A model generated the notes under the pieces. That model made no database searches. It was not told where the DNA came from and saw nothing but the letters and a program-made list of their open reading frames with translations. From assembly GCF_029784155.1 (NCBI RefSeq), contig NC_073692.1:320287726-320351725 (forward strand): DNA of 64,000 nt, written 5' to 3'. Below, one piece after another: positions 1-64,000 of this stretch. How positions within the stretch are numbered: position 1 is the first letter of the stretch; each line of letters starts with the position of its first letter. This stretch comes from Uranotaenia lowii. Its lineage: Eukaryota > Arthropoda > Insecta > Diptera > Culicidae. A program made the position numbers and the translations under genes.

Positions 1-1253
1 TTCTGAATCTGAATTCTGAATCTGAATTCTGAATCTGAATTCTGAATCTGAATTCTGAATCTGAATTCTGAATCTGAATTCTGAATCTGAATTCTGAATC
101 TGAATTCTGAATCTGAATTCTGAATCTGAATTCTGAATCTGAATTCTGAATCTGAATTCTGAATCTGAATTCTGAATCTGAATTCTGAATCTGAATTCTG
201 AATTCTGAATCTGAATTCTGAATCTGAATTCTGAATCTGAATTCTGAATCTGAATTCTGAATCTGAATTCTGAATCTGAATTCTGAATCTGAATTCTGAA
301 TCTGAATTCTGAATCTGAATTCTGAATCTGAATTCTGAATCTGAATTCTGAATCTGAATTCTGAATCTGAATTCTGAATCTGAATTCTGAATCTGAATTC
401 TGAATCTGAATTCTGAATCTGAATTCTGAATCTGAATTCTGAATCTGAATTCTGAATCTGAATTCTGAATCTGAATTCTGAATCTGAATTCTGAATCTGA
501 ATTCTGAATCTGAATTCTGAATCTGAATTCTGAATCTGAATTCTGAATCTGAATTCTGAATTCTGAATTCTGAATTCTGAATCTGAATTCTGAATATGAA
601 TTCTGAATCTGAATTCTGAATCTGAATTCTGAATCTGAATTCTGAATCTGAATTCTGAATCTGAATTCTGAATCTGAATTCTGAATCTGAATTCTGAATC
701 TGAATTCTGAATCTGAATTCTGAATCTGAATTCTGAATCTGAATTCTGAATCTGAATTCTGAATCTGAATTCTGAATCTGAATTCTGAATCTGAATTCTG
801 AATCTGAATTCTGAATCTGAATTCTGAATCTGAATTCTGAATCTGAATTCTGAATCTGAATTCTGAATCTGAATTCTGAATCTGAATTCTGAATCTGAAT
901 TCTGAATCTGAATTCTGAATCTGAATTCTGAATCTGAATTCTGAATCTGAATTCTGAATCTGAATTCTGAATCTGAATTCTGAATCTGAATTCTGAATCT
1001 GAATTCTGAATCTGAATTCTGAATCTGAATTCTGAATCTGAATTCTGAATCTGAATTCTGAATCTGAATTCTGAATCTGAATTCTGAATCTGAATTCTGA
1101 ATCTGAATTCTGAATCTGAATTCTGAATCTGAATTCTGAATCTGAATTCTGAATCTGAATTCTGAATCTGAATTCTGAATCTGAATTCTGAATCTGAATT
1201 CTGAATCTGAATTCTGAATCTGAATTCTGAATCTGAATTCTGAATCTGAATTC
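1..1253. repeat. 13-bp tandem satellite array
   Basis: Near-perfect tandem repetition of the 13-bp unit TTCTGAATCTGAA, which is a heptamer TTCTGAA followed by a hexamer TCTGAA. Each unit junction makes a GAATTC site. A few slips occur, for example extra heptamers near 200 and 550-580. The array runs off the left edge of the window. Because 13 is not a multiple of three, any open frame repeats a 13-residue pattern every 39 bp; these frames are not genes. Confidence 0.97.
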
Positions 1254-1587
1254 CATGGCAGCCCGTCCGGGGTATACGTGTTCACCACATGTAGACTTCG
1301 GACCAACCAGATTTCATTGTATAGGTTAAGGTAGTGCCACCTCTATCCCGGTACTACTTCTCCTAAATAATGAAATGTTGCGGGGTAAAGTATGGTGTAC
1401 GTTAATAAGTTTTCCTCGCAAAAATGCTCTTTCGCTCTTTTCAACATCTGTCAAATTTTCTTCTCACTTTTCTATCCATCTTCATAAAATTTCATTTCTG
1501 ATATTCTTTCTCCAAGAATATACATTTCACCGATATGCCGAAAAATAATTTACAAAACTTAATTAACGGTGGTTAACTTATCTTAAA
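1254..1587. other. non-satellite island between satellite blocks
   Basis: About 330 bp of ordinary sequence interrupts the satellite. It has no credible coding frame and I see no inverted ends or target duplication. It may be an old insertion or the original spacer between two arrays. Confidence 0.6.
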
Positions 1588-1919
1588 GAATCTGAATTCT
1601 GAATCTGAATTCTGAATCTGAATTCTGAATATGAATTCTGAATCTGAATTCTGAATCTGAATTCTGAATCTGAATTCTGAATCTGAATTCTGAATTCTGA
1701 ATCTGAATTCTGAATCTGAATTCTGAATCTGAATTCTGAATTTGAATTCTGAATCTGAATTCTGAATCTGAATTCTGAATCTGAATACTGAATCTGAATT
1801 CTGAATCTGAATTCTGAATCTGAATTCTGAATCTGAATTCTGAATCTGAATTCTGAATCTGAATTCTGAATCTGAATTCTGAATCTAAATTCTGAATCTG
1901 AATTCTGAATATGAATTCT
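1588..1919. repeat. 13-bp satellite, second block
   Basis: The same 13-bp unit and orientation as the first block, with more point changes and a few extra or missing units. Confidence 0.95.
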
Positions 1920-1960
1920 TTTTTTATTAATACTCAAAATGAAAAATATTAAAAAAAAAA

Positions 1961-3110
1961 GAATTCAGATTCAGAATTCAGATCCAGAATTCAGATTCAT
2001 GATTCAGATTTCAGAATTCATATTCAGATTCGGAATTCAGATTCTGAATTCAGATTCAAATTCGGAATTCAGATTCAGAATTCAGATTCAGAATTCAGAT
2101 TCAGAATTCAGATTCAGAATTCAGATTCAGAATTCAGATTCAGAATTCAGATTCAGAATTCAGATTCAGAATTCAGATTCAGAATTCAGAATCAGAACTC
2201 AGAATCAGAATTCTGGTTCAGAATTCAGAACTCAGATTAGGAATTCAGATTCAGAATTCAAATTCAGATATCAGATTCATATTCAGAATTCAGATTAAAA
2301 CATCAGAGTACCTATTAAGAATACAGATTCAGAATTCAGAATATTTCAGATTCAGAATTCCGATTTAGAATTCAGTTTGAGAATTCAGATTCAGATTGAG
2401 AATTCAGATTCCGAATTCAGATTCAGAATTCAGCTTCAGGTTTCAGATTCAGAATTCAGATTCAGAATAAAGATCTAAAATTCAGATTAAGAGTTCAGAT
2501 TAAGAGTTCAGATTCAGAATTCAGATTGAAATTCAGAATTCAGATTAAGAGTTCAGAATTTAGATTAAGAATTTAGTTCCAGAATTCAGATTCAGAATTC
2601 AGATTCAGAATTCAGATTCAGAATTCAGATTCAGATTCAGAATTCAGATTCCAAATTCGGATTGTGAATTCAGTATCAGAATTCAGATTCAGATTCAGAA
2701 TTCAGATTCAAAGTTAAGATTCAGAATTCAGGTTCAGAATTCAGATTCAAAATTCAAAATTCAGAATTCAGAATTAGGATTCTGAGTTCAGTTTCAGAAT
2801 TCAGATTCAGAATTCAGATTCAAAATTCAGATTCAGAATACAGATTCAGAATTTAGATTAAGATTCAGAATTTAGATTCAGAATTCAGATTCAGAATTAA
2901 GATGCAGATTCAAAAATCAGGATTCAGATCCAGAATCAGTATTCAGATCCAGAATCAGAATTCAGATTCACAATTTTGGCTAAAAAATCAGAATTCAGAT
3001 CTTTTCAGATTCAGAATTCAGGTTCAATTATCAGAATTCACAATACAGAGTTCAGATACAGAACTCGGAGTACAATTTAAAATTCAGAATTCAGATAAAG
3101 GATTCAAAGT
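1961..3110. repeat. 13-bp satellite in inverted orientation, degenerate
   Basis: The reverse complement of the satellite unit (TTCAGATTCAGAA) starts at 1961, about 40 bp after the forward block ends. Going right it becomes progressively degenerate, with many substitutions and indels, and fades out near 3110. The two blocks form a large imperfect palindrome whose centre is an A/T-run spacer at about 1917-1962. Confidence 0.93.
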
Positions 3111-4682
3111 TTCGGAGTGAGATTTAAGTATTCTAGAAGCTGGATGCTAAATCCATATTAAATTTTTCGCTTTTGTCTAGGCATAATCTGTTGGAGCTGG
3201 TTCTCCACTTTGAATCCCATAGGATTTGAATTGGAAAATAGTCCTAAGATAACTTTGGCAAGAAACACTTGCAAGTAATTTGATCTTGCTTACATTTTCG
3301 ATTTCAAGTGCCAAGAAAGCCTCCCTTTGATGGAGCCTTTCGCTTCGCTTAACAATGTGATGGAATTGGTTGGTTGATTCAAACATAACCAATCATCACT
3401 TCTACTCGAGCGGCGAAGGAGTTTAAGCTGCAAACCCAGACGTTTCCTGGCTGGTGTTGTTATTTGAAACCATATTTTTTTATTCCGTTCATGCACAGAA
3501 TTTCGAACCACAAGAGAAGAGTGCGATTTGTTTTCTTCCTTTTGTTTGCTTCCAACAACACGATTCACAAAAATGATGATGCAAGCGCATAGGCTCAGCT
3601 TTGCAATCATTTATGTCGACGAAGCCGATATGTTCCTACACGATGGGACAGGACGTGTGGTGAAACTTTATCAGCACATTTTGAAACACATAAAATGGCT
3701 CGCTATAGTTTCTTTTCTGGGAAGAAATAAAGCGAGCCCTCAATGCGACATTCTGGTGCCAAAAGAATCCCGACCAATTCATGACTAATTTTGAAAAATT
3801 AAGTATTGTTTATAGAACGATACGACGTCAAACAAAAAAAACACGGCACCATTTTCGATGGTCGCATTATGGGACCATGACAGTCGTGGGACAGCCATTT
3901 TTAATTTCATTTTACACGCGTTTGATTCCAGACGCTCCAAACGCAAAACAAAACAGCTCGATAGGCATGTTTTCATCAAAGACCGGATATAGATAAACGG
4001 TTTAGCGTAAATCCACAATACCTTTTTAGATAACCTTTAGCTCCAATCTATCCTGGGGTCAATTGAAAACTTTCCTTTTCAACAATCCAAATCACACCGC
4101 ACATAAATTTTTAGCAAAACGTCACACTGCTCTACTAGCGATAGGAAAACTTTTTTCTTCACACACCGGCGTTGGGAGTTCGTCTCAGACTGAAGCAGAC
4201 CACGAGAATAATGTTACCCGACTAAAGCGCTTCGAAAGCATAAACAAGCGGCTAAATTACGAATGTGTGGGAACCCTACCAGCATGTGTATGTTGCCAGC
4301 CAAACAACTACCAACCCACCGGGTTGGCCTGACAGCTCTCAGTATACGGGTCGTGGAAAAAGCTACCTGTAGAGCATAAACTGTCTTATCGACGCTCACC
4401 CTCTACAGTCGACATACGCCAACGAAGATGGAACATTGGGACAAATTACTATTTTTGCGTTCAAAAATCAAGCATTGAGCGTGAGAATTGTGTGTGAATC
4501 ATACAATTCGTATCAAATTATTTTCCAATTCAGAAATTCCGAATGACTGAATCTGCAAAACAAGAGAAGCTTTGTAGTTTGGAATTCTGGTATGGCGACC
4601 GTCAAAAATTAGTTTAATAAGTTTAATTTGTTCGCTCGTCGTTGGGATATGAAAGACTTAATTCCTAGATTTGTATTTTGCA
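3111..4682. other. gene-free stretch, nothing recognised
   Basis: Only short scattered open frames (up to about 106 codons) without family motifs. No inverted ends, tandem arrays or RNA genes seen. Confidence 0.5.
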
Positions 4683-7600
4683 CTAGCTGACCCGGTGTGC
4701 TTTGCTACACATTCCAAAAATAAATGTAATTTGTAAAAATTCATTCAAATTTAGATTTTTGTAAGCATTTTTTAAGTCAAACCATCATAGTTCAGAACCA
4801 ACAACTTTGAAATAAGAGCTGCAGCTGGAATTCCGAATTGCAATTCAAAGATGGTATATATTATTTACTGAAACTTAATCTCTAAATTTATTTTTCAAGA
4901 TCTGAAATTTGTACTCTGTTTTTAAAGCTTCATAATGATTTAAATAATGTCTAAATTTATGGATTTTCCACCTTTTTCCTCAAAGTGGGAAGTTACAAAC
5001 TTCCATAAAAACATTTGTCACATCATTATTTGAGTTATGCCAAATATCCGTACGCAAAAAAATCTCTTCTTTGAAAAGCTCTTAATCTTAAACTTACATG
5101 GGAGCTCCCCCATCTTTTCCAATTTTGTCCCCCACTGCTTGAAGAAGGTAGGCTGATTTACTCGGCTCGAGCTTACATAAATTTATAATTGAAAGAAAAG
5201 GATTCGCATTGCACTTTATGGAGATAGAATTTTGAAAGCCGATCAAAAGCGTGAATCGGGACAGGTTTTTGAGTATATTCCTAATATTCTGTATAATGAG
5301 CACTTCCAGCTCCTGATTAGCTTTAGATGGTGTATTTTGGTTGTAGTTGAAAAAATAAGCTATAGAAATTTGAAAAAAAACGATGAAAAAAAATTTTTAA
5401 TAACCATTTTCAAACAGCTTTTTTCGCTATCCTCGCCCTTCGAAGCAGTTTGAATATCTATCCTTTTTGCGCCAAAATTATGTTATAAAATGTTTCGCCA
5501 TATGCCAAACTCGTGGACATGAGACATTTCAGCTTGAAGTTTTCCCAAACAGCACTTGTCATGGTATGAAAATTATCGATTTTATACAGTGCAAATTTCA
5601 TTTTTTCTAATAAATTTATTAAAGCAAAAAATATAAATATTTGGAAAAAAATCAGTTGTATCACTGAATAAATTCTCAGCGTTTTTTAATTTCTCTTTAA
5701 AAGTTAAATATTCAAAAATGTTGGCAAAAACAATTTCTAAGTTGACGTTTATCCCGTATATTGGGGCAAGTGTAAATGCAAAGTTTATTTCCAGATGCGT
5801 CAGAGTAATGGCTTTAAAATGGATTTAATACGTACTTCTGTTTGTTTGTTTTATCAAGTTTCATTGATACATCTGCAGTATTCCTGCAGTATAAATTTAT
5901 GTTTGTTACTCCACTTTTAACGAATGCTGTTCAAAGCAAATGACCTTCATTACAAAGACATTGTAAAAATTTTAATATCCGTTTCCGTTTCAACATTCAG
6001 AATCTGGTTTTTCCAACATATTGAATCATTTTGAAGAAGAATTTCTTAAAAGTTCGACGTTGCCCTTGCACCACCGTGTAAGTTGACAGGAGGTAATATT
6101 TTTAACACTTCAAAGGTATACTAAAAATTTCTCATAAAAATTTTGCTTCCATTTGAATATCAGTTCTAAAGTCTCACTTTTCAAAAAAGAAGCGGATCAA
6201 AAGTCTCTTTATGCAGCCATGTAACACAAAAACACTTTTCATGTTAAGTACGTACTTCAATTGGTATGTAAGCAAGTTTCTATTTTCATTTCTAAATTCG
6301 TTTCAGTTGTGTTTTTGGGCCGATGTAACAATTTTAAGAAGAAAACATAATTTTTCATTTTTTTGAAACAGAGAAAAGTTGAACGTTTGAACATGCTCTA
6401 GTGTTCCTTGAATAAAAATTCTTTGGGAAAATGAATTCCCTCATTTTGGTCAATAAAAATCCGTTTATTTCACTGATACCTTTCACTTATGCACACGTCA
6501 GTCCTATCTTATCTAATTTAAAGGAAAGGCTCCTGATCAGTTCATGTGGCGGATCGAATTTTTTTATCTTCTTAAATTTAGATGGCGCTTGATAAAACTT
6601 CAGTTAAGTACATTTTTACATGTTCAACAGAATGTCTCCGATCTACCTCTGTAGAAAACATCTTATTCATATTTCTGTTATCAATACAGTGAGCGAAATA
6701 AGAATAGCACCACTATGTGTTTTGCTTGTTAAAATATGAATGATTGAAAATTCCGAAAATTTTCTTCCACAGTTTGTTCTGAATTGCTTAACGGATAAAT
6801 CAAGCATAAGTTTACTTTTTTTGGACGTAGCAATTGGCGCTGAGGACCAAAAATGTGAAAAAAGGGTGCGAAATAAGAATAGAACCACTTGAGTTTTTCA
6901 ACAAAAACATATTTATTTCTAAAAATTTACTGGGTAAAAGTGAATAATAATGCTTCTATGAATTATTTGAATAGATAACTGCAGTTTTAGGAGTTTTCCA
7001 GAATTCCAAAGGTCTCCAAAGGTATTAAAAGGGGGTTTTAAGAGATGCTCCTCTAGCATTCAGGAATTTGATATTTGAGCTATAAAACTTTATCAAACTG
7101 CTTGATTTCTTCATTTACATTCATAAATATGATGCAAAATGATGAAACATAGATTTGAAACTAAGTTTGAATCCAAAAAGCAGGTTGTAATTCAAAAATA
7201 CTTATGTTTTTTAATAGTAAAACACTATTTCTCTAGTTTTAAGTCATAGATGGCAGCACTATCTTGCCATTAAACCAAATTCATGCCCATTTTCGAATAT
7301 CCGGGATTAATTAGGGAGTGCTGGATGATTTTGGTCAAGATATAAATACATGTACCGTGTGAACGCTTTGGAAATTCTAAGATCACTAAATCCAAAAAAG
7401 AAATAGAATTGCATCAAGGTCACTAAAAGTGATTTTTTTGGACCGATGATCAGTTAAAAGTTATACTTTGCGATGGAGCTTGATGGACCAGACGGCTAGC
7501 AGTATTATTGGTATGATTTGCAATTGAATCGGAAGTTGAGATGACCAGGAATTTTGGCGGTTGTACATTTTTGTGCTGGTGATTCTTTTGCAAATCCGGG

Positions 7601-9292
7601 TAAGCTTTCTGCAGCGTTAACTTCCACAAAACTGTAATGGGAAAATATCTCAAAATGATGAATATGGGCTTAAATAAACCTAGAGAATCAATATTGAGAC
7701 AAAATTTAGTGTTAACTGCAAGATAGTGCTGCCATCTACGACATAAAACTGGAAAAAGTGTGGTTTACTGAACAAAATCAAAGTTTTTGATTTCCAACCT
7801 ATTTTTTCTGATTCAAAATTAATCGGGAATGTTTGTTTCATCATTTCACGTCATTTTAATGAAGAAAATAAGTAGTTTGGTAAAGAATTACAGCTCAAAT
7901 ATCAAATTCCTTAACGCTAGAGGAGCATCTCTTAAAACTCCCTTTAAATACCTTTGAAAACCTTTGGAATTCTGGAAAACTCTTTAAAATGCAGTTATTT
8001 ATTCAAATAATTCGTAGAAGTATTATTATTCACTTTAACATAGTAAATTTTTAAGAATAATCTTTTTTTGTTGAAAAACTCAAGTGGTGCTATTCTTATT
8101 TCGCACCCTTTTTTCACATTTTTGGTCCTCAACGCCAATTGCTACGTCCAAAAAAAGTAAACTTATGCTTGATTTATCCATTTAGCAATTCAGAACAAAC
8201 TGTGGAAGAAAATTTTCGTAATTTTCAATAGTTCATATTTTAACAAGCAAAACACATAGTGGTGCTATTCTTATTTCGCTCACTGTATGATTCAAAAATA
8301 ACCTTGTAGGCGAAATGGGTTAAAAATTGTATGTAAATTCTTTACTTTCTGTATTTTTTTTTTTTCAATTGTTCGAAAGTGTCATACCATTATTTCATTA
8401 GCATCAGAACTAAATTTATATTTTTTAGAAAACAAATGTTACCTACACCAACACGAACTAAAGATGGAAGTATTTTTTGCATATCTTTAAATTGGTTTTG
8501 ATTCGATTGATAAAATACCAATCCGTGTCACATCAGGCGTCATTTATTTCACATCTAGGTTACATATCGCCCCCACGTGCTTAAGGAATATAGGTACTTG
8601 GTTGAGAAGCAGGCGCCTAATTGTTAATTTTTTCCAGCGATCAATGAACAGTATGTATGCTTTGGTTACTATCCACTTGCGGAGACGTTTGTTTGACCAT
8701 GGAGACGAAAAACAAACCTCTCAATAAAAAGAAAATCTCTAAAAATGGATGCCTGACTTTTCAATTTCAGATTTCGGCAAAACAAAATTTATGTGTTCTA
8801 TACGATTGGCAAAATGTCAATCTGAGTCACATCTAGGCGTCATTCATATCCATGTGCGTACAGCAAATGAGCTAGGAATCAAGTAGAAAAAAAATCACAT
8901 CAAGGCTTCATATCGCCACCCCTTGCATTGAAAATATGCTTGATTGAAAAATACGCGCCAAAATATTCCCACTGATCAGTATGCTATGCCATGGTTACTA
9001 TCCTCTCGCGACGTTGGCTCGCGACGCCTCGACCATGGAAACGAAAAACAAACCGCCCAAAGAAAAAAAAAAACCTCGAGGAAATGGATGCCATGACTTT
9101 AATTTGTTTCAAAAAACTACAAACTTTGTATAGGAGCCACCCCTCCCTAAAGTCGGATGAGGTTGTAACTATTATAGAAACCATCTCCGGCCCCAAAAAC
9201 CCTCAGATGCCAATTTTGACGATGATCGGTTCAGTAGTTGCCGAGTCTATCGGGAACAGACAGGCAGACAAACATTCATTTTTATATATATA
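4683..9292 (+). mobile_element. unclassified interspersed repeat, internally expanded
   Basis: The left end starts CTAGCTGACCCGGTGTGC. The right end (9232-9292) reads GGTTCAGTAGTTGCCGAG, then a run of GACAGGCAGACAAACATTC and a TATATATATAG tail. I recall this pair of ends as bounding a dispersed arthropod repeat, but I cannot assign its class. The interior holds a Tc1-type foldback and degenerate duplications. No coding frame survives. Treating the two ends as one copy is an inference. Confidence 0.45.
6687..8285. mobile_element. Tc1/mariner-type foldback element with about 590-bp arms
   Basis: Bounded by TA on both sides (6685-6686 and 8286-8287) with ends CAGTGAGCGAAATAAGAATA. The outer roughly 590 bp on the left (6687 to about 7278) are repeated in inverted orientation on the right (about 7697 to 8285) with scattered changes, for example the ATGGCAGCACTATCTTGC segment and its complement. 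The centre (about 7280-7700) shows no transposase motifs. It is probably a non-autonomous palindromic member moved by a Tc1-like transposase; an RNA from it would fold into a long hairpin. Confidence 0.85.
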
Positions 9293-9560
9293 GATGCATG
9301 CAGAAAAATTCCAAAATATGAGCGCTAATAATCATAGCAGCTTGCCTACTAGCGACACGTCGCATGCGACGTTGAAAATAATAACGACGCAGCGCGAGTT
9401 TCCTAGGAGACTTGAAGCATGCGATTGATGGCATGAGGAAAATTTACAGAAAATAACATAAACAATGTTCGAGAACTAGATCGAAATCGCCTACTGGACA
9501 GAAAAGAGAAAAACAAACCTGCGAGTGACAGCAATCTCGCTAGTAAAAAAGCGTCGCTAG
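8500..9560. repeat. three degenerate direct copies of a 220-300-bp unit
   Basis: Segments at about 8500-8760, 8805-9095 and 9340-9560 share ordered blocks: a CACATCTAGG..CGTCATT block (first two copies), a GGTTACTATCC block (first two), and ACGAAAAACAAACC or a close variant in all three. The third copy lies just outside the right end proposed for the enclosing repeat. Confidence 0.55.
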
Positions 9561-10084
9561 TCCTATGTCGCTATTCGGTTTGGTGCTATACACATAATAT
9601 ATAGATGTTGTTTTCGAACAATACTGAGGAAAATCCAATCAATGATCTTTTATTCTTATAAATGTTCAAATGGAGCAAATAAACGATCTTGATAGTTTGA
9701 CACTCTTTGCTAAAAGTCGCTATTTCTCTCTTGTTTCTCAACCGATATTTACATAGTTTATAGTTTTGAAAACTTCGTTATATAACGCAAATATTTTTTT
9801 CAGACACTATTCACATACAACACTTCAGTTTTCCGTTATTCAAAATCGAAGAAAAAAAAAAAAAACTTGTTTGGAAAAAAAGAATATCAGCTACGAAATG
9901 CTAAAAAAAATCCCTTAGTTTCCAAAAAAGCTGATGTTAGAAGCTATTATCCCACTTTCCGAAGTTGTTATGAAGCAACTTGGAGAACTAATTAAACACT
10001 TGAGTTCACTAATGAGAGCAAAAAGAATATTTAAGAACTTGAAAGTTGATTAAAAAGACTCACAATCCTTTAAAAACCCACTTG
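9296..10084. other. gene-free DNA
   Basis: Apart from the third degenerate copy at 9340-9560 and an A-run near 9850, I see no gene, inverted ends or tandem array. Confidence 0.4.
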
Positions 10085-10332
10085 CATGTGAAGTACGTAA
10101 CAAGTAGATTTTATTGTTCATACCAACTTTAAAGTTCCAAAAAAGTAGAAACGGAAACCAAAACACTACTTTAAAGCTTTATTTGGGTATTGGCTGAACT
10201 TGATAAAGAATGAAGTTCCATGGACCTCGAAATAGCATTTTCAACAGCAAAAAAGTTCCGAACTTTTTTACAGCTCTATGTGAACTTATTAGTTCGTACT
10301 TTAAGTGATATCCGAACTTTTGGTTGCTTGGG
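10085..10332. mobile_element. partial copy of the CCCAAG-ended element
   Basis: Closely matches 25820-26079 of the complete copy, including its right end CGAACTTTTGGTTGCTTGGG. The left part has diverged or is missing, and I cannot find the left inverted end. Confidence 0.75.
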
Positions 10333-10439
10333 TTTACGTTGCACATAAGCATGTATTTTTCTAAAAGTTTTTAAGATCATGACCACAAAAAATGTAAAAA
10401 AGGGGTGTAAAAACCGTACTTGCAATCCATGAACAGTAG

Positions 10440-11085
10440 ACTGCCCCAATTTTGTATGGGAAATTCAAAACCTGTAAAATGTTATGCGCTGCTGGCTAAA
10501 ATTGATCCTAGTCCTAGTACAAGATCTCATGCCAAATTTGGGCCAGATCAGATCACGGGAAGGGGTCGCTCAACGAGCCTGAAGTTTGTATAGGGTTTTG
10601 AGACATTTTGTTCGGGAGAAACATGAAAAACTAGTTTTCCATCAACAATTTTGGTTTCCTTAGGCCGATTTATTTTGAAAACGGGTTTTCTTGAAGCCTC
10701 AATTATGAAAATTATTTCATCCGAAAACTGTGTAAAAAAGTAAGCCCATTTTTTAAGCCTAATAACTTTTTTATTTTAACTCGAATCGATTTGCAGTCCT
10801 CGCATAAAATATTTGTTATAATTTAAGCTTCAAGAAACCCTGATTTCAAAAGAAATCAGCCGAAGGAAACCAAATTTATTCATGAAAAACTGGATTTTCA
10901 TGTTTTTCTCGAACATAATGTCTAAAAATCCCATACAAACTTCAGGCTCGTTGAGCGACCCTTTTCCGTGATCCGATCTGGCCCAAATTTGGAATGAGAT
11001 CCTAGGCCTAAATTAAAATTTAGGATCAATTTTAGCCTGCAGCGCACAACTTTTTCAAATATCGGGTCATTTTGGGCACTCTAAT
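10440..11085. mobile_element. foldback element, about 300-bp arms
   Basis: The left arm (about 10440-10760) reappears inverted at about 10790-11085. Matched blocks include GGCTAAAATTGATCCTA, TTTGGGCCAGATC, GGGTCGCTCAACGAGCCTGA and the GGTTTCCTT block. It resembles the inner part of the foldback at 22891-26771 (same order of a gaggggtcg-like block, a gaaaaact block and an attatttcaNccgaa block), so both probably belong to one superfamily. Exact ends are unclear. Confidence 0.7.
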
Positions 11086-11543
11086 GAACAATAAAAATTG
11101 TTTAAGTAACACCAGATAAATTTTGAAATGAAGATTGGAAAGTTGACGTAATTTGACACATTTTTGCATCTTTAGATTGTCGATATACGAAACACAGAAT
11201 TTTTGACGAATTTTCAAAGGTAACTGTTTTTAAAACTTTTTTGTCAATTTGCTATTTTTTCAGATTTTCTAGCACTTAAGCACTAAAGCTCTTGCATTCA
11301 ATTTTCCACTGGATTTTGAGTATATTAACGCAAAATTTCCGCAATAAATTTTTATTCATCCGAAAGCCAGTTTCATACCGATTCTAGTGGTGTTATTACA
11401 TAAAATATATCCTTATATGCAACGTATAGCTTCTAACTTAAGCTTTGATTGAATTGGCAAACATGTTTTGGTAAAATAAGATAACTATTCCCAATTTTTA
11501 TCTAATGGAGCTACCGGCACAGCGTTGAAAGATTTCTTTTATG
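11086..11543. other. gene-free DNA
   Basis: AT-rich sequence in which I see no features. Confidence 0.4.
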
Positions 11544-11545
11544 TA

Positions 11546-12488
11546 CCGTAATCCGGGGTAATATTGATCACTTTTTTCAATATATTATGATTATTTTTTT
11601 TTTTGTTAAGGGGAATGTGGAATGTTTTATATTTTTAAAACCAGTACTGGACTCCTATGAACGTAAAACATGGATGCAGAAATTAATTAGACTATTCTAA
11701 ATTTGATTTAAAAATCATTTTCGTCTGTGTTCAGATTTTGATGCTTTGAGGTGACATTGATCAGTTTATATTCTGACGGTTTTAACGAGTTTTCTTGATC
11801 ATAAAAGAATCAGAACACCTTCATAATATTTACATATGCTGGTTTATCAATTTAACCTTGATTTTTAAAGTTTTATTTTAAAAATATTCATAATCGAAAA
11901 AAGAACAATGATGCTGCATACATTTAGGGGCAAAAATTATAATAATTGCTAAATAGTTTGAGCTTTAAAATACAAATAAAATTTTACCTTCCCACATTCC
12001 CATAGGCCTTCCCACTATTTCCATTTTCATTTTTTCTTCAAAATTAACGAATTGAAAGGTTTTCAAACCATTTGTCAAATACGGGCTAACTTTTGGAAAA
12101 TGTCCTTATTTTTTAATGTAAAAAATTTATCATTAAATGACTCTAAAAATAGCACTATTACTGTTCATATACAAAGAAAAAAAGTTGTTCTTTCACATTA
12201 AACAACCTGTTTGCTTCTAAATGCTTTTTGGTATCATCCGGAGAGCTGTTTGTTTGCGAGCCTTGAAAAAGATAGATATTTTATAATTTTGAAATTAGAT
12301 TTTTACTAACAGAAAAAAAATTCAATTACATTCTAAATTTTGCATATTTGATACTCAATTAATAGGCTTTCAAATGTAGAAAACAGTTTTCAAACATTCA
12401 AACTATAGACTGAGTTATTGATGATAATGTGGAAAAGTTTATTGTTGATCAAATTTACCCCGGTGATCGAAGTTACCCCGTTTTACGG
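11546..12488. mobile_element. TA-flanked MITE with CCGTAA ends
   Basis: TA at 11544-11545 and 12489-12490 flank ends CCGTAATCCGGGGTAA and the inverted counterpart TTACCCCGTTTTACGG. The phrase 'ggtgacattgatca' recurs inside and near both ends. There is no transposase frame. This fits a non-autonomous Tc1/mariner-type MITE of about 0.94 kb. Confidence 0.75.
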
Positions 12489-12490
12489 TA

Positions 12491-13475
12491 CACTCAAAAA
12501 GGATTGGACAATGTTTTGGTATATAATGAGATATTTTTTTCATATTGAAGACATCTTTCATTTTTGTGAAGGAAACCTCCCATGTGGAACTTATTTTGTT
12601 GTTTAATTTTCAAGAGATTTTCTATAAAATATGATTTACATTTCAAAATGATTTCCGATTTTTTAATAAATGACTCCCATCCCAAAGTATTCATTGCAAA
12701 AATATTCCTGCATAAATTTCTACATGGTACCTATTCGATTGACATCGTTCACAAATAAATCAAAATATAAACGATTTTTAAATACTAATTAGAAAAAAAG
12801 ACTAAAATAATGAATACTGCCATCAAAACTTTTTTTTTTAATTTAAAGATCGTTTAAAGTTTTTAATGATCTGAAAAATGTATGCAAGAAAGACCATCAT
12901 AAAAACACAGAGAACAGACATACAAGCTACCCCACGAAATTTGTGTAAAATTTCCAACGACCGTTTGGACGTTTTTTTTGTTTTTTGACTGGGCCACCAG
13001 ATGTCTCCAAACACACCAGAGAGAACTGTCAATACCGAGGGATTGCAGTGGAGAGAGAATTCTTTCCATTTGGCATGGTATTGATCAAAATTCCACAACT
13101 GCTTAACAAATTGCAACAATTTGCAACAATTAGCACATTTTCACTCTCTCTGAGCACCGGTTTCCGCAAAATTCTGTAAGCAAACCATCTCGAGCCTACA
13201 GGAACATTTTAAACTACCTGTAATACACGGGAAACCCTTTCCAAATGTACAGGGAAATTTGACAGTTGTTTTCCTGGGCTGTTTTTCTGTCCTGAAATTG
13301 TCCTGCAATTCCAGCTGTTGGAAATACAGGACAGAATCGTCCGGACCACAGCAGAAAAGGTTAAATGTGTACACACTAAGATTTCAATTATTCCGGACCA
13401 TGATCCACTGAATTACAGGAAAACAGTTTAAAATGACTCATGAACTGTTAAACACAAGAGGGTTTCCTGGGGCAT
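12491..13475. other. gene-free DNA with a segment repeated at 16590
   Basis: No gene recognised. The part at about 13225-13325 (gggaaac.. then tttgacagttgtt, then gctgtttttctgt) is repeated in direct orientation at about 16590-16672, on the other side of the 13476-16420 element. This may be an older dispersed repeat. Confidence 0.4.
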
Positions 13476-16420
13476 CAGGGTGGCCACTCAAAATCAATTT
13501 TGAATTTCCCGCATTTTTCCCGACTTTTTCCCGCATGGTCTCACGAAATTTCCGATTTTGTAAAACAGAAAACCAAACAAATTTTACAGAATTTTAGAAT
13601 TTTGAATAGATATCCTCAATTATAATTTTTGGCCAACATCTAATTTAGATTTCTTACTTAAAATTTAAGTAAGTAAAGACACCAACAGTCCATAACAATT
13701 TAGGTGATAACTTTTCTTCCTTTGCGTCTATTAGGCTCAGCTCTTCAGCGTTTGTAAACAATATGGGGCCGTTCACTAATTACGTAAGCACGATTTTGGA
13801 AATTTTCAACCCCCCCCTCCCCCCCTGGTAAGACAAAGTAAGATTTTTCAAAACCCCCCCTCCCCCCCCCCCCTAGTAAGATCTTACGTTTTTTATTTTT
13901 TGAGAAATTGACACGATTTTTTCAAAAATAGCTTGAAAGTTTTTAAAATGTGACATACATGTTTCAAAACAAAGCACTTTTGAAGTATAATTAAATAACT
14001 GTAATTGAAATGCACAATCTTTACAAAACAACAGATGAAATGTCATAAACGATTACAGAAAACATTATTCAAGACGTAGCATGTTTTGGGGTAACACAAA
14101 TTTTCAATAAATTTCCACAATCGAATAAACAATATAAAATCTAAATTCCGTTTCAAAAAAGAGAGATCAGGTTAGCACAAGGTTCCATAAAAAGTTGTTA
14201 TGTTTTTTACCTGGAAATCATAAATATCTTTAAAAAAAATATCATTCTATACCTACTACTAGAGTTGTGGCAAAAATGTTTAACGACAATCACGTTGTCA
14301 ACTAACCTTATAGCTCAGACTCATTCAGCGGCAAGCGATAAAGTTTTAAGATTGTTTTGGTAAATCGTTTTAAAATTTAAAGTTGGTAGTGTCTATCACT
14401 GAAAAAAAACTGTTTAGAAATTCATTTTTAAGGTGCTTTGAATATTGATTTTTAAAGATTTTTCTGGATAAAGTCATTTTCGAAATATGATGGATTCAAA
14501 TCGTGGTTTCTCAACGCGCCTTTTTTTTGTTTCTATAAATTTCTCAATTAAAAAGAGTGTTATGATGGAAAGCGAAAAGCGACGAACTTTTTTAATAATG
14601 TGATTTGTTGTTTTTGATGGCATGGTGGTTCGAATTGGCTCTATAAATTTTATAGAACCTGAAATTTTTTTATTTATTTATTCAAAGACATTAAAAGATA
14701 AATAACATAACATCAAAATTAACCAACAAATAGGTAGTGAGTAAAAAAACCTGAGTAATATGGTTTCGTATGGCTGTGGCTGTGATAAATTTTTAATATA
14801 ACATTTCTTACGTAAGATTTTTGGAAACCCCCCCTACCCCCCTAGTAAGAGATCGTAAGCAAATGTGAAATCCCCCCACCCCCCCTATGTGCTTACGTAA
14901 TTAGTGAACAGCCCCTATGTTCTGCATAACATTGAACCACAGACAAACAGACGGGACACTCTTTTTTTATTCTTCGCAGAACCTCAAAGCTAGGCCAGAG
15001 TGCTAGGCAATGTCGCCACCAGATAGCACCACTTCAACTTTTGGAAACATATTAATTTTCCATCATGGTAGCCATTGAAACTGATAACTGTTTTGTGACA
15101 ATCAGATTTTATTTTGTAAATAAGATCAATGTGGAGGGTAAATAATGTAGAGTGATTAGTGACGGTTGCTCTATTCCACTTGATTCCTCGGCAAACGTAA
15201 GTAGACTTATATCTCATTTTTTAACACATTTTAATAATTATTTGAAAATTCTATTAATGGATGATTTAAAGATTTGATATTCCGTGCTTTTCATTTTCAG
15301 CGGTGAACCAATTTTTCCAACTGTCGGATACTGTAGCAATTCAAACCTAAGCGCCTGTATATGTTGGAACTGAACATAACCAGTGGATACTCATCGACGT
15401 ACCACCCATATTTTAGTGTAAAATCTGACGATCAAGTTAAAGGAAGCCCGTATAGTGGACTCAAGTAAAACCCTTCGCAAGAACCAGGAATCGCGATAAG
15501 AGTTTTTTTATGTGCATAGGTTTCCGGGAATTTAATGCAGACTATTTTCGACAATTTACGATGAAATATGAAAAAAAAATTAAATACAACTGGTGTGTCT
15601 TAAATTGACTTTATTTTAACATTCTCTATGACATCCCGAACTGAGAAAGATTTTCTTTTTGGTGAGATGACAACTAAATGGCAAATAACGTAACACGGAT
15701 TATCGGCAATCGATCAGTTAGGAACCAGTATCGGAAAGCATAATAAAGTCAATGTTTTGAAGTTAATCGTCTGGTCCGCAAAACCAAATGCTTGGGCTGA
15801 TTCCAATCCTTATGAGCTCTTTTGATATATTAGATGTGTAAGATCAGCGGGGACCACGTATATTATTCAATTATCTGCTTCTGCAAAATATAAAAATGCA
15901 TTTAGATAAACTCATATTAAACTTACGAAATATGGAGAACAAGTTTTGAACCTTTCGGATTTCAGAAGATTAGACTTTTTCAGGAATTGTAGATTTTTTA
16001 CGCTTTGTTGATATCTTTCTTCTCCCATTAAGAACCTTCTCCACGAGATTTATTGCAATACCGCTGAACTGTTACAAATATTTCATTTTTTCTTTGCACT
16101 TAGTTATCTAAAACTAGTTTTGAATTGAAGGAAAAAGCCTGGTGCAAATTATTATTTGTTTATTTACACTTTTTGTGGCATCACAATCTCATAGGCATCC
16201 TGGATCATTTTGAAGATTCCATTCACGTATTCCAACTGTCAATCCATTTCTACTTGCTTCGACCTATTTCGACCAAACTTCATTGAACAGACTTTCACTA
16301 AGCCAAAAATTCCCAACTTTTCGAAAGAATTCCAGGCTTTTTCCCGCTATTTTCCCGTTGGATTTCAAATCCCGTCTTTTTCCCGCATTTCCCGCTTTTC
16401 CCGAATGGGAGGCCACCCTG
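13476..16420. mobile_element. hAT-like element, CAGGGTGGCC ends
   Basis: Perfect 10-bp terminal inverted repeats CAGGGTGGCC / GGCCACCCTG with TTCCCGCATTTTTCCCG-type sub-terminal repeats inside both ends. The CAGGG..CCCTG ends resemble hAT elements. I do not find the 8-bp target duplication expected for hAT, so the class is inferred. No transposase frame is seen. The interior contains another MITE at 13765-14915 and unassigned sequence at 14916-16200. Confidence 0.6.
13765..14915. mobile_element. MITE with GTTCACTAATTACGTAAGC ends and C-rich flanks
   Basis: Ends GGGGCCGTTCACTAATTACG and the inverted counterpart CGTAATTAGTGAACAGCCCC. Just inside each end are long C-runs (13811-13874 and 14828-14885). 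This is an abundant insect repeat type by my recollection; the superfamily is not certain. A TAT-like duplication may flank it. Confidence 0.7.
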
Positions 16421-16991
16421 CTCGATTTCTCCTGAAATTAGAGAGATTTTTTTCCGAATATTCAGGAACTCGATTAAGTTCAGGGAAACGATTCCCTGTA
16501 ATACGTAACTTGCAAAAAAAACTGTCACTGTCATGTGTTACAACTTTAAGTGTAACCCCAAATGACAAAATATGACCGAAACAAGACATTCCCGTTTCGA
16601 ACCTACAGATCAATTTGACAGTTGTTTCCCGAGCTGTTTTTCTGTGCTGAAATCGTCCTGTAACTTCAGGATCCCGTATCAAGTTTACAAGAACATGATC
16701 AAATTCGAACAATTTTCAAAGGATTTTTGTTATTTTTTTGTGATTATGAACAATGGGTTCCGAACAAACTTCGTATTTGCCATGACAGGGTCCAAAAGCA
16801 ATTGAAATGTTATAGTTTATAGACTCATTCTATTGATAAGTTACAATTATAACTTGCATAACACAAATTGAGTCGTTACAATCGTTAAAAGAACTCATGA
16901 CTCTCAGCAACGAAAATCGTTTAGAAGTGTGTTCCGTCAATCGACTCCCTCGTCAAAGTGAATGAAGATAAAGTTTAGTTTTTGAGAGTTG
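16421..16991. other. gene-free DNA
   Basis: Contains the second copy (about 16590-16672) of the segment described at 13225-13325. The frames here are short and unsupported. Confidence 0.4.
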
Positions 16992-16993
16992 TA

Positions 16994-18292
16994 AAGGGTG
17001 ATACGGTAGTTTGGTCAAGTTCAACTTGACGTATTTCTTTCAATTTTGCATTTAAAAAACCTGAACACCCCTCATTTTGAAGGTGTGTGTGTGTGTAGAA
17101 TGTTGCTCCTATTTTGATTTTGGAATTCACTCTTCAGTTGTCAAAATGCCGTCCAAGGAAGAAGAGCAGCGTATCAATTTTGCTCGCGCATCGCGAAAAT
17201 CCGAGCTATTCGCACGCAAAGCTGGCAACATCGCCAAAAGTTGCCAAATCAACCGTTACAAATGTAATAAGTGTTTGGGAAACGTTTGTCGACAGCCAGG
17301 AAACCTGGATCGAGGGGAAATCGAAAACCGTAAGCCGCTGAGACGACAAAGAGAGTTGCCGGTAGTTTCAAGCGAAACCCTAACCTCTCTCTCCAAGATG
17401 CCGCAAATAAGCTAGGTGTATCGTCTACAACCGTGCATCGAGCCAAAAAACGAGCCGGACTATCGACTTACAAGAAGGTAGTGACTAGTGACTCCAAATC
17501 GCGATGATAAACAAAATACGACGACCAATGCGCGATCCCGGAGGCTGTACACGACTATGCTGACGAAGTTTGACTGCATGGTAATGGACGACGAAACCTA
17601 CGTCAAAGCCGACACAAGCTTCCGGGACAGGAGTTTTATACGGCAAAAGGAAGGGGAAAGGTAGCAGATATTTTCAAGCACATGAAACTGTCACAGTTCG
17701 CGAAGAAATATCTGGTTTGGCAAACCATCTGTACCTGTGGCTTGAAAAGCAGCATTTTCATAGCTTCCGGGATTGTCAACCAAGAAATTTACGTGAAAGA
17801 GTGTTTGAATAAACGTCTTCTGCCTTTCCTGAAGAAACACGGTTGCTCCGTACTGTTTTGGCCGGATTTGCATCTTGCCATTACGATAAAAAGGCCATGG
17901 AGTGGTACGCCGCCAACAACGTGCAGGTGGTTCCCAAGGACAAGAACCCTCCCAATACGCCAGAGTTCCGCCCAATTGAGAAATACTGGGCTATTGTCAA
18001 GCGGAACCTAAAGAAGACCAAAAAAAACTGCTAAGGACGAGCAGCAGTTCAAGGCAAACTGGCTTTCTGCGGCGAAGAAGGTGTACCACCTTGGCTGTAC
18101 AAAATCTGATGGCAGGAGTTAAGCGTAAGGCCCGGCAATTCGGATTTGGAAAAGCGGAAGCCTAACTGAATATTTTTTCTGAATTTTATACTAATTAAAC
18201 TTGAAAAAGAAATTTAATTTGATTTTTTAAATAAACGATTTCACCGATTTACACGCGTTTTCCCTTGACCAAATTTTGACCGTATCACCTTT
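16994..18292 (+). mobile_element. ITmD37E Tc1/mariner transposon, inactive
   Basis: TA (16992-16993 and 18293-18294) flanks terminal inverted repeats that begin AAGGGTGATACGG on the left and AAAGGTGATACGG read inward from the right, both continuing to TTTGGTCAAG. The total of about 1.3 kb is usual for the superfamily. It encloses a broken transposase (separate entry). Confidence 0.88.
17146..18165 (+). pseudogene. ITmD37E transposase, frameshifted
   Basis: Begins MPSKEEEQRINFARASRK and ends near FGFGKAEA before the stop at 18163-18165. Several frameshifts break it, for example around 17230, around 17400-17530 and at about 17870. The first catalytic Asp lies in VMDDETYVK (near 17587), the second in FWPD (17865-17867), and the Glu in RPIEKYW (17978-17980). 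The last two are 113 nt apart, which is one base short of 37 intervening residues, so this is the D37E signature of the ITmD37E group known from mosquitoes. It cannot make a full protein. Confidence 0.88.
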
Positions 18293-18294
18293 TA

Positions 18295-18990
18295 CGATCT
18301 GTAATTGATGCTCCAAAAGGTGTGATATGATTTTCTGTTGAAAAAAAAACCAATCACCCACAAAGAACTGTCCATATCTCCCCCATATTAACTGACCGTT
18401 TTGATGAGCACTTAAGTTACAGAAAAGAAGCTCCAGATATTATATGTTGGTTGTTAAACAGTTCAACACGAAATTATTCTTTTTTCTTTTTAAACAAAAA
18501 AGGTATGCGAGTCTTATCTTCTAGATAGGTACATTACAGTTTGCACACTACTCCAAATTTTGATTGAGAATTTGGAATTCAGAATACTAAATTCTGTATT
18601 CTTGATTCAGTGAACAATATATAATAGTTCTTAAGCTAATGAACAATTTTTTATTCAGAACAACAGATGTTTCTTAATTCCGAATTCAGGGTTATAAATT
18701 CTGGATTCGCACAGGTCGAATGCTTAAAATTAATCTCCATTGTGTAATAAAATCCGTTATTTTGTTTCCCCAACTTTCCTTCAGCAATCTTCTATTACTT
18801 ATTTTTCTTCCAGCCCGGTCAACCGCGTGGCTTCGGAAAATGGTAACTGCATCGCAGCAAACACACTGTTCCATCAACCGAGAACAGCGACGGCGACGCC
18901 GACATCGGACCGGCCCACGTTTCCATGGCGTCTGCGCATAACAGATTTTTTTTTCTCTTGCAATTTTATTTCCCCTTGCTGCAGAGCGAA
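18295..18990. other. intergenic DNA upstream of alpha-tubulin
   Basis: No coding or repeat feature that I can support. GC content rises toward 18830-18960 as the promoter is approached. Confidence 0.45.
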
Positions 18991-18995
18991 ACCTC

Positions 18996-19034
18996 ATAAA
19001 TAGGCTAGCATTCGTGCAAACCGGTTCATTCTCA
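18996..19034 (+). promoter_or_regulatory. alpha-tubulin core promoter: TATA box and initiator
   Basis: ATAAATA at 18996-19002 fits a TATA box. TCATTC at 19026-19031 matches the arthropod initiator TCAKTY with its A (19028) 32 bp downstream, the expected spacing. A second TCAGTT at 19032-19037 also fits. The 5' UTR would be about 150 nt and ends TCAAG-ATG. Confidence 0.6.
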
Positions 19035-19178
19035 GTTTGGAAAGCGTCCTGATCTGCTGTTCCCAAGCGCGAGGTTCTCCGTTATAGAAGAGTGCTTAAT
19101 TCCCCTAGTTGAAGTAATTTATTACAGCTGCTGCTGCTTTTTTGTGATTTGTGAAGAAATCGTTTTTCTGCAGTCAAG

Positions 19179-20898
<1,720 letters not shown>

Positions 20899-21025
20899 GA
20901 AGCTGCCCGAATTTTCCCTACAACCACCGTTACGAAATCACACGACGCAGCATGCACCGTTTTCCGCGCCAAAACTACAACTCGCTATTTCTCGATTTTT
21001 GATAGCAAAATTCAAAATTCACAGA

Positions 21026-21031
21026 AATAAA
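21026..21031 (+). terminator. alpha-tubulin poly(A) signal
   Basis: AATAAA 128 nt after the stop codon is the first canonical poly(A) signal. Longer 3' ends cannot be excluded because GC content stays fairly high to about 21600. Confidence 0.6.
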
Positions 21032-22890
21032 GCAGCATAAAAGCATGTCTAAAAAAATCTCAATCGTTCCACTTTATTTCACCCATCACATTTCCTTCTT
21101 AGTACATAAGTCTCTGTTTAGTGGGGGACGTCAACTTTCCCTACAAGGGAAGATCGACGACGACGACGTTCGGTCGTCCATTTGGTGCCGCATGATGCAA
21201 TCACGTGCCGACGACGCCACATTTATGCTCCAATGAACCCACGGCAATGGTCATAATTTTTGTTTCTGTATCGATTTCACCCTTCCCGTTCACCTTGCGT
21301 CTGATTAATGGTATTCTTACCAAGTAAATTCACTCCCACACCTGTGTTTTTTCCTTCAGATATTCAACCCCAAACTACAATTACCTACTACAAGTTTCTG
21401 TTGAATCGATACCGGGCGGCGGTGCCCATTATGGAAATTACGCATTTTTTTATGTGTTTTCTGTTACTTTCATGTCGCATTGACAAGTTGAATCGATTCC
21501 AACGGAGCAGCTTTACGAGACACGTCAACCAGCAACTACCCTACACCCACTCCTTGTTCTTGCTCCAGCCAGCAGCACCAGCACCATACAAGGATGACAA
21601 ACTTGTTCAACCCAAATGACTCATCGTTTGATTTCGATCGGCTCGGTTTCGCAGCATGAATTAGGAACAGTATTTAGGAACGCGTATTTAGGGAAGAGTG
21701 TTCCTATAAATACGCCTAGCGGGTTAAATAAATGCGCCTACAGCCGTTTGACGAAATGGCTGACAAGACAACATATCTAATCAGTGCATTTTGAGGGTGA
21801 AACGCTTTGAACAAGTCATGAAAGAATCTTATGAATTTAAAAACTTAAAAAAAATATAAATACATACCAAGTTTTGGTGGAGAGACCACATTATGTTAGT
21901 TATTTTTTTCTCTCCTGGCAAAGATGAATTTTCAGGAGAAAAAAAATACTCAAAAAGGCAACCAATTGAGTCTCTACACACAAAACAAAAATTCTTATTA
22001 AAAATAACATAAGATTTTCAAAAATTAGAGTTAGAAATCTTGTTGCAGTTTTTTCCTTTAGAAGCAAAAAATACTTAAACTAAGGCTTCTAATATTTGAT
22101 CAATTTGAGTCAACCGCTTTATAAACATAATAAAAACTATCAATACATAATATAAAATTAAATTTATTTTTTTCTATGTTTTCAATCGGTTTTATAATTT
22201 CTGGATTTTGTAGTTCAGTTTTTAAATTCTAGAGTTTTTGAGTCTTGGATTTTCTATTTCTCAGTCGAATTTCCAATGGGTTTCGGTTGATCCTCAGGTG
22301 GATCTCGTCCGGATATTCAGAACAACATTTTTTTAAGAATTAGAATTTGAGTTTCAATGATACCATATCCTGTTGAAACAAAATATCACGTAGTGGTTTC
22401 CTTATCCTTAAGCCTTTCCCAGGGGTATCAAAATATAATGAAGGAAATCTTTTAAAATCTATTAAAAAAATAACAATTAAAAATATAAACTCTCACCTAG
22501 ATTCTTCGATAAAATTTTCTTAAATTATTTTTTTTTAAATTTTGATAACTTTGCTCAACATTTTATACGGAACTTCATGATAAAAATGTCTTTGTCACCG
22601 TTCGTATGGAAAAAATCAGGACTTCGAGGGCAAACATTAACTGTTGAAAAACTTCTTAGAAATACGCAAAAAACGAAATTTTGATTAATGAATTTCAACA
22701 ACGATTCAACGTCCAACGTTGTAAAGATAGACCTCAAAAACTAACTTTGATTAAGTGATGAACCTTATGTGATAAACGATGCTGGAGAGTTTTTAATGTT
22801 TCCTTTTTTATTTTTTTTCGCCACAAATTTGTACATAGTTATAGAAATTTTTCTGTTTTTTTTTCCTTATGTTCTCAAGGTCAGATAATT
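21032..22890. other. gene-free DNA downstream of alpha-tubulin
   Basis: No gene. At 21661-21720 there is a short imperfect inverted repeat (TATTTAGGAACGCGTATTTAGG against CCTATAAATACGCC-like sequence). The rest is AT-rich with poly(A/T) runs. Confidence 0.4.
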
Positions 22891-23428
22891 ACACTAGTTT
22901 ACAGCATTTTTGAACTCAGTAAACTGAAGGTCATTTCTAATGTGAAATCGGACACTGAATCCGAAAATGAAATTCAAAAAAATCTCAGTAGAGCCGTTTT
23001 TGAGTTATGCTCCAAATATGAAATTTCGAAAAAATTAAAAAAGTTCTTGTACTTAGATTAAAATATCTCGGACGACATAACAGTAATTTGAAATCCCTCT
23101 TTTGCATATTGAAGGTGAATAAGTTTTCAATCGATCATCTGAACACTGTTTTTGCGTTTGACCAACAGTATTGCTGATATTAGTGACTTTATGAGAAAAA
23201 AAATTATAAAAAACGCATTTTTTTAGAGAAAATTTTGTTTTAACGAAAGTTTTAGACTCGATGGTAGCATTTAAAAAATCTGATTTTCATTTGCGCTTAA
23301 ATATCAATTCAAAACAAAGAATTCAAGTGGTTATTTATCAAAATCGGTTGAAAATTGAAGAAGTTATTGCTACTTAACAATAACTGAAATTTTTGGAGTT
23401 TTTAATAATTTAACAAACCGCAGTACAC

Positions 23429-24477
23429 CTAACGTTCCAGTGAGGGATGTGTTGGCTGCGGTGGACCTAGATTACATGTTCGAATTATACCTTTTCTTTA
23501 AATCTATTAGGATATATTGACAGTTCTACACGAACACCACCTTAGCAGGAGGCCTCAGCCCTAACCTCAAACCATGGGAGAATGGAATCGATTTTTGAGA
23601 AGGGCGCACGATAAACGCGATTTTCCGGTACTAATATCAACAAATGCGTCCTGTCAAAAAGCGATACACAGATGTTCGTGTTTTGGTGTTTTGGGTGTTC
23701 AGGGCTGCCAAGTGCATTGATGTTTGGAAAATGATAACATTTTTGTAATTGCATTGTTATTGAAAAACATTTCCAACAGTACTGAGAATTTGCAACTTTT
23801 CCGTCGATTTCTATTCGAATATGAAATTAAATCATCATTTATCTACATGAAATAACAACTTACTGTATCGCACACTTAAACGATGTAGCGAATTATGTTG
23901 ATATGTTTAAAATTATCAGAGCATGTAGGCGATTATTTTCAAAGTCAACATAGACGGGGCTTTCATTAATTTACTTGTTTGTAACAGAGAATGACTTTGT
24001 ATTCGTTTAGAAGTTAGAAACAACTCATTTTAACCTATCAAGCGGTACATAAAAATATACTTCAGATGTTTTGAATTCACCTTGAAAATTCATTAGCAGA
24101 AGATGGCTTATCTTCATCGATTCAGGAGCGCCCTGTAATTAATTCAAATGTTAAGCTGTTGATAGTTACAAATTTAATCAATTCAGAAATATCATAATCA
24201 GTTTAAAACAAGCAAATACCAATTTTAGTAACGAACCTAGCATCACTGGTGAGGCCGCCAGCAAATCAAAATTTGAGGTTATGGCTGAGGCCAATTTTTC
24301 GCCAATACTATCGTCCGTATATACCCTTATAGATCTTCGTGTATAAAATTGTTTTCCCTTTTTCTTTATTCTTTTTTCTTCAACTATACAATGTATGAAT
24401 TGTAAATACAAAAACAAGGGTTTGGCTCTTTAAAACCTTCGGTATGAGCCATTTCAAATAAACAAAGTTAAAAAAAA
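23429..24477 (+). mobile_element. LINE family B, 5'-truncated copy
   Basis: Starts within the last codons of a LINE ORF2 (frame reading VPVRDVLAAVDLDYMFELY, with stop near 23520), followed by a long 3' region ending TATGAGCCATTTCAAATAAA and an A-tail. A 17-bp target duplication AACAAACCGCAGTACAC flanks it (23412-23428 and 24478-24494). The opposite arm of the foldback (about 26225-26245) has this target once, uninterrupted. The 3' region is about 960 bp against about 320 bp in the 40-43 kb copy; the excess includes a CAGGGC...GCCCTG-bounded stretch at about 23701-24137 that could be a further small insertion. Confidence 0.85.
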
Positions 24478-25082
24478 AACAAACCGCAGTACACTTATCA
24501 TAGTATAGGAAGAATGAAACATGATAAATCTCACTCGCTTCAAGTCAAAATTATTTATTAGCTTATCAGAAGGTCATATGCCAAGTTTCAGGAAGATCTG
24601 ACCATAGGGAGGGGTTGCTTAAGTCTCAAACGTGAATAATGTTTTGAGGTAATTTGCCCGGAAGGAACGAAAAATACTGGTTTTTCATCAATAACTTTTT
24701 TCATCACAGTTGATTGTTTTTTATGGTTGATTTTCTTAAAGCCTAAGTTGAAACAAATATTTCACCCGAAGACTGTAACTCGATTGGATTTGAAACAGAA
24801 AAGTTATTGCGGTTCAAAGATTGTATTTTGGTCGAAAATTGTCGTATAAAACGCAATGCGTAAAAAGTACTCATTGCGTGTTGGACAAAATTTGCGGCCT
24901 TTGAACCGCAATAACTTTTCTGTTTCAAATCCAATCGAGTTACAGCCTTCGAGTGAAATATTTGTCTCAACTTAGGCTTTAAGAAAATCAACCATAAAAA
25001 ACAATCAACTAGTGATGAAAAAAGTTATTGATGAAAAACCAGTATTTTTCGTTCCTTCCGGGCGAAATATCTCAAAACTTTA

Positions 25083-26079
25083 CCCAAGCAACCAAAAGTT
25101 CGGATAACATTCCTCTATCAGGTTTGATCAGCTTAATCGAGTATGCTAATATAACTTCTTTTCAGCTCAATTTTTAAGTAGTTAAACGAACTGTAAAGTT
25201 GACAAAAAGTTCGCATAAATCGTCAAACAACTTCTAACCAGCTTCAAAATCCACTTTATAAGCAGCATAAAAAATCGAAAAAAATACTCTTCCGCTCCTT
25301 CAATTGCCTTCTCAAGTCTGCTATTTTGATTCATATTAATCAATCAACTATATTTGTTACTAACACATTACATTTAAAAAACTTGTTCTTACCAAGCCTC
25401 GAACCCGAGCTCACCGCTTGAAAGTTGAGATCCATACTTGTTGCCCTATATGAACATCATGAGTAGGCAACGATTTTACTCGATGTGATGATTTTCTTTA
25501 AAACGACTTTCAGGTTCTTTATTTCTACTTAATTCCCACTTTCAAGCTGTTAAAAAGTTCTTCCGGAACTTAATGTGTACTTCATATAGTTGTTTCCCAA
25601 GTAACGATTTGTTTATTTATGCAAACACGTGTTAAAGTTCGAAAAAAGTAGATTTTAGCCTTTAAATCTACTTCAAAGTTTCTATAATACGAAGTTGCTT
25701 TTGAACGCCCGTTGGGACTTATTAAAAACTTTCAAGTTTACAAAATAGTACAACAGAGACTTTTTACGAACTATTGAGCTGTACAAAAAGACTTGCAACC
25801 CTTTGATAGCTACTTGATTTTGAAATAAATGAGAAGTATGTAACAAGTAGATTGTTTTTCTTCATACAAACTTTAAAGTTTCCAAAAAGTAGAAACAGAA
25901 ACCAAAACAGTACTTTAAAGCTTTTTTTGAGTATTGGCTGAACTTGATAAAGAATGAAGTTCCATGGACCTCGAAAAAGCATTTTGAACAGCAAAAAAGT
26001 TCCACAGAACTTTTTTACAGCTATATATGAACTTATTAGTTCGTTCCTTAAGTGATATTCGAACTTTTGGTTGCTTGGG
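25083..26079. mobile_element. CCCAAG-ended TA-flanked MITE, complete copy
   Basis: TA at 25081-25082 and 26080-26081. Ends CCCAAGCAACCAAAAGTTCG and the inverted CGAACTTTTGGTTGCTTGGG. 997 bp. The other arm of the foldback (24620-24660, complement) shows the target with a single TA, giving an empty site. A box-B-like GGTTCGAGGC lies on the minus strand near 25396-25406. No transposase frame. It fits the Tc1/mariner-type TA target. Confidence 0.88.
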
Positions 26080-26771
26080 TATTCACGTTTGAGACTCAAG
26101 CAACCCCTCCCTATGGTCAGATCTTCCTGAAACTTGGCATGTGACCTTCTGGTAAGCTAATAAATAATTTTGACTTGGAGCGAGTGAGATTTATCATGTT
26201 TCATTCTTCCTATACTATGATAAGTGTACTGCGGTTTGTTAAATTATTAAAAACTCCAAAAATTTCAGTTATTGTAAAGTAGCAATAACTTCTTCAATTT
26301 TCAACCGATTTTGATAAATAACCACTTGAAATCTTTGTTTTGAATTGATATTTAAGCGCAAAAGAAAATCAGATTTTTTAAATGCTATCATCGAGTCTAA
26401 AACTTTCGTTGATACAAAATTTCCTCTAAAAAAATGCGTTTTTTATAATTTTTTTTCTCATAAAGTCACTAATATCAGCAATACTGTTGGTCAAACGCAA
26501 AAAAAGTGTTCAGACGATCGATAGAAAACTTATTCACCTTCAATATGCAAAAGAGGGATTTCAAATTACTGTTATGCCGTCCGAGATATTTTAATCTAAG
26601 TACAAGAACTTTTTTAATTTTTTCGAAATTTCATATTTGGAGCATAACTCAAAAACGGCTCTACTGAGATTTTTTGAATTTCATTTTCGGATTCAGCGCC
26701 CGATTTCACATTAAAAATGTTGGTCAGTTAATCAAGTTCACGATTTTTTTTTAAATTTTGTAAACTAGTGT

Positions 26772-27209
26772 TATTAAAGAGCCTTTTTTCTATGAGCGGC
26801 CTGCTGATAAAAATTGGAATTCAAATTGGCCCGTTGCTTGGTTCAAAAGGTTGTTCACCCCTGGTCTAAAGAATGCATGGGAGCACATACTTAGGCAGAA
26901 ACTGCGGTGAATCCGTGCACCCATGGTGGATACCAGATCAGAAATGAACGATGATTAATTTTTTTTTGCAAAATGATAAAAATAGTAAATTATTAATCAT
27001 TATTATTTACATTACTTTTCTTCATTTTTAATTGAAGGGATGATTGAGAAATTGCTCTGAAATTTCTTAAATTTGAAATAATATTTAATCACGATTTTAA
27101 ATGTGAATTATCGATAAGAAAAAAAAAATCAACTAAATGGGTGATTTCTTGAATGGTCAAATACGAAACTGATAGAAATAAAAATAAGGAATTCCAAGTT
27201 TTGTTGTAA
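26772..27209. other. gene-free DNA
   Basis: AT-rich; no feature recognised. Confidence 0.4.
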
Positions 27210-27479
27210 CCCAAGTAACCAAAAATTCCATGAAACGGTCTCTTAAAAGCTTATTCAGCCATGTTTTAAGGCTGTATAGTATTCTACTAAGCTTAAAATT
27301 GAGGTTCTTATCGATACTTTCAAGTTCCATAGTCAAAGCTGAGTAGAAGGCTATTACGCTAATGCATGAGACTTTGTAAAAAAAAACAAAAAATATATTT
27401 TCTCTAGCTCCCCCTTCATATGTAATCTTATATATCTTTTCTACTTTTAATGAATTCTATACTTACTTGAAAAACTTAT

Positions 27480-27550
27480 TTGTTGGAAGATTTGAACCCG
27501 GATCCGTCAGATGAGAGCTGAACACGTTACCTTTGAACCATAGGCGTGCT
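27480..27550 (-). ncRNA. tRNA-like sequence with Pol III A and B boxes
   Basis: On the minus strand TGGTTCAAAGG (27540-27530) fits box A and GGTTCAAATCT (27498-27488) fits box B at tRNA-like spacing. I could not fold a convincing acceptor stem, so it is more likely a tRNA-derived promoter or fossil than a working tRNA gene. It lies in the left part of the CCCAAG-type region. Confidence 0.4.
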
Positions 27551-28043
27551 TGGTTTGATCTATTCAAAACATCAATTTGAATTATGTTTAGAATTTACCT
27601 TTTCATAGTAGGCAGCATAATGAAAAACGTAAACATTTGCATTTCACAAAACGAGGCATCAAAATGTTTCATGGCGGATCTGACAACAGTGAATGTGAGT
27701 TTCTAAAACTATGAGTACGTTTTTAATTATTAAACTTTCTTCTGACTTTTCAGCACAAATATAAATCGAACCAATATTATGAACCCGAAAGCTGGAGGTC
27801 AAGTTAAAACTTGAATAGCTGAAATACAAATTACATTCCCAAGAAAAGCAAATTTCTTCATGTACTCCCGGTTGCAAGAACTTAAACTCAACGCCAGTCG
27901 ATAGTGGCGATGCTCCAGGTGCTGCAGGAGCTGCTGTAAGAGCTAGCCACCCATTGAGAAGAGAACTGAAGAATCGGAATCTATTTTTAGCCGGGAATTC
28001 ACCACATTGTAGAATTCTTCCCTATTTCTGAATCTCAAGCAAG

Positions 28044-28068
28044 ATAAAGGCTCTTATATACGAGTGTA
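28044..28068. repeat. 25-bp direct repeat, copy 1
   Basis: ATAAAGGCTCTTATATACGA continues with GTGTA and is found again, identical, at 31136-31160. Copy 1 is followed by (GCTTGA)n-like sequence at 28069-28092. Confidence 0.7.
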
Positions 28069-31000
28069 GCTTGAGCTTGAGCTTGAGCTTGCTATCAACT
28101 ACGGTCCACCTACGGCCCCTCCTGGCCAATGGCATAATGGTTGCACTCCGTGATTGGTTCGAGATAATCAACATTGCACAATGAACCAAATGAAAGGTGC
28201 TGGGTACAAGCATCACAATCTCACTGTACAGTTTTGAGAATCTCACTATTCAATATGAACCAATAACGACGCCGGCCAAGTCCATGTAGTCGATAGAAGG
28301 AAGGGAAGTGCAGCACATGTGATGATTTGTTTTGCGGAGACCGGCTGTACGCCATCCCTCCACAAATCTCACGCTGAGTGTTTGGGGGTCAAGGTAATGT
28401 GGCATGGACTGTCACCTTGGTAAGCGACGTGGCCACTACAGCCTATGCTCCTATTCTCCTAAAATTCCTAAGTTTCCTACTGAAACTCCTATTTTCTCCT
28501 GCTGAGGCCACTCCTGTAAACGATGAGATTTTTATTTTCAACAGGTATCAGCAATGTTTAACAAATTCTGAAATCTAACTATTGTTGTATTTTGTAACAA
28601 CCTGCAATAGAGTTTCTTGTTCCCTACGCTGCATATTGAAACCGATTCCAAAAAGCGCTTATTTTTAAGAGCTTTCAAACTATCCGTTTTAAAAATCGTT
28701 ATTGAAGCAAGCTTTCTAAGAGCAACGATTAGAGGGAAGTAAAAACCAATTTATAAATGTAATATCGTGGAAACAACATTTAAATTCAATTGATTTGATT
28801 AATTTATTTTGAAAAATCCTTGAAGCTATAATTTAAAATGTCAATCAACAAATCTTTCGTTGGAACAATTGCAGTATAATCCTTTTAATGAATCCTAATC
28901 CATTATAAAAATAAAAAAAAACATATACAATATATTCAATAATGCAAAAATTTTAATGAACAAAAACAATAGTCTGACGGTTCTGCCAAATAAATTGTAG
29001 TCCGACCTTTACAAATCAAGGGAAGAAATATATATTTATTTTGATAATTCACCTCACTCAGACAGAACAATCCCTGAATGTTAATTCATTCTTCATCCAC
29101 CATACTCATAATAATTCGTTAGTTTCATGATTTCTATATTGGAATTGGTCTGCCATATGCTAATCTCACTGATCTTGGCCTCGTTTTAAAGACATGGCTT
29201 TAAAATGTATTAAAAATGTTTTTGATATTTAATTTAAAATGACTTCCTAACAAAGGACTGCAGAAGCTGTCTGAGGTTTCTTTTGCTTCTTTTGTAAATT
29301 CGACAAAATTAGATAATCTGTTAATGATTAAAACTGAAAAAAACCTTGCAAACAAAAGCACAAATGAAATTAATCAAGAAGTTACAAACGAGATTATAAG
29401 ATTTGGAAAAAAGGGTCCTAATCTTTTACGCATTTTCATTAAATACTTAAAAAAGTCTTCTTTCTAAAAAAAAATTATGGTTCAATTAAAGGACTATTAG
29501 TGCCGTGTTTTTCAAAAGAGCAATTTAAGTATCAGAGTTGAATAAGACTCTAGTAAATAAACTAGACGAAAAGGAAAGGCTACCGGTTATCAAGATCAAT
29601 TAGAAACAGTCTTTTAAACGGTTGTGAGCTTGGTAAGATTTTAATGAAAGAAAAAAAATTGGTGTAAGCCGCCTTATCTGAACACGAAATAACTTTAAAA
29701 ATGTGTCACTACAAAGATCCTATACGATGTATTTTTATCAAATAATTACCAATAATTTTTCTTGAACAAAATTTCCGAAAAACCTCTTTAATTGTCGAGT
29801 CTTATGGAGAAAACTGCATTTGATGGAAGCTTTTAACGAAAAGCGTGGATTTTATGAAGTGTCATTGAAAATGAGGATTTCGATTCTGTTAAAATACCTT
29901 AGTATCTGGATAGGCGCTCGTTTTGAATGTTGCTTTTTCTTCCTCATTATTTTCTAGAGAACTATCCTACATCCTGAAAGTGTATTCCTGACAAAGTCTC
30001 AAACATCGCGAGTTTGGCCAACTCTGGCGCTAGACCTCCCACGAGAAAGACAACTTGAAGGGGGAAAAGTCTAAAACATTTCTTCTCACCCACATAGATG
30101 TGTCATATTCTTTACTCGTACCTAACAAAAAGATTTACCTACTGATTATATATATCTCATAAGCATATTATTTTTGCGTTCTCACCTTCACTCGTTGTTA
30201 TGCACCAAACAAAATACCAGAACGCACACCATTTGTCTCTCTCTCTCTCATCTGTTGAGCCATTATTAGCGCAACTCAACCTTTTTTTGTAATAGAGCCA
30301 CTATAATCGGGAAAAAATGAGACACGCAGACGGCGTCGACCACCCCGCGGCATCCACTTAACTTTATTCAATAGTGAGTGAAAGGGATAAACTAAAAGCT
30401 TTTCTTTTCCTGCACATACACTTTACCTATTACGTTTTCAAAACCTGAGACCGTCGCTGATCGATTTTCTTAAACCTTCCATCTGATGAGATGGTTTGGC
30501 ACTTGATAGTGCTGATGTACAAGGGCCTATGACAGATCAAAACTCTATTGAACGTCAATTTGATTACTTTGCATTTTGTGGTAAAACACGGTACAATGGC
30601 GATTTAATAATCAAATGAAATATAACTTAAGGCACGATTAATTCACTAGTGTATATAGCAGTCGTAAAGCAGTGAGCTTAATATGTAAATAATACGTGAT
30701 ATTACTTATCTTCAAAGTTACTCCACCAGCCGTTGTTTTTTTAGATAGGCCAATTCTGTTTTTAGCCATTCATCCGGACACAAATCCAAGCAACACAATT
30801 TTTTCGGACACCTTATGGTTACTCGAGTGAATGAGATGGTACATGCTTTCCCGAGATTTAACTTTAGCTCTAAACGACGAATGAACTAGAGAAGGAAGAA
30901 AGAGATAAAACACTCGCGCAGTTTTTTGAATGAAATTCACATGAGAAACGATTCAAGAAAATTGTTGTTTTTCACGTCACAAGACAACTCTATTGGTATA

Positions 31001-31135
31001 ATTCATCACTCCATTGATAAAACATTCAACTTTAAACGCGGGCACCAATTTAGCACGAAAATACACAAAAAAACACATCGAAAATTGCGAAATTGTCGGA
31101 ACGTTTGCAAAACGCATGTGGCTCAACCAATGTTC
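28069..31135. other. 3-kb gene-free stretch between the 25-bp direct repeats
   Basis: Short GCTTGA tandem repeat at 28069-28092 and a (CT)n run at 30237-30250. No coding frame, no reverse transcriptase or transposase motif and no clear inverted ends. Confidence 0.4.
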
Positions 31136-31160
31136 ATAAAGGCTCTTATATACGAGTGTA
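31136..31160. repeat. 25-bp direct repeat, copy 2
   Basis: Identical to 28044-28068. The sequences outside the two copies differ. Confidence 0.7.
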
Positions 31161-32245
31161 ACATGTAAAATAAATTCGAATAAACTTATGGTACGAATAT
31201 TGTAGCTAAATTTTGTCTCTTAATTTAGAATAAATCAATTGATTTATTTAAACACATGGACGATTTAATAATCAAGTTTTATACAATTTTTTCTTAATGC
31301 AAACTCTGTTGAAAATGCAGATATTCATCTTTTTATACAAGCAAAGAATTGCAAAATTTTTTAAAATCACGTTCAGTTTTTTTTAATATATTGTGATTAT
31401 TACCAACAGTGTTAAATTTTATTAGATATGAATATTGTCAAAATTTAAAAACAATGTGAAATTTATTTTAAGAATAATCTTTAAGATTTATGTCATCTTT
31501 CCATTTTGATCAAAACAGTTGATTTATTTGTGGGTCAGTTCGTTGTTCGTATATTGGTAAATCTGATTTTCTGTTATTCACTCTTGTGAGAAATTTAATG
31601 TTTACGTTTGCATTGAAGTTCTTAAGAAGTTCTTCAGGGAAAGTTCGTAACAAGTTCTGCATGGAACCAAGAAGTTCGTAAGAAGTTCTTTATGGAACCA
31701 AAAAATTCCTAAGAAGTTCGTAACGAAGCACGATAGTCCAAATTGAATCTTGGATTTTTTAAAGTACTTGGAACGCACAAAAATGTTTTATGCTACTTTT
31801 TTAGACTTTTTATGTTCGTTCAGAAGTCCAATTCAAGCACTTATTTTCATTTCTCTCGAGGACCTTTTACTCAGCCAAAAGTGAACTTTTAATGCACAAG
31901 ATTAAGTATCTATGCGACTTTTGGTTACTTGGGAAATATTGAAAGCATAATGAAAATAAATACGAATTCAGTTAAAATTGTGCATTAAAATTAAGTTATG
32001 AAGTAGCTATTTCAAATCATTTTTCGAACTTTCCATAGAATAATTAAAACATCATGTTCGTTTTAAAAATATGATTTAAAATAGCAAAAATAAGTTTAAA
32101 GTTCATAAATTTTCAAACGTTATAATTTAAAATTTCTAGCTGTGAATGTTTTACCGCCATCAAATACTGAAAATTAAAATAAAATGTCCTTTCAATTCAA
32201 TTTATCGGCCTGATGTTGTGTTCAATTTCGTGTGAGTCACAGCTT

Positions 32246-33400
32246 CAGGGTTGCTAGCGATTTTTCGTTTTGAATTTCCAAAGTTTTTCCCGGTTAAAAA
32301 TCACGATTTTCCCGGTATTTATTATACTTGTTTTTTAATATAAAATCGTGGTGAATAAAAAAAAATCAGTGTGAAGCCCTCAAATTTTTAACAATTGTTG
32401 TCATATTGAATATTTCGACGTCTTTTCGTATCAAATTTACAGGGTTTCATAAGTTTTTGGAACGAATCCAACGAAATTGGCATCTATTCATTGATTTGCT
32501 CAACAATATCAACAATTTTGCAAAAACAAGTTCGATTAACTTGATTTTTTTAAATTGAAATGTAATTCTTTTGAGCCACTGTAAAAATTTCAGTTTTTCT
32601 AGAATAAATATAATTTTGAAAAAATGCATAGTTTGTATAGAAATATGTTTAAATGCATCGAAACATAGTATCAAATCAACTTGTAAACTTGAATAGGGAT
32701 TTGCTTTACAAAATTTAAAATCATCAGATTGCAGGAAAATATTTAGTTATTTTATAAGTGTAATTATTTTTTTGTAAGAATCTAAAGATATGTTTTAGAA
32801 AAAAGGTGTTTTCTATACAAAACAACGAATAACTTTAGTAGTGCCCTAGTTGTATAGGAAGAATGAAATACAAAACACATGTGATATGAGGCTTCATTCA
32901 TCAGGCCAATTCAAACGAAATACACAACAACGACAACATATCTTTTTGTGGTAAAAAAGAGATTCATTTCGTCAGGAAAATGTAACTCTGCCTAAAAACG
33001 CTGCCAAAATATTTGCTTTTTGCAAAAAAAAAATAAATTATGAAGATGTAAATCAAACACTGAATCGTTTGACGTCGAAAACTAAACCTGGTAACATATG
33101 AAGAACCGCTAAGAAATCTACGCCGAAAAATACCGACATTCGACAAATTTGGTAAAAATAAAAAAAAGTGATATAAGCTTTGTCTGTCAACTAATATACG
33201 AAAATATGCGTTTATGATGTAAATCTATATCGAGACTGTCAAAAACTACTCTTACCTTTAGAAGTTAATTTCAAAAGATTTTTGAAATTCCGTGTAAATT
33301 TTTCAAACAATGGCATTTTTCCAGGTGAGGTGCCGAAATTCCCGGTTTCCCGGTGACGCGATGAAATTCCAAAGTTTTTCCCGGTTCGCTAGCTACCCTG
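32246..33400. mobile_element. hAT-like MITE, CAGGGTTGCTAGCGA ends
   Basis: Left CAGGGTTGCTAGCGA and right TTCGCTAGCTACCCTG are inverted, with TTTTTCCCGG sub-terminal motifs on both sides. No 8-bp duplication is evident and no transposase frame. It carries a LINE 3'-end fragment at 32860-32945. Confidence 0.6.
32860..32945 (+). mobile_element. 3' end fragment of the I-clade LINE family
   Basis: GATATGAGG..TCAGGCCAA followed by ACACAACAACGACAAC matches the 3' end of the full-length LINE at 58751-58809, with its CAA-type tail. Older and diverged, cut at its 5' side. Confidence 0.65.
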
Positions 33401-33832
33401 TAATCAAATTCTAATCGCTCATTTTCAATAACTATTCATTTCTATTAATTTACTATAAGCCTTTAATTTATACAATCTAGAAATGTTCTTACTAAAAAAA
33501 CAAAACTTTCACCGATTAGGTCGATAAATTAAATTAAGTGGAAGCAAGTGGCTTCAGCATTTAAAATTCAAAATTTGAATTAAAAATTCTCAGCAAAAAT
33601 TCCTAAAACGGAAAAAAATGTTTCGCTAAAGATTCAAAATCTTAAATAATACCATAAATTGATATCAGTTATTTTAAATAAAATTCAAGAGCAGAATTTA
33701 TAATTAAGTTCAAAGTAATGATTTAAATTACAAATTAATACTATAGAATTTTAATAGTCACAAAATAGAAAGAACAATGAAGATTTTTTTTGAAGATCAA
33801 CATTAGAATATAGAGCATGATTTCAATATAAG
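33401..33832. other. gene-free DNA
   Basis: AT-rich, no features seen. Confidence 0.4.
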
Positions 33833-34209
33833 TACACTGAGGTTTTTTTACGCGGTATTTCGTCCCGCGTAAAAAAAACCGCGTTTATTCGATAATCCGC
33901 GTCAAAAAAACCGCTTCAATTCGAAAATCCGCGTAAAAAAACGCGTTAATTCGAAAATCCGCGTTAAAAAAACTCGTTAATTCGAAAATCTGCATAAAAA
34001 ACCCCGAAATTCGAAAATCCACGTAAAAAATCCATTTCAATAAAAAAAAATCGCACAAAAAAACACGTTACTAAAAAAACGCGTAAGAACCATGATTATT
34101 TAAAAATTTGCGTACATTGATAGTTTATTTTTAAGATAAAAAACAAAATCAATTAGATAAATAGAATAGTAGAATATAGTGAGGCTTATTTGACAGTGTG
34201 GAATTCAGA

Positions 34210-34301
34210 TCGTCTCATGTCTCAGGTCTCATGTTCCATGTCTCATGTCTCAAGTCTCAGGTCTCAGGTCTCAGGTCTCAGGTCTCAGGTCTCAGATCTC
34301 A
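34210..34301. repeat. TCTCAGG heptamer tandem array
   Basis: About a dozen copies of GTCTCAG / GTCTCAT in tandem. The same heptamer type fills parts of 60740-61330. Confidence 0.85.
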
Positions 34302-34564
34302 TTTTTTTTTTATAATTCTTTATTTGAAACGGCTCATACGTTTAAGTTTTAAGGAGCCACACTCGTTTTTTTGTTTTTCACAATCATTTTCTTAGTCTAG
34401 CACTTTTTTTTTAAAGAAAAAAGAAGATAGAAAGGGAAATATGAAAATAAAATAGGGTTATAGGCGGAGATCGATAGCTTTTAGATAGAAGTAGATTTCG
34501 AACATGTAGTCCAAATCTAGCACAGCTAGCACGTCTCTCACTGGAACGTTAGGTGGTTTTCCTC
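34302..34564 (-). mobile_element. LINE family B 3'-end fragment, antisense
   Basis: Read on the minus strand it contains the last ORF2 codons, the 3' UTR and ATGAGCCGTTTCAAATAAAG plus an A-tail. GATCTCA flanks it (34295-34301 and 34565-34571), a probable short target duplication. Very strongly 5'-truncated. Confidence 0.8.
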
Positions 34565-34789
34565 GATCTCAGATTGTATCACGTTCTTAGTCTCAGAGCC
34601 AAGATTTTCCCAACTACAAAAAGATTCTAAGTGTTTTCCTTTGAAAAAGTGTTAGAATATTTTCTCTCAAAAACCGCGTTAATTCGAAAATCCGCGTAAA
34701 AAAACCGCGTTAATTCGAAAATCCGCGTAAAAAAAAAGCCGCGTTAAAAAAATACCGTGTAAAAAACCGCGTAAAAAAACCTCAGTGTA

Positions 34790-36056
34790 TTCAAATCAAA
34801 TTCAGTTAAAGGATAAAAAGAAATAAAAATAAACAGAAGTCCACAATAAAGTTTATCAAATAAATGTTTAGTGCCATCCAAATAAGAATTAAAACCAAAA
34901 TTTAAAAAAAAAAACAAAAATCAAAATTTACATTAGAAAATGAGTGAATGATTTGAAAAAGTGCATTTTTTATCATTTCTTTCTTAGAAACGGCTCGAAC
35001 TTTAGGAAAAATAATGAGCATTGTAATATTCAATCAAATCATAGATTGTGTCTCTGAGAAAAGTAGCAGAACCATACTTCAAAACTCGGAAATCAAGTAT
35101 TGGTAGAAAGTTATGAAATTTATGAAAGTTATGAATTTGAAAATTGATTGATATAAGACCGTATTCCATATTAGTTATCAGATAATAAAAATCTCTGAAT
35201 CAAGCTTGAAGTACTCGAATTAAAAAAAAAGTTAGGGATTAGTTTAATAAGTTTTAAAAACAGTGAAATTCAGAATTTATCTAATAATAGTGAAATATAT
35301 ATTCTTTTCAAAATCAAAGGTTTTTTGGATAGTTCTTCATAAGAATTATGATTTGGAAATTTGTAATATTTGCAAAGCATGTCGAAAGGTGAAGGCATGA
35401 AACGTTCCTTAACCATTTACCGTTTGCTTAATCGATATGAAGCCTTCAAAAACCAAAAATGGTAAAAATGCAAAAATGAGTTTACAAAACATAACGATTT
35501 TAAATGATATCAACTATATTTGGTGAAATTTTCAGATTTATAAAGTGTTTCTTTCATAGTTTTCCGATCAAACTAAATTAAAACTATCTGAAAAAATGTA
35601 TGAAAAACGAACAAAAAGAAAACTTTAAAGCGCGTTTCCTCGAAAACAGCTTTAAAGCGCGTCTCTAAGTGCCTTTATGTCGCTTGTATATCGAATTCTT
35701 TAATGTGGATTAAATTGTTATCCCCAAAGTATGTTTCCCACTTAATATTTTAGAATCTATGAAAATTTATGTATGTTTCTTTAGCAAGTTGTTGAGGCAT
35801 CTAGGGAGAATTTTATAGAAAATTTATTTTATACCATCGAGCCGTGGAGAAATTTTAAAAAATGTGTATATCAATCCTTAATTTATTTATATTTTGGGGG
35901 CTTCCTGTCCTAGTTTAAAGTATAATAAACTTTGAACTTTAATACAGTTTACCAGTTTTGATAGCTGTTTACCGCAAAACTTTTAATTTTTTTTTTCACC
36001 TCGGAGGGCAAGAGACAATCGCCTCCATTGTCCCCCCTTTAATCCGGCATTGAATA
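34790..36056. other. gene-free DNA
   Basis: AT-rich, no gene or structured repeat recognised. Confidence 0.4.
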
Positions 36057-36058
36057 TA

Positions 36059-37656
36059 CAGTACCGTTCATAATTGTATAGAAACTTCCATGCCGTCGAA
36101 CGGGGCATCATGCAACAGCGGGGTTGGATGCAACATTTATATAACACCACACTGATTCTATTTAAAAGTTAATGTATTGTAATTAAGTTACCTTTTAATG
36201 ATTAAAAAATGATGATGAAATAATTTTTCGCATCTTAAGCTAGATTTTCAAGTTTTTTAATTTTCATATAAAATTTGAAAAAACGAGCAATGAATGTACA
36301 ATTTTTAACGTTTTTCGATGCCGTAAAAAACTTTACCCAGTATGACGGATTGGCTTGATATTATTACCTACAAACTTTTAACTGGTTTCCTCATGCTATA
36401 CCAACACTGTTGGTGTAAAAATATTTTCAAACAATCACCCAATTTTTTTAAATAAAAATATTTATAATTCAGTTAGGTGTCTGGGGTAAAATGCAACAAA
36501 ATGCAAATCTAAGAAACACCTTGTAAATCTCGTTTCCATGTACTGAAATATGAATATTTTTCATCACGCGTTTGTAAACATTGAAATTTCATTCATCCAA
36601 ACATTTATTTTTATGATTTCAGCTTGTAGAATTTTTCGTAGTATTATTTAACCCCTAAATGTATGCAGCATCATTATTTTCAGAAAAAAATGTGAAAATT
36701 AGTTTATACAGACCAAGAAATTACTGCAATTGGTGTTTTCATGCGTTATGGTCGTTAAGGCATTGAAAATAAATTGTAAACTATAAATTTTCGTACGTGT
36801 TCATAAGATTTTTCATTAAAAACAAAGTTCGTTGCAAGTTACCCCATTTTCTAAGGAGGGTGAAAATCGCATGTTTTTTGAAAATTAAAAATAACTAAAG
36901 AAACCAATAATTTTTCTAAGTACGCCAATTTGATGTCCCATCATCCTTAAAACTTTTGATGCATAAGGGGTAGGATTAACTGTGAACATAAGTTTTTTAA
37001 GAGCCATTGAAGTTGAAAATTGTTGCATGTTGCCCCAGTTGACGGTAACTTTTTTCTCTGATGATATTTTTTGATCAAATTTTCTGCGTTAGATAGATCA
37101 ACTATCACACTATTATATGTGTGGCCTGAGAAACAGTAATTCTACGAAAATCGAACTTTTTGGACTTTTCTCATTCAAACTGCAATATCTCAGAAACTAC
37201 ACAACATTTTTTTTTTTGTTGAAATTTTGCAGAGTGATTGTTGAAATATAAAGTAAGCATGTCTGAAGTTTTTGGAAAGTTCGATCGATGGGATCAACAG
37301 TTACGGGACGTACAATTTTTCAGGCATGAACCTAAAAATGCGATTTCATTAGAATTTTGGACGAATGTTTCCATAGGAAACATTTTCTCAACAATCACTC
37401 TGCAAAATTTTAACAAAAAATGTAGCGTAGTTTCTGAGATATTGCAGTTTGAATGAGAAAAGTCCAAAAAGTCCGATTTTCGTAGAATTACTGTATCTCA
37501 AGTCACACAAACTCCAGAAAGCTGATAGTGATAGTTGATCTATCTAACGCAGAAAATTTGATCAAAAAATATCATCAGAGTAAAAAGTTATGGAAGTTCA
37601 AAGTCGAAGTGACAGTGCGCTTGCTTCCTATTTCTATACAATTATGAACGGTACTG
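36059..37656. mobile_element. Tc1-type foldback element with a nested MITE
   Basis: TA at 36057-36058 and 37657-37658. Ends CAGTACCGTTCATAATTGTA with inverted partner TACAATTATGAACGGTACTG. The inner arms (about 37048-37230 and 37380-37600) pair closely around a loop. A separate MITE (36093-37045) lies in the left arm. No transposase frame. Confidence 0.85.
36093..37045. mobile_element. nested MITE, CCGTC..GACGG ends
   Basis: Ends CCGTCGAACGGGGCATCATG and inverted CATGTTGCCCCAGTTGACGG. The right arm of the enclosing foldback has CTTCCATAACTTTTT uninterrupted, so the insertion point is a TA (left copy now TG). The interior is punctuated by phrases such as GGGGTAAAATGCAACA and GTTGCAAGTTACCCC. 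A related copy lies inverted at 39190-40080. Confidence 0.8.
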
Positions 37657-37658
37657 TA

Positions 37659-39189
37659 TATGCTCTTTACCTCAGATTATCCGATGTATAAATGTCAAAT
37701 GTATACAAAGATTGATTTTTGAAAGTTTAAAAATAACGTTCGTAAATGAAGTCGTCAGGATACTATTTCTGATCTTAATTTTTAATAGATTTTTCAAATG
37801 AAATAATAATCACTTTGTTTGCAGAATTACAACTTTTCTTCTTTTCTCTCAGTTTGTATCACTTTGATGTCCTCGACAAAGTTTCAGCCAGGGAATTTTC
37901 CTATCAGTTCTGTTATTGGCATTTGGAAGTTGAAATAACGCTTAAAATAAGACCAGTGGTTTAAACCGTGATAAGTACGAATTTCCCATTGAATAAACCG
38001 TTAAAAAGGTTAAAAAAAATTAAAAAAACAATTGTTCTAGATTAGCGTATTATGCATTGATTAGATTTTTTGTCAGTCGTTTCAACAAACAGCTGTAAGC
38101 GCATTTAACCTGATAGACACATATATGAACACTTTCCCCTAAATATTTGGAAGTCTGAATTTGCTTTTCTCAACACTTAAAGTGTATAATGTTTCATCTT
38201 AAATAAAAGACCTGCTAATGTATAAACTCCTGTCTTATAGAAATTTGAACTAAATTTTTATTGAATGATTTATATACCATTTTACGTATGAAATTTTACA
38301 GAAGAAGAAAGTTCATTTCTGATCCTGCTGTTGCTTTACTGTAAGAAGAAACGTTTCAGCTGCACCAGACTGCATGAGCATTTGCATTCGAGCAACATAA
38401 AAAGCATATGTTTTCCTTGCTATAAATAAATGCTGTTCCTCCATCTATTTATGTTCTTTTGAGGAAAGAGCAAACCAGGAAAAAAAAACTATCAACACTG
38501 AAGCCCCTCCAACCAGACGTACCACTTCTTTCTTTTTCTAGGCCTTCCAAAGTATGTGGGATGAGAATGGTTATTATTTCTTCCTGTTTTTTTACGCTTG
38601 ATTGAGTAGAACACCCCCCATGAAATCGAACCGAATACCGAATCAATTGTTTATATTGCAAAAAATTAACTTGTCATTCGAAAAAGGATCGCGTGTTACT
38701 TACCGGAAGTATTCCATATGTGAATGGGTTTTCAAACATCTCTAAAGTAGTGATATTCCCATTAGTTTAGCAAAAACCACTAAATCACATTATTAAAAAG
38801 GATCGTCGCTTTCGTTTTTCAGCATAGCAATCTTTTTATTTGAAAATTTATAGAAACAAAAAGGAAAGTGGTGCGTCGTGACACCACGATTTGAATCCAT
38901 AATATTTCGAAAATGACTTCATGAAAAAAAAAATCTTTATAAATCAATATGAGGCGCTTTAGATAATAAATTTCTAGACAGTTGTTTCCGGGAAAGACAC
39001 TACCAGTAGTACCAAATCTGAATTTTACAAACAATTCACCAAAGAAATCCTAAAACTTTATCGCTTTAATGATTGTTAGGTCAAAAACATAACAATTTTT
39101 CATGGTACTTTGTGCTAACCTGATCTTTCATATTTTTTAATCGGAATTTAGATTTTATATTATTTATTCGATTGTGTAAATTTATTGAA
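37659..39189. other. gene-free DNA
   Basis: No gene recognised; frames are short and without motifs. Confidence 0.4.
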
Positions 39190-40080
39190 GATTATTGTTA
39201 CCCCGAACATGCTAAATATGTGGCGAAATCGGTTGTTAAAATGACACGATCGCTGCATCTTGGGATGGAATACGGAAGGACGTGTGGCGATCAGGCCAAG
39301 TGATGTGGAGATGACACGACGAGCAAGAAGTCCGATGAGTAAGTAACAAATCACCGTCAACTCGGGCAACATGCAACAATTTTCAACTCCAATGGCTTCT
39401 AAAAATTTTATGTTCACAGTTAATCCTATCGCTTATGCATCAAAAGTTTTAAGGATGATGGGACATCCAATTGGCCTAGTTAGAAAAATTATTGGTTTCT
39501 TTAGTTTTTTAATTTCCTAAAAACATGCGATTTTCTCCCTTCTCAGAAAATGGGGTGACTTGCAACAAACTTTGTTTTTAATGAAAAATCTTATGAACAC
39601 GTATGAAAATTTATAATTTTTAATATATTTGCGATGCCTTAAAAACCATTACTCAGCAAAACACGAATTGCAGTAATTTTTTGGTCTGTAATACTACGAA
39701 AAATTCTACAAGCTGAAATCATAAAAATAAATGTTTGGATGAAAGAAATTTCAATGTTTACAAACTTGTGATGCAAAACATTAATATTCTAGCACATGGA
39801 AACGACATTAACAAGGTGTTTCTTTGATTTGCATTTTGTTGCATCTACCCCAGACACCTAACTGAATTATAAAAATATTTATTTGAAAAAAAATTTGTCA
39901 ATGATCGAAAAATATTTTTACACCAACAGTGTTGATATAGCATTAGGAAACCAGTAAAAAGTTTGTAGGTAATATTATCAAGCCAATCCGTCATACTGGG
40001 TAAAGTTTTTTACGGCATCGATAAATATTAAAATTTGAACATTTATTGCTCGATTTTTCAAATTTTATAAATAAAAAAAA
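39190..40080. mobile_element. inverted relative of the 36093-37045 MITE
   Basis: 39365-40080 matches 36235-37022 in the opposite orientation (blocks around GGCAACATGCAACAATTTTC, ACAGTTAATCCTA, and GTAAAGTTTTTTACGGCATCG). Its far end is replaced by the LINE-B fragment starting about 40088. Confidence 0.7.
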
Positions 40081-40255
40081 ACTCAATCACTGGATCCTGG
40101 TGGGGTGCCCATCCATAAGATCTTGTAAAATTGTATCGAACAACTATTCATCCAGTGATGGAATATGGTAGCTTCTGTTTCCAGTCGGCTGCCAAAACTC
40201 ACCACATCAAACTCGAGCGTATCCAATACCGTTGTCTTCGCATAGCTTTGGGCTG

Positions 40256-41226
40256 ATTGTATCCCATTTACCCGAAAACTTTTGCCCAGAATGAATTTTT
40301 ACCAGAATGACAAATACCCGAAATCAAACCCCAGAATGAACCATTTCCCAGAGAAACATTCCCCAGAATGCACCATTTACCCGAATTTTTTTTCCCAGAA
40401 TGGAACATTTTCCAGAATTTTTTTCCCCAGAATAGAACATTTCCCAGAATGACACAAATCCCAGATTATTTCCTCTTGTATTTATTTTTTTTGTGCTGTT
40501 AAATCTTATGAATTCTTGTGAATTTCATATGATTCGAAATTAAATTTTTAAAAATAATTTTTCAAACGAAACCAGATGTTTGAAAGTTTTCAACTAAAAT
40601 TATTTCAGAAGCGATATTATGTTTTGTGGTTTGGGTACTCAAATTTATTTAATGCCAAACATGGTCTTTTGAAAACAGTTTTGGTATCCGACTCCTCACG
40701 CTGCGCGTTCGAACTTTAAAGAAATATTGTCCTTCACGCTGTCGCGTGGCGGACAGGGCTAAGGGATCACCCCTAGCTTTCACGCAGACCTAGGAAGCCC
40801 CGGCAGACCTAGACCAATGTAATGGGGCCGCCGCTTCCGACGGCGGGTCGGCGGCCACCTCGGTTTTGGGAGCTTCGGCGGCTTTGTGCCGCCTCAGCCC
40901 CTTCATCCTCGTTGGTTGCGGCTTTGCCGCAAAAGAATAAAGGTATGAAACACCTTTTTTTTGTAACAATTTCTTTTTTTTTAATAATTTCTAGTAAGGA
41001 TAAAAGTTTTCAATTTTCTGGGAAATGGTTTTTCTGGCGAAAAAATTTCTGGCAAATGGTTCATTATGGTGAAAAAATTTCTGGGAAGTGATACATTCTG
41101 GCGAAAATTTTTCTGGGGAATGGTTCATCTGGGAAAAAAAATTCTGGGGAATGGTTCTTTCTGGCGATTGAAATTCTGGGGATTTTTCATTCTGGGCAAT
41201 GGTTTTCGGGTAAATGGAGTACAACC
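40256..41226. mobile_element. Mutator-like foldback element with a GC-rich core
   Basis: Inserted in the LINE frame between ALG and CMTSTH, with a 9-10-bp duplication (C)TTTGGGCTG at 40246-40255 and 41227-41236. Ends TTGTAYYCCATTTACCCGAA are inverted. Sub-terminal blocks are built of CCCAGAATGRA..CATTT repeats on the left and their complements on the right. The core (about 40690-40935) is strikingly GC-rich with hairpin-forming CCGCCG/CGGCGG runs. A 9-10-bp duplication fits Mutator-like elements. Confidence 0.78.
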
Positions 41227-41331
41227 CTTTGGGCTGTATGACCTCAACGCACAACCTGAGTCCTGAAGTTTTGGCGGGAATACTCCCTTTGAAAGATCGA
41301 TACAATCTACTATCACTTCGGTTCCTCATTA

Positions 41332-41632
41332 GAGCAAGTTCACTGGTGTTGGGAAAAAGTGGTAGAAATTTTGACATTTTGAAAATTTCACCATGCAAAA
41401 ATGTTTTCAAGATCTTGGGGCGTTGTATTTTTTTACAACACTGTTTCTATTTCAGTCGTATGTGATAGAAATATTGTTATTTTTACATCACAGCATGCAA
41501 AAATACAACACGTGTTGTAAAAAAACTAGAAGGCCACAGATCTTGAAAATGTTTTTGCATGGCAAAATTTTCAAAATATGCCGTAATTGTTAAAATTTCT
41601 ACCACTTTTTCCCAACACCAGTGAACTTGCTC
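41332..41632. mobile_element. 301-bp palindromic MITE with TTA duplication
   Basis: Ends GAGCAAGTTCACTGGTGTTG and the exact inverse. TTA at 41329-41331 and 41633-41635. Removing the element and one TTA restores the LINE frame (LIR-CEVMNP). A 3-bp TTA target fits PIF/Harbinger. Most of the element folds on itself. Confidence 0.85.
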
Positions 41633-43006
41633 TTAGGTGTGAGGTCATGAACCCATTGGTGATCGTTAATTTTGAAAGGTTACTTGAGCAAAATTTTCAA
41701 ACCCGATTTATGTCTATTTACCATGTCCTCATGTCAATGCAGGTAAACCCTTCTTCGTGCTCTCCAACTCGTGTTTTCAGCCCAGACTACGATAATTTTT
41801 CTGTTCAGTTTGATTTGTCTATGCAGCAAGAAATTCGTGGAATCCCGGATCCGTATCGTCCACTTCTGATTCCAAGAATTTTCGAAGCTAAATATAGACA
41901 CGTCGATGCTGATAAAATGTACTTTACTGATGGGTCTCTTATAGAGGAATCAACGGGATTTGAAGTGTTCAACGAAATATCTAGCGCCTCTCAAAGCCTG
42001 CAGTCACCATGTTCTGTTTATGTAGCGAAGTTAGCAGCAATTCATTGGGCTATGGACATATCGCTTCAAGGCCAGTTGGGCACTAGTATATTGTAACGGA
42101 TAGTCGGAGTTCTGTTGAAGCAATCCACTCAATAAAACCGGGAAAGCACTCACCATACTTCTTCGAGAAGATAAGGGATAATTTGAGTGCTTTATCAAAA
42201 CGTCGCTTTACCATCACCTTTGTTTGGGTTTCCTCGCATTGCTCGATAGTGGGCAATGAGCAGGCAGACTCTTTGGCAAAGGTTGTGGCGATGGAAGGCG
42301 ACACGTATCAGCGTGAAATCGCCTTCAACGAATTTTACTTTTTAGTTCGAAGAAACTCTCTTGTCAACTGGGACGAGGATAAGTTGGGTCGGTGGCTCCA
42401 CTCGATTATCCCAAAGGTGAGCCTTAAACCATGGTTTAATAGATTGAACTTGAGTCGGGATATTATTCGTATATTTTCCCGTCTCATGTCCAATCATTAT
42501 TCCTTGGACGCGATACTCTATCGTTTTAATATTGAGCATATTGTTTGGTCGTGCGAGGTCCACCTTGTCGCTAGTACGAACTTCATGGATTCCCTTCGGG
42601 CCCGAGGAAAACCACCCTGTGTTCCAGTGAGAGGTGTGCTGGCCGTGAGAGATTGGACTACATGTTCGAAATATACCTTTTTCTAAAAGCTATTGACCTT
42701 CGTCTATAATTTTTTTATTTTCATATTTCTCTATTTATCTATATTCTTTTCTATTCTAATAAAAAGAGATGAACTAGATTTAGGCACACAATTTTGTTTG
42801 TGGTGTTTAAATAGCTGTGGGAAGCTGGCGATGAAAAGGAAATGTGGGTTAGATTTAAGCACGTAATTGTAAACAAACAAAACGATTTTGGCTCCTTAAA
42901 GCCCTATTGTGTTGTGAGCCTACTTGGTTGAATGATTAAACTGAATCAAAGCAATGGAAAGCTTGAAGGTATGAGCCGTTTCAAATAAAGATGTTACAAA
43001 AAAAAT

Positions 43007-43353
43007 TAAGAAGTTCGTTCAAAAGTTTTAATTATTTGAAAATATATTTTTCTATCCAAAATGGTCTCAATTTCCCATGCAGTAGAAGAAGTACGAGAGA
43101 AAGTACGCAGCCATTGAATCATTTCAAAAGCGCAACAAAATATTTCTGGCAACACTTTAAGGATGGTAAACAAATCAACATAACCTCTGATATGCTGGAT
43201 GCGCCAGTTTCGCACAGCATGATTGCAAACAACGTTACATAAAATTTAAAGCCAAAATACCGGTATAAATAATCAGAAAAGTTCTCAAAGTTTTTAAGTT
43301 ACAAATTAAAAGTATTTAGGTCTCTCACTAACAATGTAACATGTGGTACAAAG
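43007..43353. other. Twinkle upstream region
   Basis: 347 bp between the end of a LINE-B copy and the Twinkle ATG. It must hold the promoter if transcription starts locally. No clear TATA box. Confidence 0.4.
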
Positions 43354-45797
43354 ATGTTCCTGAAACGTTACCTCGCGCATCACAGCATTACAGTCAGCCG
43401 TTATCTGCTGGGGGGAGATAAACTTCGCAATAGTTCATCTGCAACTACGCAATTATCTCCTCCTTTGTTGGGCGGCGGTCATGTTCGGTGGATGTCCAGC
43501 ACTAGTTACGGGGAACCAGAATCCCTCAAACGAGATGACCCATCGGTTCCAGGTATGTTGGGTCAATTTTGTCTAAGGAGTTGAATTCGGTCCCACGCCG
43601 TAAATATCGCAAAAAACCTACCTTTTTTCAAGACTTACGTTTCGAAAATTGTTCAATCAATCTTCAAGGAACTTGACTCGAATGATAAGTTAAAGGGTCT
43701 TTAATAAATATTAATAATAAATTATAATCTATGGACACCCATGGATCTAATGCTATCTATTCCAAAAAAATAAGAATCATGGCTTAATCAATGGACGTTT
43801 CTTTCAAGGCTCCACCTGGTCACTGTACAACATTCGGAAGGTGCTGAAAGCATCGACTGCGGAAACTACTGAGGGGTTCGCTTGCATTCAGACGAGTTGT
43901 CCTGTTTGCCACATCACTCCCGGGGAAAGTCCATCACCAGGAACAGCCATCAAGAGGGAAAACATTTACATCAACAAAACGACTGGCAATTTCACCTGTT
44001 CGGCCTGCCAATATTTAGGAAGGTGGGATCATGTTGAAAAGTTTTTCGTTTCCAGCAGCGGAAAAAGTTATGGCGGCAAAACTATACAGGAAATCCGCAA
44101 ATTGAGGGATGCTTTTTTGGAAGCCAAGAAACAAAACGTGAAGCCAGCAGTAGAATTTCCTTCAGGCTTGGTTGAAGTGGATGAAACTATTGCCCCAAAA
44201 GTTTGTCACAAATTAGGATTAAATGTAAGGAATCTTTGGATAGACATTTCGATTGTATTTTAATCTTAATTAATTTATTCTCAGAATATTCCTCCAGCAA
44301 GCCTTTTGGCTATCTCAGCCAAATGGGATTCCAAAGACGAAAGCTTATATGTGCCTCTAATAGATGTAGAATCAAAAATGGTTGGCTACAAGGTACTCAG
44401 TGTGGGACCCCAGCCCTACGGCAATGGACTGGTCGAAAGAACGGTACCCGAAAACAACTGTTCCGGATTAGTGTATCTGAAATGCTCTACCTCGCACTCA
44501 TTCAACATCGCCAAACCAAATTCCAAAGAACATACAAGCGCCATTCTAGTATTAAGTATCATAGATTTGCTGGCCCTGAGTACGGCAAAAATTAACGGTA
44601 AGCACAGCTTCTGCATTGTTCCATAATAATCATAATAGTGTTTATAATATTCTTTTTTACTTGTGTTCAGCAACTGCCATATGTCTTCCGCATGATCTGA
44701 AAGCCCTTCCCCAACAGTGCCTACCTGGGCTGGAACGCTTCCAAAAACTTACCCTCTGGTTCAATTACGACACGGCTGGGTGGGATACTGCTCGGAATTA
44801 CGCCAAAAAATTGGACGAACGGCGGTGTACCTTTGTAAGACCGACAGACGCTCATCCAACACCAGCAAAGGCGATAAGCCAAGGCCAGGACCTGAAGACA
44901 ATCTTCTCTAAGGCCCAACCGATTCTGCACCAATCGATAACGACTTTTCACTCGCTCAGACAGGATGTTCTGAGTGATTTGCAGAACATTGACAAAGTTC
45001 AGGGGGTCAAGTGGAAGCGCTATCCGACTTTGAACAAACTTCTCAAAGGTCACAGAAAGGGAGAGCTCACTGTACTGACGGGACCAACTGGTTGCGGAAA
45101 AACAACATTTATGTCCGACTACTCTTTGGATCTGGCTCTGCAAGGAGTTTCGACGCTGTGGGGATCATTCGAAATCAGAAACACTCGATTGGCGTCCACC
45201 TTACTGAGACAGATGGCTGGACAACCGTTAGATGTGAACCTTGCGGAATTCGATTATTGGGCTGATGAATTTGAACGGTTACCGCTCTATTTTATGACGT
45301 TCCATGGGCAACAACCGATAAGAGTGGTGATGGAAGCTATTGAACATGCCCAATACGTTCACGATATTCAGCATGTTATTATCGATAATCTGCAGTTTAT
45401 GATGGGCGTTTCCGAGGAAAGTATGAAGCATTTGGATCGGTACTGGAAGCAGGACGCAATCATTGCCTCCTTTAGATCGTTTGCAACCCGCAAAAATTGC
45501 CATGTAACATTAGTGATCCACCCACGCAAAGAGCGGGACACAGACGAACTGACCACGAGTTCAATTTTCGGAGGAGCCAAAGCTTCCCAGGAGGCTGACA
45601 ATGTACTAATCATTCAGGACAAACGGTTGACCTCGGTGCGAGGAAAAAAGTACCTTCAAGTGGCGAAAAATCGTTACAGTGGGGACCTGGGCATAATGCC
45701 TCTCGACTTCGATAAATCTAGTTTAAGCTACGCACAGCAGAAGAGGAAAAAGTCAGAACCCACGCCGGAAGAACTAATCAAACAAAGTGATAATTAA
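43354..45797 (+). CDS. mtDNA-helicase (Twinkle/TWNK): mitochondrial replicative DNA helicase Twinkle
   Basis: Hexameric 5'-3' helicase that opens mtDNA ahead of polymerase gamma in the mitochondrial matrix. CDS join(43354..43552,43809..44224,44285..44597,44671..45797), 684 aa, equal to human Twinkle; all three introns have GT..AG ends and the phases agree. The N terminus is basic and Ser-rich, as expected for a mitochondrial presequence. Cys97/Cys100 and Cys130/Cys133 (CPVC, CSAC) form an intact zinc/Fe-S type site of the primase-like N domain. A degenerate Toprim segment ([10 protein letters not shown], about 338) follows. The RecA-like helicase has Walker [10 protein letters not shown] (about 447) and Walker [10 protein letters not shown] (about 544). 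It converges on CRIPT, with the stops 152 bp apart. Confidence 0.96.
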
Positions 45798-45949
45798 TGA
45801 GGTTGATTCACTTTATTACCATGTATTTACTTTCTTTTGAAGTATGTTATCAAAGTGCATTTTGAAGGTATGGAAAATTAAAATATAGAATGTTACTAAT
45901 TATACGGCTATTCTATCTTAATGCTATACACTTCACATATGAACCGCAA

Positions 45950-46328
45950 TCAAGCAGAAGATTGTCGGTAATTTTTAACATCCATAAGTTTTTTCCCGCA
46001 CATCGCACATATCCCTTTTTTGTACGAACACTGCTGACAGTAGTACGATCCTGCTTGGTGAATTTTCTGTTTACAAATTCTAAAAAAAAATTTAAAAAAA
46101 CCCTTGCAACCACCGAATGACCTCAAACGACAAAACAAAAAGCAAATCTTACCTGCATGGGGCAAACGTTGCCGACATCGGGTTGTACCGGTTTTTCGCT
46201 GCACTGGTGAGGGCTTTGTTTTCGTTGATTTTCCGGCCACCGCCTTCGGTTGTGTTCCGGGCTCCCGCCTTCCACGGATCTGGTGTTATCACTTTGCCCA
46301 ACTTCTTTTCGCACTTTTCACAAACCAT
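45950..46328 (-). CDS. Cript: CRIPT, cysteine-rich PDZ-binding protein
   Basis: Small cysteine-rich protein conserved in eukaryotes, described in vertebrates as a PSD-95 PDZ3 partner. CDS complement(join(45950..46079,46153..46328)), 101 aa, the same length as human CRIPT. The protein starts MVCEKCEKKLGKVITPD, has GGRKINENKALTS, and four CXXC pairs (CEKC, CRIC, CQQC, CAMC) that would bind zinc. The 73-bp intron (GTAAGA..TTTTTTTAG) splits the Arg codon before ICKQ. It ends NYRQSSA, whereas I recall the vertebrate PDZ ligand as QTSV; the final Ala may weaken PDZ binding. The ATG choice gives the exact family start. Only 218 bp separate it from a transposon-like element upstream. Confidence 0.95.
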
Positions 46329-46546
46329 TTTTGATCGTTTCGGGAAAACTGAGAGCGGAAAACACCAAAATAAAAGTAAATTTAAACGATTTTTGAAGAT
46401 TTTTTGTAAAAAAAACTTTCTGTTTACAAACAAAACAGTTTTTAGTTACACACTCTTAGCAGGTTACTTGAAATTTGTGATGAACTCAACTTCTAGCCGA
46501 ACTCAAAATTGAGATGTTATATCCTTTCGAAAGGCAAACATCAAAT
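46329..46546. other. CRIPT upstream region
   Basis: 218 bp between the CRIPT ATG and the terminal repeat of the next element. No clear core-promoter motif. Confidence 0.35.
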
Positions 46547-47870
46547 CTCGCGTGAGCTTTCATTACGTCGAATGAAACAAAATTTGAAAAACTGAGATAT
46601 TCACTAAAAAAGCTTCATTATAACATTATCTACCTATGTGATTGATAAAACAATCAATTTAAACCCTTTTAATATATAAAATTTAAGACTTTCAAAATGA
46701 CGAATGAAACAAAACCTTGATTGCCAATTTCAATGTTGCTTACGTCCCTTCTTCCAAACGGCGAATGTGCAGAGGAAGAAAAACGTAGCACATACGCTAT
46801 GGATTCCATGAGCAAACAAGTGTATACAGGTATATAGAGGTTATCAGAATATCAACCTGGCAATGAATATTATTTCAGATTCTTGTTTTCAAGCGTTCTT
46901 AAATCGATACTCAAGCAGGCTATCGAACGCTGTAAAATAGTGCAGCAAGGAAAAGAAACCGAACAGCAGCAGTAGCAGCAAACATAACAACTAACAGCAA
47001 CAGGCTGATCGGCAGCAGCCTGCTGCTGTTAGTCACCCAATCACCCGATTCACTTAAGCCTCGTCCGCACTCGGCAACTTGAAATGTGATTTCGGTTGAA
47101 GAGACTTGTTTATGTTTACATTTTGGTTGCTGAAAGTCTCCCATACTTGTCGGGAGACTTGAGACATGCATCTTTTCGTCTAGTTCAAAATGTAAACATA
47201 AACAAGTCTAAGCAACCGAAATCGCAGTCCAAGTTGCCTAGTGTGGACTAGGCTTAAGTTAACATTCACTATGCCGAGAAAATTGAAAATTTACTGGTAA
47301 TTGCCTCAGAAACATTTGGGCGTAAGTGCAAGTTGAACGAATCAAAGGACGAATGAGACAAATTTCCCCTCCAGCTGATCGGCAACAGAAAGCTGATCAG
47401 CAGCAGCGAGCTGGTTTGACCGATGGCGCACCCGATTCACACATTTCATTATGCATTTACTCACCAATTTACCGCAACACTAGATATTTCACTTATTAAA
47501 CAGCCACTACGCCGAGAAAATTGAAAATTTCCCATAGTGTTTGCATCAGAAACATTTGGGCGTAAGTGCAAGTTGAACGAATCAAAGGACGAAAGAAAAG
47601 AGACGAATGAAACAAATTTCCCCTCCAAACGACGAATGTGTTCAGACGTATGTTCCTATATGATTAAAAAATAGCTCTAAAAATTGCAAAAAAATAAATT
47701 CATAATGTGGAATATCTAAGACTATTAGTTTCCATGAATATTGCGTATTTTTTGAAGGGTTATCGGCGAAGGAATAAAATTAGGATTTGAAAAATACTCT
47801 GCAAATTTCAGAAGCGTTTTTCTCGATTCGGTGTTTCTGTTTCATTCGACGTAATGAAAGCTCACGCGAG
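46547..47870. mobile_element. 1.3-kb element with perfect 32-bp terminal inverted repeats
   Basis: CTCGCGTGAGCTTTCATTAC and 12 further bases at 46547-46578 are exactly inverted at 47839-47870. AAAT(C) occurs next to both ends, a possible short duplication. A GACGAATGARACAAA-like motif recurs at least six times inside. There is an internal hairpin at 47057-47255 and a direct duplication (about 47275-47365 and 47512-47622). No transposase frame; superfamily not assigned. Confidence 0.7.
47057..47255. repeat. internal hairpin, about 80-bp arms
   Basis: GCCTCGTCCGCACTCGGCAA pairs with TTGCCTAGTGTGGACTAGGC, and GACTTGTTTATGTTTACATT pairs with its complement near 47190-47210. Looks like a small MITE nested in the 46547-47870 element. 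Confidence 0.65.
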
Positions 47871-48367
47871 AAATCAATGACAATTTTTCCGACACGAAAT
47901 GCGATGCGATGCGAGAAGGAGAAAAACGCTCTTTCAATTGCAAAACTCCCAAATGGAATCCCAAAGTTTGAGGATTTTGAGGACGAATAGTTGTTAGTTT
48001 TCTGCACCAATCAAACTAATCCGGAAAAACTGGTGTTGTTTCGTAAGTTTCTCCAAACTCCGAATGGAAAGTTGGTTCCAGCAAACACTTCGATTATTTT
48101 AAAGACAACTGTGGCAGAAATGTGTCATATTTTTATCCATTTATCGCGCTGTACTTTTTGAAGGCTAATTAAATTCTTAAAAAAAAAAAAAAAAAAGATT
48201 GTCTCTTGTCCAATTGGCTGCGTGCTTTTTCTGTTTTCAACCCAAATTTTGTTGTGGGTTTCCGGCTACTTAATTTAAATAACGCAAAACGAGCAAGTGG
48301 AAACTTTTCAATTCGGAATACGACCTTTTGAATTTCGACCAAACAAAAATAAAAATTTTCCAGTTTT
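47871..48367. other. intergenic DNA, ancestral upstream side of the proteasome gene
   Basis: No gene. There is an 18-A run at about 48180-48197. Before the LINE inserted, the part ending at 48378 continued directly into 58821, so it is the original 5' flank of the proteasome beta-5 gene. Confidence 0.55.
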
Positions 48368-48521
48368 AAATTTTGTGACGGTTGAGCCGCCGTAGCGCAC
48401 AGTGGTTACATTTGATTTCTAGTGAAGCGAAAATAAAAACCAAGATCCGAAGCACAAAAAGTGAATTAGTTGCTTTTGTCATCGAAAATACATTGAAGGC
48501 TTAGATTATTGGCAGATTGGA

Positions 48522-50027
48522 ATGAGTGTTGGGGACGGTGCCCCAATAGGGGCACCAATGAGTGGCATTCTTGATAATGGTGAACGGAAAAGAAGGAACG
48601 TGATCCAAGATGGCGGAAAAAGACCGTTGGAAAAATGTCTATACACACACAGTGATAGTGGTCCTTATAAGGTCATTGTAGAAAGGCAAAGAGAAAAAGC
48701 AAAAGAAAAAGAAAACGAAGAAGAAAACGATTCAGAAAGCGAGGTAGAAAATGAAACGGAGAAACCAATTGGAATCAACAAAATTTCAGTAGGATTGATG
48801 TTAAAACAAAATGGCTTTACGAAAGTGATAATGGACATTCGAAAGATTGGTCGCTCAAAAGTACTAGTGTACTTCGAAGAATGGCAGGCAGCAAATAGGC
48901 TGGTGAACTGCCGAAATCTGTCCCTGAAGAATTATGTAGCGTACATACCGAGGGGTTTCGTAACTGTAAAGGGTGTAATAGGTGGCATTCCGGATGACAT
49001 AGACATCACGGAGCTGACAAACGAAATCGAGTCCAGCAAAGACATCGTGGAGATCTTCCGAATGCATCGAATGGTAAATAAGGAAAAGGTCGCAACAAAA
49101 AAGGTAGGTCTAGTATTTCGTTCTAACAAGCTTCCGGATTCGGTCCGAATATATGCGGTAAACATGAGGGTGGAGCCTTATATCAACAGAACAGTTATGT
49201 GTTATGCCTGCTTACGGTATGGCCACATAGCGGACAACTGCAAGGGAAAGAAGAGGTGTATAAATTGCGGAGATGCGGAAGGTAAAGAGCATGACAGCAA
49301 AAATTGTGGTAACATAACCAAATGTGTGCACTGTAAAGAAAACCATAAAGCATCTGACCCTAAGTGCCCTGAACGAGCGAAACAGGCAGCCATTAAAAAG
49401 TTAATGGCATGCCAAAACCTAACCTATCAGGAGGCGAAAGATGAATTCAAGTTGGAGGTTCGAAATGGGTTTGACGTACTTTCCAACATGAGGGAATTCC
49501 CCAGTATATATGAGAGTTTCGCATCAGTGACTGCAAAAAACGGAAACAATGTTTCAAAACAACAAATACAACCCAAAAAGTCAATGGCATCTACAAATAC
49601 ATATGGTGAAAGCAGTAAACAATCCGTTAGGTCAAATGTACAGTACAATCAAAAACCGAAAAAAAATCCCAACAATCTTGAAGAAGCAGGTCACAGTTTC
49701 TCACAAACAAAGAAAAGAAAAACCTCAACGTCACACGAAAACGAGGATACAGAAATTCAGGAGCAAATGCCAGTACAAAAATATTTGGAACTGCGCAAAC
49801 GGTGGGAGGAAAAAATGCAATTATTAGCGAATCAAAAGGAAAATTATAAAACGGTTATGAAGAATTCATTTGATGTTCTTACACAGATGGTAGCAACGAA
49901 CAACGAAGATGGGCGCCTGATGATGACAGAAGTCTTGAAAGAGATGGGTAAACTGTTGGGACACAACGAACAGGGTATCGTGTTTAAATCGCAAAATAAT
50001 GATGGCCTTCAAAATAATACAACATAA
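48522..50027 (+). CDS. LINE ORF1, zinc-knuckle nucleic-acid-binding protein
   Basis: 501 aa. RNA-binding/chaperone component of the LINE ribonucleoprotein (family knowledge). The N-terminal third is acidic and Glu/Lys-rich (about 55-90). A folded RRM-like middle follows (about 95-230), then three CCHC-type knuckles: CYACLRYGHIADNC, CINCGDAEGKEHDSKNC and CVHCKENHKASDPKC at about 227-285. The C-terminal part is Lys/Gln/Asn-rich with a likely coiled segment near 420-450. The ATG lies 143 bp after the LINE start. It overlaps ORF2 by 29 bp in another frame, which suggests termination-reinitiation for ORF2. No nonsense or frameshift is seen. Confidence 0.9.
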   Translation: MSVGDGAPIGAPMSGILDNGERKRRNVIQDGGKRPLEKCLYTHSDSGPYKVIVERQREKAKEKENEEENDSESEVENETEKPIGINKISVGLMLKQNGFTKVIMDIRKIGRSKVLVYFEEWQAANRLVNCRNLSLKNYVAYIPRGFVTVKGVIGGIPDDIDITELTNEIESSKDIVEIFRMHRMVNKEKVATKKVGLVFRSNKLPDSVRIYAVNMRVEPYINRTVMCYACLRYGHIADNCKGKKRCINCGDAEGKEHDSKNCGNITKCVHCKENHKASDPKCPERAKQAAIKKLMACQNLTYQEAKDEFKLEVRNGFDVLSNMREFPSIYESFASVTAKNGNNVSKQQIQPKKSMASTNTYGESSKQSVRSNVQYNQKPKKNPNNLEEAGHSFSQTKKRKTSTSHENEDTEIQEQMPVQKYLELRKRWEEKMQLLANQKENYKTVMKNSFDVLTQMVATNNEDGRLMMTEVLKEMGKLLGHNEQGIVFKSQNNDGLQNNTT

Positions 50028-53000
50028 CATACAGAGTCTAAATAAAAATAAAATCGAGCTATCACATGAGCTTAATGTTAAAAAGTATGACGCAGCTTTA
50101 CTGTCAGAAATTTGGGCAAATCAAGATAAACTTAACTCTCTTAATATAAGTGGGTACCATAAAATTTTGAAACCAAGAAATACTACTTTGGGCGGTGGTG
50201 TAGGAATATATATCAGAAATGTCTATAACTACAAAATGTACCAACTTAGCTCTGATGAACTTTTTGAAGTAATTGGGATCGAGATACCAAGTAAACAAAT
50301 AAGTTTGATATCAATATATGTAAATCCAAGAATTTCTAGTAATGAATTGGAACTTAGATTAAACAAACTATTAGATGAAACAAGGAATATAAAAGGGCTT
50401 GTTATAGGTGGTGACTTCAATTCACACAATATTAGTTGGGGATGTAACAATACAAACAACAAAGGAAAAATACTATACGATCTTATCAGCACTACAAACC
50501 TGTTAATTCTAAATGATGGTAGGAAGACCTACATACCAGCTTCTTTGAATTTTACACCGAGTGCCATAGATTTGACTCTTTGTACTCCAGATATTTTCAA
50601 CGGAATTTTATGGAACGTATTAGATCATAGTCTAGGAGGATCAGCACACATGATTGTGGAAATAGAGATTCAACAAAAAACCTCGAAAAAGAAAAGACGT
50701 ATAGTAAATACAAAAGATCTTAACAGAGCAATAGCATCCATAGCACCGGAGGACTTTAACAATCTGAAAGAGTTAGAGTCAATTGTTATGACTACGATAA
50801 ATCAAAATAGTTGCATAAGCTCATTAACCCCCAAATATTATTGGAGTCAAGAACTTAACGAACTCTACAAAAATAAACAAGTATGCAGAAGAATGTATAA
50901 CGGTTTGTCAAACGAAACCAACCTGTTATCAATGCTCAAAGCAAATGCAAAGTTCCTTAAAGCTAAAAGAATTCTTATGAGAGAAAAACTGTGTGAAATT
51001 ACCAAAAATATAGACCCAAGAAACTCAAAAGCTAATTGGAAATTAGTTAAAAACCTCAAATACCATCATAACGATAGAACAAAAAATAACGAAATATTGA
51101 CATCTTCAGAAAAAACGAATGTATTCCTAAATCACAATTTCGGCACCTCACAAGTAGGTTTGGTCCCAATTGAATCTCCCATACAAATAGAAGAACCGAG
51201 AAAACTTTTGACATTAGAGTCATGGAATAACATATTACAGACGAAAAAAAAACGCTCTGCACCAGGAACGGACAAAATCACATATGAAACGTTGCGATGT
51301 TTAGACCGCAGTGTGAAGGATAAGATAGTGAACGACATGAACTCATATTTCAATTCAGGTACATTGCCCCATCATTTAAAAACCATTAAAGTGGTTCCTA
51401 TCCTTAAACCAGGGAAGGATCCTAGTAATCCCGAATCCTACAGACCGATTTCTTTACTATCAACTCTGACCAAATCTACTAACACAGCGGTATTAAAATT
51501 ATTGCAACAACATACCGAGGAGAACAAATTACTCCCGGCTTTATCCTTTGGTTTTAGGTCAGGAAAATCGACGGAAGATTGTTTAGCTTTCGTAACCAAC
51601 CACTTAATGGAAGGCAAAAGAAATCAAATTATAAGTATTGCAGTATTCTTTGATTTCAGTAACGCATTCAACGCGGTAAATGTAGAAAAGCTGAACACGA
51701 GGCTCACAGAAATGTGTTTCCCCTCAGATTTGAACACATGGGTGAAGAACTTCCTAAATAACAGAGAACTGACAATAAAAACAGATCAAGGTCAAGTCAC
51801 AAAGACAGTCTCAACGGGATTACCTCAAGGCGATGTAATGTCCCTGTGGTATTTCCGGAATTTCTACAAACAATAAAACACGTCTTTGCAGTTTGATGTA
51901 TAATCCAAGAATGTATTTTCACTGAAAAGCCTACTTTAAAATATTACAATTCTGATGATCATGCTGACGTGATCACAAGTAATCACCATATCTCGTTTAG
52001 TTTAAGCAAAGTTTGAGGTTTGTTGAACTTTCATGACATAATCCAGGAATCTTGAAGGCTTTCGACGTTCGCGATTAGCTGACAACCTTCCCCGGACTTC
52101 AGCAACGTTTGATGATATTAATGTATTATTGATAGCAGGTTCTTGTTCATTTGCTGATACTTCATCGTCAATCGTTATCGGTGTATTTATGAGCGTGGCT
52201 TCATCGAGATCTTCAATTTCAGAACTGGAATCCTGTTCTAAAGGTATTCGCTTCAAATGAGCTACATTTCGTTCGAATGATCTCCCTGAATCATCCTCCA
52301 CTACCGCTCTTGGACCCACTCTTTCTGTAACGGTAAACTGTGTTTTCCCAAACTTAGTTGATAATTTATTTGATGGAACTAGATTTTCCATTAAAACTTT
52401 ATCCCCCTGTTGAATTTTTGATGTCTCAGCTCCACGACGAATGTCTTCTGTTTCTTTACCTTTATGCTTCCTCATGCGGTCTTGATCACGATAATCAGTT
52501 GATGTTGGTGTAGTTTCCAAATCTTCGATAGTTGGCAATTTTGAACGAATTGTTCTCCCATAACACAACTCAGTAGGTGTTTTTCCTGTAGTCGAATGTG
52601 GAGTTGTATAGTACATCATAAGATAATCTTTAAGATCTTTCTTCCAATCTCTACCGAAGGCATGGCTAATTTGAAGTCTCTTCAATAAAGATCGATTTTG
52701 CCTTTCAACAAGACCATTTTCTTGAGGCCAATATGGTGCTGTGTGATTAAGCGTTATTCCATGTACTTTACAGAATTCCTCAAATTCTTTCCCTACAAAT
52801 TGTTTAGCATTATCAAGAGTTATCGTTCTTGGATATCCAAGTCTTGTGAAAATTTGGTTCAACTTATCCACCGTGTCACGTGATGTAATGCGATTCATGA
52901 TTTCTACTTCTTTGTATCGACTGAAATAATCTATCACAACCAATAAATATTCTCCCGATGGAAGAGGTCCCATGAAATCGATTGCTATATCAATCCAAGG

Positions 53001-56000
53001 TTTCAACGGTAACTCTCGTCGTGCCATCGGAATTGGCTTGCTGGGAAGTCCAGTTAGTCTACATCCCTCACAATCAAGAACATATTTCTTGATATCCTTA
53101 TCCATCATAGGCCACCAAGCCCTTTCTCGCAATCGCTTCTTCATCACAGATTCGCCTGGATGACCTTCATGTCCCAGTTCTAACATTCGATGCCGTAAAA
53201 TTTTTGGAACGACCAGTTTGTTGCAACGCACAACCATATCGCTAAGAATTCCAAGTTCATTTGCAAATGGTTCATAATGTTTAACTAAAGAACTTGACCA
53301 TATTCCTGTACGCAAACAATCTTTCACAGTCTTTAACTCCAGATCGGAAAGTGTTGCTTCTTCTAGTTCTTGAATATCAATAGCAACGGACTCTTTGACA
53401 GCGAGCACCAAAAATTTATTATCTTGTTCGAAATCTCCAGAAGGTTCTTGCTCGACTAACCGTGAAAGAGAATCTGCTATGTTTCCTGAACCTTTTCGGT
53501 ACTTCACAACGAACCGGAAAGACTGCAATCGTAGAACCCAACGTTCAATTCGTGCACATGGTGTCGATGTAGGAGCAAAAATAATTTCCAAAGGCTTATG
53601 ATCAGTTTCAAGTTCAAATTCACGACCAATCAAATAAATTGAAAATTTCTCAACCGCCCAGACTAAAGCCAATGCTTCTTTTTCCGTCTGACAATAACGA
53701 CTTTCTGTTTTAGATAAACTTTTGCTTGCATAGCGAATGACTCGAGGTTCATTATCGGTGTGATCAATAAACTGAATTAAAACAGCTCCTAGAGCAACTG
53801 GAGACGCATCGGCGACTACTCTAGTTCGGAGATTGTTATCAAAAAACGATAGAGTTCGGACATTTGAAATAGCTTGTTTCAGATGTTGAAAACTTTCTTC
53901 ATGCTTCGCTTCCCATTTGAATCTAATATTTTTGCAAATAAGTTCTCGTAAAGGTGCTGTTATAGTTGCTAAATTCGGTATAAATTTGCCAATATACGTT
54001 ACAAGTCCAAGAAAACTTCGAACTTCTTCCGAAGTTCTAGGTTTGCGAAATTTTTGCAAACAGCCTATTTTGTTCTCCATTGGTCGAACTCCTTCAGCAG
54101 AAATCTTATGTCCTAGAAATTCTATCTCGCGTACTTTGAAGATGCATTTTTGATTATTGAGGAGAATATTACGACTTTTTAAGACAGCTAATATTTGTGA
54201 CAAACTTCGGTCATGTTCTTCTTGAGTTTCACCATAAACGAAAATATCATCAATATAATTGATTACATTTTCACAACCAATCAATATTTGTTCGAGAGTC
54301 TTCTGAAACATTTCAGGTGCACATGAAATTCCAAACATTAAACGCTTATAGCGAAATAATCCTTTATGACTTATAAATGTTGTAATATAACGGGAGGACT
54401 CTTCTAATTCAATCTGAGAATCAATTAATAACAAACAAAAATTATATTTCACACATTTTAAAATACATATCAGAAACACAAAGATCTTTAAATATTTCAG
54501 TAAAGAAAATTACCTGATGAAAAGCGTCTTTTATGTCTAGACGACTAAAAAAATTAGCAGACTTCAGGCGTGGCAAAAAATCTTCAAACGTCGGCATCAT
54601 GTAATGTTCTCTTATAATAGCTTGATTGGCGCGTCTCATGTCAACACATAAACGTAAATCACCATTGTCCTTGAGAATGGTAACTAACGGAGATACCCAT
54701 GTAGCTCCACCTTCAACTGGTTCTATGATGTCGTTGGCCAACAATTGAGCAATCTTTTCTTCAATTCTAGACAGCAGAGCAACAGGTGGTCTACGAACAC
54801 GTTGTGCTACAGGGTTTACATTCGAATTTACAGGTATGCGTAGTAGAACATTTTTCATTTTTGGAAATGGACGTTTTTCAAATGAAACAACAGAGTTAAC
54901 TGATTGGGGCAATCCAATTGTCAACACACCAAGTAATTTGGCAGTCTCTTTGCCAAGTAGAGGCTGTGCTCCATCAACAACGACAAAGAATGTAGCGACT
55001 TGCTCCGATTGGGGTAAACCATCAACAGATATAACTGCTTCAAACACTGTTGATATTTGTAGAGGTTTTGATAAAGTACCATAACCACGAAGAGTGGTGT
55101 TAGGTAGACGCTCAGGCTGACGAACTTTAACTCCTTGTTGCTTCATGTATTCCCAGGTGGTGAAATCGATGATATTTTTGGAACTACCAGAATCTACTAG
55201 CATTTGGATGAGCACACCACCAATTTTCAACCACATCATTTCGTCACCATCTCCAATTTGATAAATGAAACTCTGTTGTTCTTGATTAACATTGTTCTCC
55301 GTTGATTCTATCAACCGTACGTTGTGTGATTTAAATTTCTTATTCTGTTGTTGAAAAAAATTAGCCGAATGTTGACGCTTGTTAGTCACCTGTTTCCCAG
55401 TAGACTTACAGCACTGAGGATAATGTCCCATTTTAGAACACTTTGGACACTTAAACCCTCTAGCTGGACATAATGGATCGTTGGCAAAATGATTTTTGTC
55501 TCCACACCGGTAACATGCATTATTTAAAATATTTCTTTGATCTAGAATTCTATTCACATTGGAATTAACTTGGAAAACATTGGGTCCGGAAATTTCATTA
55601 ATTGTAAGAGCTTGAAATTTAATCGATTCTGTCGATCTGACTATCCTTGTAAGTTGAGCTAAGGATAAATTTTCTTCTTGAAGTAATTTTTCTCGCATTT
55701 CCGGTGAAGAATGCTGAATAACTTTGTCAATTATCCTTAACTCACGACTTTCCACTTCCGATTTACCAAAATTACATTTATTCGCTTGTTCCAAACAACG
55801 AGTAAGGAATTTTGATAGTGACTCTTTTTCACCATCTTGTCCCGTTTGAAGAAACAGTTTACAAAATTCGTTTCGTTCATAGGATTCATGATGTTTTGGT
55901 GAGAAAAACTCATCGAGTTTTGCAATAGCTACCTAAAGTTTTACCATATTATGTGAGTATATGGAATTAAAAAAAAAATAAACTTATCAACAGTTACCTT

Positions 56001-58694
56001 AAAAGGGTCTACATTATGCGCTTTATCCTCAGCAACATTTGCACCATCAAGTGAATAAAACACATCCTGGAGTTCAACACCTCCTTTGGCTAGTAAAATA
56101 TTTCTCAACCTGGTTGCATTTTTCTCTCCTGCAGCTGCTACAATCACTTCGAAATTACGTCGCCATTTATGCCATTCTGTCCGAATTTATGTTGTATGTA
56201 GATGATTGAATTTAAAAGGACAGATATTCCAAGCTTCCATTTGAAGGCTAAAATTATAATACTATTAGTAACAGGTGATGTCATGGTAACGTATTTAAAA
56301 TTTATTGTAGTGAATTGAGCAACGAAAATTTGAAAAATTTCCAGTATTCAAGCTCGAAGCCAATCATTTTTCTGGCTCGAAGCCAACGGTATTTCAAGCT
56401 CGAAGCCAACCGTTTTTTTTTTTTCAAGCTCGAAGCCAATCATTTTTCCGGCTCGAAGCCAACGGTATTTCAAGCTCGAAGCCAACCGTTTTTTTTCAAG
56501 CTCGAAGCCAATCATTTTCCCGGCCGAAGCCAACGGTATTTCAAGCTCGAAGCCAACCGTTTTTCAAGCTCGAAGCCAAAAAAAAAATTTAAAATTTTTT
56601 TTTAGTCACTGGAATGATTTTTATACAATCTCTAAAACAGTGCGATTGTTTTATAAGATTGATTAAAAGACTAATAAAGAACAAAAATGACTTACATGTA
56701 ATAAAATGAATTCTTATAATCCTTGGATACTAAAATTATTCTTCTTTTCACTCGTCGCCAGATGTGGTATTTCCGGAATTTCTACAAACAATAAAACACG
56801 TCTTTGCAGTTTGATGTATAATCCAAGAATGTATTTTCACTGAAAAGCCTACTTTAAAATATTACAATTCTGATGATCATGCTGACGTGATCACAAGTAA
56901 TCACCATAGTCCCCGACACTGTTTAATCTCTACACGACAAAACTTCACAGCACAGATCCAGAAGAAGAAAAGATAGTCACTGTACAGTTTGCTGATGACT
57001 TCATCAAGATTGTTCAGGGAAAAACTTTAAAAGAAGCCATAGACAAAGCGCAACGTGCCATCAACCGTTTTGCTAATTACAGTATAGAGCTTAATCTTCA
57101 GCTGAACCCAAGCAAAACCAAGGCTATGGTGTTCATCCAGAAAAATGTAGATCTAGGACTAACCGTCATGGGATCACCTATTGAAAATGTGAGAAACTAT
57201 AAATATCTGGGTGTTTTCCTTGACAAAAAACTCAATTTTGTCGCACACATAAAAGAATTAAAGTCCAAAATAAAAGATCGACAAAACATGCTGAAAATTG
57301 TAGGAAGCATAAAAAAGGGAGCAACACCCAGAGTGATGATTCTCTTTCATAAAGCACTGTACGGGAGCTACTTATCTTACGGAAGCGCGATTTACGGAGA
57401 CACTCCAAAGACCTACCAGGAAATGTTAGCAGTAGCCAGTAGGCAATGCCAACGAATAGCTACTGGATGCACCAAGACCACTCCAATTAACACCCTTGCA
57501 GCATTGGCGAACGAGGAGCCTCTAACCCTAAAACGGTACTACTACGCTTTGAAAAAAATTACTCAACACTTCAAAAAAAAGGACGCTATTGCCGAACAAC
57601 TAAATGCACTTGAAGAACATGAGAATGTCCAAAACTCTAAAGTACATACGTTCATGGAAAAAGTCTATTTGACTAATTCGCAAAGAGTCAAAAATGTTTA
57701 CGAAAACTATGAAATGATAAATTCAACAGACATAGACGTGCGACCATTCATAGACGGAGTTCCGATCAATAAAAAGAAAATGAACACATCCACGATGCGA
57801 CAAATAACATTGGACCACTTAAATAACGAATACCGACATTGTACGCAAATTTACACGGACGCCTCTAAAACTACGGAGGGCTGCGGTGTAGGCGTGTATA
57901 TGAGAGATTCCGAAACGAAGATCAGCTTACGACTCGACCAACCAGTTTGTATCATGACAGCAGAATTAATCGCAATTCAAATAGCCCTGAAAGAAATCGC
58001 AAGTTTAGAAACCGAAAGGAATGTAATACTTACAGATTCACAAGCAGCATGCCAACTGCTTCTTTCTTGCCAAATAGAAAAAAGCTGGGATCAACTGACA
58101 GGCGAAATATGTCGCAATTTGCAGCTTACTAAATCCATACTTCAATGGATACCGGGACACATCGGTGTTGCAGGGAACGAAGAAGCCGATTGCCTGGCCA
58201 AGACAGGAGTTAATTCGGATGCAATTGTTCTAAACAAATTGCTTTGGATCGACGCTATTAGAAGCTATAAACAGGAACTGGGAACCGCAACGAACCAATG
58301 GTATCAAGAAATGGCATTAAACGGCAACAAAGGGAAGAAATTTTTCGATTTGTGCACCGAATTTCCAATCAAACCGTGGTTCTGGTACGCCGAACTGGAC
58401 GGGGAAGAGATCCGTTTGCTGAATAGAGTTCTTGCTGGCCATGACTTTTCAGAGTACTGGTTGGCTAAAATGAAAATTGGAAACCATGAATATTGCGAAC
58501 TTTGCCCACAAAAAATAAACACCACAGAACATGCTCTGCTAGACTGTGTGAAATTTAACCACTTGAGGAATCACTTCGACTGGGAAAACTTCCAAAAAAT
58601 AAGTGAAATAGTGAAGAACCAAACAAAAAATTTTAACAAACAAAGGCTGAAAGAGATTCTGAAATTCCTAAAAATGGCTAAGTTACGTGTGTAA
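49999..58694 (+). CDS. LINE ORF2: endonuclease, reverse transcriptase, RNase H (split by insertion)
   Basis: Two parts, 49999-51844 and 56914-58694, are in frame with each other when the Ty3/gypsy element and one GTCCC are discounted, for 1208 codons. Domains in order: APE-type endonuclease (QHNIQSLN, GGDFNSHNISWG, then a SAIDLT block and LGGSAHM), reverse transcriptase (FGFRSGKSTED, FFDFSNAFNAV, GLPQGDVMS | SPTLFNLY, QFADDF), RNase H (YTDASKT, TAELIAIQIAL, LTDSQAA, PGHIGVAGNEEADCLAK), and a terminal CCHC motif (CELC..H..C). The break falls between the GLPQGDVMS turn and the catalytic FADD. As it stands the gene cannot make a working enzyme. Start: two ATGs in tandem at 49999 and 50002, upstream of the ORF1 stop. 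Confidence 0.92.
51845..51990 (-). repeat. 3' LTR of the Ty3/gypsy element
   Basis: On the minus strand begins TATGGTGATTACTTG and ends AATACCACA; identical to the other LTR. If the usual TG..CA rule is applied the LTR is 144 bp, but the 5-bp duplication is only flush with the 146-bp version. Confidence 0.93.
52002..56240 (-). CDS. Gag-Pol polyprotein gene with two intron-like interruptions
   Basis: Reads as three blocks, all phase 0: 56240-55998 (81 codons), 55932-54514 (473) and 54413-52002 (804 with stop). Block 1 is the gag N part (EWHKWRRNFEV). Block 2 continues gag (AKLDEFF..), then two zinc knuckles (CYRCGDKNHF and CPKCSKMGHY, about 220-255), protease (MLVDSGSS, about 328), and the start of RT (SRLDIKDAFHQ). 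Block 3 resumes RT (IELEESSRYITTF, RLMFGISCAPE, YIDD), then RNase H, then integrase with an HHCC finger (GHEGHPG..DCEGC) and DD35E residues (IDFMGP, LDNAKQF, ENGLVERQ). Unspliced, the gag frame stops soon after 55997. An in-frame TAA at 56187-56189 also lies in block 1. Product would be about 1357 aa. Confidence 0.85.
54414..54513 (-). other. 100-bp intron-like segment inside reverse transcriptase
   Basis: Minus strand: ..CATCAG | GTAATTTTC .. TTATTAATTG .. GATTCTCAG | ATTGAATTAG... It has GT/AG ends, a branch-point-like TTAAT about 15 nt before the AG, a T-rich 3' part and stop codons inside. Length 100 is not a multiple of three. It separates the Q and I of the conserved DAFHQ-IEL block without loss or gain of a residue. 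Confidence 0.85.
55933..55997 (-). other. 65-bp intron-like segment inside gag
   Basis: Minus strand: ..TTTAAG | GTAACTGTTG .. GGTAAAACTTTAG | GTAGCTATTGC. Its 65 bp is the modal size of short dipteran introns. It brings in a stop. On either side the gag reads on as DPFK | VAIAKLDEFF, the pattern expected of this gag family. Confidence 0.8.
56349..56583. repeat. AAGCTCGAAGCCAA tandem repeats in the leader of the Ty3/gypsy element
   Basis: About ten copies of (A/G)GCTCGAAGCCAA separated by short T-rich spacers of three alternating kinds, giving a higher-order unit of roughly 70-75 bp repeated about three times. It lies between the primer-binding site and the gag start. Confidence 0.85.
56744..56760 (-). 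promoter_or_regulatory. probable primer-binding site
   Basis: Two nt after the 5' LTR the minus strand reads TGGCGACGAGTGAAAAG. TGG complements the tRNA CCA end, as in primer-binding sites. I do not assign the tRNA. Confidence 0.55.
56763..56908 (-). repeat. 5' LTR of the Ty3/gypsy element
   Basis: Identical over 146 bp to 51845-51990. Being the upstream LTR it should carry the promoter of the element. Confidence 0.93.
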
Positions 58695-58820
58695 CGATCC
58701 AACGTTACACAGATGACAGCCGTCAAATGACAAAAAAAAGCGAAATGGCGATATGAGGCCTTGCTCCTCAGGCCAAATAAACGCAAAATACAACAACAAC
58801 AACAACAACAAATTTTGTGA

Positions 58821-58930
58821 ACCTACTGTGGCTGTCAGTGTTGCATTTTGTTTGTCATCACTCGCGAAACAGTTTTCCGCTAGCGAAGTTCTTTTCAATT
58901 CAATTTAATTATCCCGAAAAACAGTTAAAA
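58821..58930 (+). promoter_or_regulatory. remaining proximal 5' region of the proteasome beta-5 gene
   Basis: 110 bp between the LINE target duplication and the ATG. It includes GCTGTCAGTGTTG (58831-58843), an initiator-like TCAGT. Anything more distal is now 10.4 kb away. Confidence 0.45.
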
Positions 58931-59916
58931 ATGGCTTTAGCAGACGTTTGTGGCCTTTCAAAAACGGGACTTTTCGATCCCTCCCCAATGGGCTACCAAT
59001 CCTTCCAGCGGGACTTGACCGTGGGCTGCCAAAACTTGGACAACAATTTCTCGCTAGCGGTTCCGCCATACCAGGACGTAAGTATACAATCGAGGTTATG
59101 TTACCTCTTTACTGTCTGCAAAACACCTAATCATTGTGTCCGAATCCATTTCCAGCCGGCTCACAATTTGGCCAAACTGCAATCCCATGGCGAATCCAGT
59201 GGAATCAAGATGGATTTCGATCACGGAACCACCACGCTTGGGTTCCGATTCCAGGGAGGTGTCATCTTGGCCGTGGATTCCCGAGCCACTGGTGGTCAGT
59301 TCATCGGATCCCAGACCATGAAGAAGATCGTGGAAATCAATGATTATCTGTTGGGAACGTTGGCTGGAGGAGCAGCCGATTGTGTTTACTGGGATAGAGT
59401 GTTGGCCAAGGAATGCCGGATCTACGAACTGAGAAATAAGGAACGCATTTCGGTAGCCGCTGCCAGCAAAATAATGTCCAATATTGTTTACTACTACAAG
59501 GGAATGGGACTTAGCATGGGTATGATGCTGGCCGGATACGACAAGCGAGTAAGATTTTAAATATGCATTGACTATGGGCGGATTTTAACTTATTTCCTCT
59601 TTCTAAGGGACCTCAACTGTACTACATTGATTCTGAGGGAACCCGAACACCCGGAAAAGTTTTCTCCGTAGGAAGTGGATCCATCTATGCCTATGGTGTT
59701 TTGGATTCCGGCTATCGGTGGGATTTGAAAGACGAAGAGGCGCAAGATTTGGGTCGACGGGCCATCTATCATGCTACCCATCGGGACGCTTATTCCGGTG
59801 GCATTGTGCGAGTGTACCACATCAAGCCGACCGGATGGGTCAACATTTCCAACCAGGATTGTATGGACTTGCACTTCAAGTACCAGGAGGAGAAGGACCA
59901 GAAGTTCGGGGCTTAA
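58931..59916 (+). CDS. Prosbeta5 (PSMB5): 20S proteasome subunit beta type-5
   Basis: Chymotrypsin-like catalytic subunit of the 20S core proteasome. CDS join(58931..59077,59156..59548,59608..59916), 282 aa; introns of 78 and 59 bp, phase 0. The propeptide (1-73) is cut after Gly73 in DHG-TTTLGF, freeing Thr74 as the N-terminal nucleophile (mature Thr1). Asp17 (AVDSR) and Lys33 (MKKIVEI) of the mature chain are present, as is the [16 protein letters not shown] block. Mature residue 45 is Leu (GTLAGG) where human has Met. Poly(A) signals AATAAA lie at 59980-59985 and 59999-60004. The full-length LINE ends 110 bp before the ATG in the same orientation. Confidence 0.97.
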
Positions 59917-60280
59917 GGGCGTTTGTTCGGTATTCTACTATAAATGAAAAAAACTCCTTGCGATAATTTTTAAAATTAAAATAAATATTTGATAATGGAA
60001 TAAAGTGTTTGTGATTCGCATCTTTACATGATCAAACTCCGAAACTGAATCTTCATATAAAATTTTCAAAGTTCGAAATTTAAGTTCTTAGATTAAATTA
60101 AAAATAAATGCCGTAATACTCTTTAAAATCTCTCCTGAGTTTCATGCAGTCAGAAGAAACTTGAAAACATGCATGCAAGTGTTTAAAATGCAGACGAGAG
60201 ATTTGGATTGGATCCTCTATTGAAACCTACATTCAGACAATTTGGAACTTGGAACAGGTAGATGTTTTTTATTGCCTAGT
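59917..60280. other. beta-5 3' flank
   Basis: Contains the two AATAAA signals noted for the gene and otherwise nothing recognised. Confidence 0.5.
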
Positions 60281-60282
60281 AC

Positions 60283-60453
60283 GTCTCGGTGGTCGAGTGG
60301 TTAGCGTGGTAAGATGTTAATCGCTGGTCCACTGATGGCATGGGTTCGATTCCTATCTCGGTACTGGGTGTTTAAATGTTAATCTTAAGTTGTCCACGTC
60401 ATTTAATTCAGTCTGTAAAGCCTAAATCGGCTAAGACGGTGTATGTCTTTTTT
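60283..60453 (+). ncRNA. tRNA-derived SINE
   Basis: Box A TGGTCGAGTGG (60290-60300) and a perfect box B GGTTCGATTCC (60343-60353) are spaced as in tRNAs, and the T-arm pairs. The acceptor stem does not pair fully and the sequence runs on (GCCTAAATCGGCTAAGACGG) to a T6 run at 60448-60453, a Pol III terminator. This fits a tRNA-related SINE head and body better than a tRNA gene. Confidence 0.65.
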
Positions 60454-60739
60454 AGTAGCTTTTAAAAGGCATATGATACCGGTTCGAGGTTTTTTGAGAC
60501 GTGAGACTTTTAGGGAAGAATGACCCTGGCATTGAAAAAAAGGCTTGAGACTTGCAACTTTAGACTTTAAACCTTGGACAAGACAACTGCATTACGATCT
60601 TAAGAACAGCAATAGGAGACCACCAACGGACCCCAATGGAAACTGTTTTAGAATGCAATCCTTTTATTGTCCTCTCCCCTTTACTTGTAAATAATTTTCT
60701 AACCTTTGAGTCGCCACTACTGTTAAAGTACTCTATCCT

Positions 60740-61330
60740 AACAAAATATAAAAATATTACAGCTGAGACCCAAAGTTTGAGACATGAGACCTGAAACCTG
60801 TGAGCGTGAGACATGAGACTTACATTTGAGACATTAGACTTGAGTCATGAGCCATGAGTCCAGAGAATTCAGACATGAGACATGAAGGTTGATGTTCGGA
60901 GACCTCTGAAATCTGATATCGCCATAGGTTTCTAATCTCACTTCTCAAGTTCACGACTTTTGTCTTTCCACGTCTCAATTCTTACTGTTTAACCCCGTTT
61001 AACAAAATACACTTCCCATGGCTCATTTCTAATGGGTCATTTTTTGTTTTGACATCCAACTTCAAACGACTCTTTTCTAACTTTTTAAGTAATACTTCTC
61101 GCATGTCTAACGTCTAAACGTTTCACGAAGCACATTTCAGGGATCACGTCTAACGTTTCATGTCTCAGGTCTCATATCTTGTGTCTCACGCAAGTCTCAG
61201 TTCTCATGTCTCAGCTGATTTATGCCTCAGTATTATGTCTTACGACTTAGTCTATGAACTCAGATCTTGGGTCTCATAAGAATCAGGTCATACATCTCAG
61301 GTCTCAGGTATAATTTCTATTGTCTCAAAT
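60740..61330. repeat. degenerate TCTCAGG / CCTGAGA heptamer repeats, both orientations
   Basis: 60770-60890 has GAGACATGAGACCTGA-type repeats. 61140-61330 has the complementary TCTCAGG / TCTCATG type. Between them is about 250 bp of unrelated sequence. Related to the array at 34210. Confidence 0.7.
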
Positions 61331-61902
61331 TTTAAAGTGGATCCTTGGTCCAACAAAACGGGTTTAAGTCGAGTTAAAACCTTGAAGTAAATAAAACTGT
61401 AATTTGCAACTTATTTTCCTCAATTTAACCCAAAAGCATTTCTCTGGGTGCATAAAAATGAAAATCTTCTAAAAGTTAGGTGACGGTTTTCGTCAGTGTA
61501 AATTGAAAATTGTGTCAAAAAGTTGGTGTGTTGTCTGCAATTTATTGTTAATTTAAAAAAACCCTCAAGTTTTTGTCAAAAATTAGTTTTTTTACCATTG
61601 AATGGCGAACTGAGATGCCCTAAATTAAAAACTACCTGTGAAAAGTTATAAAAGATCAATTATAAGGGTAGAAAAACTACTTTTTTTGGGGAATTTACAT
61701 AGCCTCGCCATCGCAAGTGCAAAACGTCACGACCTCACACGTCAGCCGGAATTTATTTTTTTTCTATTCAGCGCTCCCGTTTATGTAGTCGGTGGCCCTT
61801 TGGCAAATATCCGTCGCAATCGTAAACAAGAAACGGAACCAAATTCGGACGGTAGTTCTTTTTTGCTTATGTTCAGAACTTAAAAATCATAACTAGCTCG
61901 AA
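61331..61902. other. delta-COP upstream region
   Basis: Intergenic DNA that must include the delta-COP promoter. GC content rises near 61700-61860. No confident core element. Confidence 0.35.
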
Positions 61903-63911
61903 ATGGTTCTCATAGCAGCGGCCGTATGCACCAAAGCTGGCAAAAGTAAGTGCTGCTCTTACTGAATGCAATATGAAATGATGAAACTATTTTCGATTCT
62001 TTTTAGCAATCGTCTCCCGGCAGTTCGTCGAGATGACCAAGGCTCGAATCGAGGGACTGCTCGCAGCTTTCCCGAAGCTGATGACATCCGGTAAGCAGCA
62101 CACTTTCGTGGAAACCGATTCAGTTCGGTACGTGTATCAGCCCTTGGAAAAGCTGTACATGCTGCTGATCACCACTAAAGCCAGTAACATCCTGGAGGAT
62201 TTGGAGACGCTTCGATTGTTCTCGAAAGTGGTCAGTTGTTTTGTTAATCATAATGTCTAAATCGTTACCTGAAATTTGAAATATTCCGTTCCAGATTCCA
62301 GAATACTGTCGTTCACTCGAGGAAAAAGAAATCATAGAAAATGCATTTGACTTGATTTTTGCCTTCGATGAAATCGTTGCACTCGGTTATCGAGAGAGCG
62401 TCAATCTGGCTCAGATCAAAACCTTCGTCGAGATGGATTCGCACGAGGAGAAGGTGTACCAAGCTGTTCGGCAAACGCAGGAACGGGAAGCCAAGCAGAA
62501 GATGCGAGAACGCGCGAAAGAATTGCAACGACAGCGAATGGAACAGAAGAAGAGCGGCGGAGGTGGCCGTCTTCCGTTTGCAACCGTTGGCGGTGCTGAA
62601 GGATTCGGGAACAACTCCAGTGGAGGAATTTCGAACCACTCGTCCATTTCGTCTGCCTCGATTGGAATCGGCGAAATCAAGGCGGCTTCCTCGGCACCGT
62701 AAGCTTAATCTGATTTGATAACATGAGTAAAGTTTTTAATTTTTAACTTTTTCATTTAAGGAAACCGGCTGCTCCGAAGAATGCGCTTAAACTTGGCGGT
62801 AAGAATCGCGATGTGGATTCCTTCGTTGATCAGCTCAAAAGTGAAGGCGAAAAGGTTGTTGCAAACCCAACACCTTCTTCAGCTCAGACAGCTGCTGTAA
62901 AGGCCAAACCTGTTTCGGATGTCCCGATGGATGAGTAAGAATTGTTAAAGCCCGTTTGGAAACCGTTCTAGTAGTTCATTTGCACCTTTTTATTTTCAGT
63001 GTTCACCTTCGCATGGAGGACAAGATTACGGTTCGTGTTGGTCGCGACGGGGGTTTGCAAAACTTTGAACTGTCTGGCTTGCTAACGCTTCGCATAGCCG
63101 ACGAAAAGTACGGTCGTATTCGGGTACAGCTGGACAACTCGGACCAGCGAGGCATCCAACTACAAACTCATCCCAATGTGGACAAAGAGCTGTTCAAGAG
63201 TCGATGCCAGATCGGTTTAAAGAACCCTGCGAAACCGTTCCCACTCAATACGGATGTCGGTGTGCTTAAATGGCGCTACCAGACGCAGGATGAGTCCGCC
63301 GTACCGCTGACTAGTAAGTTGCCAACGGTTTTTCAACGAATATCTTCTGTTAATAATCAAACCAATTTCAGTAAATTGCTGGCCATCGGAAAATGCAGAG
63401 GGTGGATGTGATGTCAACATTGAGTATGAGTTAGAACATCCTCGACTAGAGCTGCATGACGTCTGCATAACTATTCCAATGCCGTAAATATCCATTTCTT
63501 GAACAAACTCATCTAACATTGCGATCACTTAACGACGTTTTTTTTCCTCAAACAGCATGAACATAACTCCCTCGATTGCGGAATGCGACGGAGACTACAA
63601 TCATGATTCTCGTAAGAATGTTCTTTACTGGAATCTGCCCGTCATAGACGCCTCCAGCAAACAGGGTTCAATGGAATTCAGCGTACCCAATTCTATCCCG
63701 GGAGACTTCTTCCCCTTGGATGTAAGACCAATCGATCTATCAATTGTTTTTGGATTTTAATAATTATCCGTTCTTTTTAAAGGTTTCTTTCACATCGAAG
63801 ATCCCGTACGCCGATCTGAAACCGCTCAAGATCCAGCTGGTGGAAGACGAGACCGATGTAAAATATTCCACGGAAACGCTTTTCTTCGCAGAGAAGTACG
63901 AAATTGTGTAA
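61903..63911 (+). CDS. deltaCOP (ARCN1): coatomer subunit delta (archain)
   Basis: Subunit of the COPI coat, which carries cargo from Golgi to ER and within the Golgi; acts in the F-subcomplex on membranes. Eight coding exons: 61903-61945, 62007-62230, 62295-62698, 62761-62934, 63000-63313, 63372-63483, 63556-63721, 63783-63911; phases agree and give 521 aa (human 511). The N-terminal longin-type domain ([14 protein letters not shown], then [14 protein letters not shown]) runs to about 140. A charged helix follows (about 150-185), then a low-complexity Gly/Ser linker, a conserved LKLGGK block, and a mu-homology domain of about 240 residues from about 282 ([30 protein letters not shown]) to KYEIV. 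The second intron has a GTCAGT donor, less usual than its neighbours. It is complete in the window. Confidence 0.97.
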
Positions 63912-64000
63912 ACTTTTTCGACCAGATACTCTGCTTGGTTCGTACAGTTAAGTTGCCGCTTCGGTAAATCATTATCTTCAATCGGTAAAGTGTGCAACAC
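63912..64000. other. delta-COP 3' flank
   Basis: Start of the 3' UTR; no AATAAA before the window ends. Confidence 0.4.

What the first reader, a model, noticed from the sequence alone, without database searches (positions are those of the whole stretch)
54414..54513. Spliceosomal-type intron inside the reverse transcriptase of a young Ty3/gypsy element
Seen: 100 bp with GT..AG ends, branch-like TTAAT, T-rich 3' part, phase 0, placed exactly between Q and I of the conserved DAFHQ-IEL block. It shifts the frame and adds stops. Known: retrotransposition through spliced RNA would erase an intron, so such introns are rare in LTR elements. Inference: either splicing is regulated (unspliced RNA as genome, spliced RNA as message) or this is a late insertion of intron-like DNA.
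Basis: partly seen in the sequence, partly recalled or inferred. Interest (0 to 1): 0.92.

Follow-up and report, generated by a model that had tools for sequence, protein, structure and literature searches.

The report
Introns kept inside a mosquito retrotransposon
A young virus-like jumping element in a mosquito genome carries what look like ordinary splice-out introns, one of them in the middle of its copying enzyme, and several relatives carry them too, so it probably makes its proteins from spliced RNA but copies itself from unspliced RNA.

Summary

It is not a late insertion. All 7 loci that an exon-only search found at 95% identity or more carry it, among them separate young insertions. 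Relatives in two clades have unrelated GT..AG introns at the same codon boundary while their proteins stay under purifying selection. An NCBI model of this species reads straight across it (P0003).

Similar donors recur over 15 related families (Fisher p 7e-12; acceptors weaker).

Best model: spliced RNA is the Gag-Pol messenger, unspliced RNA the genome, a retroviral plan turned round. Splicing itself was not observed (no RNA data) and regulation is untested. Plant Ogre is the closest precedent.

The parts
56763..56908 (-). 5' LTR, 146 bp
   Evidence: Identical to the 3' LTR; GGGAC at 56909-56913
51845..51990 (-). 3' LTR, 146 bp
   Evidence: Identical to the 5' LTR; GGGAC at 51840-51844
56749..56760 (-). 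PBS-like TGGCGACGAGTG just after the 5' LTR
   Evidence: Motif shared by related families; tRNA match not tested
56248..56695 (-). Predicted leader intron, 448 bp (GTAAGT..TTTTAG), holding the 5 leader ATGs (one overlaps the donor)
   Evidence: Donor p 0.015, acceptor p 0.36 in this family against shuffles; donors recur over 15 families; donor kept in L009-L011, L013, L015 and acceptor AG in L009-L013
56347..56579 (-). Tandem repeats able to fold into GC hairpins, inside the leader intron
   Evidence: (z -5.19)
55998..56240 (-). Exon 1, start of gag; one in-frame stop in this copy
55933..55997 (-). Intron 1, 65 bp, GT..AG, phase 0, in gag
   Evidence: Present in 6 family copies (window, L009-L013), absent in L015-L017
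54514..55932 (-). Exon 2, 473 codons: rest of gag with zinc knuckles, protease, RT up to motif A
   Evidence: P0002; Ty3 alignment of residues 338-473; no Pfam family at E 0.001
54414..54513 (-). Intron 2, 100 bp, GT..AG, phase 0, inside RT (the finding)
52002..54413 (-). Exon 3, 803 codons and stop: rest of RT with YIDD, RNase H, integrase
   Evidence: P0001; Pfam; Ty3 structures

Best explanation
54513-54414 is a spliceosomal intron of a Mag-like Ty3/gypsy element that also has a gag intron and probably a leader intron. Shown: the insert is a family feature and separate, recent insertions carry it, so the RNA that was reverse-transcribed was unspliced at this site. Inferred: it is spliced out, and fully spliced RNA is the messenger; it loses the leader ATGs and the two frame-breaking introns and can encode one Gag-PR-RT-RH-IN polyprotein. 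Inferred: unspliced RNA, which keeps the leader intron with its hairpins and cannot make active RT, is the genome. Conjecture: RNA that splices intron 1 but keeps intron 2 gives Gag-PR with a truncated RT and so helps to set the Gag to Pol ratio. Because the genome RNA is unspliced in any case, coding introns are tolerated and can be gained.
For: 7 of 7 family loci found by an exon-only search carry the intron. Window copy, L010, L011 and L015 have different clean 5-bp duplications; LTR pairs of these and of L009 are identical, so these are separate retrotranspositions. Same-site GT..AG introns in two clades, 5 of 21 pairs between families above all five shuffles where 3.5 are expected by chance, lengths 0, 1 and 2 mod 3, stop early in every one. 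Purifying selection on both sides of the intron: window copy against L013 dS 0.147, dN 0.017 in exon 3 and dS 0.12, dN 0.036 in exon 2. NCBI model P0003 of U. lowii on the contig of the length of C1 runs DAFHQIELEESS, and the only near-identical copy on C1 has the intron in its DNA (L011). Leader donors 3' of the PBS in 15 families, Fisher p 6.6e-12; acceptors 1.6e-7; the predicted splice removes all upstream ATGs in 10 of the 14 families that have any.
Against: No RNA was seen: no junction reads, no isoforms, no particle RNA. How NCBI's model was supported is not known; homology alone could give it. The window family's own leader acceptor does not beat shuffles (p 0.36) and 10 of 15 acceptors are not below 0.05; the families are related, so Fisher's test overstates. 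Intron 1's acceptor scores low (1.7). 26 of 40 related pieces have no intron at this site, so it is not needed in the lineage. The window copy has a stop in exon 1.
Confidence: 0.75

Rival explanations
1. Real introns, but only tolerated passengers: splicing is constitutive and incomplete, the genome RNA is whatever escapes it, and neither the Gag to Pol ratio nor packaging depends on the introns.
For: Introns come and go: 26 of 40 junction pieces lack one at this site, other families have them elsewhere, and intron 1 is young. Nothing here shows regulation.
Against: The site-1 intron lasts over saturated synonymous divergence in clade B; the leader donor recurs across families.
Confidence: 0.3
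2. Late insertion of intron-like DNA that merely broke this copy.
For: The insert breaks the frame.
Against: 7 of 7 family loci have it; same-site introns in other families; purifying selection in copies that have it.
Confidence: 0.02
3. No splicing: RT is made from unspliced RNA by frameshift or bypass across the insert.
For: The exon-3 frame stays open upstream into the insert to 54509.
Against: Inserts at the same site differ in length modulo 3 and stop the incoming frame after 1 to 23 codons, so no shared shift can work; the ends are GT..AG in each intact case.
Confidence: 0.03
4. On origin: the site-1 intron in clades A and B arose twice at the same CAG|R boundary, rather than once with later losses.
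For: The clades are parted by intron-free clades in both trees; two changes are the fewest.
Against: One clade of all carriers is not rejected (AU p 0.131), and spliced-RNA copying would make losses easy.
Confidence: 0.45

Closest known systems
Ogre (plant Ty3/gypsy); also Bianca
   Same: LTR element whose polyprotein needs removal of an intron; [quoted passage not shown]
   Different: Ogre's intron lies between the gag-pro and rt-rh-int ORFs; here intron 2 is inside the RT domain, a second is in gag, and a leader intron is likely. Plant, not animal.
Penelope-like elements with introns (Arkhipova et al. 2003, seen only as a reference title; content recalled)
   Same: Retroelements that keep introns through retrotransposition.
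   Different: Not LTR elements; another RT class and priming.
BARE (barley Ty1/copia; abstract of PMC3735527)
   Same: Separate RNA pools for translation and for packaging.
   Different: Separation by cap and poly(A); its spliced RNA favours Gag alone.
Cer1 (C. elegans LTR element; abstract of PMC10309623) and retroviruses
   Same: Unspliced genome RNA that must escape nuclear retention; retroviruses have a donor 3' of the PBS (recalled).
   Different: There unspliced RNA is also the Gag-Pol messenger and spliced RNA makes accessory or Env proteins; here the messenger seems to be the spliced RNA.
Mag-lineage elements of Culex quinquefasciatus
   Same: Mosquito Ty3/gypsy elements, three with tandem repeats in the 5' UTR (section 11 of PMC3286476).
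   Different: No statement about introns inside the elements in the 12 of 14 passages shown; the paper was not read whole.

Membership tests
Ty3/gypsy LTR retrotransposon | LTRs with a short target-site duplication | tested here: met
   146-bp identical LTRs, GGGAC on both sides
Ty3/gypsy LTR retrotransposon | RT, RNase H, integrase in this order, Ty3-like | tested here: met
   Pfam order in exon 3; Ty3 7q5b and 4ol8 best PDB matches
Mag lineage | Groups with Mag in an RT tree | not tested
   No Mag reference was in the trees; the name rests on recall, on two CCHC-like knuckles seen in P0002 and on likeness to mosquito elements
U2-type spliceosomal intron | GT..AG ends with consensus-like sites | tested here: met
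   GT..AG; donor score 8.6, acceptor 6.0 with recalled frequency tables
U2-type spliceosomal intron | Removed from RNA | not testable with these tools
   No RNA data; only gene models
Ogre-type intron element | Intron between gag-pro and rt ORFs | tested here: not met
   Intron 2 lies inside RT after motif A
Ogre-type intron element | Spliced in only part of the transcripts | not testable with these tools
   No RNA data
Retrovirus-type splicing plan | Splice donor shortly 3' of the PBS | tested here: met
   By sequence only: 12 of 15 families below 0.05, Fisher p 6.6e-12
Retrovirus-type splicing plan | Gag-Pol frame open on the unspliced RNA | tested here: not met
   Introns 1 and 2 break the frame
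Retrovirus-type splicing plan | env gene on the spliced RNA | tested here: not met
   No ORF of 120 aa or more on this strand between integrase frame and 3' LTR

The most novel reading that the evidence does not exclude
A large animal LTR-retrotransposon lineage runs the retroviral splicing plan in reverse. A donor just 3' of the PBS opens a leader intron that holds the upstream ATGs and, in about half of the families, a hairpin array that could mark RNA for export or packaging. Only spliced RNA is translated and only unspliced RNA is copied. This separation lets coding introns, even inside RT, be gained and kept, and retention of the RT intron sets the Gag to Pol ratio.
Probability: 0.4. Interest if true: 0.88.

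Novelty: new variant of a known kind. Interest (0 to 1): 0.74.

Why it matters
The usual expectation is that retrotransposition erases introns. Here a lineage seems to keep them over long times, in its own catalytic gene, and to have gained at least one recently. That makes two questions testable: how retroelements share one transcript between translation and replication, and how introns arise, since each subfamily is a natural experiment. In practice, ORF-based surveys of mosquito retroelements may call such copies broken at the introns when they are not.

Tried and rejected
Fossil spliced cDNA: L015 lacks intron 1 to the base and has identical LTRs. I first took this as proof of splicing. 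But L016, L017, L062 and L067 lack intron 1 as well, and L015 lies outside the carriers (exon 1: 88-91% to them, while they are 94% or more to each other), so a later gain of intron 1 is at least as simple. Not used as proof.

L034: a 71-bp GT..AG insert between 11-bp repeats looked like a fresh intron. About 52 bp of it match 21 other listed places at 91-94%, so it is probably a transposon fragment in one copy. Not counted.

Intron-free copies of this family: none among the 7 loci with the exon at 95% or more (DNA search skips common words). Viral contigs: no relative. Frameshift over the insert: see rivals.

Rows dropped or misread: the script called L009 intron-free because another RT 4 kb away scored first; one search shows its intron. 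L022, L034 and L060 were incomplete there. The rows for L012 exon 3 and L015 are spoiled by frameshifts and not used. L018 and L025 were left out of the second tree as degraded, L009, L013 and L014 out of both. L063, L064, L072 and L076 gave no PBS or no gag start and are not in the 15. L069's best donor is poor (p 0.43) and leaves 3 ATGs.

Literature: ten searches listed, by title and opening of the abstract, no report of introns inside pol of animal Ty3/gypsy elements. The lists are capped and only open-licence PMC papers are held, so this does not show that none exists; Repbase and similar notes were not searchable.

Full report
What was checked. It starts GTAATT, ends TCTCAG, is phase 0, breaks the frame and stops the incoming frame after 23 codons. 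The pieces on both sides are open (473 and 803 codons). Exon 3 holds RT, RNase H and integrase domains (Pfam); exon 2 reaches no Pfam family at E 0.001 but its last 136 residues align with Ty3 RT up to the very end, and exon 3 picks up from its second residue. The motif-A Asp lies in exon 2 and YIDD in exon 3 (motif names recalled), so neither exon alone should make active RT.

The host. P0003, listed as 100% identical to exon 3, is named Uranotaenia lowii and lies on a contig of 216,245,183 bases, the length of contig C1 of the window's genome; P0010 of the same species matches C3 in length. So the window is from this mosquito (taxonomy).

The element. The 146-bp LTRs are identical, with GGGAC on both sides. 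It sits inside a non-LTR retrotransposon of the other strand. This copy has an in-frame stop in exon 1; 5 of 5 other copies readable in frame there lack it.

Is the intron a family feature? An exon-only search (200 bp of exon 2) finds 7 loci at 95% identity or more (21 rows in all). All 7 carry the intron next to it: identical in the window copy, L009, L010 and L011, 93% in L012, L013 and L014 (L014 has three extra bases before GT). L015 keeps nucleotides 6-100 after an internal deletion, L016 keeps a remnant and L017 has lost most of the region. The window copy, L010, L011 and L015 have clean 5-bp duplications that differ (L009 an offset one, by eye), and LTR pairs of these five are identical. 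These are separate retrotranspositions. For the four with intron 2 whole, the template RNA was unspliced there.

Is it older than the family? tblastn with exon 3 gave 66 matches (56 of 7205 first-look candidates scored, so a near sample only). I fetched 40 short junction pieces: at the same codon boundary 11 have a GT..AG insert, 26 have none and 3 could not be read. With L020 and the window family this gives introns of 76-222 bp in two clades: A (window family, L020/L025, L021/L047) and B (L049-L056). Between families the introns are hardly alike: 5 of 21 pairs exceed all five shuffles, 3.5 expected; the closest pair, window and L020, is 67% over only 43 aligned bases. Lengths are 0, 1 and 2 mod 3 and each insert stops the incoming frame. 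Exons are under purifying selection: window copy against L013 dS 0.147 and dN 0.017 in exon 3, dS 0.12 and dN 0.036 in exon 2; within clade B synonymous differences are near saturation while pN is 0.10-0.18. A late insertion or a read-through peptide would not give this. In trees of RT pieces clade A (79%, and 83/87) and clade B (100%) are parted by intron-free clades. Two changes are the fewest, but one clade of all carriers is not rejected (AU p 0.131), so one gain with losses and two gains both stand.

Other introns. L039, L040 and L045 have GT..AG inserts after ITHKG, early in exon 3, where L038 has none. L042 and L043 have one before LNGCCWFSRLD; L041 and L044 are interrupted there too. 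L062/L063 have a 62-bp one in the protease, with a 13-bp direct repeat across its two ends, at 3 of 3 places found. Intron 1 of the window family is absent in L015, L016, L017, L062 and L067, so it was probably gained recently; a search with it finds 4 places, all family copies (the diverged forms of L012 and L013 were not found by it).

Outside this genome. Of 120 listed relatives of a clade-B exon 3 (3775 matched in all), 31 run across the site, 82 begin inside exon 3 and 7 have other residues upstream; 6 of these 7 end in Q just before residue 1, as an acceptor CAG read in frame would give. Beginning inside exon 3 is also what a contig end or an upstream stop of any kind gives, so the 82 only suggest. 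Among 120 relatives of the window's exon 3, at least 5 (P0024, P0058, P0061, P0064 from Aedes albopictus, P0075) have foreign N-termini that end near RYITTF or the ITHKG site (by eye). NCBI models P0003 and P0124 of U. lowii cross the RT site. P0134 (Ae. albopictus) and P0135 (Armigeres) cross it too, but whether their genes have the intron is not known here. P0142 (Anopheles stephensi, isoform X2) leaves near the same place and rejoins some 36 codons on. What supports these models is not shown.

The leader. Just 3' of the PBS-like motif the family has GTAAGT at 56695, and just before the gag ATG a TTTTAG ending at 56248. The 448 bp between hold the five leader ATGs, the first overlapping the donor, and a tandem array. 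In 15 families with a readable PBS and gag start, the best donor within about 110 nt of the PBS beats dinucleotide shuffles in 12 of 15 at 0.05 (Fisher p 6.6e-12). Acceptors do so in 5 of 15 (Fisher 1.6e-7; window family p 0.36). The predicted splice removes every upstream ATG in 10 of 15; L079 has none to begin with; in L065, L066 and L071 one is left, in a 16-nt exon that may be the gag start itself; L069 keeps 3. P0135 and P0142 begin with a short N-terminus of that kind. Seven of the 15 families have no intron seen in RT (L070, L073-L075, L077-L079), so the leader plan is wider than the RT introns. The families are related, so the Fisher values overstate. GGC-N3-8-GCC hairpins exceed shuffles in 7 of 15 leaders (33 against 3.5 expected in all; 7 have none and L074 has one), and the window's array folds 5.19 s.d. 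below shuffles; tandem copies are not independent.

How it most likely works. Shown: introns at family level, kept through retrotransposition, proteins under selection. Inferred: splicing, from the above and from gene models. Inferred further: spliced RNA is the messenger for one polyprotein (81 + 473 + 803 codons, counted over the three pieces) and unspliced RNA is the genome. Conjecture: the leader intron marks genome RNA for export or packaging, and retention of intron 2 sets the Gag to Pol ratio.

Compared with what is known. It works like Ogre in needing a splice for Pol (passages of PMC6317226) and like a retrovirus in its leader donor, but it fails a defining feature of each: the place of the intron, and which RNA encodes Gag-Pol. 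I file it as a new variant of intron-bearing LTR retrotransposons, a member of neither. Mag is the likely lineage by recall and likeness; no Mag reference was in the trees.

Noticed in passing
window 55933-55997 (-) and L015, L016, L017, L062, L067: Intron 1 in gag is in 6 family copies but absent in older relatives, so a recent intron gain in an LTR element is likely.
   Followed up: partly
L034, coding strand after DESC: 71-bp GT..AG insert with an 11-bp direct repeat, about 52 bp of which match 21 other listed places at 91-94%: a transposon fragment that happens to carry splice-like ends.
   Followed up: yes
L062 and L063, protease region: 62-bp intron whose ends share a 13-bp direct repeat TCCAGGTTTTGAT; 3 of 3 places found have the region.
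   Followed up: partly
L039, L040, L045; L041-L044: Introns at other RT places (after ITHKG; before LNGCCWFSRLD) in further families.
   Followed up: partly
L010:6198-6734 (-): Intron 1 of this copy holds an insertion of some 470 bp with stretches that look like tRNA-derived SINE sequence by eye.
   Followed up: no
L061, L016, L017: Internally deleted family copies; L061 joins the leader directly to the middle of RT.
   Followed up: no
window 48465-51876 and 56910-58694 (+): Non-LTR retrotransposon (endonuclease, RT, RNase H) split by the insertion of the element.
   Followed up: no
window 19549-20898 (+): Intron-free 449-aa tubulin frame.
   Followed up: no
window 44580-45797 (+): DnaB-like helicase/AAA frame, possibly a mitochondrial helicase exon.
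   Followed up: no
P0142, Anopheles stephensi: Public model called isoform X2 joins NAFHQ to KLMEQ, skipping about 36 codons of RT after the intron site.
   Followed up: no
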